This document shows positions 1 to 64,000 of a stretch of 64,000 nucleotides of DNA, one piece after another. The notes under the pieces were generated by a model. It ran no database searches. It had not been told where the DNA came from and saw nothing but the letters and a program-made list of their open reading frames with translations. Each line of letters opens with the position of its first letter. Position 1 is the stretch's first letter. The position numbers and the translations under genes were made by a program. Source of the DNA: Rhodohalobacter sp. SW132. Its GTDB lineage: Bacteria; Bacteroidota; Rhodothermia; Balneolales; Balneolaceae. The stretch lies in the NCBI RefSeq assembly GCF_003390325.1, contig NZ_QUOK01000002.1, positions 1 to 64,000 on the forward strand, given 5' to 3'.

Positions 1-173
1 TTTTGACATTCACTAAAAACTAAACACTCAAAACTCACAACTGGAGAATTTTGACTCAGAATTTTGTTGAACAGACACGTTAACACTTTTTAAACGGGTT
101 TCATTACGTCTGATGCACAGATTCCGTATATTGTGAAATCGCTTCCAAATGAATTTATTAGGGAATAATTACT

Positions 174-3100
174 ATGTCTGACGCAGTTACCAAAGACAAA
201 CCGACCACGAAAGCCGAAACAAACGGACAAGCTCCGCAGCAGAAATATCAGCCCACCCACAGTGTGCGTTTTGTGACGGCTGCCAGCCTTTTTGATGGGC
301 ACGATGCCAGCATCAACATCATGAGGAGGATTTTGCAGGCGACCGGGGCAGAGGTGATTCACCTTGGGCACAACCGTTCGGTAAATGAGATCGTGCGCTG
401 CGCCATCCAGGAGGATGCCCAGGGGATTGCGATCAGCTCCTACCAGGGCGGACACGTGGAGTACTTTAAGTATATGGTAGATCTGCTGAAGGAATACGGA
501 GGCGAGCATATTAAGATTTTTGGCGGCGGCGGCGGTGTGATTGTTCCGCGTGAGATTGAGGAGCTACATGACTATGGGGTAAAACGCATCTTTTCCGTGG
601 AAGATGGCAGCAAGATGGGCCTCCAGGGGATGATCAACTTTATGATGGAGGAGTGTGATTTTGATACCAACACGATCCGCAAAGCCGATCCTTCGAAGAT
701 ATCAGTGAAAAACCACGTCGAGATCGCCCGGTCGATATCGGCACTGGAAAATGGCAATAAGGATGTTCTGACGTTTGATGATGAGATCCTGAAGTCGGGC
801 GGTAAAACGGTGCTTGATGGCACAAAAATGAGCTCCATTCCGCTGATCGGGATCACCGGCACAGGCGGAGCGGGTAAGAGCTCACTGACCGATGAACTGA
901 TCCGCCGATTTCTCACCGAGTTTGAAGATCTGACGATCGGTGTGATCTCCATCGATCCGTCGAAAGTGCGGACCGGCGGTGCGCTGCTGGGTGACCGCAT
1001 CCGGATGAACAGTATCGATACCGAGCGGGTATTTATGCGAAGCATGGCCACCCGGGCATCCAACAAGTCGATCAGCGAAGCGATTAAAGGCGCGATCGCT
1101 GTTTATAAAGCGGCAGGGTTTGATTTGATTCTTGTGGAGACGAGCGGGATCGGTCAGAGCGGCAGCGAAATCACCGAAATCACCGACATTCCGATTTACG
1201 TGATGACCCACGAATACGGTGCGGCCACCCAGCTGGAGAAGATCAACATGCTGGACCTTGCCGAGATTGTTGTGCTGAATAAATTTGAGAAAAAAGGATC
1301 GCTCGACGCCCTTCGGGATATCCGTAAACAGATGCAGCGCAACCGGGGCGACTGGCATATCGATCCGAAAAAGATGCCGGCATACCCAACCATCGCGGCG
1401 CAGTTTAACGATGAGGGCGTTCACCGCTTATTCAAAGCGCTGGTGGACAAAATTAACGATCACTACTCGATAGGCTGGGAGACAAAACTGTATCAAAACG
1501 CTAAACCGGCCGAAGATCTGCATACACAGGCGATCATTCCGGGCAGGCGTCAGCGTTATCTGTCCGAAATTTCTGAAACAATTGAGGGCTACCACGAGTG
1601 GGCGGAACAGCAGGTGGAGGTCGCCTCGAAGCTCGACCAGGTGGAAGGGACACTGCAACAGCTCGAAAACTGGAACCCGGAAGAGAAGCCGGTCATTGGC
1701 GAGAAGCTATCCGAGATGAAGGAGCATTGGATTGAGCGTTTGGATCCGCTGCCGAAAGGAATTCTGGATGGCTGGGATGAGCTGTATGAACGGTACCAGC
1801 AGGATCAGTTTGAGGTGAAAATCCGTGACAGAGTGTTCAAAAACGATTTATACCGCGAATCGCTCAGCGGCACAAAAGTACCGCGCATTTCGCTACCCAA
1901 AACCAAAAACAGCGGCGACAAACTGCGGTTTGCACTGAAAGAGAATCTGCCCGGCTACTTTCCCTTCACGGCAGGCGTATTTCCGTTTAAACGCGAAGGG
2001 GAGGATCCCACCCGGATGTTTGCGGGAGAGGGCACGCCCGAACGGACCAATAAACGGTTTCACTACGTAAGTGAAGGACTTCCCGCCGCGCGCCTTTCCA
2101 CAGCGTTTGATTCGGTGACGCTCTACGGTGAGGATCCCGATATACGTCCGGATATCTACGGAAAAATCGGGAACTCGGGTGTGAGCATCTGTACGCTCGA
2201 CGACATGAAAAAACTCTACTCCGGATTTGAACTTACCTCGCCGACAACTTCTGTCTCGATGACGATCAACGGTCCCGCACCGATGATCCTGGCGATGTTT
2301 ATGAACACGGCGATCGACCAGGAGGTGGAGCGCTACCTGAAGGAGAACGGTAAATGGGATGAGGCGAAGAAGAAAATCAAGGACATTTTTGACAAGAAAA
2401 GCCTGCCGCAGCCGGAGTATGGCCTCGATCTGCCCGCCACGAACAACGGCTTTGGCCTGAGCACGCTGGGAATCAGCGGCGACCAGCTGGTGGACAAGGA
2501 GACGTACGAAAAGATTAAATCGGATGCCATTAAAGTGGTCCGCGGAACGGTTCAGGCCGATATACTGAAAGAGGATCAGGCGCAAAACACATGCATCTTT
2601 TCCACCGAATTTGCCCTGAAGATGATGGGTGACGTTCAGAGCTACTTCACGGAACACGGTGTTCGGAACTACTACTCCGTGTCGATTTCCGGCTACCACA
2701 TTGCTGAGGCGGGAGCCAATCCTGTTACGCAGGCGGCTTTCACGCTGGCCAACGGCTTTACCTACGTGGAGTACTACCTCTCGCGCGGACTCGATATCGA
2801 CGATTTTGCCCACAACCTCTCTTTCTTTTTCAGTAACGGCCTCGATCCCGAATACGCGGTGATCGGCCGTGTGGCGCGACGCATCTGGGCGATTGCTATG
2901 AAGCACAAATATAGCGCCAATGAGCGGTCACAGAAGCTGAAATACCATATCCAGACCAGCGGACGATCGCTGCACGCGCAGGAGATCCAGTTCAACGACA
3001 TTCGTACCACTCTGCAGGCGCTGATGGCTGTCTACGACAACTGCAACTCACTGCATACCAACGCCTACGATGAGGCGATTACCACACCTACGGAAGAGTC

Positions 3101-3644
3101 GGTCCGCCGTGCACTGGCGATCCAGATGATCATCAACAAAGAAATGGGATTGACCAAAAACGAGAATCCTCTGCAAGGCTCGTTCATCATCGAAGATCTG
3201 ACTGACCTTGTGGAAGAAGCGATCCTGGCCGAGTTCGACCGCATTACAGATCGCGGAGGCGTTCTGGGCGCGATGGAGAGCATGTACCAGCGCGGAAAGA
3301 TCCAGGAGGAGAGCCTGTACTACGAATCCAAAAAACACAGCGGTGAACTCCCGATCATCGGCGTAAACACCTTCCTGAACGACAAGAAATCAGAAGAGGA
3401 CGATAAAGAGATCGAGCTGATCCGCTCCACCGAAGAAGAGAAAAAGCAGCAGATCGACAACCTGGAGCGATTCCAGAAAATCAACACCGACAAATCTGAC
3501 GAAGCCCTCAAACGCCTCAAAAAAACAGCCCGCGAAGACGGCAACCTCTTCGAAGAGCTGATGGAGACGGTAAAAGTGGCCTCGCTGGGTCAGATTTCCC
3601 GTGCGTTGTATGAGGTAGGTGGTCAGTACCGACGGAATATGTAA
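174..3644 (+). CDS. icmF: Fused isobutyryl-CoA mutase-type acyl-CoA mutase (IcmF)
   Basis: A 1156-residue B12-dependent acyl-CoA mutase in which all parts are fused. The cobalamin-binding domain is at about residues 25-155, with the IcmF-style box [10 protein letters not shown] MeaI-like G-protein chaperone follows, with the P-loop [12 protein letters not shown] near 225-236. The large mutase domain runs from about 560 to 1130 and contains [10 protein letters not shown]. This order (B12, GTPase, mutase) is specific to IcmF; methylmalonyl-CoA mutase has B12 at its C-terminus. Family knowledge: it interconverts isobutyryl-CoA and n-butyryl-CoA, and some members act on pivalyl-CoA. The substrate here is not proven. 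A charged coiled segment lies near 1065-1125. It stands alone, with no mutase partner gene beside it. The ATG gives a normal family length. Confidence 0.95.
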
Positions 3645-3650
3645 AGTGAG

Positions 3651-3730
3651 TCTCCCCACCGAGGTATCGGCACCAGGTGTGGCTCGAGGGGAGTGCCGAA
3701 GCGGCAGCGTAGGCGAGGGGTGTTCATTGG
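3651..3730. repeat. GC-rich dispersed repeat, copy 1 (long form)
   Basis: Starts TCTCCCCA and contains GTGTGGCTCGAGGGG and GGGTGTTCAT. The copy at 3883-3930 has the same start and end but lacks 29 bp lying between two CGAGGGG heptamers (3685-3691 and 3714-3720). That is the pattern expected from deletion between short direct repeats. Function unknown. Confidence 0.6.
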
Positions 3731-3761
3731 TGTATCGGTTATTTGTTTTTGGGAATGAGCC

Positions 3762-3860
3762 GACATGGTATTTCTCAAGAACAAAACTCTGGCAAACTTC
3801 GAATCGAAAATAGAGATGACATCCCTTGATCTGGCATGAAACCCTCAGAAATACCATGTC
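3762..3860. repeat. 99-bp element with 14-bp terminal inverted repeats, copy A
   Basis: Begins GACATGGTATTTCT and ends AGAAATACCATGTC, which are exact reverse complements. The element is exactly 99 bp, the same as the two copies at 35914-36012 and 36041-36139. The ends are shared, including AACCCTC before the right arm, but the interior differs from those copies. It has no coding capacity. It sits between the two GC-rich repeats. It may be a non-autonomous mobile element or a REP-like hairpin. Confidence 0.75.
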
Positions 3861-3882
3861 TCTTCCTATTTCGATCCCAAAT

Positions 3883-3930
3883 CTCCCCAGCAAAGCATCG
3901 GCATTTAGTGTGGCTCGAGGGGTGTTCATG
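3883..3930. repeat. GC-rich dispersed repeat, copy 2 (short form)
   Basis: Direct copy of 3651-3730 with a 29-bp internal deletion between CGAGGGG repeats. It ends next to a run of eight G. Confidence 0.55.
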
Positions 3931-3944
3931 GGGGGGGTACCAAT

Positions 3945-3979
3945 AGATCCGTAATGCCTTTCTAAGACATTGCGGATCT
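3945..3979. repeat. Stem-loop; right arm is a repeat found again at 10359
   Basis: AGATCCGTAATG (3945-3956) pairs with CATTGCGGATCT (3968-3979) with one mismatch. The 16-mer AGACATTGCGGATCTG (3965-3980) recurs in the same orientation at 10359-10374, beyond the far end of the accessory region. Confidence 0.55.
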
Positions 3980-4191
3980 GATGTAAAGACATGCCAAGAT
4001 CTCGCTCCTCAAACAAATTGCCCTCACACCTTATCCGATCCGGTTTGCAACTCCTGTAAACTTTTATCTGCGACAAGACAAAAACGAGTCGGAATATTAC
4101 AGGATAACACTTTTCCCACTGTTTGCGGTAGTGGGGGAGAAAAAGTATTATTAGCGCGAAGCAGATTTTAGTAGACTGCGGGGAAATATAT

Positions 4192-4198
4192 GTTAGGC
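4192..4198 (+). other. Integron R'-like core box at left end of cassette array
   Basis: GTTAGGC fits the attC/attI core consensus GTTRRRY. It lies just before the DUF2306 gene, whose 3' end carries the complementary box GCCTAAC (4696-4702). No integrase or clear attI lies upstream. The box alone is weak; its place in the array supports it. Confidence 0.4.
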
Positions 4199-4228
4199 TG
4201 CCGAAGCGACAAAGAAAACTTAAATCAG

Positions 4229-4714
4229 ATGATAGGAACAATCCACGTAGTATTCGCGATAGCAGCATTGCTCATAGGAGCGGTAGTAGCCTTTCGACCG
4301 AAAGGCGGCCGTAGGCATCGGATACTTGGCTATTTTTACGTCATCTTTCTACTTTCAGTGAACGTCAGTGCGCTTTCGGTCTACGAAGAGGCGGTCGGCA
4401 TGGGGCCATTCCATATTCTTGCAGTAATTAGTCTCGTCACGCTTATCAGCGGATTCATTCCGGCCTTCCTGCGTCGCCCAGTATCTTCGTGGCTTGATCT
4501 TCATGCCTATTTTATTAGCTGGTCATATGTAGGATTGGTGGCAGCAGGTATAGCACAGATCGTGACAATGAGTTCTAGCCTGCCAGCACAGTTTACAGTG
4601 GGACTGCCATCCATTTTGGTTGTATTAATTGGAGGCGTACTCATCCACACACGGGTTCCAAAAATTCTTGCAGGTCTTGGCTCGGGCAGGCGTCAGCCTA
4701 ACAAAGTGCATTAA
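4229..4714 (+). CDS. DUF2306-type four-helix membrane protein
   Basis: About 161 residues with four hydrophobic segments. The N-terminal GTIHVVFAIAALLIGAVVAF and the following RRHRILGYFYV are typical of DUF2306 membrane proteins (histidines in helices 1 and 3, Gly/Arg loop). The function of the family is unknown. The frame is open from 4190, but the first 13 residues there are polar and overlap the R' box, so the ATG at 4229 is preferred. The stop lies inside the left arm of the attC site at 4696, which is usual for a gene cassette. Likely the first cassette of the array. Confidence 0.75.
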   Translation: MIGTIHVVFAIAALLIGAVVAFRPKGGRRHRILGYFYVIFLLSVNVSALSVYEEAVGMGPFHILAVISLVTLISGFIPAFLRRPVSSWLDLHAYFISWSYVGLVAAGIAQIVTMSSSLPAQFTVGLPSILVVLIGGVLIHTRVPKILAGLGSGRRQPNKVH

Positions 4715-4819
4715 CTGGGGACGCGGACGAGGCTTCGGTTTCCGAGGTTGATTGTTTTAAATTTTTAATCGTTTATTTACTCATAATCTCCGCGCCCGTT
4801 ATGCGTTGGGACGTTATGT
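4696..4819 (+). other. attC-like integron recombination site 1
   Basis: R'' box GCCTAAC at 4696-4702 and R' box GTTATGT at 4813-4819. Inner arms: GGGGACGCGGA (4717-4727) pairs with TCCGCGCCC (4789-4797), leaving one A unpaired. GCATTAAC (4708-4715) pairs with GTTATGC (4798-4804), leaving one base unpaired. Short paired arms with extrahelical bases around a variable centre are the structure recognised by IntI on single-stranded attC. Identified by eye only. Confidence 0.7.
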
Positions 4820-4838
4820 AGCAAAACTTTAAAAGCCA

Positions 4839-5552
4839 GTGTGGATTCAATCAAGCAACAAACTCCAAAACTCAGATCAAGAGTATGTGAACTTTTTATA
4901 CAATCATGAAAAGTTTTATATAATGGATAACCATCTTTGTGCCGCCTGGTGTTGGTTGCAAAAAATTAAGAAGACCAAAGGTATAAACCTTTTTCATGTT
5001 GACAGGCATTATGATTGTTTATTATTCTCTAAATTTATGAATTCATAGGTTGTAGAAAAGGGTATAAACTTGCAATCTCTTAGCTTCCAAGATTATCGTA
5101 ATCTAACAACGCAAAATGGTAACCCAAGTAAGCTTTTTCGCTTTGATAATTATATTGGAAACCTATTAATACCATTCCCACAGATTTATCATTTAGCCTA
5201 TTTTGCAACACATAAAGATGATAGTGACTGTATCAATATCAAAATTTATGAGCCATCAATAATTGAAATGAATACAAATATTCATCATTGGATAAAGTCA
5301 CCTCATTGGATTTTAAATATTGATATAGATTACTTTTTTACGGAGGATTCAAATGGAAATATATACCAATTTGTTTCCGATGCTTATATACAAGAATTTT
5401 TAAAAAATATTGACTCATGTCTTGATCATATTGATGTAGTTACAATAGCGATGAGTCCAAATTTTTGTGGAGGATGGGAGAATAGTTATAGGATTCTGAA
5501 ACTCATCACAAAATATTTCAATCTGGATTTTCGTCTAAAATCACTAGAGTAA
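4839..5552 (+). pseudogene. UPF0489-family protein interrupted by one in-frame stop
   Basis: One reading frame from a GTG at 4839 to the stop at 5552, broken by a single TAG at 5046-5048. The first part (69 codons) holds FYIMDNHLCAAWCW and LFHVDRHYDC. The second part holds LNIDIDYFF. The D-N-H, H-V-D-x-H and D-I-D-Y-F boxes match UPF0489 (C5orf22-like), thought to be related to the arginase fold; the function is unknown. Because both halves are in the same frame and complement each other, this is best read as one gene with a nonsense mutation. A TTG at 5070 could restart the second half, but without the metal-binding-like first half. AT-rich compared with icmF. It shares a cassette with the next gene. 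Confidence 0.65.
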
Positions 5553-5565
5553 ATAGTTATAATTA

Positions 5566-6042
5566 ATGACTAAAAATCCGTTAAAAGTAATTTATACTAT
5601 CATTTCCATCCCTTTAGGGCTAATAGGACTAATTAGTTTGTCGCAGAATATCTTTCTGTGGAAACAATTTTTTGTAGATTTTGCAGCCATTTATGATGCA
5701 ATTGTTTATCCAGTATTTAGACTAATACCAATTGATCTTCATGATCGCTTAAAGGACTACTTCTTTGTTGGCATACTTTGCGGTTTTTCTTTTATAATGG
5801 CTTTAGATTATGGAAATAAAAATGAATTATTTAAATCACATGGCAACATTAAGGCTGTCAAAGCCTTCTATTTTTTCTTATATCTATTCTTTTGGCCATT
5901 AGGTCTTACTATTAGTATTGCACAGTCAATTGGTTTTGCACAAAATCATGCAGAGCGGAAAATAAAGATTATGTTTTTTTATTGGTTGTTATCAATTTTG
6001 CTAATCTTCATTGTTATAGTTGTAATTAATTATCAACTGTAG
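5566..6042 (+). CDS. Small four-helix membrane protein, unknown
   Basis: 158 residues with hydrophobic segments at about 8-30, 60-80, 98-120 and 132-155. No motif that I recognise. It starts 13 bp after the UPF0489 frame and was probably co-transcribed with it in one cassette. Strongly AT-rich, unlike the core genes, which fits recent acquisition. The stop is followed after about 70 bp by the palindromic cassette-end site. Confidence 0.6.
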   Translation: MTKNPLKVIYTIISIPLGLIGLISLSQNIFLWKQFFVDFAAIYDAIVYPVFRLIPIDLHDRLKDYFFVGILCGFSFIMALDYGNKNELFKSHGNIKAVKAFYFFLYLFFWPLGLTISIAQSIGFAQNHAERKIKIMFFYWLLSILLIFIVIVVINYQL

Positions 6043-6110
6043 TGATTATTCTTCAACAATATTTTCCCAAAATAATAAGTAAAAAACATTAACAATCTAA
6101 TAAACCAGCT

Positions 6111-6170
6111 ACATAACAAGTTAAGGCATGGAACGAAGCCTGCCGAGTTCCATGCCTTAACTTGTTATAA
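6111..6170. other. attC-like site 2: perfect 22-bp palindrome
   Basis: Two 22-bp arms (6113-6134 and 6147-6168) are perfect complements around a 12-nt loop. The outer ends read ACATAAC and GTTATAA, like the R''/R' boxes of the neighbouring attC sites, and it sits where a cassette end is expected. Unlike normal attC it has no extrahelical bases, so strand choice by an integrase would be lost. It could instead act as a terminator, though no T-run follows. Confidence 0.5.
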
Positions 6171-6221
6171 TGCTTTCTCCAACCTTCTGTATTTAAGCAC
6201 AAATTTTGGTATATTTAGAGT

Positions 6222-6395
6222 ATGAATTCAGCTACTAATAAGAAGAATATCGACACCATTTCCCGCGAAGCTATGAAGTCACAAAGAGCTTCATTTCGTA
6301 TTGAAGGGATGAATATATCAAAGAAGAGAGCTGATCAAATTCGACGAGAAGTGGTCCGGGAGTTTCAAAACGGTTCTACTTCTTCAAACTCCTGA
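6222..6395 (+). CDS. VbhA-like class I Fic antitoxin (57 aa)
   Basis: A 57-residue basic helical protein. Residues 16-29 read EAMKSQRASFRIEG and contain S24-x-x-x-E28-G29, an exact match to the (S/T)xxxE(G/N) inhibitory motif of Fic antitoxins. The following helix with KKRADQIRREVVREF resembles the second helix of VbhA. Known mechanism: the Glu of the motif blocks ATP gamma-phosphate positioning in the Fic active site. The gene converges on fic (6376-6960, minus), and their 3' ends overlap by 20 bp. Class I antitoxins are normally encoded upstream in the same operon, so this layout is odd. The gene must have its own promoter in 6171-6221. Confidence 0.65.
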   Translation: MNSATNKKNIDTISREAMKSQRASFRIEGMNISKKRADQIRREVVREFQNGSTSSNS

Positions 6396-6960
6396 ATAGC
6401 CTGGTCATCGGTTCATAGTTTTTATCTGCTGCTGCCTGAACCGCTGCAATATATTCCGGCATACTTTTCTCGGAAATCATTTCAAAATTGAATCGCTCAA
6501 ATCCCCTCTTTAAAGCTATAAGATCTCCAAAAAGTCTCGCTGTACGTCCATTCCCATCTCGAAACGGGTGAATGAAAAGTAGTTCAGCATGAAGTGGCGC
6601 AGCGAGTTCAATTAGTTCTTCATAATTTTCAAATGAATCTGGTAGTGGCTTCAGGAACTCTTTTTCAAATTCCTCGACGGCAGCAGGTAGAAATCTGGCA
6701 GCGGGGAACATGAATCCACCTTTGGACAAATTAACTTGTCGCAACTCTCCTGCAAATTTATATAAATGACTGAATGCTGTTTTGTGAATAGATGAAATAA
6801 ACTTCCAGTTAAATTGGTTTATATGATCCAGTTCCGATTCGAACTTGATTTCAGCTCTAAGAAATCCCCGGTATTCTTCTTCGGCGATTTTCCCGGGATC
6901 TTCTAATCCGAGCTTATTCGGCAGTATTTCATCTTCAGATTCAGGTGTGTGGTATTTCAT
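6376..6960 (-). CDS. fic: Fic domain protein (probable AMPylating toxin)
   Basis: 194 residues. The active-site loop HPFRDGNGRTAR (near 131-142) matches HxFx(D/E)GNGRxxR in full, so catalysis is expected: transfer of AMP from ATP to a protein Ser, Thr or Tyr. The N-terminal 30 residues are polar, and I see no inhibitory (S/T)xxxE(G/N) helix at either end, which places it in class I and points to a separate antitoxin. The candidate is the convergent 57-residue gene at 6222-6395. It lies reversed within a cassette flanked by attC-like sites (6111-6170 and 6995-7126), as is common for toxin modules with their own promoters. Confidence 0.9.
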   Translation of the reverse strand: MKYHTPESEDEILPNKLGLEDPGKIAEEEYRGFLRAEIKFESELDHINQFNWKFISSIHKTAFSHLYKFAGELRQVNLSKGGFMFPAARFLPAAVEEFEKEFLKPLPDSFENYEELIELAAPLHAELLFIHPFRDGNGRTARLFGDLIALKRGFERFNFEMISEKSMPEYIAAVQAAADKNYEPMTRLFRSLKK

Positions 6961-6994
6961 AGTTCAATTATACTATGGTATCGGGTGAATCGCA

Positions 6995-7126
6995 TTATAA
7001 CAAGGTATTTCAAGCGGATTTTGCGGCCCATCGACTTAATTAAACCATTGCCCTTGTAGTAGTTCATATATTTTACCACTTTATTTATTTAAACGGTAAA
7101 ACCGCTTAGCCTCCAAACCGTTATGT
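6995..7126 (+). other. attC-like integron recombination site 3
   Basis: R'' box TTATAAC (6995-7001) and R' box GTTATGT (7120-7126). Inner arm AGCGGATTTT (7013-7022) pairs with AAAACCGCT (7098-7106), leaving one extrahelical A. The L' side reads ACCGCTTAGCC, close to classical attC sites. The left half strongly resembles the decayed site near HigBA at 41193-41220. Confidence 0.7.
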
Positions 7127-7150
7127 TTACAAAAATATCTGGTATCCAGG

Positions 7151-7456
7151 ATGAAGCTAAAAAATAATAAACTCCTTATTAGCCTTTTAATTACGGCTGT
7201 TTTTATTACTCTGTTCGCAATTCCCTGGAAAACGGGGAAAGATGAAGTCTACTATCTATGCGGTAATTTCTCGGCTGGTGAAATGAAATCAAATGTAATC
7301 AGGCAACTGGAAACAGCTAACCTGTCCAGATATACACACAAAATTGATGTAAACGGATCAGTTATTGTGTTCAGTAGTCGGCTCTTTTTTGTTACGAATC
7401 AATGTTTTATCAAATTAGATTCAAGTGAAAAAGTTGTGCTTGCGAGCTATAAGTAA
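7151..7456 (+). CDS. Small membrane-anchored protein, unknown
   Basis: 101 residues. The N-terminal KLLISLLITAVFITLFAIPW is a signal anchor or signal peptide, followed by a small soluble part with two cysteines (residues 37 and 87) that could pair outside the cytoplasm. I do not recognise the family. It is the only gene between attC-like sites 3 and 4, so it is a single-gene cassette. The start lies 24 bp after the R' box. It has no obvious promoter. Confidence 0.6.
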   Translation: MKLKNNKLLISLLITAVFITLFAIPWKTGKDEVYYLCGNFSAGEMKSNVIRQLETANLSRYTHKIDVNGSVIVFSSRLFFVTNQCFIKLDSSEKVVLASYK

Positions 7457-7547
7457 ACCTAACAATCGGTTACGGCGAACTCGAACACGGCTTGGACCTT
7501 TAATTATTAATTACTCGGCTCGCCGCTTAATCGCCAGGCCGTTATAC
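7457..7547 (+). other. attC-like integron recombination site 4
   Basis: R'' box ACCTAAC (7457-7463) directly after the stop codon of the 101-aa gene, and R' box GTTATAC (7541-7547). The arm CGGCGA (7473-7478) pairs with TCGCCG (7520-7525). The L' side GCCGCTTAATCGCC is very close to classical attC. At 91 bp it is the most canonical in size of the four sites. Confidence 0.7.
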
Positions 7548-7586
7548 GGCTTAAAATAAACTTCAGTAAAGAGATTGGAGTGTAAC

Positions 7587-7955
7587 ATGAAACAATATAT
7601 TGACGGATTTGTACTCCCGGTTCCACGAATTCACCTGAACGAATACAAGGGTGTGGCTGAAAAAGTAGCTGAAATTTGGAAAGAATATGGTGCAATTGCT
7701 TATTTCGAGTATGTCGGAGAAGATTTAGAATTGGAAGGAACACGTTCTTTCATTGAAGTAATGGATTTGAAAGAAGATGAAGCAATTGTATTTGGATGGG
7801 TTTTGTTTCCTTCGAAAGAGACTCGTGATTTAGCAAACGAACAAGTTCCCAACGACCCAAGGATGGCAGAATTAGTCGCACCGTTGACCGACCCTAAAAG
7901 ATTAATTTTTGATGCCGAACGAATGGTGTATGGAGGCTACCGGTCGTTCGTTTAA
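7587..7955 (+). CDS. DUF1428 family protein (YbaA-like)
   Basis: 122 residues beginning MKQYIDGFVLPVPR and ending with GGYRSFV. YVDGFV near the start, a central VFSW-like VFGWVLFPSKETRD, DPRM, and a closing (M)VYGGY are family marks of DUF1428/YbaA, a dimeric alpha/beta-barrel-like fold of unknown function. The ATG at 7587 is chosen over the TTG at 7575 because GGAG lies 7 bp upstream. It follows attC-like site 4 by 40 bp and is probably the last recognisable cassette; I could not find an attC site after it. Confidence 0.85.
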   Translation: MKQYIDGFVLPVPRIHLNEYKGVAEKVAEIWKEYGAIAYFEYVGEDLELEGTRSFIEVMDLKEDEAIVFGWVLFPSKETRDLANEQVPNDPRMAELVAPLTDPKRLIFDAERMVYGGYRSFV

Positions 7956-8173
7956 TCATCCAAATCATCCAGTCAGAGCGCGTATAACATCTTTAAAATG
8001 GACCTTGTCAAGGATATTATAGTTTTCCCGCATAAATTTACAAATAGGTCTTAATGATTAAGTTCAATAAAATGAAAAGAATATTATCATATGTTTAGGC
8101 TCTCACAGTATCTTTCTATTTTGGATTCTCATTTAGCGAAATAGTTACCAATCAAACCGATATACAAACAGAT

Positions 8174-8587
8174 ATGAATCGAGTGACAGGAGTGGGGGGA
8201 ATATTTTTTAAGAGTGAAGATCCTGAAAAAATTAAACAATGGTATAAGAAGCATTTAGGACTTCAAACTGATCAATGGGGTACAAATTTTGAATGGAGAC
8301 AAGCAGAAGACAGTACTAAAAAGGGATTTACTCAATGGAGCCCATTTAGTGAGACCACTTCTTATTTTGAACCTTCACAAAAGGATTTCATGATCAATTA
8401 TCGAGTTCAAAATCTTGAGTGGTTAGTTGATCAACTCGAAGAAGAAGGAGTGAAAGTATTGGATGAAATTGAGACTCATGAGTACGGTAAGTTTGTTCAC
8501 ATTTTAGATCCGGAAGGTAATAAGATTGAGTTATGGGAACCATACGATGAAGAATATGACAAAATTGTTGAAGGTCGGACAAAATAG
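8174..8587 (+). CDS. VOC superfamily (glyoxalase/bleomycin-resistance fold) protein
   Basis: 137 residues of two beta-alpha-beta-beta-beta units. GGIFFKSEDPEKIKQWYKKH opens the first and FVHILDPEGNKIELWEP closes the second, with the Glu of IELWEP a usual metal ligand. Members are metal-dependent lyases, dioxygenases or resistance proteins; the substrate cannot be told. It lies in the accessory region and is AT-rich. VOC genes are frequent integron cargo, but no attC site adjoins this one. Confidence 0.85.
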   Translation: MNRVTGVGGIFFKSEDPEKIKQWYKKHLGLQTDQWGTNFEWRQAEDSTKKGFTQWSPFSETTSYFEPSQKDFMINYRVQNLEWLVDQLEEEGVKVLDEIETHEYGKFVHILDPEGNKIELWEPYDEEYDKIVEGRTK

Positions 8588-8659
8588 TTTTGTGAACATG
8601 AGCGCAATGTCGTTATTAGCATATAAGTTTTTTAAAAATTTACCTATGAGTATAGAATA

Positions 8660-9466
8660 ATGTTTGCTGTTCGTGAATCAGGCTGGGGGGTAATTAGCAT
8701 ATTTTTGCTGCTTCAAGCTATTCTAATTGTAGTCTTAGTTCATTACTCTCCACAGATTTTTATTCCGATTGCGCAAAAGACGCAGTGGATCCTTCATCCG
8801 GATTTGTTATTTGCCGCTACTCTATTTCTGATTGTTATAGTTGGTATTTTATTTGTTTACGGGCGGTTGAAACCAGTTGATATCGGTTTACATTTTCCTC
8901 AAATACCGGTTGCACTCTTGATTACAGCCGGATTATGGGTAATTACCCAAACATCATTGATTCTTACCTCTTTGATTGTCACAGGTACGGTGGAGACACA
9001 CTCTGACTGGAGTCAACCAGGAGTTATTGCTAACCTGGGCTTTTTTGCAGCCATGCTGCTGGGTATGGCTACGTATGAGGAGGTTGCATTCCGCGGATAT
9101 CTTTTTCCCCAGCTATATAAGAAATTCGGAGGTTCACACAACCTGCGTTTGCTCTATGCTGCTGTTGTTTCATCATTTCTATTTGCAATCGTACATATTC
9201 CAACTCGAATAATTAATGCTCAGATGTCGGTAGATGAGCTGTTTGTACAAATGGCAATTCTGACCGTAGCTGGTCTTATTGGCGTTGCGCTGTATGTTCG
9301 AACCCAAAACCTGTTTGTAGTTATTGGGATACATGCCTTGATAAATGCTCCTTTGCCACTTGTGCATTCACCCGTGTCACCTTTTATTATTACATCGGTG
9401 TTATCCGGGATTCTGTGGATTATATGGCCATATTTACAAATTAAAACTCCTTCCAAATTTACATAG
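8660..9466 (+). CDS. CPBP family intramembrane metalloprotease
   Basis: 268 residues with about eight hydrophobic helices. The CAAX-protease/bacteriocin-processing motifs are present: EExxxR as YEEVAFRGYLF (near 140-146), FAIVHIPTR as the second His motif, and GIHALINAP as the third. All catalytic positions are intact. Members remove C-terminal peptides or act in bacteriocin self-immunity; the target here is unknown. It is a single gene between the VOC gene and the toxin-antitoxin pair. Confidence 0.88.
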   Translation: MFAVRESGWGVISIFLLLQAILIVVLVHYSPQIFIPIAQKTQWILHPDLLFAATLFLIVIVGILFVYGRLKPVDIGLHFPQIPVALLITAGLWVITQTSLILTSLIVTGTVETHSDWSQPGVIANLGFFAAMLLGMATYEEVAFRGYLFPQLYKKFGGSHNLRLLYAAVVSSFLFAIVHIPTRIINAQMSVDELFVQMAILTVAGLIGVALYVRTQNLFVVIGIHALINAPLPLVHSPVSPFIITSVLSGILWIIWPYLQIKTPSKFT

Positions 9467-9498
9467 TTTTAAAGCCTATGCCCCATTTCAGATTTTAA

Positions 9499-9537
9499 TG
9501 CGCATTCATTAAATTACAGATACGCATTCACTTAAAT
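9499..9537. promoter_or_regulatory. Direct repeats before toxin-antitoxin pair, probable operator
   Basis: CGCATTCA occurs at 9501-9508 and again at 9523-9530, exactly 22 bp apart (two helical turns). The flanks are also similar (TGCGCATTCATTAAAT and TACGCATTCACTTAAAT). The site ends 8 bp before the antitoxin ATG. Ribbon-helix-helix antitoxins bind such tandem sites to autoregulate. No binding data. Confidence 0.5.
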
Positions 9538-9545
9538 CTTCTGTT

Positions 9546-9806
9546 ATGAGCAAAAAAACACTCAATCTCACCATCGAAGAAAGCATCAAAGTGCGGGCCA
9601 AGCGGATTGCGAAAAGTCGCGGAATCAGTGTCTCGCAGTTAGTTGAACAGGCAATCATCCGCGAGGAAGATCCGGAGGAGTTTACGCCAGAACCGGGAAG
9701 CGGAGTTGAACAGTTAATGAATGCTATACCCGAATCTCAGAAACTGGATAACTACAATTACAAAAAGTTGAAATTAGAAGCCCTTAGAAAGAAATATGAC
9801 CTCTAA
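9546..9806 (+). CDS. Ribbon-helix-helix antitoxin, DUF6364-like
   Basis: 86 residues. The N-terminal KTLNLTIEESIKVRAKRIAK followed by SRGISVSQLVEQAI is a ribbon-helix-helix DNA-binding domain of the DUF6364 kind. The C-terminal part (KLDNYNYKKLKLEALRKKYDL) is a charged helix of the sort that wraps the toxin. The stop overlaps the start of the PIN toxin by 11 bp, which indicates translational coupling. It is probably autoregulated through the repeats at 9499-9537. Confidence 0.85.
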   Translation: MSKKTLNLTIEESIKVRAKRIAKSRGISVSQLVEQAIIREEDPEEFTPEPGSGVEQLMNAIPESQKLDNYNYKKLKLEALRKKYDL

Positions 9807-10227
9807 TAGAGTTCTGATTGATACAGATATATGCATTGATGCAATTCAAAAAAGGAAGCCTTTTGACGTTCAGGCACAGATAATTTTTGATTATTCTGAG
9901 AAAGGTATCATAGAGGGTTTCGTGGCAGCACATAGTTTCGATACGATATTTTACATTCTTAGTCAGACAGCATCTCAACAAAATGTGTATCAGGCTATTA
10001 ATGGACTTCGAAGAACCGTTGATATTGCAAATGTGTCAAGAGAAGTAATCGATCAGGCTCTCAAAATAAAATGGCCCGACTTTGAAGATGCTATCCACTA
10101 CCAGGCAGCACTTGCTGCGGGGTGTGATGCTTTGGTAACCCGGAATCCAGGCGATTTTAAAAGTGACGACCTGCCAGTGTTATCACCTCAACAATTTTTG
10201 TCTGAAATCAGAGAAAGTGAGGGCTGA
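9796..10227 (+). CDS. PIN-domain toxin (VapC-like ribonuclease)
   Basis: 143 residues. PIN acidic residues are visible: D9 in RVLIDTDICID, and the C-terminal cluster WPDFEDAIHYQAA followed by CDALVTRNPGDF. PIN toxins cut RNA, often tRNA or rRNA, in a Mg-dependent way. It overlaps the antitoxin gene by 11 bp in type II toxin-antitoxin order. It closes the accessory region. Confidence 0.9.
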   Translation: MTSNRVLIDTDICIDAIQKRKPFDVQAQIIFDYSEKGIIEGFVAAHSFDTIFYILSQTASQQNVYQAINGLRRTVDIANVSREVIDQALKIKWPDFEDAIHYQAALAAGCDALVTRNPGDFKSDDLPVLSPQQFLSEIRESEG

Positions 10228-10605
10228 TAGGATATTTCTGTTACCTGGTGACATCTTCAGAGTAGTGAATGCTGTGGCACAACAAAATACCATCGCATAA
10301 ATCCTTTGTCAGAGGGATATTCATGACGGTGAAAGAACCGCACCGAAGGATTTCAGGGAGACATTGCGGATCTGCTGGCCAAATCGCTTTTCTAACAACT
10401 ACTCAAAACCATTACAGAATTGCATTTTTACCAGAGGAATAGTACACTTAACCGATTAAGTTGAAGCGAGAAAAATCAATATTCTACCGATCCTTCTACC
10501 ATTATAATGAACTATGCATTCACACCGTCAATCGGTTCCCAAAATTGTGAATTGAATAAAAATAAAACAGCAGCCTTAAGAATATTACTATAAAAAGTTA
10601 ACCAC
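10228..10605. other. Intergenic region, right edge of accessory region
   Basis: No gene. It contains an inverted repeat (AAATCCTTT near 10299 against AAGGATTT near 10345) and the 16-mer AGACATTGCGGATCTG at 10359-10374, identical to 3965-3980. Confidence 0.5.
10359..10374 (+). repeat. 16-bp direct repeat flanking the accessory region
   Basis: AGACATTGCGGATCTG, identical and in the same orientation at 3965-3980. The pair brackets the cassettes and toxin-antitoxin genes (about 6.4 kb). At 3965 it is part of a stem-loop; here the other arm is missing. Confidence 0.5.
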
Positions 10606-12840
10606 ATGAATACCCTCAAAAATCATGTTCTTTCGATCTTCATTTTTTACTTTGCAATTACTTTATTTTTCCTGACTGGAAGCAATTCAGATGGTGGCCA
10701 TAAATCTGTTGACCAGGAGAACAGTATCGATCGTCATGCACTTGTCACCCGTCATAACCCCGTGCTGACTGAAATAAATCGATTATCGCCTCTCTCGGTG
10801 GGTAACGGCGAATTTGCCTTTACGGCGGATATCACCGGGTTGCAGACCTTTACCGATTTTTATAACCGGGATGAAGACAACGTTCCCGCTCCCGGTCCTG
10901 ATGGTTTTCTACAGCAAAGAGAGATTGAAGGGGCTTCTCCTCTTGCCACACAATCGCAATGGGGATGGCACAGTTTTCCGAATCCGGAAGGACATACCAT
11001 GGCCGACGCCACCCGCATGTATGATTCCCATGGGCGTGATGTGCCCTACGCCAGCTTGCAAAACACACCTGCAGGGGACTGGCTTCGGGAAAATCCGCAT
11101 CGCCTCAACCTTGCGCGGATCGGTTTTGAACTAAAAAAGAGTGATGGTACTGTTGTAGATATTGAAGAGGTCGAATCGGTCCGGCAAGAGCTGGACTTAT
11201 GGAGCGGCACCCTTCACAGCCAATTTGAGGTGGAAGGAAACCCGGTTTCCGTAGAAACTCGTGTGCATCCTGACCATGATATGCTTGCGGTTACGGTCGA
11301 TGCATCCTCACTTTCGCACGAACAGATCGGGGTGGTGATTGCATTTCCGTACGGCAGGGGACTTCATGCCGGGGACCCGTCCGACTGGTCGAAACCCGAA
11401 CATCATACAACGAATTCCATCAGCAACGGAGATGACTACCGGGAGTGGCACCGTATTCTCGACGAGGATGAATATTTTGTAAAGCTGGCATGGGACGAGC
11501 GTGGTGATGTTGAGAAGCGGGCCGATCACGAGTATTTTCTTTCCTTTTCCGATACCGGAAACCCTCTCTCATTTACCGTTGCATTTTTGGAGGAACAAGT
11601 CACGGATGACCTGCCTGATGCCTATTCCACAAAAGAGACTGTTGAAGGGTGGTGGAATGATTTCTGGCTGAGAGGTGGCGCGATTGACCTGTCAGAGAGC
11701 AGCGACCCGAGGGCTCATGAGCTGGAAAGGCGAATCGTTCTTTCTCAATACCTGATGGCGATCCAGAGTTCTGGTTCTATGCCGCCACAGGAAACAGGGC
11801 TTACATATAATAGCTGGTTCGGTAAATTTCATCTTGAAATGCATTGGTGGCACGGCGTCCATTTTGCATTATGGGATCGCCTGGATATGCTCGAAAACAG
11901 CCTGGATTGGTATGATGAGATTATGCCCGTTGCCCGTGCAGCTACTGAACTGCAAGGATACGAGGGGATACGATGGCCCAAAATGGTAAGTCCGGACGGC
12001 CGTGATTCACCATCCGGTGTGGGAGTTTTCCTGGTATGGCAGCAGCCTCATCCTATCTATTACGCTGAACTGGTACACCGGCAAAAACCCGGTCAGGAAA
12101 CTTTAGAACGATTTCGGGATGTCGTCTTCGAAACCGCTGATTTCATGGCGAGCTACCCCAGCTGGGTTGAAGAAAAAGGAGAATATGTGCTTGGGCCGCC
12201 ATTGATTCCCGCACAGGAAATCTTCCCGCCGGAGGAGACGTTTAACCCTGGTTTTGAACTTGCATACTGGAAATTTGGACTGGAAACCGCACAGCAATGG
12301 CGTGAAAGACTGGGATTGGAAAGAGATCCCGAATGGGACAGGGTTCTGGAAAACCTCTCCCCACTGCCGGAGAAGGACGGTTTATATGTAAATACTGAGT
12401 CGCATCCCAATACCTTTACCGATGCGAACGAGCGACGAGATCATCCCACCTTACTGGGTTCGTGTGGATTTTTACCCTGCAATGGGGTTGACAGGGAGAA
12501 GATGAGAAGAACCCTGCACGAGGTGATGGATTCCTGGAACTGGGATCACACCTGGGGCTGGGATTACCCCCTTGTTGCGATGACGGCGGCCCGGGTGGGG
12601 GAACCAGACATTGCTATCGACGCATTGATGATGGATGTTCAAAAAAACACGTATCTGCCCAATGGCCATAACTACCAGGATACAAGACTCACCCTATACC
12701 TTCCCGGCAATGGCGGAGTACTTACGGCTGTTGCCATGATGGCCGGCGGATGGGATGGCGCACCGGATATGGATGCTCCCGGGTTTCCACAGGATGGGAG
12801 CTGGGTAGTAAGGCACGAGGGGTTGATCACAATGCCGTAG
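10606..12840 (+). CDS. Secreted six-hairpin glycosidase-like protein (GH65/GH95-like)
   Basis: 744 residues with an N-terminal hydrophobic export signal. The first 300 residues are a beta-rich domain beginning NPVLTEINRLSPLSVGNGEF, similar to N-terminal super-sandwich domains of GH65-type enzymes. From about 350 the sequence has aromatic helical repeats (EMHWWHGVHFALWDRLDML, FNPGFELAYWKFGLETAQQW, WNWDHTWGWDYPLVAMTAAR) typical of an (alpha/alpha)6 barrel. Probable extracytoplasmic glycoside hydrolase or phosphorylase; family and substrate not certain. A strong terminator at 12934-12964 separates it from the convergent ice-binding gene. No transporter or regulator lies beside it. Confidence 0.7.
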   Translation: MNTLKNHVLSIFIFYFAITLFFLTGSNSDGGHKSVDQENSIDRHALVTRHNPVLTEINRLSPLSVGNGEFAFTADITGLQTFTDFYNRDEDNVPAPGPDGFLQQREIEGASPLATQSQWGWHSFPNPEGHTMADATRMYDSHGRDVPYASLQNTPAGDWLRENPHRLNLARIGFELKKSDGTVVDIEEVESVRQELDLWSGTLHSQFEVEGNPVSVETRVHPDHDMLAVTVDASSLSHEQIGVVIAFPYGRGLHAGDPSDWSKPEHHTTNSISNGDDYREWHRILDEDEYFVKLAWDERGDVEKRADHEYFLSFSDTGNPLSFTVAFLEEQVTDDLPDAYSTKETVEGWWNDFWLRGGAIDLSESSDPRAHELERRIVLSQYLMAIQSSGSMPPQETGLTYNSWFGKFHLEMHWWHGVHFALWDRLDMLENSLDWYDEIMPVARAATELQGYEGIRWPKMVSPDGRDSPSGVGVFLVWQQPHPIYYAELVHRQKPGQETLERFRDVVFETADFMASYPSWVEEKGEYVLGPPLIPAQEIFPPEETFNPGFELAYWKFGLETAQQWRERLGLERDPEWDRVLENLSPLPEKDGLYVNTESHPNTFTDANERRDHPTLLGSCGFLPCNGVDREKMRRTLHEVMDSWNWDHTWGWDYPLVAMTAARVGEPDIAIDALMMDVQKNTYLPNGHNYQDTRLTLYLPGNGGVLTAVAMMAGGWDGAPDMDAPGFPQDGSWVVRHEGLITMP

Positions 12841-12933
12841 TAAACAGAAATTTCTGTCGGCGGGTAGCAGAATCAGCAAAAAATGCAAAAGCTGGTAGCT
12901 CAGATGCATAAGAAATAGTAATCTCATCAAAAA

Positions 12934-12964
12934 AAAGCAGTTCTGCTATCAACAGAACTGCTTT
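12934..12964. terminator. Bidirectional hairpin terminator
   Basis: A perfect 12-bp stem (AAAGCAGTTCTG with CAGAACTGCTTT) and 7-nt loop between two convergent genes. The A-run before it gives a T-run on the minus strand. Confidence 0.8.
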
Positions 12965-13011
12965 CGGATACTACGAATTATAAATGCAGTGATGTACATT
13001 TATAGTCTTGA

Positions 13012-14100
13012 TTATTGGGGTTCCACTACTGTATTGGCATCAAAAATAGCTGCTGTTTGAGCTAAAACCCGGCCATTGAGTGAGGCGCCGGTATTCAGTG
13101 TGATGCCTGTCATCGAAAGGATGATACCCTCAAAATGCGAGGTTGTGCCTATCGTTGCTTCTCCCGCTACCTGCCAGAAGATATTTTTGGCTTGTGCACC
13201 GCCGCTTAGGGTAATGGTAACATCTGAACTCATGGTGATATTTTCGGCGATCTGCAAAATCCAGACATCATTTTCATCACCTGAAAACGTTACATCTTCA
13301 GTAACCAGAACGGTGTTGCTCCATTTGTACAGGCCGGGTGAAAGTGTTCTGCCGCCAATTTCACCGGTGTAGAGTTCGACAAAATCGGGTGCTGTTCGTC
13401 CAGCGGCATCGTCGTACGCAGTGGTCATATTTTCAACGGCTGTTGTTAAGTTTGCAGGTGTTGGGTCCGTCATATCAGCGGCGTAAATTCTTCCGGTAAC
13501 CTGGTCAGATGTTGAATACCCTGTTGCTGATGTCTGTGAAAAGCCTGTAATAAAGCTTTCGGCCATTGGACTTAATCCCAAATCGCCTGTAAAAGCGGAT
13601 GTCGTGTTATTATTTATAGCCGATTTTGCCAGAACAACATAATTTCCGGCTGTTCCGAGATCTACAGCTTCCAGCTGGTCACTGCTGCCTCCGGTTGTGA
13701 AACTCCACGAATTATCATTGGCAAGCGCAACACCTTCGAGACTTCTGGCATCGGCTGATACAGTTACGGTGTAATCAGTTTGGGCAGCCAAAACATTTTC
13801 AGAAGTAAACGTGGCCGTAGTACCGGAATAGTCTACACTTCCGCTAACGGGTGTCGATCCTTCCTGAAGTCTAATGGTTGAGTTGTTAATCGTTGACGGA
13901 TCCATTGCCTGATCGAAGGTGATTTCCACAACCTTGTTTCGCTCAATATTATTTTCATCATTCATCGGACTGGTAGAGTAAATAACAGGTGCATCGGGAT
14001 CGATATCAGGATCTGTACTATTATCACTGCACCCAATCATAAATGAGGTTAAAAAAAGTGACGCCATCAGTATGGCACTAAAAAATGTATTTGCTTTCAT
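13012..14100 (-). CDS. Ice-binding protein (DUF3494) lipoprotein with Ig-like domain
   Basis: 362 residues from the ATG at 14100. The frame is open 77 codons further, but that part is not protein-like and the ATG begins a clean lipoprotein signal (FLTSFMIGC). Residues about 35-135 form a bacterial Ig-like domain (SbsA type, ITFDQAMDPSTINNSTI). From 145 to the end lies the DUF3494 ice-binding beta-solenoid: LGTAGNYVVLAKSAINN, GDLGLSP, GRIYAADMTDPTP, GEIGGRTLSPGLYKW, ENDVWILQIAENI, FWQVAGEATIGTTSHFEG. Such proteins bind ice and help survival in brine, or adhere to ice at the surface. It seems complete and anchored. It shares a terminator with the convergent glycosidase gene. Confidence 0.92.
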   Translation of the reverse strand: MKANTFFSAILMASLFLTSFMIGCSDNSTDPDIDPDAPVIYSTSPMNDENNIERNKVVEITFDQAMDPSTINNSTIRLQEGSTPVSGSVDYSGTTATFTSENVLAAQTDYTVTVSADARSLEGVALANDNSWSFTTGGSSDQLEAVDLGTAGNYVVLAKSAINNNTTSAFTGDLGLSPMAESFITGFSQTSATGYSTSDQVTGRIYAADMTDPTPANLTTAVENMTTAYDDAAGRTAPDFVELYTGEIGGRTLSPGLYKWSNTVLVTEDVTFSGDENDVWILQIAENITMSSDVTITLSGGAQAKNIFWQVAGEATIGTTSHFEGIILSMTGITLNTGASLNGRVLAQTAAIFDANTVVEPQ

Positions 14101-14535
14101 AAGAATGGGATTGCCTGATTTGTCAGGTTTTTGTGATATGATTAACACACCAACAAGATATCTCATCAGGCTGCAATAAGTGTTACAAGAGGGTGTGCCT
14201 GAGGTTGCATGTATCACTGAATCTGACCGATATAGCTGACTTAGTGATTTTACAGCAGTTACAGGTGGCCGACACAAAACTGCCAGGACTCTTGAAGGAA
14301 GCTGAAAGACTCGGCTGTCTGCAAAATCCATTTCCCCTATTCGAAAGCGTGTTTTTTCTTACGTCGGGAATTGGACAAATTTTTTTCTGTAACTACATGT
14401 GTGTGCACGCAATAAGGATTCAGTAGAGGCAAATAAAAAACAAGAAAAATAAATAATTTTAGTTATTTCTTTAAATCCTTTGCTATTGATGAGTTGTATC
14501 ATGAGGTTATCTTATGTACAACTTTATAATTTAGC
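14101..14535. other. Divergent intergenic region
   Basis: Lies between the divergent ice-binding and DUF2254 genes and must hold both promoters. No convincing small gene, repeat or RNA seen. Confidence 0.4.
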
Positions 14536-15846
14536 ATGAAAAAAATACTCTTTTTTTGGAAAGAATTAGGAGCAACTTTCTGGTTTCTTCCGGTTTTAAT
14601 TATCGGCTTTTCAATTCTGTTGTCTTTTCTCCTTGTTTATGTAGATAGCTTCATAACGATTCCAAGAGAAGGGTGGACTCGTTTCTTTTTAGTAGAAAGC
14701 CCTGATTCAGCACGCAGCATCTTATCGACTATATCCAGTGCAATGATGGGTGTAGCCGGGACTGTTTTTTCCATTACACTGGTTGTTTTAACGCTCGCAT
14801 CTTCACAATTTGGTCCGAGGCTCATCAAGAACTTCATGTATGTCCGGCTCAATCAGGTAGTACTGGGTTTATATATTTCAACATTTCTCTACTGCCTGCT
14901 TGTATTAAACTCAATAACAGACAGTGATGGTTTCACCTTCATACCTTCCCTATCTATTCTTGTGGCCATTTTTGTCACCATAATAAATATTGTTTTACTC
15001 ATCATTTTTATCCACCGAATCGCCGTAAGCATTCAGGCTGATAAAGTGGTTTCTGATATTTCAGAATATATGTTTGAACAAGCCGAAACACTGTTCCCTG
15101 AAAAATTAGGGGAGGAAGAAGTTAATGAAGACCATGTGTCTGCTTCTTCTGCAGTTTCAGGTTATTTGAAACAGGCTCCTGTAATTTCACCAAAAAGCGG
15201 ATATCTTCAGTATGTGGATGGTGAAGCTTTGATACAAACCCTGTCCAGGCAGGATGCACTCGTAGAATTGTACTACAGGCCCGGAAAGCATATTGTTGAA
15301 GGTGAGGAAATTGGATTGCTCTTTTCGAATGGAGTATGGGAAAAGAAAGATTTTGATAAGATTTTTAAACCATTTGTAATTGGGAATACAAAAACTTCTC
15401 AACAAGACCTGGAATTCTCTATCCAGCAGCTGGTCGAAATAGCGGCGCGAGCACTGTCTACCGGAGTAAATGACCCATATACAGCTATGGTCTGCATTGA
15501 TAACCTTACGTCGATTATGTGCTATTTAGCGCAAGCAAAATTCCCTTCAAAATATCGGTTTGATGATGAGGGAAATCTCAGAATTATTGCTGACACATTC
15601 AACTTTGAGGGTGTTTTAGATTCTGCTTTCAACCAAATACGCCAGTTCTCAGGGGGAAGTCCTGCAGTTATTATAAGGATGATGGAAGCATTGACAATCA
15701 TTAATGAATTTACAATTAAGGAGAGTCACAAAAGAGCTGTACTTAAACATGTTGTAATGGTTTTAAGTAGTGGCAAGGATAACTTTGAAGAGAAGAATGA
15801 CCTTAATGATCTGTCTGATAAAGCGGTGAAGATTTTCAAAAAATAA
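14536..15846 (+). CDS. DUF2254 membrane protein
   Basis: 436 residues. Four transmembrane segments lie in the first 165 residues. Between the first two is TISSAMMGVAGTVFSITLVV with LTLASSQFGPRLIKNFM, a DUF2254 hallmark. The cytoplasmic C-terminal half contains SRQDALVELYYRPGKHIVEG and the conserved ARALSTGVNDPYTA. Function unknown; it is often found in envelope stress contexts. Single gene with its own promoter region. Confidence 0.88.
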   Translation: MKKILFFWKELGATFWFLPVLIIGFSILLSFLLVYVDSFITIPREGWTRFFLVESPDSARSILSTISSAMMGVAGTVFSITLVVLTLASSQFGPRLIKNFMYVRLNQVVLGLYISTFLYCLLVLNSITDSDGFTFIPSLSILVAIFVTIINIVLLIIFIHRIAVSIQADKVVSDISEYMFEQAETLFPEKLGEEEVNEDHVSASSAVSGYLKQAPVISPKSGYLQYVDGEALIQTLSRQDALVELYYRPGKHIVEGEEIGLLFSNGVWEKKDFDKIFKPFVIGNTKTSQQDLEFSIQQLVEIAARALSTGVNDPYTAMVCIDNLTSIMCYLAQAKFPSKYRFDDEGNLRIIADTFNFEGVLDSAFNQIRQFSGGSPAVIIRMMEALTIINEFTIKESHKRAVLKHVVMVLSSGKDNFEEKNDLNDLSDKAVKIFKK

Positions 15847-16162
15847 AGGACCAACAGTGTCATTTTATTGATGCCGATACGTGTATAGCAGTTGGTGATC
15901 ACCGGATATATTCGCTTTGCCTGGTGAATTGTATAACCTGGCAGAGTAAAATTTAGCCCTTAACTCCATCATTTCAATTACAACATCTCAATGATTCTTA
16001 ATACAGAGATACGTGAATCATGTAACAGCTTCCATAACTGTGTAACGCTTAATTTCAGCAATAATCATATTTTATAGGAGGTCTGAGCTCCAGATGAATC
16101 CCTCCTTAGATTTTATCATTGGGTAATAGAATTTTGAATTACTGAAACCCTAAAAAACAGAT
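15847..16162. other. Intergenic region
   Basis: Contains the palindrome GGTGATCACC near 15894 and a hairpin with AGGAGG/CCTCCT arms near 16077-16108. No gene seen. Confidence 0.4.
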
Positions 16163-17242
16163 ATGACAATCAGAGAAAAATTAGAAAAGTTAGCTACCGA
16201 AAAAAACGAACCATGCGTTACCATTTCACTGAACACATTCCGAACTCACCCCGATAATGCTAACGATTCAGCTCAGTTACGAAATCTTTTAAAGGAGGCT
16301 GAAAAACGGGTAATCAGCGAATTTGGCAAAAGGCCGGTGTCGTCACTATTGGAGCGACTTTCAGAAGTAGAAGATGAAATAGATATAAATTATAACCTGG
16401 ACAGTTTACATATCTACATATCCAACGATACAAAAGAGATCATCAAATCGGCCTGGCCCGTTAAAGAGAATGGCGTATATATTTCAGATACATTTAACAT
16501 TCTCTCTTTGATGAAATCGTATATAAGAAGTGAAGAGTATTTTATTCTCTTGCTCTCTCAGGGGGGCGTTAATCTCTACAACGCAATCAATGACGGCATT
16601 ATTGATGAAGTAAAAAATGATGATTTTCCGTTTTCTGAAACCAGTTACACCAATACAAATTCAGAAAGAGTCAGCGATTCAAAACGCCTTGACGATTTGG
16701 TTCGCGAGTTTTTAAATACGGTTGATAAGGCTGTTGTAAAAATGCACAGCGCAACGGGCCTGAACTGTGTTGTAATTTGCACGGAAGACAACTACAGCCG
16801 TCTGATGCAGGTTGCCGACAAGCCGTCAATATATATTGACTATGCAAGCATTGACTATAACGATACCGAAAAACATACGATTGCAGAACAAAGCTGGGAG
16901 ATAGTAGAGGAATTACAAAAAAATCGTAGAACGGAGGCGATTGAAGAGATCAAAGAAGCTGTTGGACAAGATGCCGTTTTGACCGATCTCCAGGAGATAT
17001 TTCAGGCATCCATTGATGGACGCGGCGACCTGTTAATTGTACACCAGGACTTTTCCCAACCCGTAATCATGACCGGTGAAAGAACGTTTGATTTGACAAA
17101 AGATATAAACCAGGAAGACGCCATAGACGATATTACAAGTAACATTGCCTGGTCAGTATTATCGAAAAGCGGCAGAGTGATTTTTACCGGGCAGGACGAA
17201 ATCAAAGAGCTTGGAAAAATCGTTCTTAAAACGAGATACTAA
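16163..17242 (+). CDS. baeRF family protein (release-factor-like)
   Basis: 359 residues with three domains in the order of bacterial archaeo-eukaryotic release factor (baeRF) proteins: an N-terminal alpha/beta part with TISLNTFRTHPD, a middle domain with YFILLLSQGGVNLYNA, and a C-terminal L7Ae-like part with GRGDLLIVHQDF and SGRVIFTGQDEIKELG. By family analogy it may act on stalled or hibernating ribosomes under stress; this is inference. It is next to a flavin reductase-like gene in the same direction 160 bp on, perhaps a stress pair. Confidence 0.75.
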   Translation: MTIREKLEKLATEKNEPCVTISLNTFRTHPDNANDSAQLRNLLKEAEKRVISEFGKRPVSSLLERLSEVEDEIDINYNLDSLHIYISNDTKEIIKSAWPVKENGVYISDTFNILSLMKSYIRSEEYFILLLSQGGVNLYNAINDGIIDEVKNDDFPFSETSYTNTNSERVSDSKRLDDLVREFLNTVDKAVVKMHSATGLNCVVICTEDNYSRLMQVADKPSIYIDYASIDYNDTEKHTIAEQSWEIVEELQKNRRTEAIEEIKEAVGQDAVLTDLQEIFQASIDGRGDLLIVHQDFSQPVIMTGERTFDLTKDINQEDAIDDITSNIAWSVLSKSGRVIFTGQDEIKELGKIVLKTRY

Positions 17243-17405
17243 ACACTACTGTCGTTATTGGCGAACAGGTTGCTGAGAGATTGCCAATCCTGCAATAAAT
17301 CCTAAAAAGAAAAAGGACGAGGGATAATCATACCAAAATTACACAAGAACTTATTACCACACCAATAATTCCAGCTTCAGGTGAGCTGGGCAAAAATATA
17401 TTAAC

Positions 17406-18113
17406 ATGAACAAATCAAAATTTTCCGGACTAAAAGCAATTTACGTCAACTGTACTTTAAAAAAATCACCCCGGGTGAGTAATACCCGCGGGCTGGCGAA
17501 TGTTTCGATATCTATTATGGAAAAAGAAGGCGTGGATGTGGAAACCATTCGACTGATTGATCATGTAGTTCCCCACGGCGAAGAAGCAGATATGACTGAA
17601 CACGCGGAAGAAAAAGACGAATGGCCCGAATTATTTAAGCGTATTATCCAGGCAGATATTCTTGTGGTAGCCACACCGATATGGCTGGGGGAATTATCAT
17701 CCGTGGCAAGAAAATTTATTGAGCGGCTGGATGCCATGAGTGAAAAGCAAAATGACAAGGGACAGACTATTTATTATGGAAAAGTGGGAGCCTGTATTGT
17801 TACCGGTAATGAAGATGGCATCAAAAACTGCGGAAAAGGCATCCTTTTTTCCCTTCAGCATATTGGCTATACCATCCCGCCCCAGGCCAGTACAGGATGG
17901 ATTGGAAAAGCCGGCCCGGGTCCCAGCTACCTGGATGAAGAATCAGAATCCGCTGATCACGAGTTTACTAATAAGACAATCACGTTTCTTACGTACAACC
18001 TGATGCATCTGGCAAGTTATCTCAAAGAAAAAGACGGTTATCCCTCCTATGGAAATTCCGAAGAAAAATGGAATGAAGGTGAGCGCTGGAAATTTGAAAA
18101 GCCGGATCACTAA
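17406..18113 (+). CDS. Flavodoxin-fold NAD(P)H-dependent reductase
   Basis: 235 residues with a flavodoxin-like fold: first strand AIYVNCTLKKSPRVSNT (phosphate-binding loop for FMN), VVATPIWLGELSSVARKFIE (second FMN loop) and ACIVTGNEDGIKNC followed by SLQHIGYTIPP. This matches the NADPH-dependent FMN reductase/flavodoxin superfamily. The longer loops and tail differ from short quinone reductases. Substrate unknown. Confidence 0.85.
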   Translation: MNKSKFSGLKAIYVNCTLKKSPRVSNTRGLANVSISIMEKEGVDVETIRLIDHVVPHGEEADMTEHAEEKDEWPELFKRIIQADILVVATPIWLGELSSVARKFIERLDAMSEKQNDKGQTIYYGKVGACIVTGNEDGIKNCGKGILFSLQHIGYTIPPQASTGWIGKAGPGPSYLDEESESADHEFTNKTITFLTYNLMHLASYLKEKDGYPSYGNSEEKWNEGERWKFEKPDH

Positions 18114-18488
18114 TCTTAAGAACCTTTGCTCAACTCGGCTTAAAGAAATTTCTCAATAGCTGTACATGTTCATCAGCGGATTAAAATTGCTGATGGTGGT
18201 ATAGGTGTAATTGCATTAGACGTTAAGGGAATTTTTGACAACTTTTTTTAGAGATAGAAAAATTTACTACAAATTCTCTTTATGGAACCAATTGCATGTA
18301 TGTATATGACTTGCATATCCTGCAACAGGGAGGTTCAAGAAGCAATATATAATTCTGAATTCCTCCCGAATCTTCTAACGATGACTATCCTTGTAATCCC
18401 AATAACGGTTTCCAGATCCGGATAATCGTTTGTACTGGCCGGAAAATGATTTTATTAAGTCCGTTTCTGCTTACAATTATCCGTTTCT
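18114..18488. other. Intergenic region, nothing recognised
   Basis: AT-rich spacer between genes in the same direction. No hairpin with a T-run, repeat or small ORF that I would support. Confidence 0.4.
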
Positions 18489-19679
18489 GTGAAGAAAAAA
18501 GCCTCCTATATCATGTCATTAAAATCTGAATCGAAAAGTCTTCATTTCTACTGTCGCATTGCTATGGGATTGCTTGCGCTGGCAATGATTTTCTTTACTG
18601 TAGTCACTTTGTTTCGCAGCGACGCCTGGTGGGTACGAATTTTCGATTTTCCGCGCGTACAAATTGCGTTATTGATCATAATAGCGCTGGCAGGCTATGC
18701 GGTGCTGCGTATATACGGAGGATTGCGTTTTTGGGAATATGCTCTTGTTGGAGCAATGGGACTTGCGCTGATCTGGCAGCTCATTTCAATCGCTCCCTAT
18801 ACAATATTATATCCAAGGCAGATGTCGGACAGCCATGCTGAAGACGATTCAAACCGTATTTCAATTTTGATCTACAATGTACTCCACGATAATCGGGAAG
18901 TGGCAGCCCTTCGCGATCTTATTCGAGATACCGATCCTGACCTCCTTTTACTGAGCGAACCGACCCAGTGGTGGCTTGAACATCTTGATGGTTTGGAAGA
19001 TGACTATCCTTACACGCTTTATCAGCCACAGGAAAATCATTATGGAAAGCTTCTTTACTCCAGGTTAGAGCTGATAGACCCGGAAGTCCGGTTTTTGATT
19101 GATCCGGGAGTTCCGTCGATTTTAACAGGGTTGCAGCTTCGGTCTGGAACAATTGTGACTCTCTATGGTGTGCATCCGCGCCCTCCCGGTCTAAAACGTC
19201 CTGAAGATCAGGAAGAAGGTGGTGGCAGAGAAGCCGGGGGAGAGGATGATGAAAATGGCGAGCGCGAAGATTCAGATATGAGGGATGCCGAGCTGCTGCT
19301 TATTGCCAGAGAAGTAGGTGAACTTGGGGACGTCCCGGTTATCGTGGCCGGTGATTTCAATGATGTGGCCTGGTCGCGCAGCACGCATCTTTTTCAGAGG
19401 ACCAGTGGTTTGCTTGATCCACGGGTGGGTCGGGGCTTTATCAACACCTTTAATACCAGAAGCCGATTCATGCGCTATCCGCTTGATCACGTTTTTGCAT
19501 CCCGTCATTTCCGGCTCGTGGAACTGCGTCGTCTTCCCGATATCGGATCCGACCACTTTCCCATGCTCGTAGTCCTTGACTACGATCCCGGTGCCGATTC
19601 AGATGAAGAACCCCGTCCGGCCGCCGGTGATGAACAAGAGGCTGACGAGGCGATTGAAGAAGGGAAGAATGAGAACTGA
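18489..19679 (+). CDS. Membrane-anchored endonuclease/exonuclease/phosphatase-family protein
   Basis: 396 residues. Three transmembrane helices at about 23-105, then an EEP domain: LIYNVLHDNREVAAL, DPDLLLLSEP (metal Glu), VAGDFNDVAWS (the DFND motif), PLDHVFASRHF and IGSDHFPMLV (catalytic His). All main catalytic residues are present; substrates may be nucleic acid, phospholipid or phosphoinositide. Odd features: an acidic insert (about 238-262, EDQEEGGGREAGG and on) between catalytic strands, and an acidic tail. Start is GTG at 18489 or ATG at 18513; both precede the first helix. Confidence 0.88.
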   Translation: MKKKASYIMSLKSESKSLHFYCRIAMGLLALAMIFFTVVTLFRSDAWWVRIFDFPRVQIALLIIIALAGYAVLRIYGGLRFWEYALVGAMGLALIWQLISIAPYTILYPRQMSDSHAEDDSNRISILIYNVLHDNREVAALRDLIRDTDPDLLLLSEPTQWWLEHLDGLEDDYPYTLYQPQENHYGKLLYSRLELIDPEVRFLIDPGVPSILTGLQLRSGTIVTLYGVHPRPPGLKRPEDQEEGGGREAGGEDDENGEREDSDMRDAELLLIAREVGELGDVPVIVAGDFNDVAWSRSTHLFQRTSGLLDPRVGRGFINTFNTRSRFMRYPLDHVFASRHFRLVELRRLPDIGSDHFPMLVVLDYDPGADSDEEPRPAAGDEQEADEAIEEGKNEN

Positions 19680-19744
19680 AATATTTTAAAAGAACAGAAT
19701 CATAGAATTTAGTGAAGAAACGATATTCTACAGCATTTCAATAC

Positions 19745-21130
19745 TTATTTATTCGGCCTCAAAAGATCATCTCCTTCTTCAGGAGAACGTGACATTCGGG
19801 CCTGTTTCAAGATATCCTCATCATTACTTTCTAATTGTCCTTCTGTCTTCGTTATTACTTTTGAATCCTCTGCAACCTGTCCACTCACCGGTTTTTTCTT
19901 ATCGGAAGTTGCACTCTTTCCTGGGGGTTGAATAGTTACTTCATCCAGGAATATTCTTTCTCTTGAATCATCAGGCATGGAAACTCCCTCAGCTAAATAT
20001 GCATTTTTGATCTGCCTCAATACGGATGATTTTACCTTGAGTATATTATGCCTGCTTCCGTCCACCCAAACATAGAACTTCAAATTTATCGTGGATGAAG
20101 CCAGCTCATCAACTAAAACCCAGGGTTCAGGATCTTTTAAAACGGCGGGGTGAGCATCAAAAACTTTTGCGGCGAGTTCCTGTGCCGTAGCAACACTGGC
20201 ATCATAACCAATACCAATAACAAATCTGATTCTCTGGTTTGGATTGCTTGTGAAATTGAGGATGCTGCTTTTGTAGACGGTGGAATTCGGGATTTGCATA
20301 TGGTTGCCATCGAGGGTCATAAGTAAGGTAGCCCTAATGGTAAGTCGCTGGATAAACCCCATATTGTCATTGATCTCAACCAGATCCCCCGCATGAAAAG
20401 GATTTTGCACGCTCAGGAAAATACTGGCGAGGAAATTTTCCGTTATATCCCGGAATGCGATCCCCAAAACTATACCTAATAAACCTGTACCTCCCAGTAT
20501 CGTGAGGGCAACATTGGTTAAATCGGCAACATGAAAAACGATATAGATACCCAGGATAAAAACAGCAATGGCAATGCCCCGAGCGGCAATATCCTGTAAA
20601 AGGTCGTTCATCTGACGATTCCTTAAATATGCCCGGGCACCTTTAGCTACCAGCATGGATATCCCCCAGAAAATAACCAGCACCACGATTCCGAAAATCA
20701 GGAATGGAACCGCGCTCATAATATTTCGCCATAATTCCTGCAGGCCGGTAAAAGCGGGCTCATAATCCCATATATCCGGGTCCCGGACCTCAATTCTGTT
20801 TACAACAGCGGTTACATCCTGTGTATTCCGGGCCAAATCTCCTGCCCAACGTTTATGATCGCCGGTTTCTGTGGATCCGCTTAGAAAAACAACACCATCA
20901 TTAACTTCAACCTGCGGATTTTCAAACCATTCAGTTGCAGTTAAAATGCCGGCAAGCCGATCCCGTATCTGGGAGTCCTGTGCCAATGGAGCAACATCAA
21001 CACGTTCGGGAGCGGCAGTTTCATCCGCTTCAGTCGATTCTGTCTGGGTTTGACCCTGCGCAAACACGCTGAACGGTACGAGAAATAGCAGGAGAAGCAG
21101 TATAAATAAGAAATGATCTTTTTTCTGCAT
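19745..21130 (-). CDS. MscS-type mechanosensitive channel with BON domain
   Basis: 461 residues. Signal peptide (residues 1-24), then a periplasmic BON domain (about 48-115, VEVNDGVVFLSGST) and three to four membrane helices (about 135-235). The MscS pore and upper beta domain follow, with GGTGLLGIVLGIAFRDITEN and NPFHAGDLVEINDNMGFIQR. The C-terminal domain ends in a disordered tail of 60 residues. Family role: opens on membrane tension to release solutes in osmotic downshock. BON-MscS fusions are known. It converges with the EEP gene. Confidence 0.93.
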   Translation of the reverse strand: MQKKDHFLFILLLLLFLVPFSVFAQGQTQTESTEADETAAPERVDVAPLAQDSQIRDRLAGILTATEWFENPQVEVNDGVVFLSGSTETGDHKRWAGDLARNTQDVTAVVNRIEVRDPDIWDYEPAFTGLQELWRNIMSAVPFLIFGIVVLVIFWGISMLVAKGARAYLRNRQMNDLLQDIAARGIAIAVFILGIYIVFHVADLTNVALTILGGTGLLGIVLGIAFRDITENFLASIFLSVQNPFHAGDLVEINDNMGFIQRLTIRATLLMTLDGNHMQIPNSTVYKSSILNFTSNPNQRIRFVIGIGYDASVATAQELAAKVFDAHPAVLKDPEPWVLVDELASSTINLKFYVWVDGSRHNILKVKSSVLRQIKNAYLAEGVSMPDDSRERIFLDEVTIQPPGKSATSDKKKPVSGQVAEDSKVITKTEGQLESNDEDILKQARMSRSPEEGDDLLRPNK

Positions 21131-21560
21131 ACAGGTCTCTTAATTACGTCAATATCATTTGTTTAGAATTGCTTTTTATGCATCAGAAATATGGCTAACA
21201 AATTGCTTAATCACAATTTGTATGTTCGTTTGCGGGGTGGGCGCCACTTGTTGTTGATTTTTTTAATCATAAGTGGGTTAATTTCCCGACCCTCTGGGGA
21301 GGAAAGGATAAAAGTCCGGGGCTGTCCAAAAAGAGCATCATCCCGTATCTGAAACAAAAATTAAAGTGTTCACGATTTTAAATTAGCACTTATGGGGCCG
21401 GGGATGGGGTAAGAAGCCCGAATGCTCGATTATAGTACACCTGAAAAGATGTTTTATTGATCGAAATTTTTACGATTGAAAAGTATCGAACTCAGTAAAT
21501 GAACTTTACAATACTTTTTCGCTTATTCGAAGAAAATCAGGACTAATGGCAGATTACAGT
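21131..21560. other. Intergenic region
   Basis: Upstream of the MscS gene and downstream of the glycosyltransferase. A weak nested hairpin (CCACTT with AAGTGG around TGATT/AATCA) near 21246-21283. No gene. Confidence 0.4.
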
Positions 21561-22958
21561 TTATGAGGAATGTGATTTAAATCCTTTTCTTTTCATCTGT
21601 CCCCAGCTTTTCTTCCCTTTTATAAAATCAATCAACCCTGTAATTTGCCACCAGGCGTGAATCTGTCGATACCCGAGATTTTCCACAAATGAGTAGAGGA
21701 TCAATATGAGCACATCTTTTGAACTGCTGTAGGTCTTGAATGCGATCTCTTCGGCAAACACCGAGATTAGTGACACAATCATGCCGTAGACAATCGATAT
21801 TGCAGCAAACAGAATTACAAAAGGAACGCTCATGTAACCGGGAATCAGGAAGAGGGCGGCGATATAGATATAGCTTCCGAGGATTACAATCGGGCCGATC
21901 AATTCAAAAATCAAAAAAAACGGAAGTACAAACAGTCCGATATGTTTATACTTTGGATTGAAAAACATGTACTTGTGGCGCCACAGGGAATCTGCAAGTC
22001 CGCGATGCCATCGGTTCCGTTGATTTTTCAGGCTTTTATAGTCAGTTGGCACTTCTGTCCAGCAGATCGGTTCGGGAAGAAACCGAACGTGATACTCCTC
22101 CTTTTTCTTTAAAAAATGGCTGTGCATCCGGATGATTAGCTCAATATCCTCACCAACCGTATCGGGCAGATAGCCGCCCACTTCCAGTAGAGCCTTACGA
22201 TCAAATATCCCAAAAGCCCCGGAAATAATGACCAGGCTGTTCAGATAATCCCATCCAACGCGCCCAAACAGAAACGCACGTATATATTCCACAGACTGCA
22301 GCCGGCCCCAGAACGTATCGGGCACGTGGATCGCCTCAATTTCGCGGTTCCTGATCTTGCATCCATTAATCACACGTATGATACCCCCGGCAGCTATCGT
22401 ATTTTTTTGTGTGATAAATGTTTGAATCAGCTTTTTTAAAACATCCTGTTCCAGAATCGAATCCGCATCAATTGCACAGATAAGGTCATTTTCCGACACA
22501 TTAATACCGGTGTTCAGGGCATCCGCTTTCCCGCCATTTTCCTTGTCGATCACGATCAGGGATGGGATGTCCGGGGATTGATAGATTCCACTTACTTGCT
22601 GATGGGAGATCGTCTGCTGATAGTAGAGATCCGTTTTCTGCAGATCAAAATGGCTGATCAGTACACCCAGGGTGTTGTCACTGCTCCCATCATTAATCAC
22701 GATAATGTCATATTCCGGATATTCCAGCCTGAGTAGTGATTCTATAGATTCAACAATATTTTCAGCTTCATTGTAGGCCGGAACCAGGATACTGATAGTT
22801 TTATAGAGATTCGACTGAAACAGGCCGGAGGGCTTAATTACATTACTGAGCAGCATCTGTTTGCGAACATAGATCAGCGAACTCACCACTAATAGCAGGT
22901 ATACGGTATTGATGCTGAAAAAATAGGCGATGATACTCCATTCGATAACATTAATCAT
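21561..22958 (-). CDS. Processive family 2 glycosyltransferase, membrane-bound
   Basis: 465 residues. An N-terminal membrane helix (about 8-30), GT2 catalytic domain with SILVPAYNEAENIVESIESL, VINDGSSDN, CAIDADSILEQD (DxD), GEDIELIIRMH and NQRNRWHRGL (the Q-x-x-R-W processive motif), then three to four C-terminal helices. It resembles the PgaC/hyaluronan-synthase layout, so it probably makes and exports a polysaccharide. Last gene of an operon after a HEAT-repeat protein (20-bp gap) and a response regulator, which suggests regulated exopolysaccharide output. No de-N-acetylase or outer-membrane exporter gene adjoins it. Confidence 0.92.
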   Translation of the reverse strand: MINVIEWSIIAYFFSINTVYLLLVVSSLIYVRKQMLLSNVIKPSGLFQSNLYKTISILVPAYNEAENIVESIESLLRLEYPEYDIIVINDGSSDNTLGVLISHFDLQKTDLYYQQTISHQQVSGIYQSPDIPSLIVIDKENGGKADALNTGINVSENDLICAIDADSILEQDVLKKLIQTFITQKNTIAAGGIIRVINGCKIRNREIEAIHVPDTFWGRLQSVEYIRAFLFGRVGWDYLNSLVIISGAFGIFDRKALLEVGGYLPDTVGEDIELIIRMHSHFLKKKEEYHVRFLPEPICWTEVPTDYKSLKNQRNRWHRGLADSLWRHKYMFFNPKYKHIGLFVLPFFLIFELIGPIVILGSYIYIAALFLIPGYMSVPFVILFAAISIVYGMIVSLISVFAEEIAFKTYSSSKDVLILILYSFVENLGYRQIHAWWQITGLIDFIKGKKSWGQMKRKGFKSHSS

Positions 22959-22978
22959 AGAGTCCCTGGGGTATTAAA

Positions 22979-24172
22979 TCAGTATCTGACCGGTCTGATT
23001 TTCTTATTGGTCAGTATTCTGATGCCTGTTGTGATACTATTTATAACTTTTACTTTATTGAGCTCTTTACCGGATGGATTTTGTACCAACCGTATGTTGT
23101 TGATATAGTACATAATCTGGAGCAAAATGTTCTGAAGCAGAGTATGTCCTGTTCCGGGATGCTGAACAAGAATTTCGATTACCTCTTTTCGAATTTCAAA
23201 CTCCATATCGATTATACGCTTTTGTATAAACTGCAGATGCTCCGTTTCACCCATATGGTTCAGGGCCTTTATGCTCGCAAGCCGGACTTCCGGGTCTCTG
23301 TTCCTTGCATATTTCATCAAATCAGATGACGATTCAAGTATCTCTAATTCTCCGAGCGCTTTAATAAGTGCGATTATCAGTGGTTTTGTGGTTTTACTTA
23401 AGGTTAATTTCTTAAAGTACTCATACAGAAATTCACTGTACTCATAGAAGTTTTGTTCCGCAAAATAGATTACTATAATCCGCTTTCGGTCAGGGGGAAG
23501 ATCGTTCCTTGCAAGCATCTCTTTTAATGACATGGAGGTGATAGCATGGAGTTTTTCACCATCCCGGTAGAAGATATGGATCAGTTCTCCAAACATGAGG
23601 CTTGAAGCGTCGTTACGTTTTAAAAAACGAATGAGAGCACTCTCGCGCACCGAAATGTCGCCGGATGACTGCAGTGCTTTTGTCGCAGCATATGCAAGCT
23701 TGACATTTCCTGATTGGCTCAAAGTATTCAATCTGCCAGTTACCCTTTCATCATCCACTCCACACTTTTCAAAGTAGAGGCAGGAGAGGAGTTGATTTTT
23801 ACCTGACCGGCTAAAGATTTTTCTCGAATAAAAAGAATGAAAAAGAGGACGTTTGATCAGCCAGACAAGCTTTTCATTTTCTTCCCCCTTCATGATGTCA
23901 GAAAGTTCTTCAATGAGTTCCAGGAAGTAGACAAGATCCCGGGTTCGTTTTTTGACCCTGGCAAGCAGCTTTTCTGCATCCTCCGGCTGTTTTGCTGTTT
24001 CTACAAAATGAAAAAGTTCAGTAAGATAGAGATCCCTGAATTTATCCCTGTACCTGTTCCATAACTGGTTTCTCGCCCGGGTCCAGAACGTATAGCTCAC
24101 CAGGGCGATAAAGACCAGAATCAGGCAGCATAGTAGTACCAGTACGATATGGAACATCGGTGTTGAATACAC
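22979..24172 (-). CDS. Membrane-anchored HEAT-repeat protein
   Basis: 397 residues. One N-terminal transmembrane helix (about 7-30), then a cytoplasmic all-helical region. From about 150 it has HEAT/PBS-lyase-like repeats: LAYAATKALQSSGD, ALIKALGELEILESS, EVRLASIKALNHMGE, EIRKEVIEILVQHP. Such solenoids are scaffolds for protein partners. It sits between a response regulator (2-bp gap) and a glycosyltransferase (20-bp gap), so it may link signal input to the synthase. That is inferred from the order only. Confidence 0.85.
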   Translation of the reverse strand: MYSTPMFHIVLVLLCCLILVFIALVSYTFWTRARNQLWNRYRDKFRDLYLTELFHFVETAKQPEDAEKLLARVKKRTRDLVYFLELIEELSDIMKGEENEKLVWLIKRPLFHSFYSRKIFSRSGKNQLLSCLYFEKCGVDDERVTGRLNTLSQSGNVKLAYAATKALQSSGDISVRESALIRFLKRNDASSLMFGELIHIFYRDGEKLHAITSMSLKEMLARNDLPPDRKRIIVIYFAEQNFYEYSEFLYEYFKKLTLSKTTKPLIIALIKALGELEILESSSDLMKYARNRDPEVRLASIKALNHMGETEHLQFIQKRIIDMEFEIRKEVIEILVQHPGTGHTLLQNILLQIMYYINNIRLVQNPSGKELNKVKVINSITTGIRILTNKKIRPVRY

Positions 24173-24174
24173 AT

Positions 24175-24552
24175 TCAGCTGGCTTTGAGAAGTTTTTTAA
24201 CACGTACGATAAACTCTCTCTTCTGAAACGGTTTTGTAATGTATTCATCTGCTTTCATTTCAAAACTCCTTTCAATATCCTCCGAACTGGATTTGGCAGA
24301 CATCATGATGATTTTAGTCTCTTTGTGCAGCTCATCACTTCTAAGTTCTTTCAGGATTTCATACCCATTCATGCCGGGCAGCATGATGTCGAGCAGGATC
24401 AGGTTAGATTTATGTTTCTTTGCATACTCGAGTCCTTCCAATCCATTTTTAAAGGTGATTGTATCGCATTTAAATTCACGCTGCATGATACGTTCAATGA
24501 GCATTTGAGTGACTTTATCGTCCTCAATAATTACAACTTTGTGCTGATCCAT
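24175..24552 (-). CDS. Single-domain response regulator
   Basis: 125 residues, a receiver domain only. Acidic pocket EDD near 11-13, phospho-acceptor Asp in NLILLDIMLPGMNGYEI (near 57), Thr/Ser switch in IIMMSAKSS and Lys in ADEYITKPFQKREF. No output domain, so it acts by protein contact, perhaps through the HEAT-repeat protein encoded 2 bp downstream. No cognate kinase is adjacent. Confidence 0.95.
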   Translation of the reverse strand: MDQHKVVIIEDDKVTQMLIERIMQREFKCDTITFKNGLEGLEYAKKHKSNLILLDIMLPGMNGYEILKELRSDELHKETKIIMMSAKSSSEDIERSFEMKADEYITKPFQKREFIVRVKKLLKAS

Positions 24553-24969
24553 GATCTAAACGTCCTTTATTGGGCCTGGCAGATTTCTATTAATAATGTT
24601 ATCGGCAAATAACGTTTTAACTATACCCTTATATAATTGTGATTTTCCTCAATTGATGTAAAAAAGAAATGGTTTATTATCACCATTATAGGGTGATTTT
24701 TAACGTCACATTATGTTCTCATATAAATCCTTCAAAAATCTGAAATAAATAGAACATTTTAAAAAGTCTGATTTCTGCAAAGAAATGCAGCACGAAAGTA
24801 TACGCTTACGTCTCGCCCTATACCCTTGTTCTAATTGGCGTACAAGTGACTGCTATTACCCGTGAAATTTTATGATATTGGTTTTTGTATACCCCCGGTT
24901 GAAAATTATAATATATTCGGGTTAATATTTTTGCATTTGAACAGGTGAGTTGTTGAAAGAAATGATTTT
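24553..24969. other. Divergent intergenic region
   Basis: Promoters for the response-regulator operon and the App1 phosphatase must lie here. A short inverted repeat GTTAT/ATAAC at about 24598-24614 is the only structure noted. Confidence 0.4.
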
Positions 24970-26100
24970 ATGGCCAAATTAAAGAAAAAGGTGCTTTTTG
25001 TTCTATACCCCATAAAACTCAGGCTATCCATGTCGAAGCTATGGCTTGGGAAAAAGCTTGGATTTGTCCGTTCGGTGATGATTATGCCGTACCAGGGCTT
25101 TGGCAACGGGAAAGAGTTGTTTTTCCTTGGACGAGTGTTGGGGGACAGGCAGATCGGCCTTTCACAACCGGAGGACAGCAAGTGGCGGAATTTTAAAAAA
25201 ATGTATAAGCGCTTCATGACATGGAAAATTCCGGATGCGAGGCTGGAAGCATCTTTTGATGGCGTTTCAAAATCGGTGCTATCCGACGAGAAAGGATATT
25301 ATGAATTCAGAATGGAACTGTCTCAGCCCTTAAGGGGGCACAATCCATGGCAAAAAGTTCAGGTGGAGCTGGTAGATAAGGTGGTTAAAAATCAGAAATC
25401 CCCTGTTGTTTACAGTGATCTGTTTGTTCCCCCGGAAGATGTGGAATTTGGGGTTATTTCCGATATCGATGATACCATTGTACCCACGGGTGCCACAAGA
25501 GTGTGGGAAATGATGAAAACAACGTTCCTGGGCAATGCACAAACAAGGGTTCCTTTTCCGGGGGTAGCTGCATTTTACCAGGCACTTTCAAAAGGACTTG
25601 TGGGACACGAAAACAACCCCTTTTTCTATGTATCGAGTTCTCCCTGGAATTTGTACGATTTTCTGCGGGAATTAATGACCATTCATAATCTTCCGCAAGG
25701 CCCCTTAATGTTAAGAGACATTGGTTTATCCAGGGAACAGTTTTTTGCCGGAAGTCACTCCGAACATAAGCTGGTACAAATTGAAAGAGTATTTGAAATT
25801 ATCCGTGACATTCCTTTTATCCTGATCGGTGATTCCGGTCAGCATGATGCTGAAATTTACCTCCAGGTGATCAAGGATTATCCCGGCAGGGTGAAAATGG
25901 TTTATATTCGAGATGTTGATCCTGCCAGCCATGAGAAAGTGCTAAAAATAGCAGGGGAAATCGAAAAGCTGGGGGTTGAAATGATGCTGATCAGTGATAC
26001 GATCGAAGCCGCCAGTCATGCGGTTTCCAAAGGATGGATTCTGGAAGAGGATATCGCCGATATCGCGGAAGAAAAGAGAGAGGATGAAGATTTAGCTTGA
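24970..26100 (+). CDS. App1-family phosphatidate phosphatase (DUF2183)
   Basis: 376 residues. A central HAD-like catalytic domain with VISDIDDTIVPTG (DxDDT; near 160-172), YVSSSPWNLYDFLREL and ILIGDSGQHDAEIYLQ, all typical of App1 (DUF2183). The N-terminal 150 residues are a beta-rich accessory part. The family dephosphorylates phosphatidic acid in yeast; bacterial substrates are unproven. Divergent from the response-regulator operon. Confidence 0.92.
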   Translation: MAKLKKKVLFVLYPIKLRLSMSKLWLGKKLGFVRSVMIMPYQGFGNGKELFFLGRVLGDRQIGLSQPEDSKWRNFKKMYKRFMTWKIPDARLEASFDGVSKSVLSDEKGYYEFRMELSQPLRGHNPWQKVQVELVDKVVKNQKSPVVYSDLFVPPEDVEFGVISDIDDTIVPTGATRVWEMMKTTFLGNAQTRVPFPGVAAFYQALSKGLVGHENNPFFYVSSSPWNLYDFLRELMTIHNLPQGPLMLRDIGLSREQFFAGSHSEHKLVQIERVFEIIRDIPFILIGDSGQHDAEIYLQVIKDYPGRVKMVYIRDVDPASHEKVLKIAGEIEKLGVEMMLISDTIEAASHAVSKGWILEEDIADIAEEKREDEDLA

Positions 26101-26199
26101 TCCTGAATTTAGATAACCTCATAAAGATGCCGACGGATTTACGTAAACGCATTGAAAAAGACAATCAGACGATAGTCCCCAACTGTATCAACCTGATAT

Positions 26200-26436
26200 G
26201 TGAAATGTAAAGTTAAAGGCATGGGTAAAAACTGTATCAATTCTTACCTCTTACCCGGTAACGACTCCGGGTTGATCATCATCATTGCGGGACAACTCAC
26301 GTTTGCAATTGTTTTTGCTATGATTCCGTGCATGGTTAACAGATTGGAAAACAATCTTTTAACCCCAGAGCAGATGATTTCGATCATTAGCGTGGGATGG
26401 CTAATTCTGGCTGTGGCCAATGTGTCGTTTATCTGA
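26200..26436 (+). CDS. Possible small membrane protein
   Basis: 78 codons from GTG (an ATG at 26221 gives 71). Two hydrophobic stretches: SGLIIIIAGQLTFAIVFAMI and SIISVGWLILAVANVSFI. No family recognised. It lies between convergent genes with no other explanation for the open frame, but lacks a clear ribosome site, so it is tentative. Confidence 0.35.
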   Translation: MKCKVKGMGKNCINSYLLPGNDSGLIIIIAGQLTFAIVFAMIPCMVNRLENNLLTPEQMISIISVGWLILAVANVSFI

Positions 26437-26513
26437 GCTCATTGCAGATTTAATGAACGGATTTCCGGAAATTTATACGGGTTTTGCTGTTTGAAATCTT
26501 GACGCCAAAAGAA

Positions 26514-27992
26514 CTACCACACCATTTGAAATCTCGCGAATCCACCATCTAAAATAGCCGGGTCTTGATTTTCACGCCGAGTACCCCAGCCGGTGTAGCG
26601 ATCACCATCGAGATCTAAAGAGGTGCCGATGGTCAGTTTTGAATGATCGGTGAAACGGAAACTGATGCCCAGTGTGAGCCGCTCATTTCGCGACACAATC
26701 TGGTTGTGATAGTAAAAGCGATAGCTGATGGCTCTTACGGTTTGAGAATAGCTGTCATATGCAGGGGTACGCCAGTCTCCGTTATGTTCCAGATAAAGCG
26801 ATATCAGCCGGCCTTCAGGGGCGTAGAATATACGGGATTTATTGAAACGCCTGATCTCGTTGAAGTCAAACGGATAACTTTGGCGATGTACTAATGGATC
26901 CTGTGCCGCATAAGCCTCGGGATTTTCGTCGAACTGCTGATCGCGGTTGCGCTCAATCCAGAACCATTGCTCAACACCAAAACTACGCCAGCGGTACGTT
27001 AGATAGAATCCACCGCGATGCTCTGTTTGGCGGTTGCCGTAATCAAGTTCGTACTCCGATCCGGTTGCGGGTTTTCGCTGCATCCGTGTAAATGTTCGTT
27101 GATAGATAATCCCTGCAGTACCACCGGGAAACAGAACTTCAAAAAGGGCCGCCTGGTAGTTGACCCATTCTTCCAACAAAAAGTTCGCATCCGGAAAATC
27201 GCGCTGTGATACATCGGCTATACTGCGTGGCTGAACTGCCACAACTGCCTCACCACGAAAGCGCCAGATCAACGGACTCTCCAGCCGCAGCGTATACAGA
27301 TTCGGTCTTTGGGAGTAGGTGTGCTGAAACTCAGGCTGAGACTGTCGCATATTGGAGATCCCGCTTACAATATTATTGGCCCAGTCGAGTAGCGTAACAT
27401 CAACCGTGACAAATCCCAGATCACGATTGCCAAATCGGTAGAAAAATGAAGCGTCCAGGTCTGCTTTCATATTGCCGAGTGTGTGTTGAAGGCCCAGTGT
27501 ATGAAGATTCCCAAATCGGTGATTATAGCCCAGGATAAATAATCCCCGCCTGGCACGGATATCTTCCTGCTGGTAAGCCCATATGTTGAATTCACTGTTT
27601 TCAGTGATATTGATTCGATTCCTGAACTCGCTGCGAACCGCGAAAATTTGAGTGTCCAGGCTGCCAACAAATGAGCGGAACCCATTGTTGGAGGTAGTCC
27701 AGTCATAATCATCAAAGTAACTAAACCGATAGGTCAACAGATCAATCTCGTATTCCATAGGCATATCCTGGGTATGCATGCGGAAAAGTCCGCGATCGTA
27801 ATAGACGCCGCCCATATTGTTAGACCGGTCGAGGATATGCATCCGAAGGTGATTTTCCCATCCGGAGAGAGTTGCTCGCGGAGAGTCAGCTCCCTGACCT
27901 GCAGCAGAGGAAGGCAGTACCGACCATAGCACGAGGCAAAGACTGATCATCCACAGCATAGGATGGATTGCTTTGGCGAGATTCTGGCTCAA
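26514..27992 (-). CDS. Outer-membrane beta-barrel protein, unknown
   Basis: 492 residues. A long signal peptide (cleavage after about residue 31), then alternating aromatic/polar strands with short turns over the whole length (for example LRMHILDRSNNMGGVYYDRG, GGFYLTYRWRSFGVEQWFWI). It ends in FARFQMVW; a terminal aromatic residue is typical of BAM-inserted barrels. No named family recognised. It might serve the glycosyltransferase operon 2 kb away, but the App1 gene lies between in the other direction, so this is only a guess. Confidence 0.75.
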   Translation of the reverse strand: MSQNLAKAIHPMLWMISLCLVLWSVLPSSAAGQGADSPRATLSGWENHLRMHILDRSNNMGGVYYDRGLFRMHTQDMPMEYEIDLLTYRFSYFDDYDWTTSNNGFRSFVGSLDTQIFAVRSEFRNRINITENSEFNIWAYQQEDIRARRGLFILGYNHRFGNLHTLGLQHTLGNMKADLDASFFYRFGNRDLGFVTVDVTLLDWANNIVSGISNMRQSQPEFQHTYSQRPNLYTLRLESPLIWRFRGEAVVAVQPRSIADVSQRDFPDANFLLEEWVNYQAALFEVLFPGGTAGIIYQRTFTRMQRKPATGSEYELDYGNRQTEHRGGFYLTYRWRSFGVEQWFWIERNRDQQFDENPEAYAAQDPLVHRQSYPFDFNEIRRFNKSRIFYAPEGRLISLYLEHNGDWRTPAYDSYSQTVRAISYRFYYHNQIVSRNERLTLGISFRFTDHSKLTIGTSLDLDGDRYTGWGTRRENQDPAILDGGFARFQMVW

Positions 27993-28109
27993 TTGGAAAT
28001 AGTTTAATTTTACTAATCGTTTTTTTAAAAATAGGAATTGAAAGACTTTAGGGGTGCCAAAGGTTAAAAGTCCTACTCCAGTCTACTCATCTTTTTTTAC
28101 TTTCAGACC

Positions 28110-28277
28110 CTATTCATCCCAGGCTTTAAAGACGGTCGCAGCCCCGGTTGCAATAACAAGCAGTCCAATCCACGGCTCCAGGCCTGAAGTTGGTGTAGTT
28201 ATTTCTGGAACTGATAAAAATGTGTACAGAGTAAAAATTATTCCTGACAACAGAACTACGATTCCAATCACCTTCAT
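28110..28277 (-). CDS. 55-residue two-helix membrane protein
   Basis: A short gene. The peptide starts MKVIGIVVLLSGIIFTLYTF, has a loop with PEITTPTSGLEP and a second helix WIGLLVIATGAATVF, ending KAWDE. The ribosome site GGGGAG lies 3 bp before the ATG. Two helices with a small polar loop and charged ends look like a real small membrane protein; the opposite-strand open frame over it looks random. Function unknown. Confidence 0.6.
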   Translation of the reverse strand: MKVIGIVVLLSGIIFTLYTFLSVPEITTPTSGLEPWIGLLVIATGAATVFKAWDE

Positions 28278-28661
28278 AAACTCCCCATTTCGTTTAATTT
28301 GATATGTACATATATCTTTAATCTACCATTAAATAAAATAAATTGTCAGATTTTTGGATACAAAATTATGAGATTGTATGCTTGTACTATAATCTTAATA
28401 ACGTTATTTGCTGCGTAGTTGTGATGAAAGTAATCTGTAAAGAATTACATTAATTTCTAATGTTTGAATTTGCAATTATTGGAGCATTTGGTATCAACTG
28501 ACGGTGGAGTTTTAGATTTTACTTCCTTTATTGTGAAATATTGCAAACGAAATGATGACCACCCCGGCAGATTGTTTACTTGAACATATCGTACAAAACG
28601 ATATCTTAACAATCTTGTGTTCGGGTATATACTCTAAACCATAGTATCATCATACTTTTTT
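28278..28661. other. Divergent intergenic region, nothing recognised
   Basis: AT-rich upstream region of both the 55-aa gene and the antiporter. No repeat, RNA or ORF supported. Confidence 0.4.
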
Positions 28662-30197
28662 ATGGACATTGTCTGGATCGGACTGGCATTTTTTCTTGGT
28701 TTATTGCTCAATCGAGTTCATATCCCGCCACTGGTTGGTTATCTGCTTGCGGGAATTGGTCTTTCGTTTACAGGTTACGAACCCGGGATTTTACTTCATG
28801 AAATCGCTCACTTAGGAGTTATTTTTCTTCTTTTTACTGTAGGGCTGCACATCAGCTTGAAAAACATACTGCAGAAAGAGGTTCTGGGAGTTGGTTTAAT
28901 ACATCTGATGATATCTGCAGGGATTTTTATTCCGGTAGGCCTCTACTTTGGACTGAGTACGGAAGCGGCTGTTATCGTGGCTATAACTCTTGGTTTTTCG
29001 AGTACCGTTTTGGCAGCAAAAGGGCTTGAAACGCGAAATGAACTGAGTTCGTACTATGGCCGCCTTTCAATTGGGATTTTAATTGTTCAGGATTTAGTAG
29101 CGATTGGAATTATTGCGTATGCCGGTGGTGGAGTTCCGTCACCATGGGCAGTTATTTTACTTGGTCTTCCCCTGCTTCGACCGCTCCTGTCACGCCTTCT
29201 TTATATCGTTGAGCGTGATGAGTTGTTATTGTTGATGGCCCTTTCACTCGCAATGGGGGGTGATGCACTGTTCGAAGCGGTGAACCTGAGCGGTGAGCTG
29301 GGTGCACTCGTCATGGGTATGCTTTTTGTGAATGATGAAAAAGCTGATCAGCTTGAAAAAAAGATCTGGGGCATAAAAGAAGCTTTTCTGGTTGGTTTTT
29401 TCCTTGAAATCGGACTCGGCGGATTCCCTGATACATCAGGTTTCTACTTCGTAGGGGTCCTCTTGTTGCTTCTGCCATTGAAAGCAGTTCTGTTTTATGG
29501 ACTTTTTGTGGCTTTTAAACTTCGCTCGCGAACCAGTTTCCTTTCAACAGTAACTCTCACAGCGTACAGTGAATTTACACTTATTGCCGGAGCTGTTGCT
29601 GCATCAGCCGGTATTATACCGGGAGAAGTAATTGTGATTTTAGGGTTGCTTACTGCAGTATCATACGTGATTAACTCAGTTCTTGTCAGGTACGAGGATG
29701 TATTGTGGCAACGAACCAGTTCACTCCTCCGAAGATTTGAGCGCGATGTAAAACACCCGGATCACCAGCCGGTATCTCTTGGCGCTGCGCAATACCTGGT
29801 AATTGGAATGGGGCTGACCGGACAGGCCGCTTTAAAAATGTTTAATCAGGAAAACCAGGCTGCTGTAGGAATTGATATAAATCCAGACCGGGTAAAGCAA
29901 ATCCTGGATGAAGGATACCGTGTGCTGTATGCCGATGCACAAGATGCCCTTTTCTGGGAAGAACTGGATATGCAGAAAGTAAAAACAATACTCATCGCCA
30001 TGTCGGGCGATATCTATACCAAGGAGTTTATTGTAGAACAGCTTCGCCGAAAGAAGTATCGTGGAACTATTCGTGTATTAACACAAAATGAACGGGAAGG
30101 TGAACGGATACTCAAAGCCGGCGGAACTCCGGTTTCGGTCCCGGCTGTACAGATGGGGGAAAAACTCGCAAAGATGAGTTTAGAAGAGCAGGACTGA
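28662..30197 (+). CDS. CPA2 (Kef-type) cation:proton antiporter with TrkA-N domain
   Basis: 511 residues. Residues 1-350 form about 11-12 transmembrane helices with HIPPLVGYLLAGI, HLGVIFLLFTVGLHISLKNI and QDLVAIGIIAYAGG, as in KefB/KefC. Residues about 375-500 are a cytosolic RCK/TrkA-N domain with the Rossmann motif VIGMGLTGQAALKMF and acidic VGIDINPDRV, so NAD(H) binding is likely. Role: K+ or Na+ efflux coupled to H+. Complete, single gene. Confidence 0.93.
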   Translation: MDIVWIGLAFFLGLLLNRVHIPPLVGYLLAGIGLSFTGYEPGILLHEIAHLGVIFLLFTVGLHISLKNILQKEVLGVGLIHLMISAGIFIPVGLYFGLSTEAAVIVAITLGFSSTVLAAKGLETRNELSSYYGRLSIGILIVQDLVAIGIIAYAGGGVPSPWAVILLGLPLLRPLLSRLLYIVERDELLLLMALSLAMGGDALFEAVNLSGELGALVMGMLFVNDEKADQLEKKIWGIKEAFLVGFFLEIGLGGFPDTSGFYFVGVLLLLLPLKAVLFYGLFVAFKLRSRTSFLSTVTLTAYSEFTLIAGAVAASAGIIPGEVIVILGLLTAVSYVINSVLVRYEDVLWQRTSSLLRRFERDVKHPDHQPVSLGAAQYLVIGMGLTGQAALKMFNQENQAAVGIDINPDRVKQILDEGYRVLYADAQDALFWEELDMQKVKTILIAMSGDIYTKEFIVEQLRRKKYRGTIRVLTQNEREGERILKAGGTPVSVPAVQMGEKLAKMSLEEQD

Positions 30198-30607
30198 AAG
30201 AGAATACATCCGGAAGGGAAGTTGAGTGTGTCCAGGGATGCTAAGTGAATACATTACCAATTACGTTTCCTGTAGATTTTAGTTTTTCAAAGCCAGTTAG
30301 CGCTACTGTCAAGTCACTATTTATTTGTCGGGTTAATGAAATACCTTCATCCGCTGTCTCCGCGTCATCGGATGAGTGGATAGGGGTAAGATATTACTCT
30401 ATAAGATTATGCTCTGGATAATTTAAAATAAGGACAATTCACCGGATGAAGCGAATTCATCTGGAGAAGATTTGCACCAAACATACCCGTCAATATATCA
30501 ATGACACGACACTACACGACACTCAGCATTGGTTTTAGGAAGATTAAAAAAGCCCACGTATGTTATAAAGATTTCTAATTTAGATGATTAACTTCAATTA
30601 ACTGGTT
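30198..30607. other. Intergenic region
   Basis: Contains a small hairpin (TCATCCG/CGGATGA, near 30347-30376) and a short repeat ACGACACT twice near 30505-30520. No gene. Confidence 0.4.
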
Positions 30608-32089
30608 ATGATAATATTCAATCGCTGCTGTTTTTCCTTTAAAAAGGCACTCTTCACACTTGCTGTCCTGGTACTATTCATCAACCTCTCTTTTGCACAA
30701 TCTCCCGTACCGGAGGATGTTGAGGTTGAGCATCTTGCAGATGGATTCACCCTTAGCGAAGGGCCGTTTTGGCACCCCGACGGTTATTTGATTTTCAGTG
30801 ACGTATCAGAAAGTATCATCTATAAGTGGACGGAAAGTGGCGGAGTTGAACCATTTTTAGAACCATCCGGAGAGGCTAACGGTATTACTTCAGATCTGTT
30901 CGGTAACCTGGTTATTGCCCAGCATGATGCACGGCAGGTAGGAAGACTCGAATCCGATTTAGAAACCATCACACCGCTGGCTACAGAGTATAACGGAAAC
31001 CGGCTGCACAGCCCGAACGATCTGGTCGTAAAGTCAGATGGTGCGATCTTTTTTACAGATCCTCCGTGGGGTGGGAATGAATCAGAAATAGACTTTCACG
31101 GCGTATACCGAATCCCGCCAGATGGGGGTCCGATTCAACTCCTGGTTGATGACCTGGATTATCCAAACGGACTCGCATTCTCGCCTGATGAAAGCAAACT
31201 TTACATTTCAGAAACACTCAACAGTTATATCCATGTGTATGATGTGGTGGATGATTCAACTCTTGCAAACGGATCGGTATTTGCGATCGCTAATCAGCAT
31301 GGAGACAATCCCCAAAGCGGGGCAGACGGCATTAAAGTGGATAATGACGGGAATGTATGGGCTGTAGGGTCTGATGGTGTAGCAATATTTTCCCCCAACG
31401 GTGACCTGCTCGATATAATCCCGGTTCCCGAATCCACAACCAACCTGAACTGGGGAGGAACAGACAGACTGAAGCTTTTTATCACAAATTTCAGCGATCT
31501 CTACAAAGTAGATTTGGGACCACTTGAACGTCCCGATGCCCCGGTCAACCTCGTGGCAATGGATTCCGAAAACGGCGTATCACTTCAATGGGAAGGCACC
31601 GGCGAAAGTATCAGGCATTTTACGGTTTACAGGAGTGCCGACGGAGAACCGTTTGAGAAAATTATCGCAGCACCCTTCAATAATTTTGTTACAGATACGG
31701 ATGTTCAATCCAATGCCGCATACACCTACAAAGTAACGGTTACGGATATCATGGGGTTTGAATCCGGTTTTTCGAATGAGGCAGGGGCGATGAGTACCGG
31801 TTTGGATGAGAGTCAGTATCAAATAGACAGTCACAAACTTCAGCAAAATTATCCTAATCCATTCAATCCTTCCACAAATATCACGTTTTCACTCGAAAAT
31901 AGCGGACGGGCAGCTCTGAATGTTTACAATCTCAACGGCCGTCTGATTGATTCCATTTTTGAAGGCACAAAAAGTGCCGGTTTTCATGAAGTGGTTTGGG
32001 ATGCAAGCCGATTTCCGTCCGGACTCTACATTTACACGTTGAAAACAGAGCGCGACAGCCATTCAAGGAAAATGCTATTGATAAAATAA
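30608..32089 (+). CDS. Secreted SMP-30/gluconolactonase-like protein with Fn3 and T9SS sorting domain
   Basis: 493 residues. Signal peptide (1-30); a six-bladed SMP-30/gluconolactonase propeller (about 35-305) with GLTLSEGPFWHPDG-like FTLSEGPFWHPDG, NGITSDLFGNLVIAQH, HSPNDLVVKSDGAIFFTDP and DYPNGLAFSPDESKLY. An Fn3 domain follows (about 308-395), then a C-terminal type IX sorting domain (about 405-493) with QNYPNPFNPSTNITF and GLYIYTLKTERDSHSRKMLL. It should hydrolyse a sugar lactone outside the cell and be exported by T9SS. It leads the xylan cluster (GH43, GH10). Confidence 0.92.
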   Translation: MIIFNRCCFSFKKALFTLAVLVLFINLSFAQSPVPEDVEVEHLADGFTLSEGPFWHPDGYLIFSDVSESIIYKWTESGGVEPFLEPSGEANGITSDLFGNLVIAQHDARQVGRLESDLETITPLATEYNGNRLHSPNDLVVKSDGAIFFTDPPWGGNESEIDFHGVYRIPPDGGPIQLLVDDLDYPNGLAFSPDESKLYISETLNSYIHVYDVVDDSTLANGSVFAIANQHGDNPQSGADGIKVDNDGNVWAVGSDGVAIFSPNGDLLDIIPVPESTTNLNWGGTDRLKLFITNFSDLYKVDLGPLERPDAPVNLVAMDSENGVSLQWEGTGESIRHFTVYRSADGEPFEKIIAAPFNNFVTDTDVQSNAAYTYKVTVTDIMGFESGFSNEAGAMSTGLDESQYQIDSHKLQQNYPNPFNPSTNITFSLENSGRAALNVYNLNGRLIDSIFEGTKSAGFHEVVWDASRFPSGLYIYTLKTERDSHSRKMLLIK

Positions 32090-32369
32090 GATCATCAACT
32101 GTTTGGGGGTGATTGGCTATTAATTCAAAGAAAGTGTGATTGGTTATCACCCTTACCACTCCGGATGGATGATTGATAAGTGTAAAAAACACACTAAAAA
32201 TATTGAATCTAAGCTGTATAAATCAGAAATTGAATACAGAGTCGGTTATGAATTCGCGAATGGCCATAGGTTTGGAGTTACAAGAAACAAAGAGATGAAT
32301 TCTGAATCTTCATTTCCGCATCGGAGCCGGTATAAATGGGAGTTTTATCAATTTTAAAAAGAGCGAGCT

Positions 32370-34100
32370 ATGAAACATACATACCAATGTCTTAAAAAGT
32401 ACAGAATTGCCTTTTTAACACTAATGATTGCACTGTTTTCTTCTGTACATCTGAGTGCACAACAAAATGCCCCGCTGTTTTCACAATTTGTCTATGAAGG
32501 GGACGACCAGATTTATAAAGATCATCCCCTGGAAGAGGATGAATTTTACACACCGATTCTGCAGGGTACCTATCCCGATCCGGCGATTGTGCGCAGAGGT
32601 GATGATTATTTTATGGTACACTCTTCGTTTTCGATGTGGCCGGGTATCCCGATTTTCCACTCCAATGATCTTGTTAACTGGACCCAGATAGGCCATGTGT
32701 TAGATCGAAAATCACAGCTTTTCGTTCAGAATGCGGGGATCAGTGAGGGGCTGTACGCACCGGCGATCAAATACAATCCGCATAATGAAACTTTTTATAT
32801 GATTACCACCCAGTTTGCGGGCGGAATCGGGAATATGGTCGTTACAACCCAGGATCCTTTTGAAGGATGGAGCGATCCATATCCGCTTAATTTTAACGGA
32901 ATTGACCCATCTCTTTTCTTTGATGATGACGGCAAAGCATTTGTTGTGCATAATGACGCTCCTGATGAAGGAGAAGAACTTTATGAGGGCCATCGTGTGA
33001 TTAAAATCTGGGATTATGATTTAGAAGAGAACCAGGTGATTGAAGGTACCGATAAGATTATCGTGGATGGCGGGGTTGATATCACTGAAGAACCCATTTG
33101 GATTGAAATGCCGCATATCTACAAAAGAGACGACGGCCGCTACTACCTTTCATGTGCAGAAGGGGGAACCGGTGACTGGCACAGCCAGGTCGTTTTTGTG
33201 TCTGATAATCCGCGCGGCCCATATAAACCGGCTGACAACAATCCGATTCTTACCCAGCGTTATCTGAACCCCGACCGCGAAAACAGAGTGGAATGGGCTG
33301 GGCATGCTGATATGGTTGAAGGTCCGGATGGAGAACTTTATGGCGTGTTCCTGGCAATTCGTCCCAATGAAGAAAACAGAGTTACAACCGGCCGGGAGAC
33401 TTTCATTTTGCCTGTAGACTGGAGCGGCGAATTCCCCATTTTCGTGAACGGGCTTGTACCTCTGAAACCTAAACTGAAGATGCCGGAAGGTGTGGAAAAC
33501 AAAACCGGTCAGGATGGATTTTTCCCGAACGGAAATTTTACGTTCACGGAAAATTTTGAATCTGAAGATCTCGATTATCGCTGGATCGGCATGCGAGGAC
33601 CGCGTGAAGATTTTATTTCAGTGGATAGTAACGGATTAACGATAAACCCGTTTGACACAAATATTCATGACACGGCACCTATTTCTTCTCTGTTCAAGCG
33701 GCATATGCACGACACATTCACGGCAACAGCCACACTGGAATACAGCCCGCAATCCGAAAACGATCTGGCAGGTCTCGTGAATTATCAGCGGGAAACGTAT
33801 CACTACGTGTTTGGTGTCACCAAAAAAGATAATGAGCACTATATTTTGTTACAGCGAACCGAGGATGGGGAATCCACCATTGTTGCCAGCACAACCATTG
33901 ATGCCGACAATCCGATACATCTTCAGGTGAGGGCTGATGGAGATGACTACCGCTATTATTTTTCAACAAACGGAACCGACTTTACTAATGTAGGCGGTAC
34001 GGTTTCAGCTGATATCCTTTCCACCAACATGGCCGGCGGATTTACCGGTGCGTTGATTGGCTTGTACGCAACATCGTCGAACGATGCCCGGCCTGAATAG
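32370..34100 (+). CDS. GH43-family beta-xylosidase/arabinofuranosidase, secreted
   Basis: 576 residues. Signal peptide (1-31). GH43 five-bladed propeller: GTYPDPAIVRRGDDYFMVHS (general base Asp), SEGLYAPAIKY, GIDPSLFFDDDGKAFVVHN (second Asp) and IEMPHIYKRDDGRYYL (general acid Glu). A C-terminal beta-sandwich (about 390-576), typical of GH43 xylosidases, follows. It should release xylose or arabinose from xylo-oligomers. It is followed by two hairpins and the GH10 xylanase in the same direction, so they may act together. Confidence 0.93.
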   Translation: MKHTYQCLKKYRIAFLTLMIALFSSVHLSAQQNAPLFSQFVYEGDDQIYKDHPLEEDEFYTPILQGTYPDPAIVRRGDDYFMVHSSFSMWPGIPIFHSNDLVNWTQIGHVLDRKSQLFVQNAGISEGLYAPAIKYNPHNETFYMITTQFAGGIGNMVVTTQDPFEGWSDPYPLNFNGIDPSLFFDDDGKAFVVHNDAPDEGEELYEGHRVIKIWDYDLEENQVIEGTDKIIVDGGVDITEEPIWIEMPHIYKRDDGRYYLSCAEGGTGDWHSQVVFVSDNPRGPYKPADNNPILTQRYLNPDRENRVEWAGHADMVEGPDGELYGVFLAIRPNEENRVTTGRETFILPVDWSGEFPIFVNGLVPLKPKLKMPEGVENKTGQDGFFPNGNFTFTENFESEDLDYRWIGMRGPREDFISVDSNGLTINPFDTNIHDTAPISSLFKRHMHDTFTATATLEYSPQSENDLAGLVNYQRETYHYVFGVTKKDNEHYILLQRTEDGESTIVASTTIDADNPIHLQVRADGDDYRYYFSTNGTDFTNVGGTVSADILSTNMAGGFTGALIGLYATSSNDARPE

Positions 34101-34116
34101 AAAATGAGCCTGACAA

Positions 34117-34145
34117 CCCTCCAGGAGTTTTGAACTCTTGGAGGG
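34117..34145. terminator. Hairpin terminator after GH43
   Basis: CCCTCCAGGAGTT pairs with AACTCTTGGAGGG (one G-U) around a 3-nt loop, 16 bp after the GH43 stop, followed by TTCTTAATT. Confidence 0.7.
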
Positions 34146-34166
34146 TTCTTAATTCGACTGACGAAC

Positions 34167-34367
34167 TCAGACCTCCAATGTTTTAGAAACCTTGGAGGTC
34201 TCTGGTTTTAATGCAATTGTGAAGGAGATTTGATTATCTGCGGTTGGAACGGTTCTGGCCTCATCATTAAATTCAGCAATATTGGGCCGGACTTCATAAA
34301 TCCAACTGTCGGCATCGCTGGCTGAATCGTACTTCATAAATTGCCAGTTATCATTTATGGAAAGGAT
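34167..34367 (-). pseudogene. Possible gene remnant (C-terminal fragment)
   Basis: Open frame of 66 codons and a stop on the minus strand. Its peptide includes NDNWQFMKYDSASDADSWIY and EVRPNIAEFNDEART, which reads like real protein, but the frame is cut by a stop upstream and has no good start except an internal ATG (34337). Family not recognised; perhaps the tail of a decayed gene in this carbohydrate cluster. The palindrome at 34169-34201 overlaps its end. Confidence 0.3.
34169..34201. repeat. Palindrome (AGACCTCCAA/TTGGAGGTCT)
   Basis: A perfect 10-bp stem with 13-nt loop, similar in sequence to the hairpin 24 bp upstream (both contain CCTCCA/TTGGAGG). Possibly a second terminator or a small dispersed repeat. 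Confidence 0.5.
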
Positions 34368-34726
34368 TTACCTGGCATTTTTCGAGCGGTCTGCTTCACT
34401 GCATATTGTGGTAAAGGTAGAGAGGGGAAACGAAAAAATCCGTACAGACAAAAGAGTTATTTACTCAGACTCTGATAGCCTAAAATATTTTTCATGATTG
34501 GTGAAGATTAGGTTGGCTCCTTAAGTTAGATCAAACTGATTTTGTTCAATTCGATATATATTTTGCGCAGTATTACTTTGGGATTAGGTTAATAATTGTA
34601 TCTTTTTAGAGTACAAAGAAATATTTGTATTATTTTAGGTAAATGAGTTGGAGGTAAAAAGGCGATTATTGCTCAGATAGAGTCATTTTTTGTGCAGCTC
34701 TCACATTTAATAAAATTTGAATACAC

Positions 34727-35866
34727 ATGAGATATATATTAGGAATTTGTCTGATTTTGTTGGTCAGCGGATGCACCAATAATTCACACGAGGAAACAAA
34801 TATGGTGTTAAAAGATGCTTTCGACGGTGACTTTTTAATTGGATCGGCTGTTAATGAAGGCATCATATCCGGCGGGGATGCCGAAGGTCAGCGAATTGTG
34901 ATGGAGCATTTTAATACCATTACGGCTGAAAATGTGTTGAAGCCGGAACCGATTAACCCCGAACCTGGAGAGTATAATTTTGGCCCGGCTGATGCTTTTG
35001 TTGAGTTTGGAGAGGAAAATGATATGTTTATTGTCGGGCACGCACTGGTTTGGCACAATCAAACACCGGACTGGTTTTTCCATGATGAGGATGGAAACCC
35101 CAATTCCCCGGAAGCCCAGATTGAACGTATGCGGGAGCATGTTGAGCTGGTGGCCGGACGATATGCCGGCAGGGTTGATGCATGGGATGTGGTAAATGAG
35201 GTGATCGCCGAGGATGGTTCCTATCGCCCCACAACATGGGTTGAAGGCGTGGGAGATGGTGATGAAATGGTGAAGCAGGCTTTCCGTTTTGCTGAGGAAT
35301 TTGCCCCGGATACGGAACTTTATTATAACGATTTTAACGCATGGCGGCCTGCTAAGCGAGATGGTATCATGAGATTGGTGCGCATGCTGCAGGATGAAGG
35401 AATCCGGATTGATGGAGTAGGAATCCAGGGGCACTGGGGCCTCAATTATCCTAAGAATGAATATATAGAAGCCGCAATCGATTCATTTTCTACACTGGGA
35501 GTTAAAGTGATGGTCACTGAGCTGGATATAGATGTGCTGCCATTTACACGAGAAGGGCAGGTGATCGGTCAGGCGTTTAGTCATTCCCAGTTTCAGTTTG
35601 AAGAGTTCAGAGAATACCTGGATCCTTACTCTGATGGGCTGCCGGATGACGTTCAGCAGCAACTGACAGATCGTTACGCCGAAATTTTCCAGATTTTTTA
35701 CGACCGCCGGGATAAGTTAGATCGCGTTACGCTTTGGGGGGCTCACGACGCAATGTCATGGAAGAACGATTATAATGTACCGGGACGAACAAACTATCCG
35801 CTGCTTTTTGACAGAGATTATCAACCGAAACCTGCGGTGAATGCCATTACAAATATTCCGGAATAA
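34727..35866 (+). CDS. GH10 endo-1,4-beta-xylanase lipoprotein
   Basis: 379 residues. Lipoprotein signal with lipobox LVSGC (Cys16). Compact GH10 barrel: FNTITAENVLKPEPINP, VGHALVWHNQTPDWF, WDVVNEVI with acid/base Glu158, ELYYNDFNAW, GVGIQGHWGLNYP, VMVTELDIDV with the nucleophile Glu near 265, and LWGAHDAMSWKND. All catalytic residues are present. It cuts the xylan backbone at the cell surface and should feed the GH43 enzyme encoded upstream. No carbohydrate-binding module. Confidence 0.95.
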   Translation: MRYILGICLILLVSGCTNNSHEETNMVLKDAFDGDFLIGSAVNEGIISGGDAEGQRIVMEHFNTITAENVLKPEPINPEPGEYNFGPADAFVEFGEENDMFIVGHALVWHNQTPDWFFHDEDGNPNSPEAQIERMREHVELVAGRYAGRVDAWDVVNEVIAEDGSYRPTTWVEGVGDGDEMVKQAFRFAEEFAPDTELYYNDFNAWRPAKRDGIMRLVRMLQDEGIRIDGVGIQGHWGLNYPKNEYIEAAIDSFSTLGVKVMVTELDIDVLPFTREGQVIGQAFSHSQFQFEEFREYLDPYSDGLPDDVQQQLTDRYAEIFQIFYDRRDKLDRVTLWGAHDAMSWKNDYNVPGRTNYPLLFDRDYQPKPAVNAITNIPE

Positions 35867-35913
35867 CTTGCGCCGAATCCGGTTTAAATTAAGATCATAA
35901 ACAACGCTCCGGA

Positions 35914-36012
35914 GATATGGTATTTCTCATGCCACCCAATCCAGTTCAAAAATCAGATGTTGTAATAGGTGTTTTGCTTTGCAAATCTCAAAACCCTCAG
36001 AAATACCATATC
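35914..36012. repeat. 99-bp element with 14-bp terminal inverted repeats, copy B
   Basis: GATATGGTATTTCT at the left and AGAAATACCATATC at the right, exact reverse complements. The interior (CAATCCAGTTCAAAA and so on) is about 80 percent like copy C. Both copies are followed by TGAGGGGC. Confidence 0.8.
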
Positions 36013-36040
36013 TGAGGGGCTGTGAGTTTTGGAAGAGAGA

Positions 36041-36139
36041 GATATGGTATTTCTCAAGCTAACCAATCCAGTTCAAAATTTAGATGTCGTAGTAGGTGTT
36101 TCGTTTTGCAAGACACAAAACCCTCAGAAATACCATATC
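36041..36139. repeat. 99-bp element with 14-bp terminal inverted repeats, copy C
   Basis: Same ends and length as copy B, 28 bp after it in direct order. Interior differs at scattered positions, so the copies diverged after duplication. The spacer and right flank (TGAGGGGC, then GTGAGTTTT or ATGAGTTTT) are also duplicated, so the repeating unit is about 127 bp. Confidence 0.8.
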
Positions 36140-36173
36140 TGAGGGGCAATGAGTTTTGAAAGGCTCAAGATCT

Positions 36174-36188
36174 TCAGAAATACCATAT
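36174..36188. repeat. Half copy of the 99-bp element (right arm)
   Basis: TCAGAAATACCATAT repeats the right end of copies B and C without the left arm. It also follows a repeated GAGTTTTG segment, which suggests a truncated third unit. Confidence 0.6.
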
Positions 36189-36433
36189 ATGCCAACTGAG
36201 TTTAATCGTTCATGCAGGATCTGATCGGCTGGTCATAGTACTTTGAATAGGAAATAGAGGCACATGAACTCGTCCGAAGAAAAATACAATCGCCGGACGT
36301 GGCTTAGATCTTATTGTAGTTCTAATAGATGAGGTGAAAAAGTACGAGTGATTTAAAACTATTAGACTTTCGTTGTCGTCTTACCAGCAGAGATCCTGTA
36401 TGAATTGAAACGATAACAAATCACTCATGGTTT

Positions 36434-36700
36434 ATGCCTTTTTTAAATAGAAAACAGATTTTACTGTCATTCATAGCTACGTTTTGCTTTACACTTGGTT
36501 TTATGACGTCACAATCGATCCAAAAAACCAACTGGGTGGGATATATGGTGCATGGAATTGATGCGCCGGTTGAACGATCACTTATCCCTCAGCCCGATGG
36601 CTTCAAGACCAAAGTAGAAGGTCAGGTCGTTATCGGCTTGCGGGATGATGGCGTAGTGGTGTGGAAACATGTTGAGAGTGAGGAAACATCAGCCCGTTAA
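36434..36700 (+). CDS. Small secreted or membrane-anchored protein, unknown
   Basis: 88 residues: N-terminal hydrophobic segment (ILLSFIATFCFTLGFM) then a short polar domain with GQVVIGLRDDGVVVWKHVE. No family recognised. It converges with the lipase operon. The coherent hydrophobic start and beta-like tail support it as a gene. Confidence 0.5.
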   Translation: MPFLNRKQILLSFIATFCFTLGFMTSQSIQKTNWVGYMVHGIDAPVERSLIPQPDGFKTKVEGQVVIGLRDDGVVVWKHVESEETSAR

Positions 36701-36722
36701 ACTTTCCCACGGTTCACCAATT

Positions 36723-37298
36723 CTAAGTATCCAGTACTTCAACCATATCATCAACCCGATTAGAGGTGCCTTCATCAAAAGGATGAAGTCCGATGACCAA
36801 CTTTCCGAGAAATCCTTTTCTTGATTTTAGCGGAATAACGGCTGCTCCATCTATTATTTCAGCTTCGCTTCCCCTGTTTTCACCCCACGATTCATCTGAA
36901 AAATTGTAGCGGATGTTCCATTGGGTCAGGTTGCCGCTCTCTGCCTGAGTGGCTCGTATCGTAATATTTTCCCTGAAAATATTCTCTTCAGGAATCCGCT
37001 GACGTGTAAAGATACTTCCATCAATCCGGTACTCTGTCGTACGGACGGCAATATCTGCGGAGAAAACGAGCGTATGTCCAGATTCGATTCGTTTGGTGTC
37101 GAGCGGTACATTAAACAGAATCGGCATTTTTGGTTTTGAATTTCCGTCGGGAAACATCTCATCAAACTTTTTGAAAACGGCGGAGTGATTTTCGGCACGC
37201 CGGTCACTCAGCCTGAAACGTGACGCCCTTGGCATCACCACCGATTCAAACAGATAGGAGGCCCGGACTTTTCGCCCCTCATCTTTCGCTCTCTTCAC
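36723..37298 (-). CDS. C-terminal part of split lipase (frame after C8 tract)
   Basis: 191 codons from a GTG at 37298, directly after the C8 tract (37302-37309 on the plus strand). Beta-rich, with IPEENIFRENITIRAT and KGFLGKLVIGLHPFDEG. The opening VKRAKDEGRKVRASYLFE joins smoothly to the lipase frame if one C is removed, giving a single protein of about 507 residues. It is therefore probably not an independent gene. Family of this C-terminal domain not recognised. Confidence 0.6.
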   Translation of the reverse strand: MKRAKDEGRKVRASYLFESVVMPRASRFRLSDRRAENHSAVFKKFDEMFPDGNSKPKMPILFNVPLDTKRIESGHTLVFSADIAVRTTEYRIDGSIFTRQRIPEENIFRENITIRATQAESGNLTQWNIRYNFSDESWGENRGSEAEIIDGAAVIPLKSRKGFLGKLVIGLHPFDEGTSNRVDDMVEVLDT

Positions 37299-38247
37299 AG
37301 AGGGGGGGGAGCGGTAAATGATCGGCGTAAAGCACGGCTTTTACCATCATATCTCCAAACAGAAACCGGACCAGGTTCTGGTAACCCTCTTCAGAATTCA
37401 CCATTCCGTAGTGTCCGCTGTGGCTGTGGTGGGTATACGTTCTTGGTGCTCCCTGAACAGAAGCGTTACTGATCATTACAAGACCATCACTCATCGGTCC
37501 CACCGCAAGTTTCATCGCATAATAATCGCGATGATTGGTACCAACAAGGCAGAAAAAACGCTCAGAAGGAAACTTATTATTCAGAGAGTTTACTTGTGCT
37601 CCCGATGGCAGCCCAAGGTATTCTGCCATATTCTGACGATTAAAATTGTTCATATCCCACGTGCCAAGAAAGCGGGGTACGTTTGTTCCGCGGATATCAA
37701 TCCCGTTATGGGGTGTTCCATAGGTAAAGACCTTATCCACACTGTTTTTCGCTTCCGGTTCTCCCACATTATCGTTCTGTAACAGACACCGCGCGATTAG
37801 TCCGCCCATAGAGTGAGCGACCAGGTAGACCTTAAACATCCTTTTTGCTTCATCATCATCTCCGCAAACCTGGTGTTTTACCGTTAGGATGAGCTCGCTG
37901 AGCTTCTTTGCGGCCTCTATGATGGATGGAGCTCCGCCGCCGCTTCCTATTTCTGAATCGGCATCATCATAATAGCGGTGAATGATGATGCTTTTGGCAG
38001 GAATTTCGCCCTCCAGTTCAGCACCGTTTCCGTAGTTATCTGCGTAACCATAATCTTTCATCAGGCGGATCAGTGGAGATTCAAAAATGTGTCGTTTGAC
38101 TTCCCCGGTCCAATCCTGCCTGATTTTTGTTGAACCAAGATTAAATCCCATATAGGGTGTAGAAACGGTTTCATCGATTGCATCCTGCGTCATCGCATAT
38201 CCGCGGATGTAGATTATTGGATAGAAAGGTGGTTTGATTCGCGGCAT
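37279..38247 (-). CDS. Alpha/beta-hydrolase (PGAP1/lipase-like), probably frameshifted
   Basis: 322 residues. IIYIRGYAM near the start (oxyanion region), nucleophile elbow VYLVAHSMGGLIARCLL (G-x-S-x-G type), then VFTYGTPHNGIDI, and a late His in HSHSGHYGMV. Typical of large lipases of the PGAP1-like group. The last seven residues (LCEESER) come from a frame change at a run of eight C; one C fewer fuses it to the 191-codon frame downstream. Possible causes: phase variation, assembly error or mutation. Part of an operon with a 111-aa protein (10-bp gap) and a lipoprotein. Confidence 0.8.
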   Translation of the reverse strand: MPRIKPPFYPIIYIRGYAMTQDAIDETVSTPYMGFNLGSTKIRQDWTGEVKRHIFESPLIRLMKDYGYADNYGNGAELEGEIPAKSIIIHRYYDDADSEIGSGGGAPSIIEAAKKLSELILTVKHQVCGDDDEAKRMFKVYLVAHSMGGLIARCLLQNDNVGEPEAKNSVDKVFTYGTPHNGIDIRGTNVPRFLGTWDMNNFNRQNMAEYLGLPSGAQVNSLNNKFPSERFFCLVGTNHRDYYAMKLAVGPMSDGLVMISNASVQGAPRTYTHHSHSGHYGMVNSEEGYQNLVRFLFGDMMVKAVLYADHLPLPPLCEESER

Positions 38248-38256
38248 ACCGTTACC

Positions 38257-38592
38257 TCAGGATTTGATGTTTAAACTTTTTAGAAGAGAACCGGATATTG
38301 TACTGATGATCGCATTTTGTAGTTTATTCATCTGCACAACGGCCAGCCCATGTTTTTTGATCGCTTTCATTTCGATCAGGTTTTTGTCGGACTGAAGGAG
38401 CCATTTAAACTCATCTTTACTCAGTTTTCCTTCCTCTAAAAGATGTGCGCGTCGTTCAAGATTCTCCTTCCGGCGAATGGCAAAATCAGTACCATCACTT
38501 ACAATATCGTCGACATAATCCCGCCCAAACTCTTTACCGATATCGGCAAGATCTGATTTGAGAGTATTCAGAAATTGATTAAAATCGATCAT
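38257..38592 (-). CDS. Small helical protein in lipase operon
   Basis: 111 residues, helical and charged, no signal peptide, no known family. KENLERRAHLLEEGKLSKDE and FKWLLQSDKNLIEMKAIKKH. Its start overlaps the stop of the lipoprotein gene (ATGA at 38589-38592), so it is translationally coupled. It could be a chaperone or partner of the lipase, by position only. Confidence 0.7.
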   Translation of the reverse strand: MIDFNQFLNTLKSDLADIGKEFGRDYVDDIVSDGTDFAIRRKENLERRAHLLEEGKLSKDEFKWLLQSDKNLIEMKAIKKHGLAVVQMNKLQNAIISTISGSLLKSLNIKS

Positions 38593-39044
38593 TGGACATC
38601 TCCCGGCCTGATTTTCCCGCTTTCAAGCCCAATGATTGTATCAAATCCTTCAGCGATGTTTTCTTTTGCTTCAGTGATAAATACGTCTGACATCGTCCCG
38701 CTCTCTTCCCATAGGCTGAGAAATCCGCCCATCATTTCCCCGTCAGGGTCGATCATAATACGCCAGAGTCGGGCCGAATGATCATTGTCCGGTCGGCCGT
38801 TTGCAAATTCGTATGCTCTTTGAAGGCCAAGACGCAGCTGATCCGCCTGCTCTTTACGATCCTCGTACGGCTCTGTGGCTTGATTCATCAGATCGAGCGA
38901 AGCGACTTTCAGTTCTACAGCTTGTTGATAGGCGTTTTCGCTGTAAAGTGATATCGATGGTGCGCAGCTTTGAATGGTTAACAGTGCAATCCATAAAACG
39001 AAGATGGCTGCAGTTCCCCGATTACGTAAAATTCCCCCCGGCAT
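38589..39044 (-). CDS. Putative lipoprotein, first gene of lipase operon
   Basis: 151 residues. Signal with TIQSC as lipobox (Cys near residue 27) then helical segments (YQQAVELKVASLDLMNQAT). No known family, though it resembles small periplasmic helical lipoproteins. Coupled by a 4-bp overlap to the next gene. Together with the 111-aa protein and the lipase it forms a three-gene operon. Confidence 0.75.
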   Translation of the reverse strand: MPGGILRNRGTAAIFVLWIALLTIQSCAPSISLYSENAYQQAVELKVASLDLMNQATEPYEDRKEQADQLRLGLQRAYEFANGRPDNDHSARLWRIMIDPDGEMMGGFLSLWEESGTMSDVFITEAKENIAEGFDTIIGLESGKIRPGDVQ

Positions 39045-39219
39045 GTTTACCTCCCGTATATTTATTTATCAATGATAACCCCTTATAAAACCCGGTGCCT
39101 TAATTTGTAATTAATCTATTTTAGCAGGCAGTAGCAAACACAAATTTATTTCCGATAAAAAAATATGAAAGTAGGGGAAGAGGACGAGGTGTAGGCAAAA
39201 GTGGAAAGGATCAAAAAAA

Positions 39220-39251
39220 AATCCGCTATTTTTAAATTAAAATAGCGGATT
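39220..39251 (-). terminator. Rho-independent terminator of the TPR gene
   Basis: AATCCGCTATT pairs with AATAGCGGATT; on the minus strand it is followed by a run of nine T. It lies 50 bp after the stop of the TPR gene. Confidence 0.85.
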
Positions 39252-39303
39252 GTTAGATAACTTTCAGAACTGTAAATCTGTAAAACTGTAAAACTGAAAT
39301 AGG

Positions 39304-39990
39304 TTAGTTGTCCCGGGTCAGCACACCTTTCAGGCGCTGAGCTTCTGTAGCTTGCTGACTGTTCGGGTAATTATCCAGAATTCGATTTACCATGCGGAGT
39401 GCGTTGGTATCATCCCCGGCCTCACGATAAGCTTGTGCGGCTTCCAGAAGATTCAACGGTGTGGTGGAATTATTCTCGTTCCATTCAGCGGCACGTACAT
39501 ACATTTCAGCAGCTTCTTCATAGCGGTCGAGTTCGGAAAGTATAATCGCATGGAGTGATATCGGGGCGACACCCATAATTCCACTTGGCACATCAAACCG
39601 CTGAATGCGATCAAGTGCATCTTCATAATTGCCGAGTTCCATTTCGGAAACGGCAGCATAATAGTTTGCAAGATTTCCGGCGGATGTTCTGCTATAGTTA
39701 TCTGCAATCTGTACAAAACCAAGGGAAAAGTCATCTTCATCCCCTAAAAGAGCAGTTTCATAGTTGCCGCGCATAAATTGTTCTTCTGCTATTCCGAGAA
39801 GATCCTGCGCTTCCTGTTCCTGCTGACCTGAGTAGACAAAATAACCGACAATTAACCCGATTACGAGCAAAACGCCAAGCACTCCGCCAATGACGGTCGC
39901 TTTGTTCTGTTCGTAGTAATACATGAACCGTGAGGAATATTCTATCAGAATATCCTGTTCTAAGTCTTCTTTCTTAAGTCCCTTACTCAT
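39304..39990 (-). CDS. Membrane-anchored TPR protein (YfgM-like)
   Basis: 228 residues. N-terminal cytoplasmic part, one transmembrane helix (about 33-54, VIGGVLGVLLVIGLIVGYFV), then TPR repeats outside (LANYYAAVSEMELGNYEDAL, LSELDRYEEAAEMYVRAAEW, AAQAYREAGDDTNALRMVNR). The layout is that of YfgM, a SecYEG-associated periplasmic chaperone adaptor. Monocistronic with its own terminator. Confidence 0.82.
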   Translation of the reverse strand: MSKGLKKEDLEQDILIEYSSRFMYYYEQNKATVIGGVLGVLLVIGLIVGYFVYSGQQEQEAQDLLGIAEEQFMRGNYETALLGDEDDFSLGFVQIADNYSRTSAGNLANYYAAVSEMELGNYEDALDRIQRFDVPSGIMGVAPISLHAIILSELDRYEEAAEMYVRAAEWNENNSTTPLNLLEAAQAYREAGDDTNALRMVNRILDNYPNSQQATEAQRLKGVLTRDN

Positions 39991-40459
39991 ATAAAGCCGT
40001 TCAAATTATTTTATCTTTAAGCCGTGAAAGTTATCACTGTTTATCGTTTTAACCAAGTGAAATTGAACCTTCAATCTTATTTGGGAACAAAATTTTGAAA
40101 GAATTCAAAAAACACCACCTTAGAATGGATTGAACGGATAAATATTACTGACTGAGACATGAAAATATCATGAAAAGTGTGGATGTGGTAGTTGGTGAGT
40201 CAGTGTTATTGAGGTCGTACGTTGAAGTAAATCACACAATGTATGACTCTTTAATTGCCAGTGTCATTAAAGTTAGATTTGGGTTCAAATTAGTTATACC
40301 ATACAGATTTTTAGAATGATAAAATTTGAAGCTCATCGTATTTTCGATCAGTTATTTCTTCTCTCTCGTGACGTTCGATAGCTCGGTGTAATTCAAAAAC
40401 ACACTTTATTTTGAATTTCAGCTTTTTAGCTATGGAGATAACATTTAGCCCCATTTGAG
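39991..40459. other. Intergenic region
   Basis: No gene supported. A lone GTTAGAT (40272-40278) fits the R' consensus and would bound a reversed HigBA cassette, but such a heptamer also occurs by chance. Confidence 0.35.
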
Positions 40460-40786
40460 TCAGGCTGGTTTCATCTCTCCTTCGAACAGTTTTCCCATCT
40501 GTTTTTTTGTTGTTCCAAGTCGTAGAAGTGCTTTAATCATCAGATCTAATGATATACCTTGATCACCACCTTCAAGTTTGGCAATACGAGACTGGCTTGA
40601 TCCAATGGCCTGTGCAAGCTGTTCCTGGGTCCAGCCTTTTTTTGCTCGTTGAGTTTTTACCAGTTTGCTGATATCCAGACGAATATCGATATAGGTTTCC
40701 TCTTCTGGTGTAAGTTCAAGAAAATCGGAGGCGGAGCCCACGCGATATCCTTTTTCTTCCAGTATTTTGCGTTTCTTCTTATCCAT
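40460..40786 (-). CDS. higA: HigA-like antitoxin (XRE-family HTH)
   Basis: 108 residues. The C-terminal HTH_3 domain reads GWTQEQLAQAIGSSQSRIAK then LEGGDQGISLDLMIKALLRL. The N-terminal part (KKRKILEEKGYRVGSASDFL) is a toxin-binding extension. Located 17 bp after the toxin gene; toxin-first order is typical of HigBA. It probably represses the operon through the inverted repeat at 41141-41158. Confidence 0.9.
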   Translation of the reverse strand: MDKKKRKILEEKGYRVGSASDFLELTPEEETYIDIRLDISKLVKTQRAKKGWTQEQLAQAIGSSQSRIAKLEGGDQGISLDLMIKALLRLGTTKKQMGKLFEGEMKPA

Positions 40787-40803
40787 AATATTTCCAGTCT
40801 ATC

Positions 40804-41133
40804 CTACTGTTTGTAATGAGACAGCCGTTTTTTGCATACATCTATGACTTTCATCGGTGTCTTTTGAGTTTTCTTGGCAAAGACCTCCAATATGACAATG
40901 GCATCATCATCGATGAAATAGATGATGCGCCATGTTTTATTCTTGCCATTGATTCGGAGTTCATGACATTTATTTCCAACCGCTGGCATGGGTCTGGAAT
41001 CCGGCATTTCAACCATATCACCTTTTTGAAGCCTTCTTAACAGAAAACCGGCTTTGAGTCTGGCATCTTCTGAAAAAGGAGGTGTCTTTACTTCACCCTG
41101 AATCCACACTAGTGGTTTATCATTTTCAGACAT
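40804..41133 (-). CDS. higB: HigB/Gp49-like toxin (RelE superfamily)
   Basis: 109 residues. LRINGKNKTWRIIYFIDDDAIVILEVFAKK is the phage-derived Gp49/HigB core (C(H)ELRI..G...WRI.Y), followed by KTPMKVIDVCKKRLSHYK. Family role: ribosome-dependent mRNA cleavage. First gene of the pair. A decayed attC-like site lies 34 bp upstream, so the module may be an old cassette in reverse orientation. Confidence 0.9.
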   Translation of the reverse strand: MSENDKPLVWIQGEVKTPPFSEDARLKAGFLLRRLQKGDMVEMPDSRPMPAVGNKCHELRINGKNKTWRIIYFIDDDAIVILEVFAKKTQKTPMKVIDVCKKRLSHYKQ

Positions 41134-41140
41134 AGCTTAA

Positions 41141-41158
41141 TATGTCGAATTTGACATA
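41141..41158. promoter_or_regulatory. Inverted repeat, probable HigA operator
   Basis: TATGTC (41141-41146) and GACATA (41153-41158) are perfect complements separated by 6 bp, ending 8 bp before the higB start. Autoregulatory HTH antitoxins bind such sites. Confidence 0.5.
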
Positions 41159-41166
41159 AATACGCA

Positions 41167-41290
41167 ATAACATAGCCCGGAATTCTACAAGCATTTAAGC
41201 GGGTTTGGCTGCCCATAGATTAAAGAAAAGGCAATGCAATTGTAGAAATTCCGAGTTTTCAGCACTTAAATACCAAACCGCTATTCGACG
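41167..41290. other. Decayed attC-like site with two interleaved palindromes
   Basis: Starts ATAAC (41167-41171). GGAATTCTACAA (41179-41190) pairs with TTGTAGAAATTCC (41240-41252), and AAGCGGGTTTGG (41197-41208) with CCAAACCGCT (41273-41282). The pairs interleave, so only one stem can form at a time or they make a pseudoknot. AAGCGG.TTT then TGCCCAT resembles attC-like site 3 (7012-7032, AAGCGGATTTTGCGGCCCAT), and AAACCGCT matches its L' arm. The R' box is missing. Confidence 0.45.
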
Positions 41291-41388
41291 TCTTTTATGG
41301 AATTATAATTTCTTATACAAATAAATATATGCAGTATAAAAGTTGGTCCGACAGCGGTAAATCAACTAATTAAACTTAAATATTTACA

Positions 41389-42105
41389 TCAGGAGAGATC
41401 AGCAGAGAGTTCATTTTTTGTTAAAACTCCGCTTTGCAGGGTGTAAAGCGAATCACACCGGGATGCAATTTCCTCTTCGTGAGTGATCAGTACGATGGAG
41501 AGGTCACGATCTTTACGCAGTTCAAATAACATGGATAGAATCAGTTCTGTATTCGTTTCATCGAGGTTACCGGTGGGTTCATCGGCGAGTATGATGGACG
41601 GATCGTTCATCAGCGCCCGCGCCATGGAGACCCGCTGCTGTTCACCGCCGGAAAGTTGTGAGGGACGGTGAGTCAGACGGCTTCCCAGGCCGAACCGTTC
41701 CAGCAGGGCAGAGGCTTTTTTTTCCGCGGTTTTTTGACCGATTCCTTTGATGAATGCCGGCATCATTACGTTTTCGATGGCTGTAAATTCGGGCAGCAGA
41801 TGGTGAAACTGGAACACGAACCCAACACTATTGTTTCTGAAATCTGCAAGCTTATCCGGCTTCAGTGAATAGACTGAATCTCCTTCCCAGTAAACGTCGC
41901 CACTATTGGGGCGATCGAGTCCGCCGAGAATATGCAAGAGGGTGCTTTTCCCACAGCCGCTGGACCCCACAATGGCTACAATTTCGGAAAGGGCCACAGA
42001 GAGTTCAATGTCTTTCAGGATTTCGAGCTTGCCGGTGCCTGCATCTGTATCAAAAGATTTGGCGATGTGTTCAGCCCGTAATACCGGTGTGCCGGTTTGT
42101 GTCAT
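41389..42105 (-). CDS. ABC transporter ATPase, LolD/MacB type
   Basis: 238 residues: Walker [15 protein letters not shown]-loop [20 protein letters not shown], signature [15 protein letters not shown], Walker [15 protein letters not shown]-loop ITHEEE. The [13 protein letters not shown] segment is characteristic of LolD, the ATPase that releases lipoproteins from the inner membrane. The membrane partner (LolC/E) is not adjacent. ATGA overlap with the phosphoesterase gene upstream indicates coupling. Confidence 0.92.
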
Positions 42106-42917
42106 GGTTTGCTGTTTTGGAATTCTGGATAAATGATAGAATCAATGTGGGTGCATTTAGCCGTTTCTGTATTGATCTCGGCTATGACTCCACACAGCCG
42201 GTTCTCTTTATCGGCCACAAGGAATCGCTGAGGTGTACCGAGCAGAAACCGGTTGATAGATGTTTTCTTTTTCATGCCAATAACGGAATTGAAAGGACCT
42301 GTCATGCCCGCGTCTGTGATGTAGCCGGTTCCCTGCGGAAATATCCGTGCATCATTGGTGGGAACGTGCGTATGTGTGCCCACGATTACGGATACCTGTC
42401 CGTCGAGATGCCAGGCCATGGCCAGTTTTTCAGCGGTGGCTTCGGCATGGAAATCAAGAAAAATGATATCGGTTTCCTCTTTGATTCGTTTTATCGCCCA
42501 TTCCGAGGTTGCAAATGGATCGTCGATTTGCTGCATAAATGTTCGGCCCTGCAAATTTAACACCCCGATTTTTTTATCACTTCCCGGCAGATCATAGATT
42601 CCAAAACCAAATCCCGCATTCCCTTTGGGATAGTTGAGCGGACGAAGCAGGTTGGGGTCTGTTTTCATGTACGAGAAAATCTTCCATTTATCAAACGAGT
42701 GATTTCCGCCGGTAATTACATGTACGCCAATATCATAGAGCCGCTGAACAATAGTCCGGTTAATACCGCGCCCTTCGTGGGAGTTTTCACCGTTGGCGAT
42801 CACAAAATCGGGTTGATGTTTATCAAGAAGGGGAGGGAGCATCGTTTCGAGAAATTCGAGACCCGATTCGCCTACAATATCTGCTATAAAAAAAATCTTA
42901 ACCGTGTCTGCTGCCAT
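42102..42917 (-). CDS. YmdB-type metallophosphoesterase (TIGR00282)
   Basis: 271 residues. FFIADIVGESG, VIANGENSHEGRGIN, VITGGNHSFDKWKI, FLDFHAEATAEKLAMAW and VIVGTHTHVPTND give the metal ligands of the TIGR00282 family. YmdB in Bacillus acts as a 2',3'-cyclic nucleotide phosphodiesterase. Coupled to the LolD-like gene by a 4-bp overlap. Confidence 0.93.
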   Translation of the reverse strand: MAADTVKIFFIADIVGESGLEFLETMLPPLLDKHQPDFVIANGENSHEGRGINRTIVQRLYDIGVHVITGGNHSFDKWKIFSYMKTDPNLLRPLNYPKGNAGFGFGIYDLPGSDKKIGVLNLQGRTFMQQIDDPFATSEWAIKRIKEETDIIFLDFHAEATAEKLAMAWHLDGQVSVIVGTHTHVPTNDARIFPQGTGYITDAGMTGPFNSVIGMKKKTSINRFLLGTPQRFLVADKENRLCGVIAEINTETAKCTHIDSIIYPEFQNSKP

Positions 42918-43019
42918 ATCTGGTTGTTAAATTTTAACGGGCAAATGGAGCAAGGTACAAAATGTAGAGCTCAGGATTGGAGTGTTCTTGATTGATCCTA
43001 TGGATGATTTCACTCTGGA

Positions 43020-43649
43020 TTACGTTACATATCCGGCCACAGAGATGAAGTGGCTCAGGCTTCCGGCGAGAACAAAGATGTGCCAGATCCCGTGAGAAAA
43101 GCGGTGTTGGCTGTCGAGAACATAAAATATCACGCCAAATGTGTAGAACATTCCACCGGCAATAAGCCAGTAAAAACCGGCTGTTGCAAGATTACTCACC
43201 AGTGGATCGATTACAATAATAACCAACCAGCCCATCAGGAGGTAAATGATGAGCGGCAGGATCCGGTGTCCTTTACTTGGAATAAGATCAATGATAATAC
43301 CGAGCGTAGCCAGCCCCCAGACGATGGCAAAAATGGTCCACCCGAGATCCCCGCGAAGTGTAACAAGCGTAAATGGCGTATATGTTCCTGCAATAAGCAG
43401 GTAAATGGAGACATGATCGAGTTTCTGGAAGATTTTTTTCAGCTTCCCCTGTACACTGTGGTAGAGTGTTGAAAATGTGTAGAGTGTGGTGAGCGTGGCT
43501 CCGTAGATAATAAAACTGGTAATTTTCCAGGCATCACCGCGGGTTACGGCAAGGTAGATCAAAAAAATAAATCCAACAGCCGATAAGATGGCTCCGGCAA
43601 GGTGGGTATAGCTGTTAAATCGTTCGCCTTTATACATAGTGCTTCTCAA
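43020..43649 (-). CDS. Hemolysin III / PAQR family membrane protein
   Basis: 209 residues with seven membrane helices. ERFNSYTHLAGAILSAVGF at the start, TLYHSVQGKLKKIFQKLDHVSIYLLIAGTY (His and Asp of the zinc site; quoted as two joined segments around the second helix), and a C-terminal SHGIWHIFVLAGSLSHF with two further His. Typical YqfA/TrhA-like member of the PAQR superfamily; a role in membrane energetics or lipid homeostasis has been proposed. No hemolysis is implied. Confidence 0.92.
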   Translation of the reverse strand: MRSTMYKGERFNSYTHLAGAILSAVGFIFLIYLAVTRGDAWKITSFIIYGATLTTLYTFSTLYHSVQGKLKKIFQKLDHVSIYLLIAGTYTPFTLVTLRGDLGWTIFAIVWGLATLGIIIDLIPSKGHRILPLIIYLLMGWLVIIVIDPLVSNLATAGFYWLIAGGMFYTFGVIFYVLDSQHRFSHGIWHIFVLAGSLSHFISVAGYVT

Positions 43650-43684
43650 ACCTAAATATTGTCGATCCCATTCCGCTGGATGGG

Positions 43685-43975
43685 TCAGGAGATTTCGGTA
43701 ATCAATTTCTCCATCTTGCCGTTGATCTCACGCATCAAAAGCTCCTCACTTTCCTCAGTAGCTGCAACTTCCTGCCGCAGTTCAAACAGTTCTCCTGCGA
43801 TGCTGAGAGATGCGAGGATCATAGCCGTAGAGTCGGGCTGATTGGTAAGCTCCTGGCGGTAAATTCGGAATTTTTCATCAACAAATCCCGCAATTTTTTT
43901 CATGCTTTCCACCTCGCCTTCTTCCACTTTCAATGGAATCTGTTTGCCGAGTATGGTCACTTTAATAGACTGCAT
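43685..43975 (-). CDS. zapA: Cell division protein ZapA
   Basis: 96 residues: IKVTILGKQIPLKVEEGE at the start (ZapA globular head), then VESMKKIAGFVDEKFRIYRQ and a C-terminal coiled coil through AATEESEELLMREING. ZapA bundles FtsZ filaments at the division site. It lies 10 bp downstream of a small coiled-coil gene and in line with pheT, an order often seen in this group. Confidence 0.88.
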   Translation of the reverse strand: MQSIKVTILGKQIPLKVEEGEVESMKKIAGFVDEKFRIYRQELTNQPDSTAMILASLSIAGELFELRQEVAATEESEELLMREINGKMEKLITEIS

Positions 43976-43985
43976 GGAGATCCCG

Positions 43986-44231
43986 TTATTCTATATGTTT
44001 ATTAATTTTATTGATCAGGCTCTTCACCTGGTGCCGCATGGCAATTCGTTCTGATTCACTGATCTCAGAGAAAATATCGCCCTGTTTTTTCTGAAGTCCT
44101 TCCAGCTTGTCCTTAAGCCGTAAATTTTCACGTTTCAGATCTTTATTCTGTTTTTTCAGCAGGGTAACCTGCTGACGAATCTGATCCAGGTAGTTTTTAA
44201 AGGTCTCTTTTTGTGAACCAAGGTCGGCCAT
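43986..44231 (-). CDS. Small coiled-coil protein upstream of zapA
   Basis: 81 residues, almost all coiled coil: FKNYLDQIRQQVTLLKKQNK, DLKRENLRLKDKLEGLQKK. Similar in size and form to ZapB, and next to zapA, so a role in the division ring is plausible. Sequence alone cannot name it. It lies 13 bp from the pheT stop, so probably in the same transcript. Confidence 0.75.
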   Translation of the reverse strand: MADLGSQKETFKNYLDQIRQQVTLLKKQNKDLKRENLRLKDKLEGLQKKQGDIFSEISESERIAMRHQVKSLINKINKHIE

Positions 44232-44244
44232 GGGTAACAGAGGC

Positions 44245-46656
44245 TTATGATCTTAACTTTGCGTCGTAGGTGCGTTCAAGTTGATGTACAACTTTTTTAA
44301 CAATAGGTTCCACATCCTTGATCGACAATGTTTTATTAGAATCTAAAAAAGAGAGCCTAAAAGCAATACTTTTTTTATTGGATCCGATATTCTCTCCTTC
44401 ATAAACGTCGAACACCTCAATAGATTTTAGTACAGATCCCGCTTCTTTACGGATCGATTGCTCCAGTTCCGATGCTCTCACGTCCTGGTCGACAATGAAT
44501 GCGGCATCAAAATCAAATGCCGGGAAACGGGAGACTTTCTGAAACCGGATATCACGGTGAATTGCATCGATAGCAGAGAGTTCCGTGATGTTGATTTCTG
44601 CAATGTATGCGGCGTGATCAATATCGAACCCTTTTCGAAGCTTCTCGTCAACCACGGAGATCGATCCAACCACTGCTTCACCGATGGTGTAGTTGAGTCG
44701 GTAATTACTCACAGCTTCTTGTTCCACCATTTCGGCGATACCAAGCAGTTCAAAAAGGGCTTCAACGTCTGCTTTCAAATCAAAAATATTGAAAGTCTTC
44801 GCATCCCCGGTCCAGGAGTCGTGGGATTTATAACCGCATAATCCCAGCAGCAGATGCGTGTGCTCTTCCACACCATCCACCCAGGTTCCGTCATCAGAAG
44901 CGTTGAAAACGTGACCAATTTCGAAAAACCGGAGCTGCTCTTCGTTTCGGTGAAGATTGTATTTTACCGCCTTCAGAAAGCCGCCGGAGAGATGGGGGCG
45001 AAGCGTTGTATTTTCCTGGGATACAGGATTTAGTGTGTCGATATGATTCCCCTCATGCGACAGAAGCGTGGCCTCTTTTTTGGAGAGGAGCGAATTCGTT
45101 GTGATCTCTTTATATGCGAGAGACACAGCATAACCGCGAATTCTCTCAACCAGATTCTCCCAGTCGGTGAGCGGTTCCGGTGTTACAAAGGGAGCCGTAT
45201 CTGGACGCGGGATCCGGTTGTAATCATACACCCGGCCCACTTCCTCAATCAGATCCACTTCCCGTGAAACATCCGGACGGAAATGAGGAACCGTGCAGTT
45301 CAAAGTGTTTTCATCTGTTTGCTCGGTTTCAAATTCCAGGAGATTCAGAATCTTTTCCGACTCCTCCAGGGAGAGATCCGTACCCAGCAGCGAATTAATC
45401 CGTGAAATCCTGACCGATACCTTTTTCTGCTCAGGTTTTACCGGGTGGATATCAGCGTAGCCATTCACGACACTGCCGCCGGTGACTTCTGCAATCAGGT
45501 CTGCCGCACGTTTGGCTGCACGAACCTGCAGTGTTGGGTCGATACCACGCTCAAAGCGGTAGGAGCTGTCGCTTTGCAGGGTAAGCGCCTTGGATGCCTT
45601 TCGGATGGATGAAGGATCGAAATAGGCGCTTTCAATGAGAATGGTTTTGGTTTGATCGGTTACTTCCGAATCTTCTCCGCCCATCACACCGGCTACTGCA
45701 ACCGGCTCTTTTTCATCACAAATAAAAAGTGTTCCGGCAGGTACGGTTCGCTTTACATCATCGAGCGTGGTGAAGGTTTTTTCTTCATCAAAATCCTGGA
45801 CAATAATTTTTTTGCCGGCGATCTTGTCGTAGTCAAACGCGTGAAGCGGCTGACCGATCTCATGAAGCACATAATTGGTGATATCCACCACGTTGTTAAT
45901 GGGCCGCAGACCGATGGAGAGAAGTCTCTGTTTCAGCCAATTCGGGGATTCCTCTACCGTAACCCCTTCAACCATAAAAGCGGCGTAACGATGGCATTTC
46001 TCACTGTTTTTGATGGAGATCTCAATTGAATCAGATAAGTCATTTGCTGGTTTATCAACCTGGGTGTACGGAGATGAGAGTTCTGCCTCAAGGACGGCTG
46101 CAAGATCTCGTGCAACACCGATATGGCAGGCGGCATCAGGGCGATTTGGCGTCAGCCCGATTTCAAGAACCGTATCCTGTTCGATATTGAGGGCCTCATT
46201 GAGCGGAGTTCCGATTTTGAGATCATCATTCAAAACCATAATTCCGGAGTGATCTTCACTCAGTCCGAGTTCTGCTTCGGAACAGATCATTCCTGATGAA
46301 CTTTCACCGCGGAGTTTCATTTTTTTGATGGTCAGATATTCTCCGTTTGGCATCGGTTCGGGCATGGTGGCACCTACTTTTGCAACGGCTACTTTTTGTC
46401 CTTTAGCAACATTGGGTGCTCCGCAAACAATCTGAGATACTTCATCACCGGTATTTACATCACAGAGCTGCAGTTTATCCGCATTTGGATGTGACCGAAC
46501 AGCCTGAACTTCACCGACGACCATTTTGTCAAAACTATTACCGATCTGTTCAATCTCTTCCACTTCAAGACCCAGAAGCGTGAGTTTATCTGCAATTTCA
46601 TTCGGGTCGAGATCGGTTTCTACGTACTGTCTGAGCCAGTTAACAGAAATTTTCAT
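44245..46656 (-). CDS. pheT: Phenylalanyl-tRNA synthetase beta subunit
   Basis: 803 residues, full length. N-terminal MKISVNWLRQYVETDLDP, a tRNA-binding (OB-fold) domain with VVGEVQAVRSHPNADKLQLC, B3/B4 editing domain with GLRPINNVVDITNYVLHEIG and QPLHAFDYDKI, B5 domain, and a C-terminal ferredoxin-fold anticodon-binding domain with VSRFPAFDFDAAFIVD. Charges tRNA-Phe with PheS. Confidence 0.97.
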   Translation of the reverse strand: MKISVNWLRQYVETDLDPNEIADKLTLLGLEVEEIEQIGNSFDKMVVGEVQAVRSHPNADKLQLCDVNTGDEVSQIVCGAPNVAKGQKVAVAKVGATMPEPMPNGEYLTIKKMKLRGESSSGMICSEAELGLSEDHSGIMVLNDDLKIGTPLNEALNIEQDTVLEIGLTPNRPDAACHIGVARDLAAVLEAELSSPYTQVDKPANDLSDSIEISIKNSEKCHRYAAFMVEGVTVEESPNWLKQRLLSIGLRPINNVVDITNYVLHEIGQPLHAFDYDKIAGKKIIVQDFDEEKTFTTLDDVKRTVPAGTLFICDEKEPVAVAGVMGGEDSEVTDQTKTILIESAYFDPSSIRKASKALTLQSDSSYRFERGIDPTLQVRAAKRAADLIAEVTGGSVVNGYADIHPVKPEQKKVSVRISRINSLLGTDLSLEESEKILNLLEFETEQTDENTLNCTVPHFRPDVSREVDLIEEVGRVYDYNRIPRPDTAPFVTPEPLTDWENLVERIRGYAVSLAYKEITTNSLLSKKEATLLSHEGNHIDTLNPVSQENTTLRPHLSGGFLKAVKYNLHRNEEQLRFFEIGHVFNASDDGTWVDGVEEHTHLLLGLCGYKSHDSWTGDAKTFNIFDLKADVEALFELLGIAEMVEQEAVSNYRLNYTIGEAVVGSISVVDEKLRKGFDIDHAAYIAEINITELSAIDAIHRDIRFQKVSRFPAFDFDAAFIVDQDVRASELEQSIRKEAGSVLKSIEVFDVYEGENIGSNKKSIAFRLSFLDSNKTLSIKDVEPIVKKVVHQLERTYDAKLRS

Positions 46657-46692
46657 AATCTAAAATATATAAAGCGTTTGATGAGCGTAAAC

Positions 46693-47700
46693 TTATTTGA
46701 ACTGTCGGAGAACCCGGATGTCATTTTCATAGAGGGTCCGGATGTCGTCAATACCGTAGCGCAGCAGGGCGATCCGATCCACTCCCATTCCAAAAGCGAA
46801 ACCGGTGTACGTTTCTGAATCCACATCAACGGCGTCGAATACGTTGGGATCCACCATGCCGGCACCCAGGATTTCAAGCCACTGACCGCCTTTTTCATTG
46901 TTCCACCAGATATCCATTTCAAGGCTTGGTTCCGTGAAAGGAAAGAAGGAGGGACGCACCCTGTATTTTACGTCGCTTCCGTACATCAGTTTGGCGAACA
47001 TCACCAATGTTTCGATGAGCTCACCGAGGGTTACATTTTCATCCACATAAAGGCCTTCCACCTGGTTGAACTGGAAGTAGGATTTTGCCGTAACCGCTTC
47101 ATTTCGGTAGACGCGTCCCGGCATAATCGATCGGATAGGCGGCTGGGTATCTTTCATCAGCCGGATCTGTACGGGCGATGTATGTGTTCTCATCACCAGG
47201 TTTTCATCAGGATTTTCCTCCGAGCGCTTCACGAAAAATGTATCCTGCATATCCCGGGCGGGATGGTCAGGGGGAAAGTTCAGCGCCGTAAAATTGTGAA
47301 AATCGTCTTCCAGCTCGGGTCCGTCAGCAATATTAAAACCGAGGCGCAGGAAGATCTGTTTGATTTCGCGCAGTGCCCGGGTCAGCGGATGGAGAGAGCC
47401 GGTGTACTTTGGAGTGACCGGAAGGGAGATATCATCCGCTGCACCGAATGTGACGGCTTCTTTCCCGGATAAACTCTCTTTTGCGGAATCAAAGCGTTCC
47501 TGGGCAAGATTTTTCACCTCGTTCATCGCTTTACCCATGGCGGCTTTCTGGTCATTCGGTACTTGACCCATGAGCTTAAACATATCCTGAACTTTTCCAT
47601 TACGCGAAAGAAATTCGAGCCTGAACGCTTCAAGTTCCTCTTCTGAGTTGATGGTGAACGAGTCTATCTCCTGTTTCAGAGAGTCAATTTTTTCGATCAT
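46693..47700 (-). CDS. pheS: Phenylalanyl-tRNA synthetase alpha subunit
   Basis: 335 residues. N-terminal coiled coil (about 1-85), then a class II catalytic core: HPLTRALREIKQIFLRLGF, DTFFV, RTHTSPVQIRLM (motif 2 region), YRNEAVTAKSYFQFNQVEGL and GFAFGMGVDRIALLRYGIDD (motif 3). Joined to pheT by a 36-bp gap. A terminator at 47785-47819 separates it from rplT, so pheST should have a promoter of its own between 47701 and 47785. Confidence 0.97.
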   Translation of the reverse strand: MIEKIDSLKQEIDSFTINSEEELEAFRLEFLSRNGKVQDMFKLMGQVPNDQKAAMGKAMNEVKNLAQERFDSAKESLSGKEAVTFGAADDISLPVTPKYTGSLHPLTRALREIKQIFLRLGFNIADGPELEDDFHNFTALNFPPDHPARDMQDTFFVKRSEENPDENLVMRTHTSPVQIRLMKDTQPPIRSIMPGRVYRNEAVTAKSYFQFNQVEGLYVDENVTLGELIETLVMFAKLMYGSDVKYRVRPSFFPFTEPSLEMDIWWNNEKGGQWLEILGAGMVDPNVFDAVDVDSETYTGFAFGMGVDRIALLRYGIDDIRTLYENDIRVLRQFK

Positions 47701-47784
47701 AAACGATGGATATGTTCTGTAGCGTTTGGTGTGAAAGTTAACGGCGGTTCGTTATTGGCAAAATAGCGGTGAGATTATATAAAA

Positions 47785-47819
47785 AAACCGGCAGTCCAAT
47801 TTACGGGAACTGCCGGTTT
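47785..47819 (-). terminator. Rho-independent terminator after rplT
   Basis: AAACCGGCAGT pairs with ACTGCCGGTTT. On the minus strand the stem runs into a T7 tract, 22 bp after the rplT stop. Ends the thrS-infC-rpmI-rplT unit. Confidence 0.85.
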
Positions 47820-47840
47820 ATAGAAATGTACAGCAAACCG

Positions 47841-48188
47841 TTACTTCGCGGCTGCGTTTACAATTTCAGAAAATGTTTCAGGATCGCGCACTGCGATATC
47901 CGCCAACATTTTACGGTTGATCTCCATCTCATTGGATTTCATACCGTTAATAAGTTTGGAATAGGTGGTTCCGTTCAGGCGGGCAGCGGCGTTGATACGA
48001 GTAATCCATAGCCTTCGAAAATTCCGTTTCCGGTTTTTTCGGTCGCGGTATTGGTACAAAAGACCTTTTTCAACCGCGTTTTTAGCAACAGTATAAACGT
48101 TTTTACGTCTGCCCCAGTAACCTTTCGCCTGGTTTAAAATCTTCCGGCGACGGCGACGGGAAGCCACCAAATTTCTTGATCGTGGCAT
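47841..48188 (-). CDS. rplT: 50S ribosomal protein L20
   Basis: 115 residues; [57 protein letters not shown] and [14 protein letters not shown] are L20 signatures. Binds 23S rRNA early in assembly. Follows rpmI as usual. Confidence 0.97.
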
Positions 48189-48227
48189 TTTTGTAACGTT
48201 TTAAAAAGTTAATATTTATCGGAAGCG

Positions 48228-48425
48228 TTAGCTGTAGGGGAGAAGTTTTTCGATCGATTTCTGATCGTTCTCGTGTACGAGAGTACTTTTCCCGAGCTCA
48301 TTTTTCCGTTTTGGTGATTTCTTGGTCAAAATATGGCGTTTAAACGCTTTCTTGCGCTTCAGTTTTCCTGAACCGGTTCGTTTGAAGCGTTTCTTAGCAC
48401 CACTGTTAGATTTCATTTTAGGCAT
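48228..48425 (-). CDS. rpmI: 50S ribosomal protein L35
   Basis: 65 residues; [20 protein letters not shown] at the start and [14 protein letters not shown] in the middle are L35 marks. Between infC and rplT, the usual order. Confidence 0.97.
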
Positions 48426-48497
48426 AGTATCTTCTATTATCCTGAAAATTTAAAGACTTGCAATATAGGAAGTTTAAGTTTCCGAATAAAGAGTAGA

Positions 48498-49040
48498 TCA
48501 ACTTTTTTCAGGGGACAGTATCATAATCATCCGGCGACCTTCCATCGTGGGCCTGGACTCTATTTTACTGATGTCGCTGAGCTCCTCTGCAAGATTCATA
48601 AGAAGCTCTTTTCCCTGTTCGGTGTACAACATGTCACGGCCGCGAAATTGCACGGTAGCTTTTAATTTATCCCCATCTTCAAGGAATTCACGCGCATGGC
48701 GTGTTTTAAATTCAAGATCATGATCATCCGTCTGCGGGCGGAAACGAAGCTCTTTCACCTGGATGGTGTGCTGTTTCTTTTTGGCTTCTTTTTCTTTCTT
48801 CTTCTTCTCATACATGAATTTTCCAAAATCGATCACCTTGCAAACGGGTGGTTTTGCATTAGGTGCTACTTCTACCAGATCTTTTTTAAACTGCTCTGCA
48901 ATCTGGAGAGCCCTTTCAAGGGATACGATTTCGTGTTCTTCATCCGGACGGATTAACCGAACTTCGTCGGCGCGAATTTCGTCATTGATATTCGGCCGGT
49001 CATCATTCCGTTTTCTTCTTTGAATTCTGCGTCTTGCGAT
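48498..49040 (-). CDS. infC: Translation initiation factor IF-3, non-canonical AUC start
   Basis: 180 residues when read from ATC at 49038-49040. The N-terminal domain (RPNINDEIRADEVRLIRPD, LERALQIAEQFKKDLVEVAP, PPVCKVIDFGKFMYEKKKKE) is intact and lies upstream of the first ATG (48836), so starting there would lose most of it. A stop two codons before the ATC and a GAGGT ribosome site 5 bp upstream fix the ATC as the start. IF-3 rejects non-AUG starts, and infC in many bacteria uses AUU for self-control; AUC would serve the same purpose. The C-terminal domain RHAREFLEDGDKLKATVQFR is normal. Confidence 0.93.
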   Translation of the reverse strand: MARRRIQRRKRNDDRPNINDEIRADEVRLIRPDEEHEIVSLERALQIAEQFKKDLVEVAPNAKPPVCKVIDFGKFMYEKKKKEKEAKKKQHTIQVKELRFRPQTDDHDLEFKTRHAREFLEDGDKLKATVQFRGRDMLYTEQGKELLMNLAEELSDISKIESRPTMEGRRMIMILSPEKS

Positions 49041-49045
49041 AAGTT

Positions 49046-49050
49046 ACCTC
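49046..49050 (-). promoter_or_regulatory. Ribosome binding site that sets the infC AUC start
   Basis: GAGGT on the minus strand with 5-bp spacing to ATC, inside the 19-bp gap after thrS. The upstream in-frame TAA excludes a longer protein. Confidence 0.75.
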
Positions 49051-49059
49051 AATGTTTAA

Positions 49060-51012
49060 TTAACTGTTATGTTCAGGTGGCAAATGTTTCTCTGTCACCT
49101 CTGTGTCTAATTTATAAATAAAATCTTTAAGTGAAAACGTTCCAATGTCACCCTGTTTATGTCTTCGGGCGGAGACGGTTCCGCTTTCCTGTTCTTCTGA
49201 ACCCACAATAACCATGTATGGTATTTTGGACGTTTCCGCATCCCGTATTTTAGAACCGATTTGTTCACTTCTGTGATCAGTCTCTACCCGTATTCCGATT
49301 TTCTTCAGCTCTGCGGCTACTTCATCAGCATATTCTGAATAATCTTCGGAAATGGGCAGTACTTTAACCTGGAGCGGTGACAGCCAGAGCGGGAAATCTC
49401 CGGCAAAATGTTCGATCAGTATACTAACAAATCGCTCCATTGATCCAAACGGTGCCCTGTGGATGATCACCGGTCGGTGTTTTTCATTATCCGAACCTAC
49501 ATAGGTGAGGTCAAATCGTTCCGGCATCACATAATCAACCTGAACGGTTCCAAGCTGCCATTTTCTGCCGATGGCATCGCGAATAATGAAATCAATTTTG
49601 GGTCCGTAAAAACTCGCTTCACCTTTAGCGATGCGATATTTGAGTCCCATCTCATCGGCTACTTCACGAATTTCATTTTGCGCGCGATCCCAGTATTCGG
49701 AGTTTCCGCCATATTTTTTCTCATTATCATCGCGGAAGGAAAGACGAATATCAACCGGCATTCCAAATGTGCTGAATACGTGTTGTGTAAGCTCAATCGT
49801 GTGTTTGATTTCACCTTTCAGCTGATCGTGTGTGCAGTAGATGTGCGCATCATCCTGCGTAAATCCGCGAACGCGCGACAGTCCGTTTAATTCGCCGGAT
49901 TGCTCGTAACGATAAACACTTCCAAACTCTGCGAGTCGGATCGGCAGCTCCCGGTAGCTTCTCAGGTCTGAGGAGTAGATGCGGTGGTGATGCGGACAGT
50001 TCATCGGTTTGAGCATATACTCATCACCTTCAACCCCAAACGGATTAAACTGCGAATCCTGGTAGTAGGGGTAGTGCCCTGACGTTTTGTAGAGCTCAAG
50101 ATTGGCAATGTGAGGAGTAATGACCTCTTTGTAACCGCGTTCGAGCTGTTCCTCGCGTAAAAATGCTTCGAGTGTTCTGCGCAGTGTTGTTCCGTTTGGA
50201 AGCCACATCGGCAGGCCGGGCCCCACCATGGAGTCCATCATATAGATTTTCAGCAGCTTGCCAAGTTTCTTATGGTCTCGGCGTTTGGCCTCTTCAAGCT
50301 GTTCAAGATGCTCTTTCAGCAATTTCTGTTTTGGAAAAGAAACCCCGTAAATTCGGGTTAGCTGTTTGCTCTCCACATCACCCCGCCAGTAAGCTCCAGC
50401 CAGGCTGGTCAGTTTTACCGCCTTCACCAGCCCTGTATGAGGGATGTGGGGTCCGCGGCAGAGATCCGTAAAGTTTCCCTGCTTATAAAAGGTGATCGTT
50501 GAATCTTCGAGGTCCTCAATCAGGTCCACTTTATATTCATTATTCCGTTCCTTGTAAAATTTGAGAGCCTCCTGCTGACTCACCACTTCACGGGTGAACT
50601 CCGATTTGTTACGGGCCAGTTCAATAATTTTGTTTTCAACTCTTTCAAGGTCATCCTGCCCAAATGAGTGGTCACCAAAATCGATATCGTAATAAAAACC
50701 GGTTTCAATAGGAGGGCCAATTCCAAATTTTGCATTCGGGTAAAGTTCCTGAACGGCTTCGGCAAGCAGGTGGGCTGATGAGTGCCAGAACGTATACTTT
50801 CCGTCTTCGTTATCCCATGTATTTATACTGATTTCACCATCTTCGGTAAGTGGCAGGTCAAGATCAAGAATGGAGTCGTTAAATGTGATGCTCAGAGCAT
50901 TCCTTGCAAGGCCTGTGGAGATACTTTCGGCAACCTGGTAGCCGGTTGTCTGTTTCGGAAATTCTTTTTGAGCGCCGTCGGGTAGGGTTAGAGTAATAAG
51001 ATCGTCAGGCAT
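49060..51012 (-). CDS. thrS: Threonyl-tRNA synthetase
   Basis: 650 residues with all domains: TGS (1-65, ITLTLPDGAQKEFP), the editing SAD domain with FWHSSAHLLAEAVQELYP, the class II core with GPGLPMWLPNGTTLRRTLEA, MNCPHHHRIY (zinc ligands) and RVRGFTQDDAHIYCT, and the anticodon domain from about 545 (LSPLQVKVLPISEDYSEYA). First gene of the thrS-infC-rpmI-rplT unit. Confidence 0.98.
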   Translation of the reverse strand: MPDDLITLTLPDGAQKEFPKQTTGYQVAESISTGLARNALSITFNDSILDLDLPLTEDGEISINTWDNEDGKYTFWHSSAHLLAEAVQELYPNAKFGIGPPIETGFYYDIDFGDHSFGQDDLERVENKIIELARNKSEFTREVVSQQEALKFYKERNNEYKVDLIEDLEDSTITFYKQGNFTDLCRGPHIPHTGLVKAVKLTSLAGAYWRGDVESKQLTRIYGVSFPKQKLLKEHLEQLEEAKRRDHKKLGKLLKIYMMDSMVGPGLPMWLPNGTTLRRTLEAFLREEQLERGYKEVITPHIANLELYKTSGHYPYYQDSQFNPFGVEGDEYMLKPMNCPHHHRIYSSDLRSYRELPIRLAEFGSVYRYEQSGELNGLSRVRGFTQDDAHIYCTHDQLKGEIKHTIELTQHVFSTFGMPVDIRLSFRDDNEKKYGGNSEYWDRAQNEIREVADEMGLKYRIAKGEASFYGPKIDFIIRDAIGRKWQLGTVQVDYVMPERFDLTYVGSDNEKHRPVIIHRAPFGSMERFVSILIEHFAGDFPLWLSPLQVKVLPISEDYSEYADEVAAELKKIGIRVETDHRSEQIGSKIRDAETSKIPYMVIVGSEEQESGTVSARRHKQGDIGTFSLKDFIYKLDTEVTEKHLPPEHNS

Positions 51013-51321
51013 CAGTTTTTTTGAAATACTCTTTTAAATGGAGTTAAATTTAATATATTGCAATGTAGTGCAGTGTCACTTAAAATACGAAATCATTCCG
51101 TAGCATTAAACTATAATATCATCACGAATACCGGAATTGGGATGACCGGTCTGAGAGTTTAATAAATTTAGGTTTTACAATTTTAACGACATACAATTTT
51201 TAAGGCCACAACACACAACATTTACGGCTGGGGGAACCCGAGAGTGGTAGCGCGGTAGAACTCTATCTCCAATGTTGGATATGGTTTTAGGATGAAGAGG
51301 AAAAACTAAGAGACCGATACG
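51013..51321. other. Divergent intergenic region; possible structured leader
   Basis: Between thrS and the histidine kinase, so both promoters lie here. From about 51226 to 51275 three small hairpins can be drawn in a row (GGGGAACCC, GAGT/ACTC around GGTAGCGCGGTAGA, and TCCAATGTTGGA), more GC-rich than the surroundings and upstream of the kinase. No known riboswitch or tRNA matches. Confidence 0.35.
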
Positions 51322-53790
51322 TTGTATACACAATCAAATCAATCGTTTTTTAACAGCGAATCGATATTTGTTGTCGATATCGATTCACTCTACATATTGG
51401 ACGCAAATTCACATGCAATTGAACAGTATGGCTATTCGATTGATGAGCTGAAATCAAAAAAAATTACTGATCTTGGCAAACGAGTAGAACTGACTGGATT
51501 TGAAGGCCCGGACCTGGATCAATCCGTGATTCATCCAAGGGACGTATGGGTTCACCGAAGTAAAGATGGGACTGAATGGATGGTTCAGATGACTCACCAA
51601 AAATTCAGGCATGCCGGCAGAGCTGTCAAAATGGCCATTGCGCATAATATCGACCATCTTATATCTGATGATGAGGTTCAGATCAGCCGATTGCCAAAAA
51701 TTGACCTGATCCGTACACAGATGCCATTTGGGCTGATTGAGTGGAATTCAAAGCTGGTTGTACAGGATTTTTCTGAAAAAGCAGAGATGATATTTAGTGC
51801 TGATCATGCAGAAGTCATCGGGAAAAAAGCGGAAGATCTCTTATTTCTGCCGGATAAATTTGTAAATCAATTTCGCGAACGAATTTCATCCCGAATTGAA
51901 AACGGGGATACTTATTTTGTGATAGAATCAAAAATTGAAGATCCGCTCTACGATCAGAAAATCTGTTTGTGGCATAACACGGTTATGCGCAGTGAAAATG
52001 GGGAGCTGTTGAGCGTGTATTCGCTGATTGAAGATGTCACCGATCAGAGAAAATCGTATGTTGAACTTCAGAAGTCGGAAACCAAATTCCGTGTGATGAA
52101 CGAACAGTCGTTCGTTGGAATCTATATTCTGAAAGACCGGTCATTTGTGTATGCAAATCCCAGGCTGACTGAAATTACCGGTTATAGTGAAAAGGAGCTT
52201 CTGGACGATATTAAATTCAGGGATCTCGTTCATCCAGATGACATTGCACATGTGAATGAACAGCGTAAAATCTGGGAGGCAAATCCTAAAGAATCGTATG
52301 ATTTCAGCATAAGAATCATCTCAAAATCAGGGGAGGTTCTGCACATTAAGACATACGGTTCATCCATTGAAAAGGATGGTGAACGGGCTCTTTTAGGTGT
52401 TGTAACTGATCAGACCCAGCAGATAAAAGCCCTCGAAAGTTACCAGTCTCTTTTCGATTGTATAAACGACAGTATGTACATCCAGGATGTAGACGGAACG
52501 TTTATTGAGGTTAATAAAGAGGTCGAAAATACCACCGGATACTCAAAAGAAGAGATTATCGGGAAAGATCCTTCATTTCTCGCTGCTCCCGGAAAAGTGG
52601 ATATGGAGGACGCAAACCGAAAGTTTAAAAAAGCTCTCACCGGTAAACCTCAGTCATTCCGGTGGTGGGGGAAAAAGAAAAACGGTGAGATATACCCAAA
52701 AGACATCAAACTTTCACAAGGTAATTTTTTTGGTCAGGATGTTGTGATCGCCGTTGCAAGAGATGTAACGGAACAGGTGCGGCGGGAAGAGGAGTTGAAG
52801 CGCAACGAGGAGTTATTTGAACAGCTTTTCAGAAATTCGCCTCTCGGTATTGCCATGCTGAACAGGGATTCTGAAATTGTGCAGGTGAACGACAGTTTTG
52901 AGTCGATGTTCGGGTATTCGGAAGATGAAATTGTAGGGGAAAACCTGGATGATCTGATTGTACCTGAATCAGAGATCGAAGAAGCTAAGGCCTTGTCTGA
53001 CCGTAAAACCACATTTACACTCACTAAAAGAAGAAAGACAAAATCGGGCGAGCTGATTGATGTATTTATCTATGGTGTGCCAGTTGTGATTGACGGGGAG
53101 ACAATTGCAATCTATGGAATATATACCGACATCACCGATCGTATTCGTGCCGAAGATAAAGTAAAGCAGTCTCTGGAGGAGAAAGAGATTCTGCTTGCCG
53201 AGATTCACCACCGGGTGAAAAACAATCTTGCCGTGATCACCGGGTTACTGGAGCTTCAATTTCACAATCTTGAAAGTGCTGAAGCGAAGAGCGCACTCCG
53301 CGATAGCCAGATGCGAATTAACTCCATGGCCCTGATTCACGAAAAACTATATCAGAATGAAAGTCTGTCGAATATCGATTTTGGGGTGTATATCGATGAG
53401 CTGGTTCGTGTGATTGTGAAATCTCACAGCAAAGAAGGGGTTAATGTAAATGTGAAGATGGAGGCGGACCCCATTGATTTACCCATTACCAAAGCGATTC
53501 CGTGCGGACTGATTATCAACGAGATTGTGACCAACTCAATGAAATATGCATTTCCGGCCGATCATGAAAACCCTGAGATTGCCATTCAGCTGAAGCAGAA
53601 AAACGGAGGGGCACAAATACTGATCTCCGATAACGGTATTGGCTTGGAGAAACCGTTCGAGCAGATGGGTGGGAATTCCCTGGGTACACTGCTCATCCGA
53701 ACTCTCAGCAGCCAGCTTGAGGCGGAAATGGATGTAGACGGCTCCGATGGGACCTGCTATAAATTGTCCTTTGATCTCGAGAAATCGTAA
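51322..53790 (+). CDS. Multi-PAS sensor histidine kinase (HisKA_2 type)
   Basis: 822 residues, no transmembrane helix, so a cytoplasmic sensor. About five PAS units: roughly 13-110, 130-245, 250-375, 375-490, 490-615, with typical PAS turns such as FVYANPRLTEITGYSEKELL and IVQVNDSFESMFGYSEDEIV. Dimerization/phospho-acceptor motif LLAEIHHRVKNNLAVITGLL (His near 629), ATPase N-box GLIINEIVTNSMKYAF near 732, and DNGIGL. The start is TTG because a stop precedes it and the first PAS begins at once. No response regulator adjoins it. Confidence 0.92.
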   Translation: MYTQSNQSFFNSESIFVVDIDSLYILDANSHAIEQYGYSIDELKSKKITDLGKRVELTGFEGPDLDQSVIHPRDVWVHRSKDGTEWMVQMTHQKFRHAGRAVKMAIAHNIDHLISDDEVQISRLPKIDLIRTQMPFGLIEWNSKLVVQDFSEKAEMIFSADHAEVIGKKAEDLLFLPDKFVNQFRERISSRIENGDTYFVIESKIEDPLYDQKICLWHNTVMRSENGELLSVYSLIEDVTDQRKSYVELQKSETKFRVMNEQSFVGIYILKDRSFVYANPRLTEITGYSEKELLDDIKFRDLVHPDDIAHVNEQRKIWEANPKESYDFSIRIISKSGEVLHIKTYGSSIEKDGERALLGVVTDQTQQIKALESYQSLFDCINDSMYIQDVDGTFIEVNKEVENTTGYSKEEIIGKDPSFLAAPGKVDMEDANRKFKKALTGKPQSFRWWGKKKNGEIYPKDIKLSQGNFFGQDVVIAVARDVTEQVRREEELKRNEELFEQLFRNSPLGIAMLNRDSEIVQVNDSFESMFGYSEDEIVGENLDDLIVPESEIEEAKALSDRKTTFTLTKRRKTKSGELIDVFIYGVPVVIDGETIAIYGIYTDITDRIRAEDKVKQSLEEKEILLAEIHHRVKNNLAVITGLLELQFHNLESAEAKSALRDSQMRINSMALIHEKLYQNESLSNIDFGVYIDELVRVIVKSHSKEGVNVNVKMEADPIDLPITKAIPCGLIINEIVTNSMKYAFPADHENPEIAIQLKQKNGGAQILISDNGIGLEKPFEQMGGNSLGTLLIRTLSSQLEAEMDVDGSDGTCYKLSFDLEKS

Positions 53791-53965
53791 GAAGGTACTT
53801 CCCGGAACCTTATCAACGAAAAAATTTCGCGAATTCTCCGATGACTGATTTTGGATGACTTAGCACTGATACGACACTTTCTCAAATTGAATATTTGCCA
53901 TTCCGATGCTATTTGCTTGAAAGGAAAAAACTCCCGTCCCTCTAAATTTTCTCTATGACAGGCAA

Positions 53966-54418
53966 TTATTTAAAGCGGAACGTTTCATGTTCAAATTGCA
54001 GAAGCAGGTCTGTAAGAGAAGCGAATGCCCGCGCAGACCGGCCGGCAGTCCACTTTGCTTCTCTCCAGTATACGCCTGAATTTGATTTTGAGTGACTCTC
54101 ACTCATCCAGTCTACACGTCCGGTCACGGTCCCATCTGCTATTAACAGGTTGTATCGTACATATGTAGTCAATCCTATATCGCGCCCTTCTGTATTGATG
54201 CTCATCAATTCCCGGTCTCTTTCAATGCGGTGCCCCTCTCTGATTAGAGTTTCTGAAATCGTATCAAAAAGTTCATCATCAGACAATGATGTCTCAATAA
54301 TCACCTGATTTGCCTCAGAGGGTATTTGATTTGATACTCTTTCATCAATTATATCCTGTGTATGAATGCACGATACAAAAATGAATAGTAACGAGCTTAG
54401 GAAATACGTTTTTTTCAA
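53966..54418 (-). CDS. Small lipoprotein, unknown
   Basis: 150 residues; lipoprotein signal ending LLFIFVSC (Cys near 17). The mature part has two alpha/beta-like segments (IIETSLSDDELFDTISETLI, VRYNLLIADGTVTGRVDWMS). Resembles small periplasmic proteins, no family named. Single gene. Confidence 0.7.
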   Translation of the reverse strand: MKKTYFLSSLLFIFVSCIHTQDIIDERVSNQIPSEANQVIIETSLSDDELFDTISETLIREGHRIERDRELMSINTEGRDIGLTTYVRYNLLIADGTVTGRVDWMSESHSKSNSGVYWREAKWTAGRSARAFASLTDLLLQFEHETFRFK

Positions 54419-54663
54419 GGTGAACCATCTTTTTTCTGATTATATGTACATACTCACTTGCATAAATGCCGATAATAGGCAAAAAACAATAGTGGTTCAA
54501 TTCCCCGATCCCATGAGCAGGTAATGATTTTAATATCATCTCTGAAAAGCATTCCATCATTCTGTACAATATTTGTACAATCCCTCTTTACCTAAATATT
54601 ACCTTCATAATTTAAAATTATATTGAATAAAGGTGCAATCTAAAAATCAACGATTGGGGCATT

Positions 54664-56022
54664 ATGGGAAAAGAAATCAAGTCACCATTTTTTAATAAAT
54701 TATCAAGACGTGAATTTGTAAAAGCATCATCCATAACGGCAGGAGGTCTTTTACTGGGATCATTGCCGCTCGGTACGTCGGCTTATGCAGCCGGCAGTGA
54801 TATGCTGAAAATAGCACTGATCGGATGCGGCAGCAGAGGGACAGGTGCCGCGGCTAACGCATTGAGTTCAACTGAGGGAGTACAGCTTGTTGCAATGGCG
54901 GATATCCTGGAAGAACAGCTTGCTGACAGCTATAGAATATTGTCCACCCGCTATGCTGATACGGATAAAGTAAATGTGCCGGAAGAGCATAAATTTGTTG
55001 GGTTTGATGGTTTTAAAGATGCAATCTCACTGGCGGATGTTGTGCTTCTCACAACTCCAACATTTTTCAGGCCGCTCCATTTTGATGAGGCAGTCCACCA
55101 GGGAAAGCACGTTTTCATGGAGAAACCGGTAGCTGTTGATCCTGCAGGTGTTCGCCGGGTGCTTGAAGCCGGTAAGAAGGCGAAGGAGCAGAATCTGAAC
55201 GTGGTGGTAGGTCTGCAGAGACGTTATGATATGCGCTACCGCGAACTTCACAGGCGCCTGCAGGATGGTCAGATCGGAGAGATTATTTCGGGACAGGTTT
55301 ACTGGAACCAGGGCCCGTTTTTTATCCGGGAACGACAGCCGGGATGGTCAGAGCTTGAACATCAGATAAGAAATCATTTTCATTTTATCTGGCAGGCAGG
55401 CGATCAGGTTCTGGATCAGATGATTCACAACATCGATGTGGCAAACTGGTACCTGGGTGAGCATCCGGTCACTGCACAGGGTATGGGCGGACGCGAAGTG
55501 CGGACCGGTAAGGAGTACGGGCAGATTTTTGATCACAATTTTATCGAATATACCTATCCGAGCGGTGCCGTTATTTCTGCACAGTGCCGGCAGATACCGG
55601 GTGTTTTTAATATCGTAACCGAGCGGTTCAACGGCAGCAAAGGATTTCTGTCGACCGGCGGGCCCGAAGGCCCCACGATACACGACCGAAGAAAGAATGA
55701 ACTATTTCGGTATGAGGGTGAGGACGATCCGAGTCCGTATGATCATGAACACGTAGAGCTGTTTGATGCGATACGGAGCGGGAATACAATCGACAATACG
55801 GAATACGCATCTATATCAACCATGACCGCAATTATGGGCTTTATGGCAACCTATTCCGGGCAATTTCTGGAATGGGATGAAGCTTTGAATTCAGATAAAC
55901 GAATGTATCCGCACCATGACCTGCTGCCGGAAGATGTGACCTGGGATACCCCGGCTCCGGTACAGCCGAAAGAAGATGGATACTATCCGGTTCCGGTGCC
56001 CGGCGTAACTGAAGTACTCTGA
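54664..56022 (+). CDS. Gfo/Idh/MocA family oxidoreductase, Tat-exported
   Basis: 452 residues. Twin-arginine signal (LSRREFVKASSITAGGLLLG). NAD(P)-binding fold with KIALIGCGSRGTGAAANAL, MADILEEQL, and HVFMEKPVAVDPAGVRRVLE with the family Glu-Lys-Pro; GLQRRYDMRYRELHRRL and HNIDVANWYLGEHPV (active-site His/Asp) follow. Secreted family members act on sugars or cleave glycosides with NAD. The AGE-type epimerase is encoded nearby on the other strand. Confidence 0.92.
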   Translation: MGKEIKSPFFNKLSRREFVKASSITAGGLLLGSLPLGTSAYAAGSDMLKIALIGCGSRGTGAAANALSSTEGVQLVAMADILEEQLADSYRILSTRYADTDKVNVPEEHKFVGFDGFKDAISLADVVLLTTPTFFRPLHFDEAVHQGKHVFMEKPVAVDPAGVRRVLEAGKKAKEQNLNVVVGLQRRYDMRYRELHRRLQDGQIGEIISGQVYWNQGPFFIRERQPGWSELEHQIRNHFHFIWQAGDQVLDQMIHNIDVANWYLGEHPVTAQGMGGREVRTGKEYGQIFDHNFIEYTYPSGAVISAQCRQIPGVFNIVTERFNGSKGFLSTGGPEGPTIHDRRKNELFRYEGEDDPSPYDHEHVELFDAIRSGNTIDNTEYASISTMTAIMGFMATYSGQFLEWDEALNSDKRMYPHHDLLPEDVTWDTPAPVQPKEDGYYPVPVPGVTEVL

Positions 56023-56134
56023 TTTTAAATTTTGTTATGCAAAATCAGATGATCGGAATTCAGGGTTGTTTCCCGTTTCGATGTGGTAATATTTAGTTCA
56101 TTAAATTTGAATTGACCCGGCTGCTCAACAAATG

Positions 56135-57547
56135 TTAATCCTGTAATTTGTTTAACAGACGAATTCCGTTCATCATCGCCCGCCCGTCGTGGTAATTTGT
56201 TTTCCAGATATGACCTTTGGCGTCGTACCTGGAGTCGGGCGATTTATCCAGGCCGGATTCATACCACCCACCATATTCGTGATCGATGAAATATTCGTTA
56301 ATGTAGTCCCACATCTGCAGGAAATAGCGTTGATACTCCATTTCATCATCCGGGTATAGCAATGACATCAGCAGCAGTGCATTTAATCCTTCTGCCTGTG
56401 CCCACCATGTTTTTGTATCACGAACAACAACAAGATCTTCGTCTTTATCGAAATAATACCCTCCATCATAAAAACCCCCATTTTCATGATCCCAACCGGT
56501 TTTGAGCGAGTGATCCACCATCTGTTTTGCATAGTGGTGTGTCGTGGAATCATTCCGGATTCCAAGTGTTTCCGAGGCTTCGATCATTAAAAAAGCTGTT
56601 TCTACATCGTGCCCGAAAGAGACGTGGTCGAAATAGTAATTTTCCTCTCTGACCTGATCCGATGAATCGCGGTAAGACACCGGTGTCCAGTCCGCTTCAG
56701 AAAAGAGTACCAGGTAACCCGGGTCGATTCGGATGGTATCCCGTATGAGTGTAAGCATTTCGTTTAGCCGCTCTTCCAGCAGGGGATCGGGCCATACATG
56801 GTAAAGTTCTGTAAACGCTTCAAGCAGGTGAATGGATGAGTTTTGATCTTTTGGGGGAGTGCGATCGAGTCCGGTTGTGAGCGGAGTTCCGTCCCGTTCC
56901 ATAATATTGAAATAACCACCATGTTCGGCATCGTATGAATGGGTTTCAAGCCATTGGAAAGTATCAACTGCCAGTTCAAGGGCATCCTGATTGCCGGTTG
57001 CCTTTACGTATGCTGCCAAACCGTAGATCGCAAAAGCATTTCCATAGGCCTCTTTTATCGTGCGGTCGTTGAGATTTTGCACAACCGAGTCTTCTCTGCT
57101 GACCTGGTTATAAAAACCGCCATATTCCTGATCCCACATCACTTCTTTTAAATAGTGGAATCCGTGTTCAGCGGCTTTTAGTAAACGGTCAGTTTCCTTG
57201 TCATCAACAAACTCAGCAGCAATGGATGCTGTCCAGATGAGCCGGGACTGCGATACAATCATCCGTGGCTGCTGATCGTCCGCATTCCACTGGTAATTAA
57301 ACCGGGTGTTGAATCCTCCGGATTCTTCATCCACTGATGCCGGATACCACGGATTTAAGATGTGATTCATCAGATGAGATTTAAACTCCCCGGAGAGCGA
57401 CTTCCGTAATTCAGGATCAAGCGTGCCGGCAGGATTTCCGGCATGTTCATCACTGGCATTACATGCAGCAAATATCAGAACGGGCAGTAGAATGACAATT
57501 AAAATAAAACTGGTCATCTTTGTGAGTCTAACTCTGTAGTTGAACAT
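56135..57547 (-). CDS. AGE-family (N-acylglucosamine 2-epimerase-like) lipoprotein
   Basis: 470 residues. Lipoprotein signal with LIFAAC (Cys29; start ATG at 57547 or 57517). An (alpha/alpha)6 barrel follows: NPWYPASVDEESGGFNTRF, SQSRLIWTASIAAEF, EYGGFYNQVSRED, HGYDAEHGGYF-like SYDAEHGGYFN, SFGHDVETAFLMIEA, KTWWAQAEGLNALLL and WKTNYHDGRAMMNGIRLLNK. Matches AGE epimerases and cellobiose 2-epimerase relatives. Surface location suggests action on released oligosaccharides. Converges with the Gfo/Idh/MocA gene. Confidence 0.9.
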   Translation of the reverse strand: MFNYRVRLTKMTSFILIVILLPVLIFAACNASDEHAGNPAGTLDPELRKSLSGEFKSHLMNHILNPWYPASVDEESGGFNTRFNYQWNADDQQPRMIVSQSRLIWTASIAAEFVDDKETDRLLKAAEHGFHYLKEVMWDQEYGGFYNQVSREDSVVQNLNDRTIKEAYGNAFAIYGLAAYVKATGNQDALELAVDTFQWLETHSYDAEHGGYFNIMERDGTPLTTGLDRTPPKDQNSSIHLLEAFTELYHVWPDPLLEERLNEMLTLIRDTIRIDPGYLVLFSEADWTPVSYRDSSDQVREENYYFDHVSFGHDVETAFLMIEASETLGIRNDSTTHHYAKQMVDHSLKTGWDHENGGFYDGGYYFDKDEDLVVVRDTKTWWAQAEGLNALLLMSLLYPDDEMEYQRYFLQMWDYINEYFIDHEYGGWYESGLDKSPDSRYDAKGHIWKTNYHDGRAMMNGIRLLNKLQD

Positions 57548-57990
57548 TATTAGCGGAAAAAATTAATTGAACTTCGTGCAGGATCACTTTGATCTCTGAA
57601 AATATCTTTGACAGGTTACTAAATATTCTAAGCAGAATCACAACGGTTTACGTGAATTAGAAGAGCAATCAATTAGTTAGCGGATTGAAGCTGTCTTGAA
57701 TAAATAAAACATGATACTGTGTTTTTCAGCAAAGCCCTCTTTTATTAAATGAGTGATCTGATACCTGGACGTGATGATCCAAAATGGATATGATTAAGGC
57801 TAAGTAACTCAACACTGTTTTCTCTCTCCCTGGTAAATCGGCTTATTCATTGTTTATTCAATTTAGGGCAGTTACAAGATTTATATAAATATCTGCCTTT
57901 TATATATAACGGTTATTGTCAGCAGAATAAATATGTTTTTGTACATATAAAGAGACATTAACATTTAAAAAAATATTTCAGAGGGGAAAT
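57548..57990. other. Divergent intergenic region, nothing recognised
   Basis: AT-rich upstream region of the AGE epimerase and the 362-aa membrane protein. No gene, RNA or clear repeat. Confidence 0.4.
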
Positions 57991-59079
57991 ATGGGAAATA
58001 TAAAAAAAGTTAATCCCTATACTCACGAACCTAAAAAGGGAGTATCCTGGAGAGCTATTTTTGCAGGAACGTTGACGGTATTATCAATTCTGCTGATTCT
58101 CAATCTAATAGGACTCGCTATTGGACTGGGTACCATCGAGCCTACCGAGGATGCCAACCCATTGAGCGGAATTGGTACCGGGGCCTTGATTTGGTGGGTC
58201 GTCAGTAATTTAATTGCACTCTTTGCAGGTGGATTTGTTGCTGCCCGTGTCGGTATTTCACTTACTGATATCAGTGGTGTTGTTCAGGGAATTATGACTT
58301 GGGCTCTGTATACGCTTATCTCAATATGGCTATTAACCACGGTGGCCGGTACCATTATATCGGGTGTCGGAAGCGTGGTTGGCGGTGTGATTTCCACAAC
58401 TGGAGATGCTGCAGGCGATGCAATTGCACCGGCGATTGAAAGGGCTGTTGAAGATCTTGACGAATCCCTTGACGATGCTAAAGAAGAAATTTATGCTCTG
58501 ATGAGAGATGCCGGAACGGATCCTGATGAACTGGAATCTGATGTAGAGGAAGGCGTCGCTCAGGGTCTCAGGGATGGTGACGTAGAACAGGCTTTCAGAA
58601 ATGCCCGTAACAGAATAACCCAGACCTTCGAAGAGGTGGACAGGGATGAGCTCGTCAACATTCTGGCAGAACGGACCGATATGTCCCGGGGTGAAGCTGA
58701 GCAAGCTGTAGATAATGCACTGGCCGATTATGAATCACTGCGTCAGGATGTTGAAGAATTCCTTGCCGAGGCCGAAGAGGAGGCAAGAGTGCAGGGAGAA
58801 AAAGCGGCTGAAGCAGGAGCCAAAGCCGCAGGTTATCTGTCTGTAGCTCTCATATTTGGATTGTTTGCCGCTGCAATAGGCGGTGTATTTGGTGTCAGAG
58901 ATCTCAGGGATGATTATGAGGCTCATTATGTGCATCACAAAACTGTAGCTGAAAAACATGTGTATACAGACCCGCACCCTGTTAGTGATCCGAATCCACC
59001 TAACAGACCGCACCCGTCTGATTCACCTAATCCATCTGATGGTCCGAACCCGAACCCGCCTGACAGACCAGGGAAATAA
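57991..59079 (+). CDS. Membrane protein with acidic coiled region and Pro-rich tail
   Basis: 362 residues. Helices at about 20-48, 65-90, 97-140 and 282-305. Between them a long acidic helical part (about 145-270) with repeated EEV, DVE and ARNRITQTF patterns. The tail from about 325 is low-complexity, repeating DP/NP/PSD units (HPVSDPNPPNRPHPSDSPNP). The helix-rich start (VSWRAIFAGTLTVLSILLIL) recalls proteins found with PRC-barrel and stress genes. Function unknown. First of a same-direction group with the genes at 59266 and 59691. Confidence 0.75.
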   Translation: MGNIKKVNPYTHEPKKGVSWRAIFAGTLTVLSILLILNLIGLAIGLGTIEPTEDANPLSGIGTGALIWWVVSNLIALFAGGFVAARVGISLTDISGVVQGIMTWALYTLISIWLLTTVAGTIISGVGSVVGGVISTTGDAAGDAIAPAIERAVEDLDESLDDAKEEIYALMRDAGTDPDELESDVEEGVAQGLRDGDVEQAFRNARNRITQTFEEVDRDELVNILAERTDMSRGEAEQAVDNALADYESLRQDVEEFLAEAEEEARVQGEKAAEAGAKAAGYLSVALIFGLFAAAIGGVFGVRDLRDDYEAHYVHHKTVAEKHVYTDPHPVSDPNPPNRPHPSDSPNPSDGPNPNPPDRPGK

Positions 59080-59265
59080 TGGGCGGTAGGTCAAATAAAA
59101 TCCCCATTTCTCTCATGGATCGATATGGGAGAAGGGGAATGACATTCACAGTCACGCTTGGTCAAAAAAATGATTTGTAAGCACAAAGATTTTCCCAAAA
59201 ATAATGAGGGATTAAAACAGTCTTAAAACTCAAAACATAACCTCAATAAATAAAAAAACAAGATC

Positions 59266-59493
59266 ATGGCAAAAAATAAAAAAGAAGGAAAAACAGCTAA
59301 AGAGATAGAAGATTATACTGCGGAAATCCCATCAGATGCCTATCTGTGGACCGCTTTTAGTGTAATGGGTGTGTCATTAACCCTTAAACTTCTGCAAAAA
59401 AACGACCATGCATTGTTTGTAGGTCAGTGGGCCGCTCCAATTTTATTGATGGGAGTATATAATAAAATTGTAAAAGCAGAAGGGTCAGATTAA
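59266..59493 (+). CDS. Small membrane protein, unknown
   Basis: 75 residues. Basic/acidic N-terminus (KNKKEGKTAKEIEDYTAEIP), two hydrophobic segments (LWTAFSVMGVSLTLKLL and WAAPILLMGVYNKIV). No family named with certainty. Lies between the 362-aa membrane protein and the PRC-barrel gene, same strand. Confidence 0.7.
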   Translation: MAKNKKEGKTAKEIEDYTAEIPSDAYLWTAFSVMGVSLTLKLLQKNDHALFVGQWAAPILLMGVYNKIVKAEGSD

Positions 59494-59690
59494 CTAAAGA
59501 AGAGAAATCAAGGACCTTGAATAAAGTAATATCAAAGGAAAATAAGCTTCCCGGAGAATCCGAGTCATTGCCGGATGAAGAATCGGAAATGGCGACGAAG
59601 CTTTAAAGAGTTTATTTAAAATTCTTAACAATCTTGTAAAAAAACAAGATTTTAATAACAAAAACAGTAACAATCAAAAACCCTAATATT

Positions 59691-60050
59691 ATGAAATCAA
59701 ATATTTTATCTTCATCATCAATTACCGGACAAAATGTCTACAATCTTAAAGATGAAAACATAGGTGATATCAAGGACCTAATGATCGATCCGAACAATGC
59801 AGAAGTTGTATATGCTGTATTGTCTTTTGGAGGATTTATGGGCATTGGTAACAAATTATTTGCCATTCCAATAGAAGCCCTTCAGTTTTCAGATAAAGAC
59901 GAATCAATACGTCTGGATGTCGATAAGGAGAAACTGGAAAATGCCCCCAGCTTTGACAAAGACAACTGGCCAATGACAGCCGATAACAAGTTTGTCGATT
60001 CTGTATACAGCCATTATGGAGTTCAGAACCAGCGACATGCTTCTGTTTAG
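59691..60050 (+). CDS. PRC-barrel domain protein
   Basis: 119 residues. One PRC-barrel: ITGQNVYNLKDENIGDIKDL, MIDPNNAEVVYAVLSFGGFM, LFAIPIEALQF. The C-terminal part (KDNWPMTADNKFVDSVYSHY) is common in stand-alone PRC proteins linked with stress. Followed by a strong terminator at 60125-60174. Confidence 0.88.
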   Translation: MKSNILSSSSITGQNVYNLKDENIGDIKDLMIDPNNAEVVYAVLSFGGFMGIGNKLFAIPIEALQFSDKDESIRLDVDKEKLENAPSFDKDNWPMTADNKFVDSVYSHYGVQNQRHASV

Positions 60051-60124
60051 TCAAAACTGTTTTCTCTTAAAGTAGATTTAAATCTATTTTTTTGAGGAGG
60101 CCAGTTTTTTACTATGAAATCAAC

Positions 60125-60174
60125 AGGTATCCTTCATTTTAAGATTCTATTAAAATGTAGGGATGCCTTTTTTA
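60125..60174 (+). terminator. Rho-independent terminator after the PRC-barrel gene
   Basis: AGGTATCCTTCATTTT pairs with AAAATGTAGGGATGCCT with G-U pairs and one bulge, followed by TTTTTTATT. Confidence 0.75.
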
Positions 60175-60223
60175 TTCTACTATACCGGAATATGCGGCAA
60201 ATATAGATTTAAATTTCTTACTT

Positions 60224-60814
60224 TTATTCTTTAAGTCCATCGTCCTCTGCCTGATCTTCTGCCCGATCCATGTCCTCCTTATTTTCCACTTCGTCATTTT
60301 CATTATCAATAAGCGCATGCTCTTGTCCCAATCCCACGATCAGTATAATGTTATGGATGATTTTATACAGCATTAAGATCACCGCAACCATCATACCGCT
60401 TAGCAACGAGGAAACAAATAATATCAACCAATAGATGGTACTATACGACGATGTTGGAATGTTTTCCGCCTCGGCAAACGGTATATTGAGAAATTGAAAG
60501 AATACCAGGGTTAAAATAAACAGGAATGATGCGAATCTGGCCAGGCTCAATACCTGTTTATAGTGATATTTTTTCAATTTAGAATTGCTTGACGAACTGA
60601 TACCGAGCAGGGTTAAAATCAGAGCCAGGATTGTCGCTGATGCTAATATAATCGTATTGAAAAGTGTACTAATGCGCGGAATAGTTGTTTCAATGAGCTG
60701 TATCGCTTCGAAGCCTGAGAGATTTCCGAGAAGATAAACGGCGGCACCCGAAAATACCGCGGTTAATAACCCGCCAGACAACGGCATTTTATATTCATTA
60801 AAAAACTTATCCAT
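60224..60814 (-). CDS. Four-helix membrane protein with acidic tail, unknown
   Basis: 196 residues. Helices at about 12-32, 48-70, 88-112 and 125-158, then a cytoplasmic tail rich in Asp and Glu (NDEVENKEDMDRAEDQAEDD). No family recognised. Converges with the PRC-barrel gene. Confidence 0.7.
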   Translation of the reverse strand: MDKFFNEYKMPLSGGLLTAVFSGAAVYLLGNLSGFEAIQLIETTIPRISTLFNTIILASATILALILTLLGISSSSNSKLKKYHYKQVLSLARFASFLFILTLVFFQFLNIPFAEAENIPTSSYSTIYWLILFVSSLLSGMMVAVILMLYKIIHNIILIVGLGQEHALIDNENDEVENKEDMDRAEDQAEDDGLKE

Positions 60815-61586
60815 TCTTCTTTCTCTCTATATATTAATTTTTATTTTTAAGTGATTTAAATAAAGTAACAGACCGTTAAGCATATTCACTATTATTCTGG
60901 TACGGTAATCATTCATTTATTTATGTAATTCTGAATAAATTCAGCGGCAAATAAACGTCCGTCATTCCATTGGGTCTCATTAAAATATTCAGAGACAATC
61001 CCCTGCAGAAAATCTGGATAACGAACAATCGATTTACCGATAACTACACTTGGGTGCTCAAATCGATATATAGCAACTATGTTACTGAATGGTGGGCAAG
61101 TCCGTGTTAAAACCGGAGTGTATAAAAAACGGATGTTATATAACCAATAGCCATTACTCCATTACCTGAAACAGTAAAAACGGTAATTTCATCGCTTGCA
61201 TACCGGTTATATTTCTCTGACACTGTTGTTCTTCGAGATCCGTTTCTATTCAATTACATCCTTTAGCAGCGAATATAAAACCTGAAATAATAGGTATTCA
61301 GGGTGAAAAACCCGTGGTTAATAAGTTACGATGAAATATCGTCACACCCTTTGTAACAAGGTCTGATAACATTGCATATTTACTGCTTATTAGACTGAAT
61401 CAGTTTAAACTCCATTACGAGTATAAAAGGATACTACTATTCTTATCTCTCTTCCGCTTGCTAAATTATTTATAAGGTAAATCTGTAACAATTACTTAAA
61501 TAGATATAAATAATTAACTAAGTAATTTTCATAAAATGAAAATCCAATGAATACACGAATTCTAACATAAAAACGAAATTAAACAC
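60815..61586. other. Long intergenic region; possible decayed gene
   Basis: No intact gene. A frame on the minus strand is open from 61161 to a stop at 60913-60915. It has no start codon but a protein-like end (SIVRYPDFLQGIVSEYF, NETQWNDGRLFAAEFIQNYI). A second frame upstream (SDEITVFTVSGNGVMAIGYI) could be its shifted continuation. Family not recognised. The rest is AT-rich. Confidence 0.3.
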
Positions 61587-61934
61587 ATGTCAAACGATAA
61601 ATACCGGGAATGCATAGAAGCGTGTAATGCGTGTGCTGTTGCTTGTTCGTACTGCTCTACGGCTTGTTTGCAAGAGGATGATGTTAAGATGCTGACCAGA
61701 TGTATTCAACTCGATCAGGATTGTGCAGATATATGCCAACTTGCTGCCAAATCTATGGCCCGGGGATCCGAATTTTCAGACCGGATATTTCTTATCTGTG
61801 CCGAGATATGTGAAGCTTGTGGAGAAGAATGCAGACAGCACAAGAATATGGAGCATTGCCAGGAATGTGCAGACGCCTGTTTTGAATGTGCAGACATGTG
61901 CCGTGAAATGATAAGCATGAAAGTACCCGCGTAG
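61587..61934 (+). CDS. Four-helix-bundle cysteine-rich copper-binding protein (Csp-like)
   Basis: 115 residues with 19 Cys, mostly in CxxxC and CxxC pairs along four helices: CIEACNACAVACSYCSTACL, CIQLDQDCADICQLAAKSMA, LICAEICEACGEECRQHK, HCQECADACFECADMCREM. This is the DUF326/Csp family that stores many Cu(I) ions in the core of the bundle. No Tat or Sec signal, so the cytosolic (Csp3-like) type. Its neighbour is a catalase, both fitting metal and oxidative stress. Confidence 0.93.
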   Translation: MSNDKYRECIEACNACAVACSYCSTACLQEDDVKMLTRCIQLDQDCADICQLAAKSMARGSEFSDRIFLICAEICEACGEECRQHKNMEHCQECADACFECADMCREMISMKVPA

Positions 61935-61966
61935 TCTAATATAGTTTAAGTGATGAATTTTTAAAG

Positions 61967-62119
61967 GAGTGTCCCCCTTCCGCCATAGGCATCCATGCGG
62001 GGGAAGGAGGCAATAGGGGATGACCATTTTATTTATCAGTTTGGTTTTGGACCATTCTAGATTATGATGAACATCCCCCTGCTCTCTCCGTTCGCTTTCC
62101 CCCTTCAAAAGGGGGACTC
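61967..62119. repeat. Palindromic element with C5/G5 ends
   Basis: Left end GAGTGTCCCCCTT (61967-61979) and right end AAGGGGGACTC (62109-62119) are near-complements. Inside lies a tight hairpin CCCCCTT-CAA-AAGGGGG (62099-62115) followed by ACTCATTTTT, which could end transcription of the Csp gene. Looks like a small dispersed element; other copies are not in this window. Confidence 0.4.
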
Positions 62120-62179
62120 ATTTTTCCAACCCAGAAGATTAAGAATTGAACCAATTATAAATTAAATCAAGTTAATACC

Positions 62180-64000
62180 ATGGCCACATCAGATAACAAA
62201 AAAAATGAGAGAAGAGATATAGATGAGAATACAAAAAATGAGGATTTAGAACAGTTCCGGGAATCCTCTGATGGTGAATACCTGACGTCGGAACAGGGAG
62301 TACGGATCAATCATACCGATGATTCTCTGAAAGCGGGTGGCCGCGGACCGACCATCATGGAAGATTTTCATTTCCGTGAAAAAATGACCCATTTCGATCA
62401 TGAAAGAATTCCCGAACGAGTGGTTCATGCCAGGGGATCGGCCGCTCATGGATTTTTTCAGCCCTATGAAAACGCAGCTAAATTCAGCAAAGCCGGTTTT
62501 CTACAGGATCCATCTCAAAAAACACCCCTGTTTCTGCGAATTTCAACAGTTGTGGGCTCACGTGGTTCTGCTGACACCGTGCGGGATGTGCGGGGTTTTG
62601 CCACTAAATTCTATACAGAAGAAGGAAATTTCGATCTGGTTGGCAACAATATGCCTGTGTTTTTTATCCAGGATGCGATAAAGTTTCCCGATTTAGTCCA
62701 CTCCATTAAGCCTGAACCGGATAATGAGGTGCCCCAGGCTTCAGCTGCACACGATACTTTCTGGGACTTTGCGTCACTAACGCCGGAAACAACTCATATG
62801 CTGATGTGGGTACTATCTGACCGCGCACTCCCACGCAGTTTACGAATGATGGAAGCTTTTGGAGTTCATACGTTTCGGTTGATAGATGCCGACGGAAAAT
62901 CCCGTTTTGTAAAATTTCACTGGAAACCTATCCTCGGTATTCATTCACTGGTATGGGATGAAACCCAGAAACTGGCCGGAAAAGATCCTGATTTTAACCG
63001 GAAGGATCTGTGGGAAGCGATCGAAAATGAGGACTATCCGGAGTTTGAACTGGGAATACAGGTTGTGGAAGAGGAGGATGAACACTCTTTTGATTTTGAT
63101 ATTCTGGATGCCACGAAAATCATACCAGAAGAAGAAGTACCCGTCACACCGATCGGGAAAATGACGCTCAACCGAAACCCCGATAATTTCTTCGCTGAAA
63201 CAGAACAGGTGGCATTTCATGTAGGTAACGTCGTTCCCGGTATCGATTTCACCAACGATCCGCTGCTGCAGGGGCGTCTGTTCTCCTACCTCGATACGCA
63301 GCTCACTCGTTTGGGCGGACCCAATTTTGCGGAGCTGCCGATCAACCGTCCGGTAGCTGATGTACACAATAATCAGCGGGATGGTTTTGGCCGGCAAAAA
63401 ATCAACAAGGGTAAGGGATCCTATCTGCCAAACAGTGTACGGAGCGGCTGCCCGATGCACGCACCTGAGAATATGGGTGGTTATGTACATCATACCGAAA
63501 AAGTTGACGGGCATAAAATCCGGGAACGCAGCGACAGTTTTAAGGATCATTTCAGCCAGGCAACGCTGTTCTGGAACAGTATGTCGAAGCCGGAAAAAGA
63601 TCATATTGTGAAAGCAGCCCATTTTGAACTTGGAAAAGTGAAAGATAAAGAGATCCGTAAGCGGGTTATTTATGAACTGTTTAACCATGTGGATCACGAT
63701 TTTGCAGTGCGGGTAGCTAAAGGCGTGGGCATTGACCCGCCATCTGATGAGCCGGTTAAGAACCATGGAAAAAAATCACCTGCGCTGAGCATGGAAAACA
63801 CGGTGAAGGATTCCATAAAAACCCGGAAAATCGCTCTTCTTGCCCTGGAAGGATATAATCATTCCCATGTAAGCCAGGTAAAAGATGCATTGATGAAAGA
63901 GGGGGCCCAGGTGAAAATTATTTCCGAACGCGGAGATCCAATACAAAATGGTAAAGATGAGGTTGAAGTGGATATGACGTTCATCACGACCGGTTCCATC
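62180..64000 (+). CDS. katE: Large-subunit catalase (HPII/KatE type), 3' end beyond window
   Basis: 607 codons visible, still open at the window edge. MEDFHFREKMTHFDHERIPE and VVHARGSAAHGFF carry the distal His; STVVGSRGSADTVRDVRGFA, NNMPVFFIQDAIKFPD (distal Asn) and LFSYLDTQLTRLGGPNF (proximal heme Tyr) complete the active site. From about residue 545 begins the flavodoxin/DJ-1-like C-terminal domain (TRKIALLALEGYNHSHVSQV) that marks large catalases, so 100 or so residues are missing. Breaks down hydrogen peroxide. Confidence 0.96.
   Translation, partial: MATSDNKKNERRDIDENTKNEDLEQFRESSDGEYLTSEQGVRINHTDDSLKAGGRGPTIMEDFHFREKMTHFDHERIPERVVHARGSAAHGFFQPYENAAKFSKAGFLQDPSQKTPLFLRISTVVGSRGSADTVRDVRGFATKFYTEEGNFDLVGNNMPVFFIQDAIKFPDLVHSIKPEPDNEVPQASAAHDTFWDFASLTPETTHMLMWVLSDRALPRSLRMMEAFGVHTFRLIDADGKSRFVKFHWKPILGIHSLVWDETQKLAGKDPDFNRKDLWEAIENEDYPEFELGIQVVEEEDEHSFDFDILDATKIIPEEEVPVTPIGKMTLNRNPDNFFAETEQVAFHVGNVVPGIDFTNDPLLQGRLFSYLDTQLTRLGGPNFAELPINRPVADVHNNQRDGFGRQKINKGKGSYLPNSVRSGCPMHAPENMGGYVHHTEKVDGHKIRERSDSFKDHFSQATLFWNSMSKPEKDHIVKAAHFELGKVKDKEIRKRVIYELFNHVDHDFAVRVAKGVGIDPPSDEPVKNHGKKSPALSMENTVKDSIKTRKIALLALEGYNHSHVSQVKDALMKEGAQVKIISERGDPIQNGKDEVEVDMTFITTGSI

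Follow-up and report, generated by a model that had tools for sequence, protein, structure and literature searches.

A decayed attC-derived site at a probable off-array HigBA integron cassette in Rhodohalobacter sp. SW132

The stretch of DNA analyzed here, the first 64,000 nucleotides of contig NZ_QUOK01000002.1 of Rhodohalobacter sp. SW132 (referred to as the window), very probably contains a decayed, reverse-oriented HigBA cassette which stands alone between a TPR protein gene and a LolD-like ATPase gene, was inserted there outside of an integron array, and has since kept its genes while its attC decayed. The site in question (41167-41290) is next to the start of a minus-strand two-gene operon of the HigBA type. 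The features of this locus are as follows:

39304-39990, minus strand: TPR protein gene, left neighbor of HigBA
40060-40443: DNA preceding the cassette, ~380 bp, unexplained and absent from relatives
40444-41294, plus strand (attC orientation; genes reversed): whole HigBA cassette, ends placed by eye from the cassette ends of relatives
40460-40786, minus strand: HTH_3 antitoxin gene, 108 aa, intact; Pfam PF01381
40804-41133, minus strand: Gp49/HigB-like toxin gene, 109 aa, intact; Pfam Gp49 PF05973
41141-41158: palindrome TATGTCGAATTTGACATA, candidate antitoxin operator/promoter of the HigBA pair
41178-41190: left arm of the interleaved palindrome, CGGAATTCTACAA
41183-41191, plus strand: degenerate R'', TTCTACAAG (CTTAACAAG in relatives; by eye)
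41198-41208, plus strand: L'' arm, AGCGG(G)TTTGG
41240-41253: right arm of the interleaved palindrome, TTGTAGAAATTCCG, within the variable part of the attC
41273-41282, plus strand: L' arm, CCAAACCGCT
41294-41299, plus strand: degenerate R', TTTATG (by eye, against L072r, L074r and site 3)
41300-41388: DNA between the cassette and LolD, unexplained
41389-42105, minus strand: LolD-like ATPase gene, right neighbor of HigBA and the attC-like site

The RelE/Gp49-type toxin gene comes first in the operon and the HTH antitoxin gene second, and both Pfam families were matched above the cut-off. The HigB-like protein is a predicted toxin; it is 82-84% identical to seven copies from other genera of the family, and the antitoxin is 79-89% identical to most family copies. 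The core ATATGTC..TTGACAT of the palindrome in front of the toxin gene is common to nearly all HigBA copies compared, and this palindrome is a probable antitoxin operator/promoter of the pair. Synonymous divergence of the pair is far below that of the flanking core genes: pS of HigB was 0.41-0.64 against the seven copies from other genera, while LolD, TPR and YmdB gave 0.71-0.86 against six relatives, the sister genome included. For these seven copies, dN was 0.07-0.09 against a dS of 0.60-1.42 for HigB, and 0.06-0.14 against 0.64-1.10 for HigA; these are rough pairwise Nei-Gojobori counts, and three more distant copies gave higher values, some of them saturated. These comparisons indicate a horizontal history of HigBA and purifying selection on both genes.

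The sequence-only reading had likened the 41.2 kb site to the third attC-like site of the window (site 3), and the resemblance is confirmed. Site 3 (6986-7140) aligned over its full length with 41161-41310 at a local score of 70, compared with a mean of 26.7 for dinucleotide shuffles (sd 5.0, maximum 54), none of which reached 70 in 2000 trials. When site 3 was compared with the rest of the window, scores above 46 arose only where the compared stretch overlapped the 41.2 kb site itself, and exact copies of the shared motif AAGCGG.TTT....GCCCAT are limited to positions 7012 and 41197 of the window. None of 21 other attC loci of the genome aligned with the 41.2 kb site above the null maximum of 49, two site-3-containing loci excepted. 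As training set for a covariance model we took 14 attC sites from this window and from relatives, without the 41.2 kb site; the structure was assigned manually to a MAFFT alignment whose left arm is imperfect. A search of this sort had been proposed from the sequence, and with filters off it returned the 41.2 kb site at 23.7 bits (E 0.0015 in the window), after three training sites (106.3, 75.9 and 66.0 bits) and ahead of noise at 12.0 bits (E 1.4). The match is confined to the L'' stem, the variable part and L'; its E value is 0.12 when the whole genome is searched, so the covariance match alone would not settle the matter. A custom attC scanner applying strict motif rules was abandoned, as it failed to recover most of the known sites. 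Judged by its sequence, the 41.2 kb site evidently descends from an attC.

The L''/L' stem of this attC is retained. The matching AAACCGCT arm noted in the sequence-only reading is there, with 41198-41208 pairing with 41273-41282 around one bulged base, and bulged bases at this stem occur in most other attC sites examined. The outer boxes are in a different state. R'' and R' boxes follow the consensus RYYYAAC / GTTRRRY, from which both TTCTACAAG and TTTATG depart, and both lie outside the model match; by eye, the R'' of the L072 copy is CTTAACAAA and those of others are similar. Since both boxes are degenerate, we describe the site as derived from an attC and not as a working attC. The earlier statement that R' is lost was nearly right: the box is degenerate, although a remnant (TTTATG) persists at 41294-41299, where relatives have, by eye, GTTATG or GTTATA. 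With R'' and R' lost, this attC is probably no longer recombinable.

The second, interleaving palindrome described from the sequence is also present, its two arms pairing with one unpaired base, and a stretch resembling the right arm, CTTGTAGT, is found in site 3 and in L075r as well. Taken alone this palindrome is only mildly unusual; of 300 shuffles of the 124-nt region, 5 reached its best inverted-repeat score. An attC is recombined by an integron integrase in the form of its folded bottom strand. The interleaved palindrome dominates the predicted fold of the single-stranded bottom strand of the 41.2 kb site (z -1.36, with 17 of 200 shuffles as good), while the attC sites of L072 and L014 are predicted to fold as attC hairpins (4 of 200 and 3 of 200 shuffles as good). 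This argument from folding is weak because the better-preserved site 3 also shows no attC hairpin in its predicted fold, 146 of 200 shuffles being as good. It is conceivable, and in our view quite improbable, that R'' was rewritten into a match for the variable part of the attC to which it belongs, for instance through templated repair between imperfect inverted repeats. In that case the bottom strand would fold into a non-recombinable hairpin, a self-silenced attC, and a mobile addiction cassette would have become a fixed gene pair.

Relatives of the toxin were found at 26 loci in named genomes and, within the family, in 11 of 92 genomes, this one included. Twelve other copies, all from Balneolaceae/Balneolales, were compared (L066-L075, L014 and L015); judging by their identical sequence, loci L009-L013 duplicate the contigs of five of them. 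Immediately on the toxin side, four of the 12 (L072, L074, L075 and L014) have a complete attC and six (L066, L067, L069, L070, L071 and L015) only a half site or an altered R''; in L068 the site is interrupted, and L073 has none. Seven copies show an attC on the antitoxin side and four do not; L015 is cut by the contig end. These assignments were made by eye, and several of the sites were used in training the model and so match it by construction. Most copies have in common the ends G^TTAAGTACCC and GGGTACTTAAC, together with a TATGTCGAATTTGACATA-like palindrome before the toxin gene. In these Balneolaceae relatives the HigBA-type pair is thus a reverse-oriented integron cassette, the same gene being found elsewhere with a complete attC and defined ends. 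When the left end and the right R'' of the relatives were aligned with the window by eye, the window copy matched at both cassette ends, with mutations, its left end reading A^TTTAG-CCCC at 40443/40444. Its genes are likewise reversed relative to the attC, just as the sequence alone had suggested. Six of 19 toxin loci from other phyla were viewed (L016-L018 and L020-L022) and no attC was seen in these by eye.

Two peculiarities were observed among the copies. The HigB relatives L074 and L075 (genomes G083 and G017) matched as two or three separate fragments, so that their toxins may be frameshifted, next to attC sites which look complete. In L068 the R'' side breaks off after CACAGGCGGG; these ten bases appear again ~380 bp further on, which looks like the insertion of a small element.

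The locus itself is empty in relatives. The TPR gene is present in 57 of 58 genomes (this one included), and in all 29 other TPR-LolD loci fetched the two genes are adjacent without a HigB or HigA match, separated by gaps below ~200 bp except at two loci of one genus (L038 and L039, 436 and 778 bp). The sequence-only reading had suggested this comparison and offered two interpretations: an isolated old cassette insertion is supported by the empty locus and by the complete attC in four of the 12 copies, while an integration hotspot is not supported, HigBA being found in 0 of the 29 loci. Vertical presence of HigBA at this locus across the whole family, which would have spoken against an insertion, was not observed either; HigB occurs in just the 11 family genomes and, among four genomes of the genus, in this one only. 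In two other genomes HigBA pairs lie off-array, though clean empty sites were not found there and we mention them as context only. HigBA lies beside a histidine kinase gene only in G100, the kinase being present in 9 of 28 genomes, with one contig ending beside it; it lies beside a second gene only in G107, and that gene is present in 24 of 28 genomes.

The limits of the insertion are less clear than its absence elsewhere. The TPR side of the sister locus (L036) aligns with the window up to ~40065 (score 115, null maximum 46). The whole insert measures ~1.33 kb, more than one cassette. No DNA match to 40060-40450 was found in the other 91 family genomes, and neither flank (380 bp on the left; 41300 to LolD on the right) aligned with the gap of the sister above shuffles. 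With regard to a G^TT-type target, the left junction reads A^TTTAG, and the DNA flanking the cassette has no relatives on either side. Since the flanks (380 bp left, about 95 bp right) have no relatives, a clean single-cassette junction cannot be read and we can only infer the attG step. Two candidates within the left flank were discarded: a 47-aa reading frame matched no Pfam family and was without relatives in the 91 other genomes of the family, and a hairpin fold at 40305-40450 was not convincing (z -1.21).

According to the reading we prefer, off-array insertion of a HigBA cassette, the cassette would have arrived as a circle, and an integron integrase would have integrated it into the chromosome away from the array, in this lineage and possibly at an attG target. 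Since the promoter/operator lies within the cassette, the pair may have stayed expressed and for that reason been retained; meanwhile the attC would have lost R'' and R' and probably ended up non-recombinable. Catalysis by an integrase, the attG target and the loss of recombination are the presumed parts of this history. The unexplained flanks suggest another, tentative possibility, namely that they are older cassettes with attC sites beyond recognition and that HigBA is the last readable member of a small multi-cassette cluster (CALIN). An insert longer than one cassette, a left part without relatives and the several sites held by many other attC groups of this genome would be in keeping with such a remnant, yet the covariance model, even with filters off, found no second attC in 40060-40443.

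Flanks without relatives could also mean that HigBA and an old attC were passengers of some other transfer, by homologous recombination or on a mobile element, with no local action of an integrase, and it fits this explanation that the attC is already decayed and yet the locus is empty even within the genus. We regard it as unlikely, as the list of open reading frames shows no transposase, recombinase or repeat adjacent to the pair and the cassette ends are recognizable on both sides. That the palindromes are merely a terminator or operator hairpin of HigBA or LolD, with no attC relic, might be proposed from the predominance of the interleaved palindrome in the predicted bottom-strand fold. 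This seems very improbable given the homology to site 3, the covariance match and the attC at the same place in the cassette relatives; besides, the fold z-score is only -1.36 and an Rfam search of the window returned no family.

Insertion of cassettes into chromosomes at attG sites has reportedly been described by Loot et al. in 2024. That work is cited in passages of PMC11389934 and PMC12901181, and off-array cassette insertion at attG is discussed in PMC12444791. Like those cases, the cassette described here lies outside of an array at a locus empty in relatives (29 of 29 other loci); unlike them, its junctions are unreadable and the attG step is presumed. The terms SALIN and CALIN are used in PMC12690207 and PMC12444791 for attC sites, single or clustered respectively, that have no integrase close by. 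Our locus resembles these in combining an attC-derived site and a gene cassette far from the integrase gene, and differs in an attC so decayed that L''/L' and the variable part alone match and the boundaries are blurred. HigBA cassettes are mentioned for integrons of Vibrio cholerae and oral Treponema in PMC4909258 and PMC7370490 (citing Vibrio work), and toxin-antitoxin cassettes are stated to have their own promoters in PMC11023631. The present pair is similar as a HigBA-type integron cassette with its own promoter, but it belongs to another bacterial family, and the window copy is off-array with a dead-looking attC. Off-array insertion, lone cassettes and HigBA cassettes have all been described already, and the present case is new; in the literature searched, as far as its accessible text goes, no description of Balneolaceae integrons was found. 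It is a real but fairly ordinary instance of a known phenomenon, and it shows a route by which genes may pass from an integron array into the ordinary gene content of a chromosome, with the toxin-antitoxin pair being kept as the recombination site erodes.

The one integron integrase of the genome (5.08 Mb in 45 contigs) that exceeds the curated cut-off lies close to the start of contig 15, whose far end shows a partial attC match. At a threshold of E<=1 the covariance model gave 24 attC matches, which form 14 groups separated by more than 10 kb. Several of these groups, close to the ends of contigs, may represent one broken array, and matches weaker than ~0.01 may be due to chance. Matches are scattered over contigs 1, 3, 4, 6, 7, 10 and 15 (L083-L105), some of them apparently decayed. 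Across the family, attC matches at E<=1e-4 were found in 68 of 89 genomes, often in several places per genome, and an integrase above the cut-off in 48 of 89. Balneolaceae, rich in integrases and attC matches, could therefore be a natural system in which to measure off-array insertion and decay.

The nearest attC array lies ~34 kb from the HigBA site. It includes a Fic/DOC-family gene (6376-6960), also reversed in its cassette, whose attC is site 3 (6995-7127), the most similar of all to the 41.2 kb site. The attC-like site 2 (6110-6171) forms a perfect hairpin stem of 22 bp, has no extrahelical bases and is unmatched by the attC model. Shortly after the array, at 9546-10227, a DUF6364 / PIN-domain pair is probably another toxin-antitoxin system.
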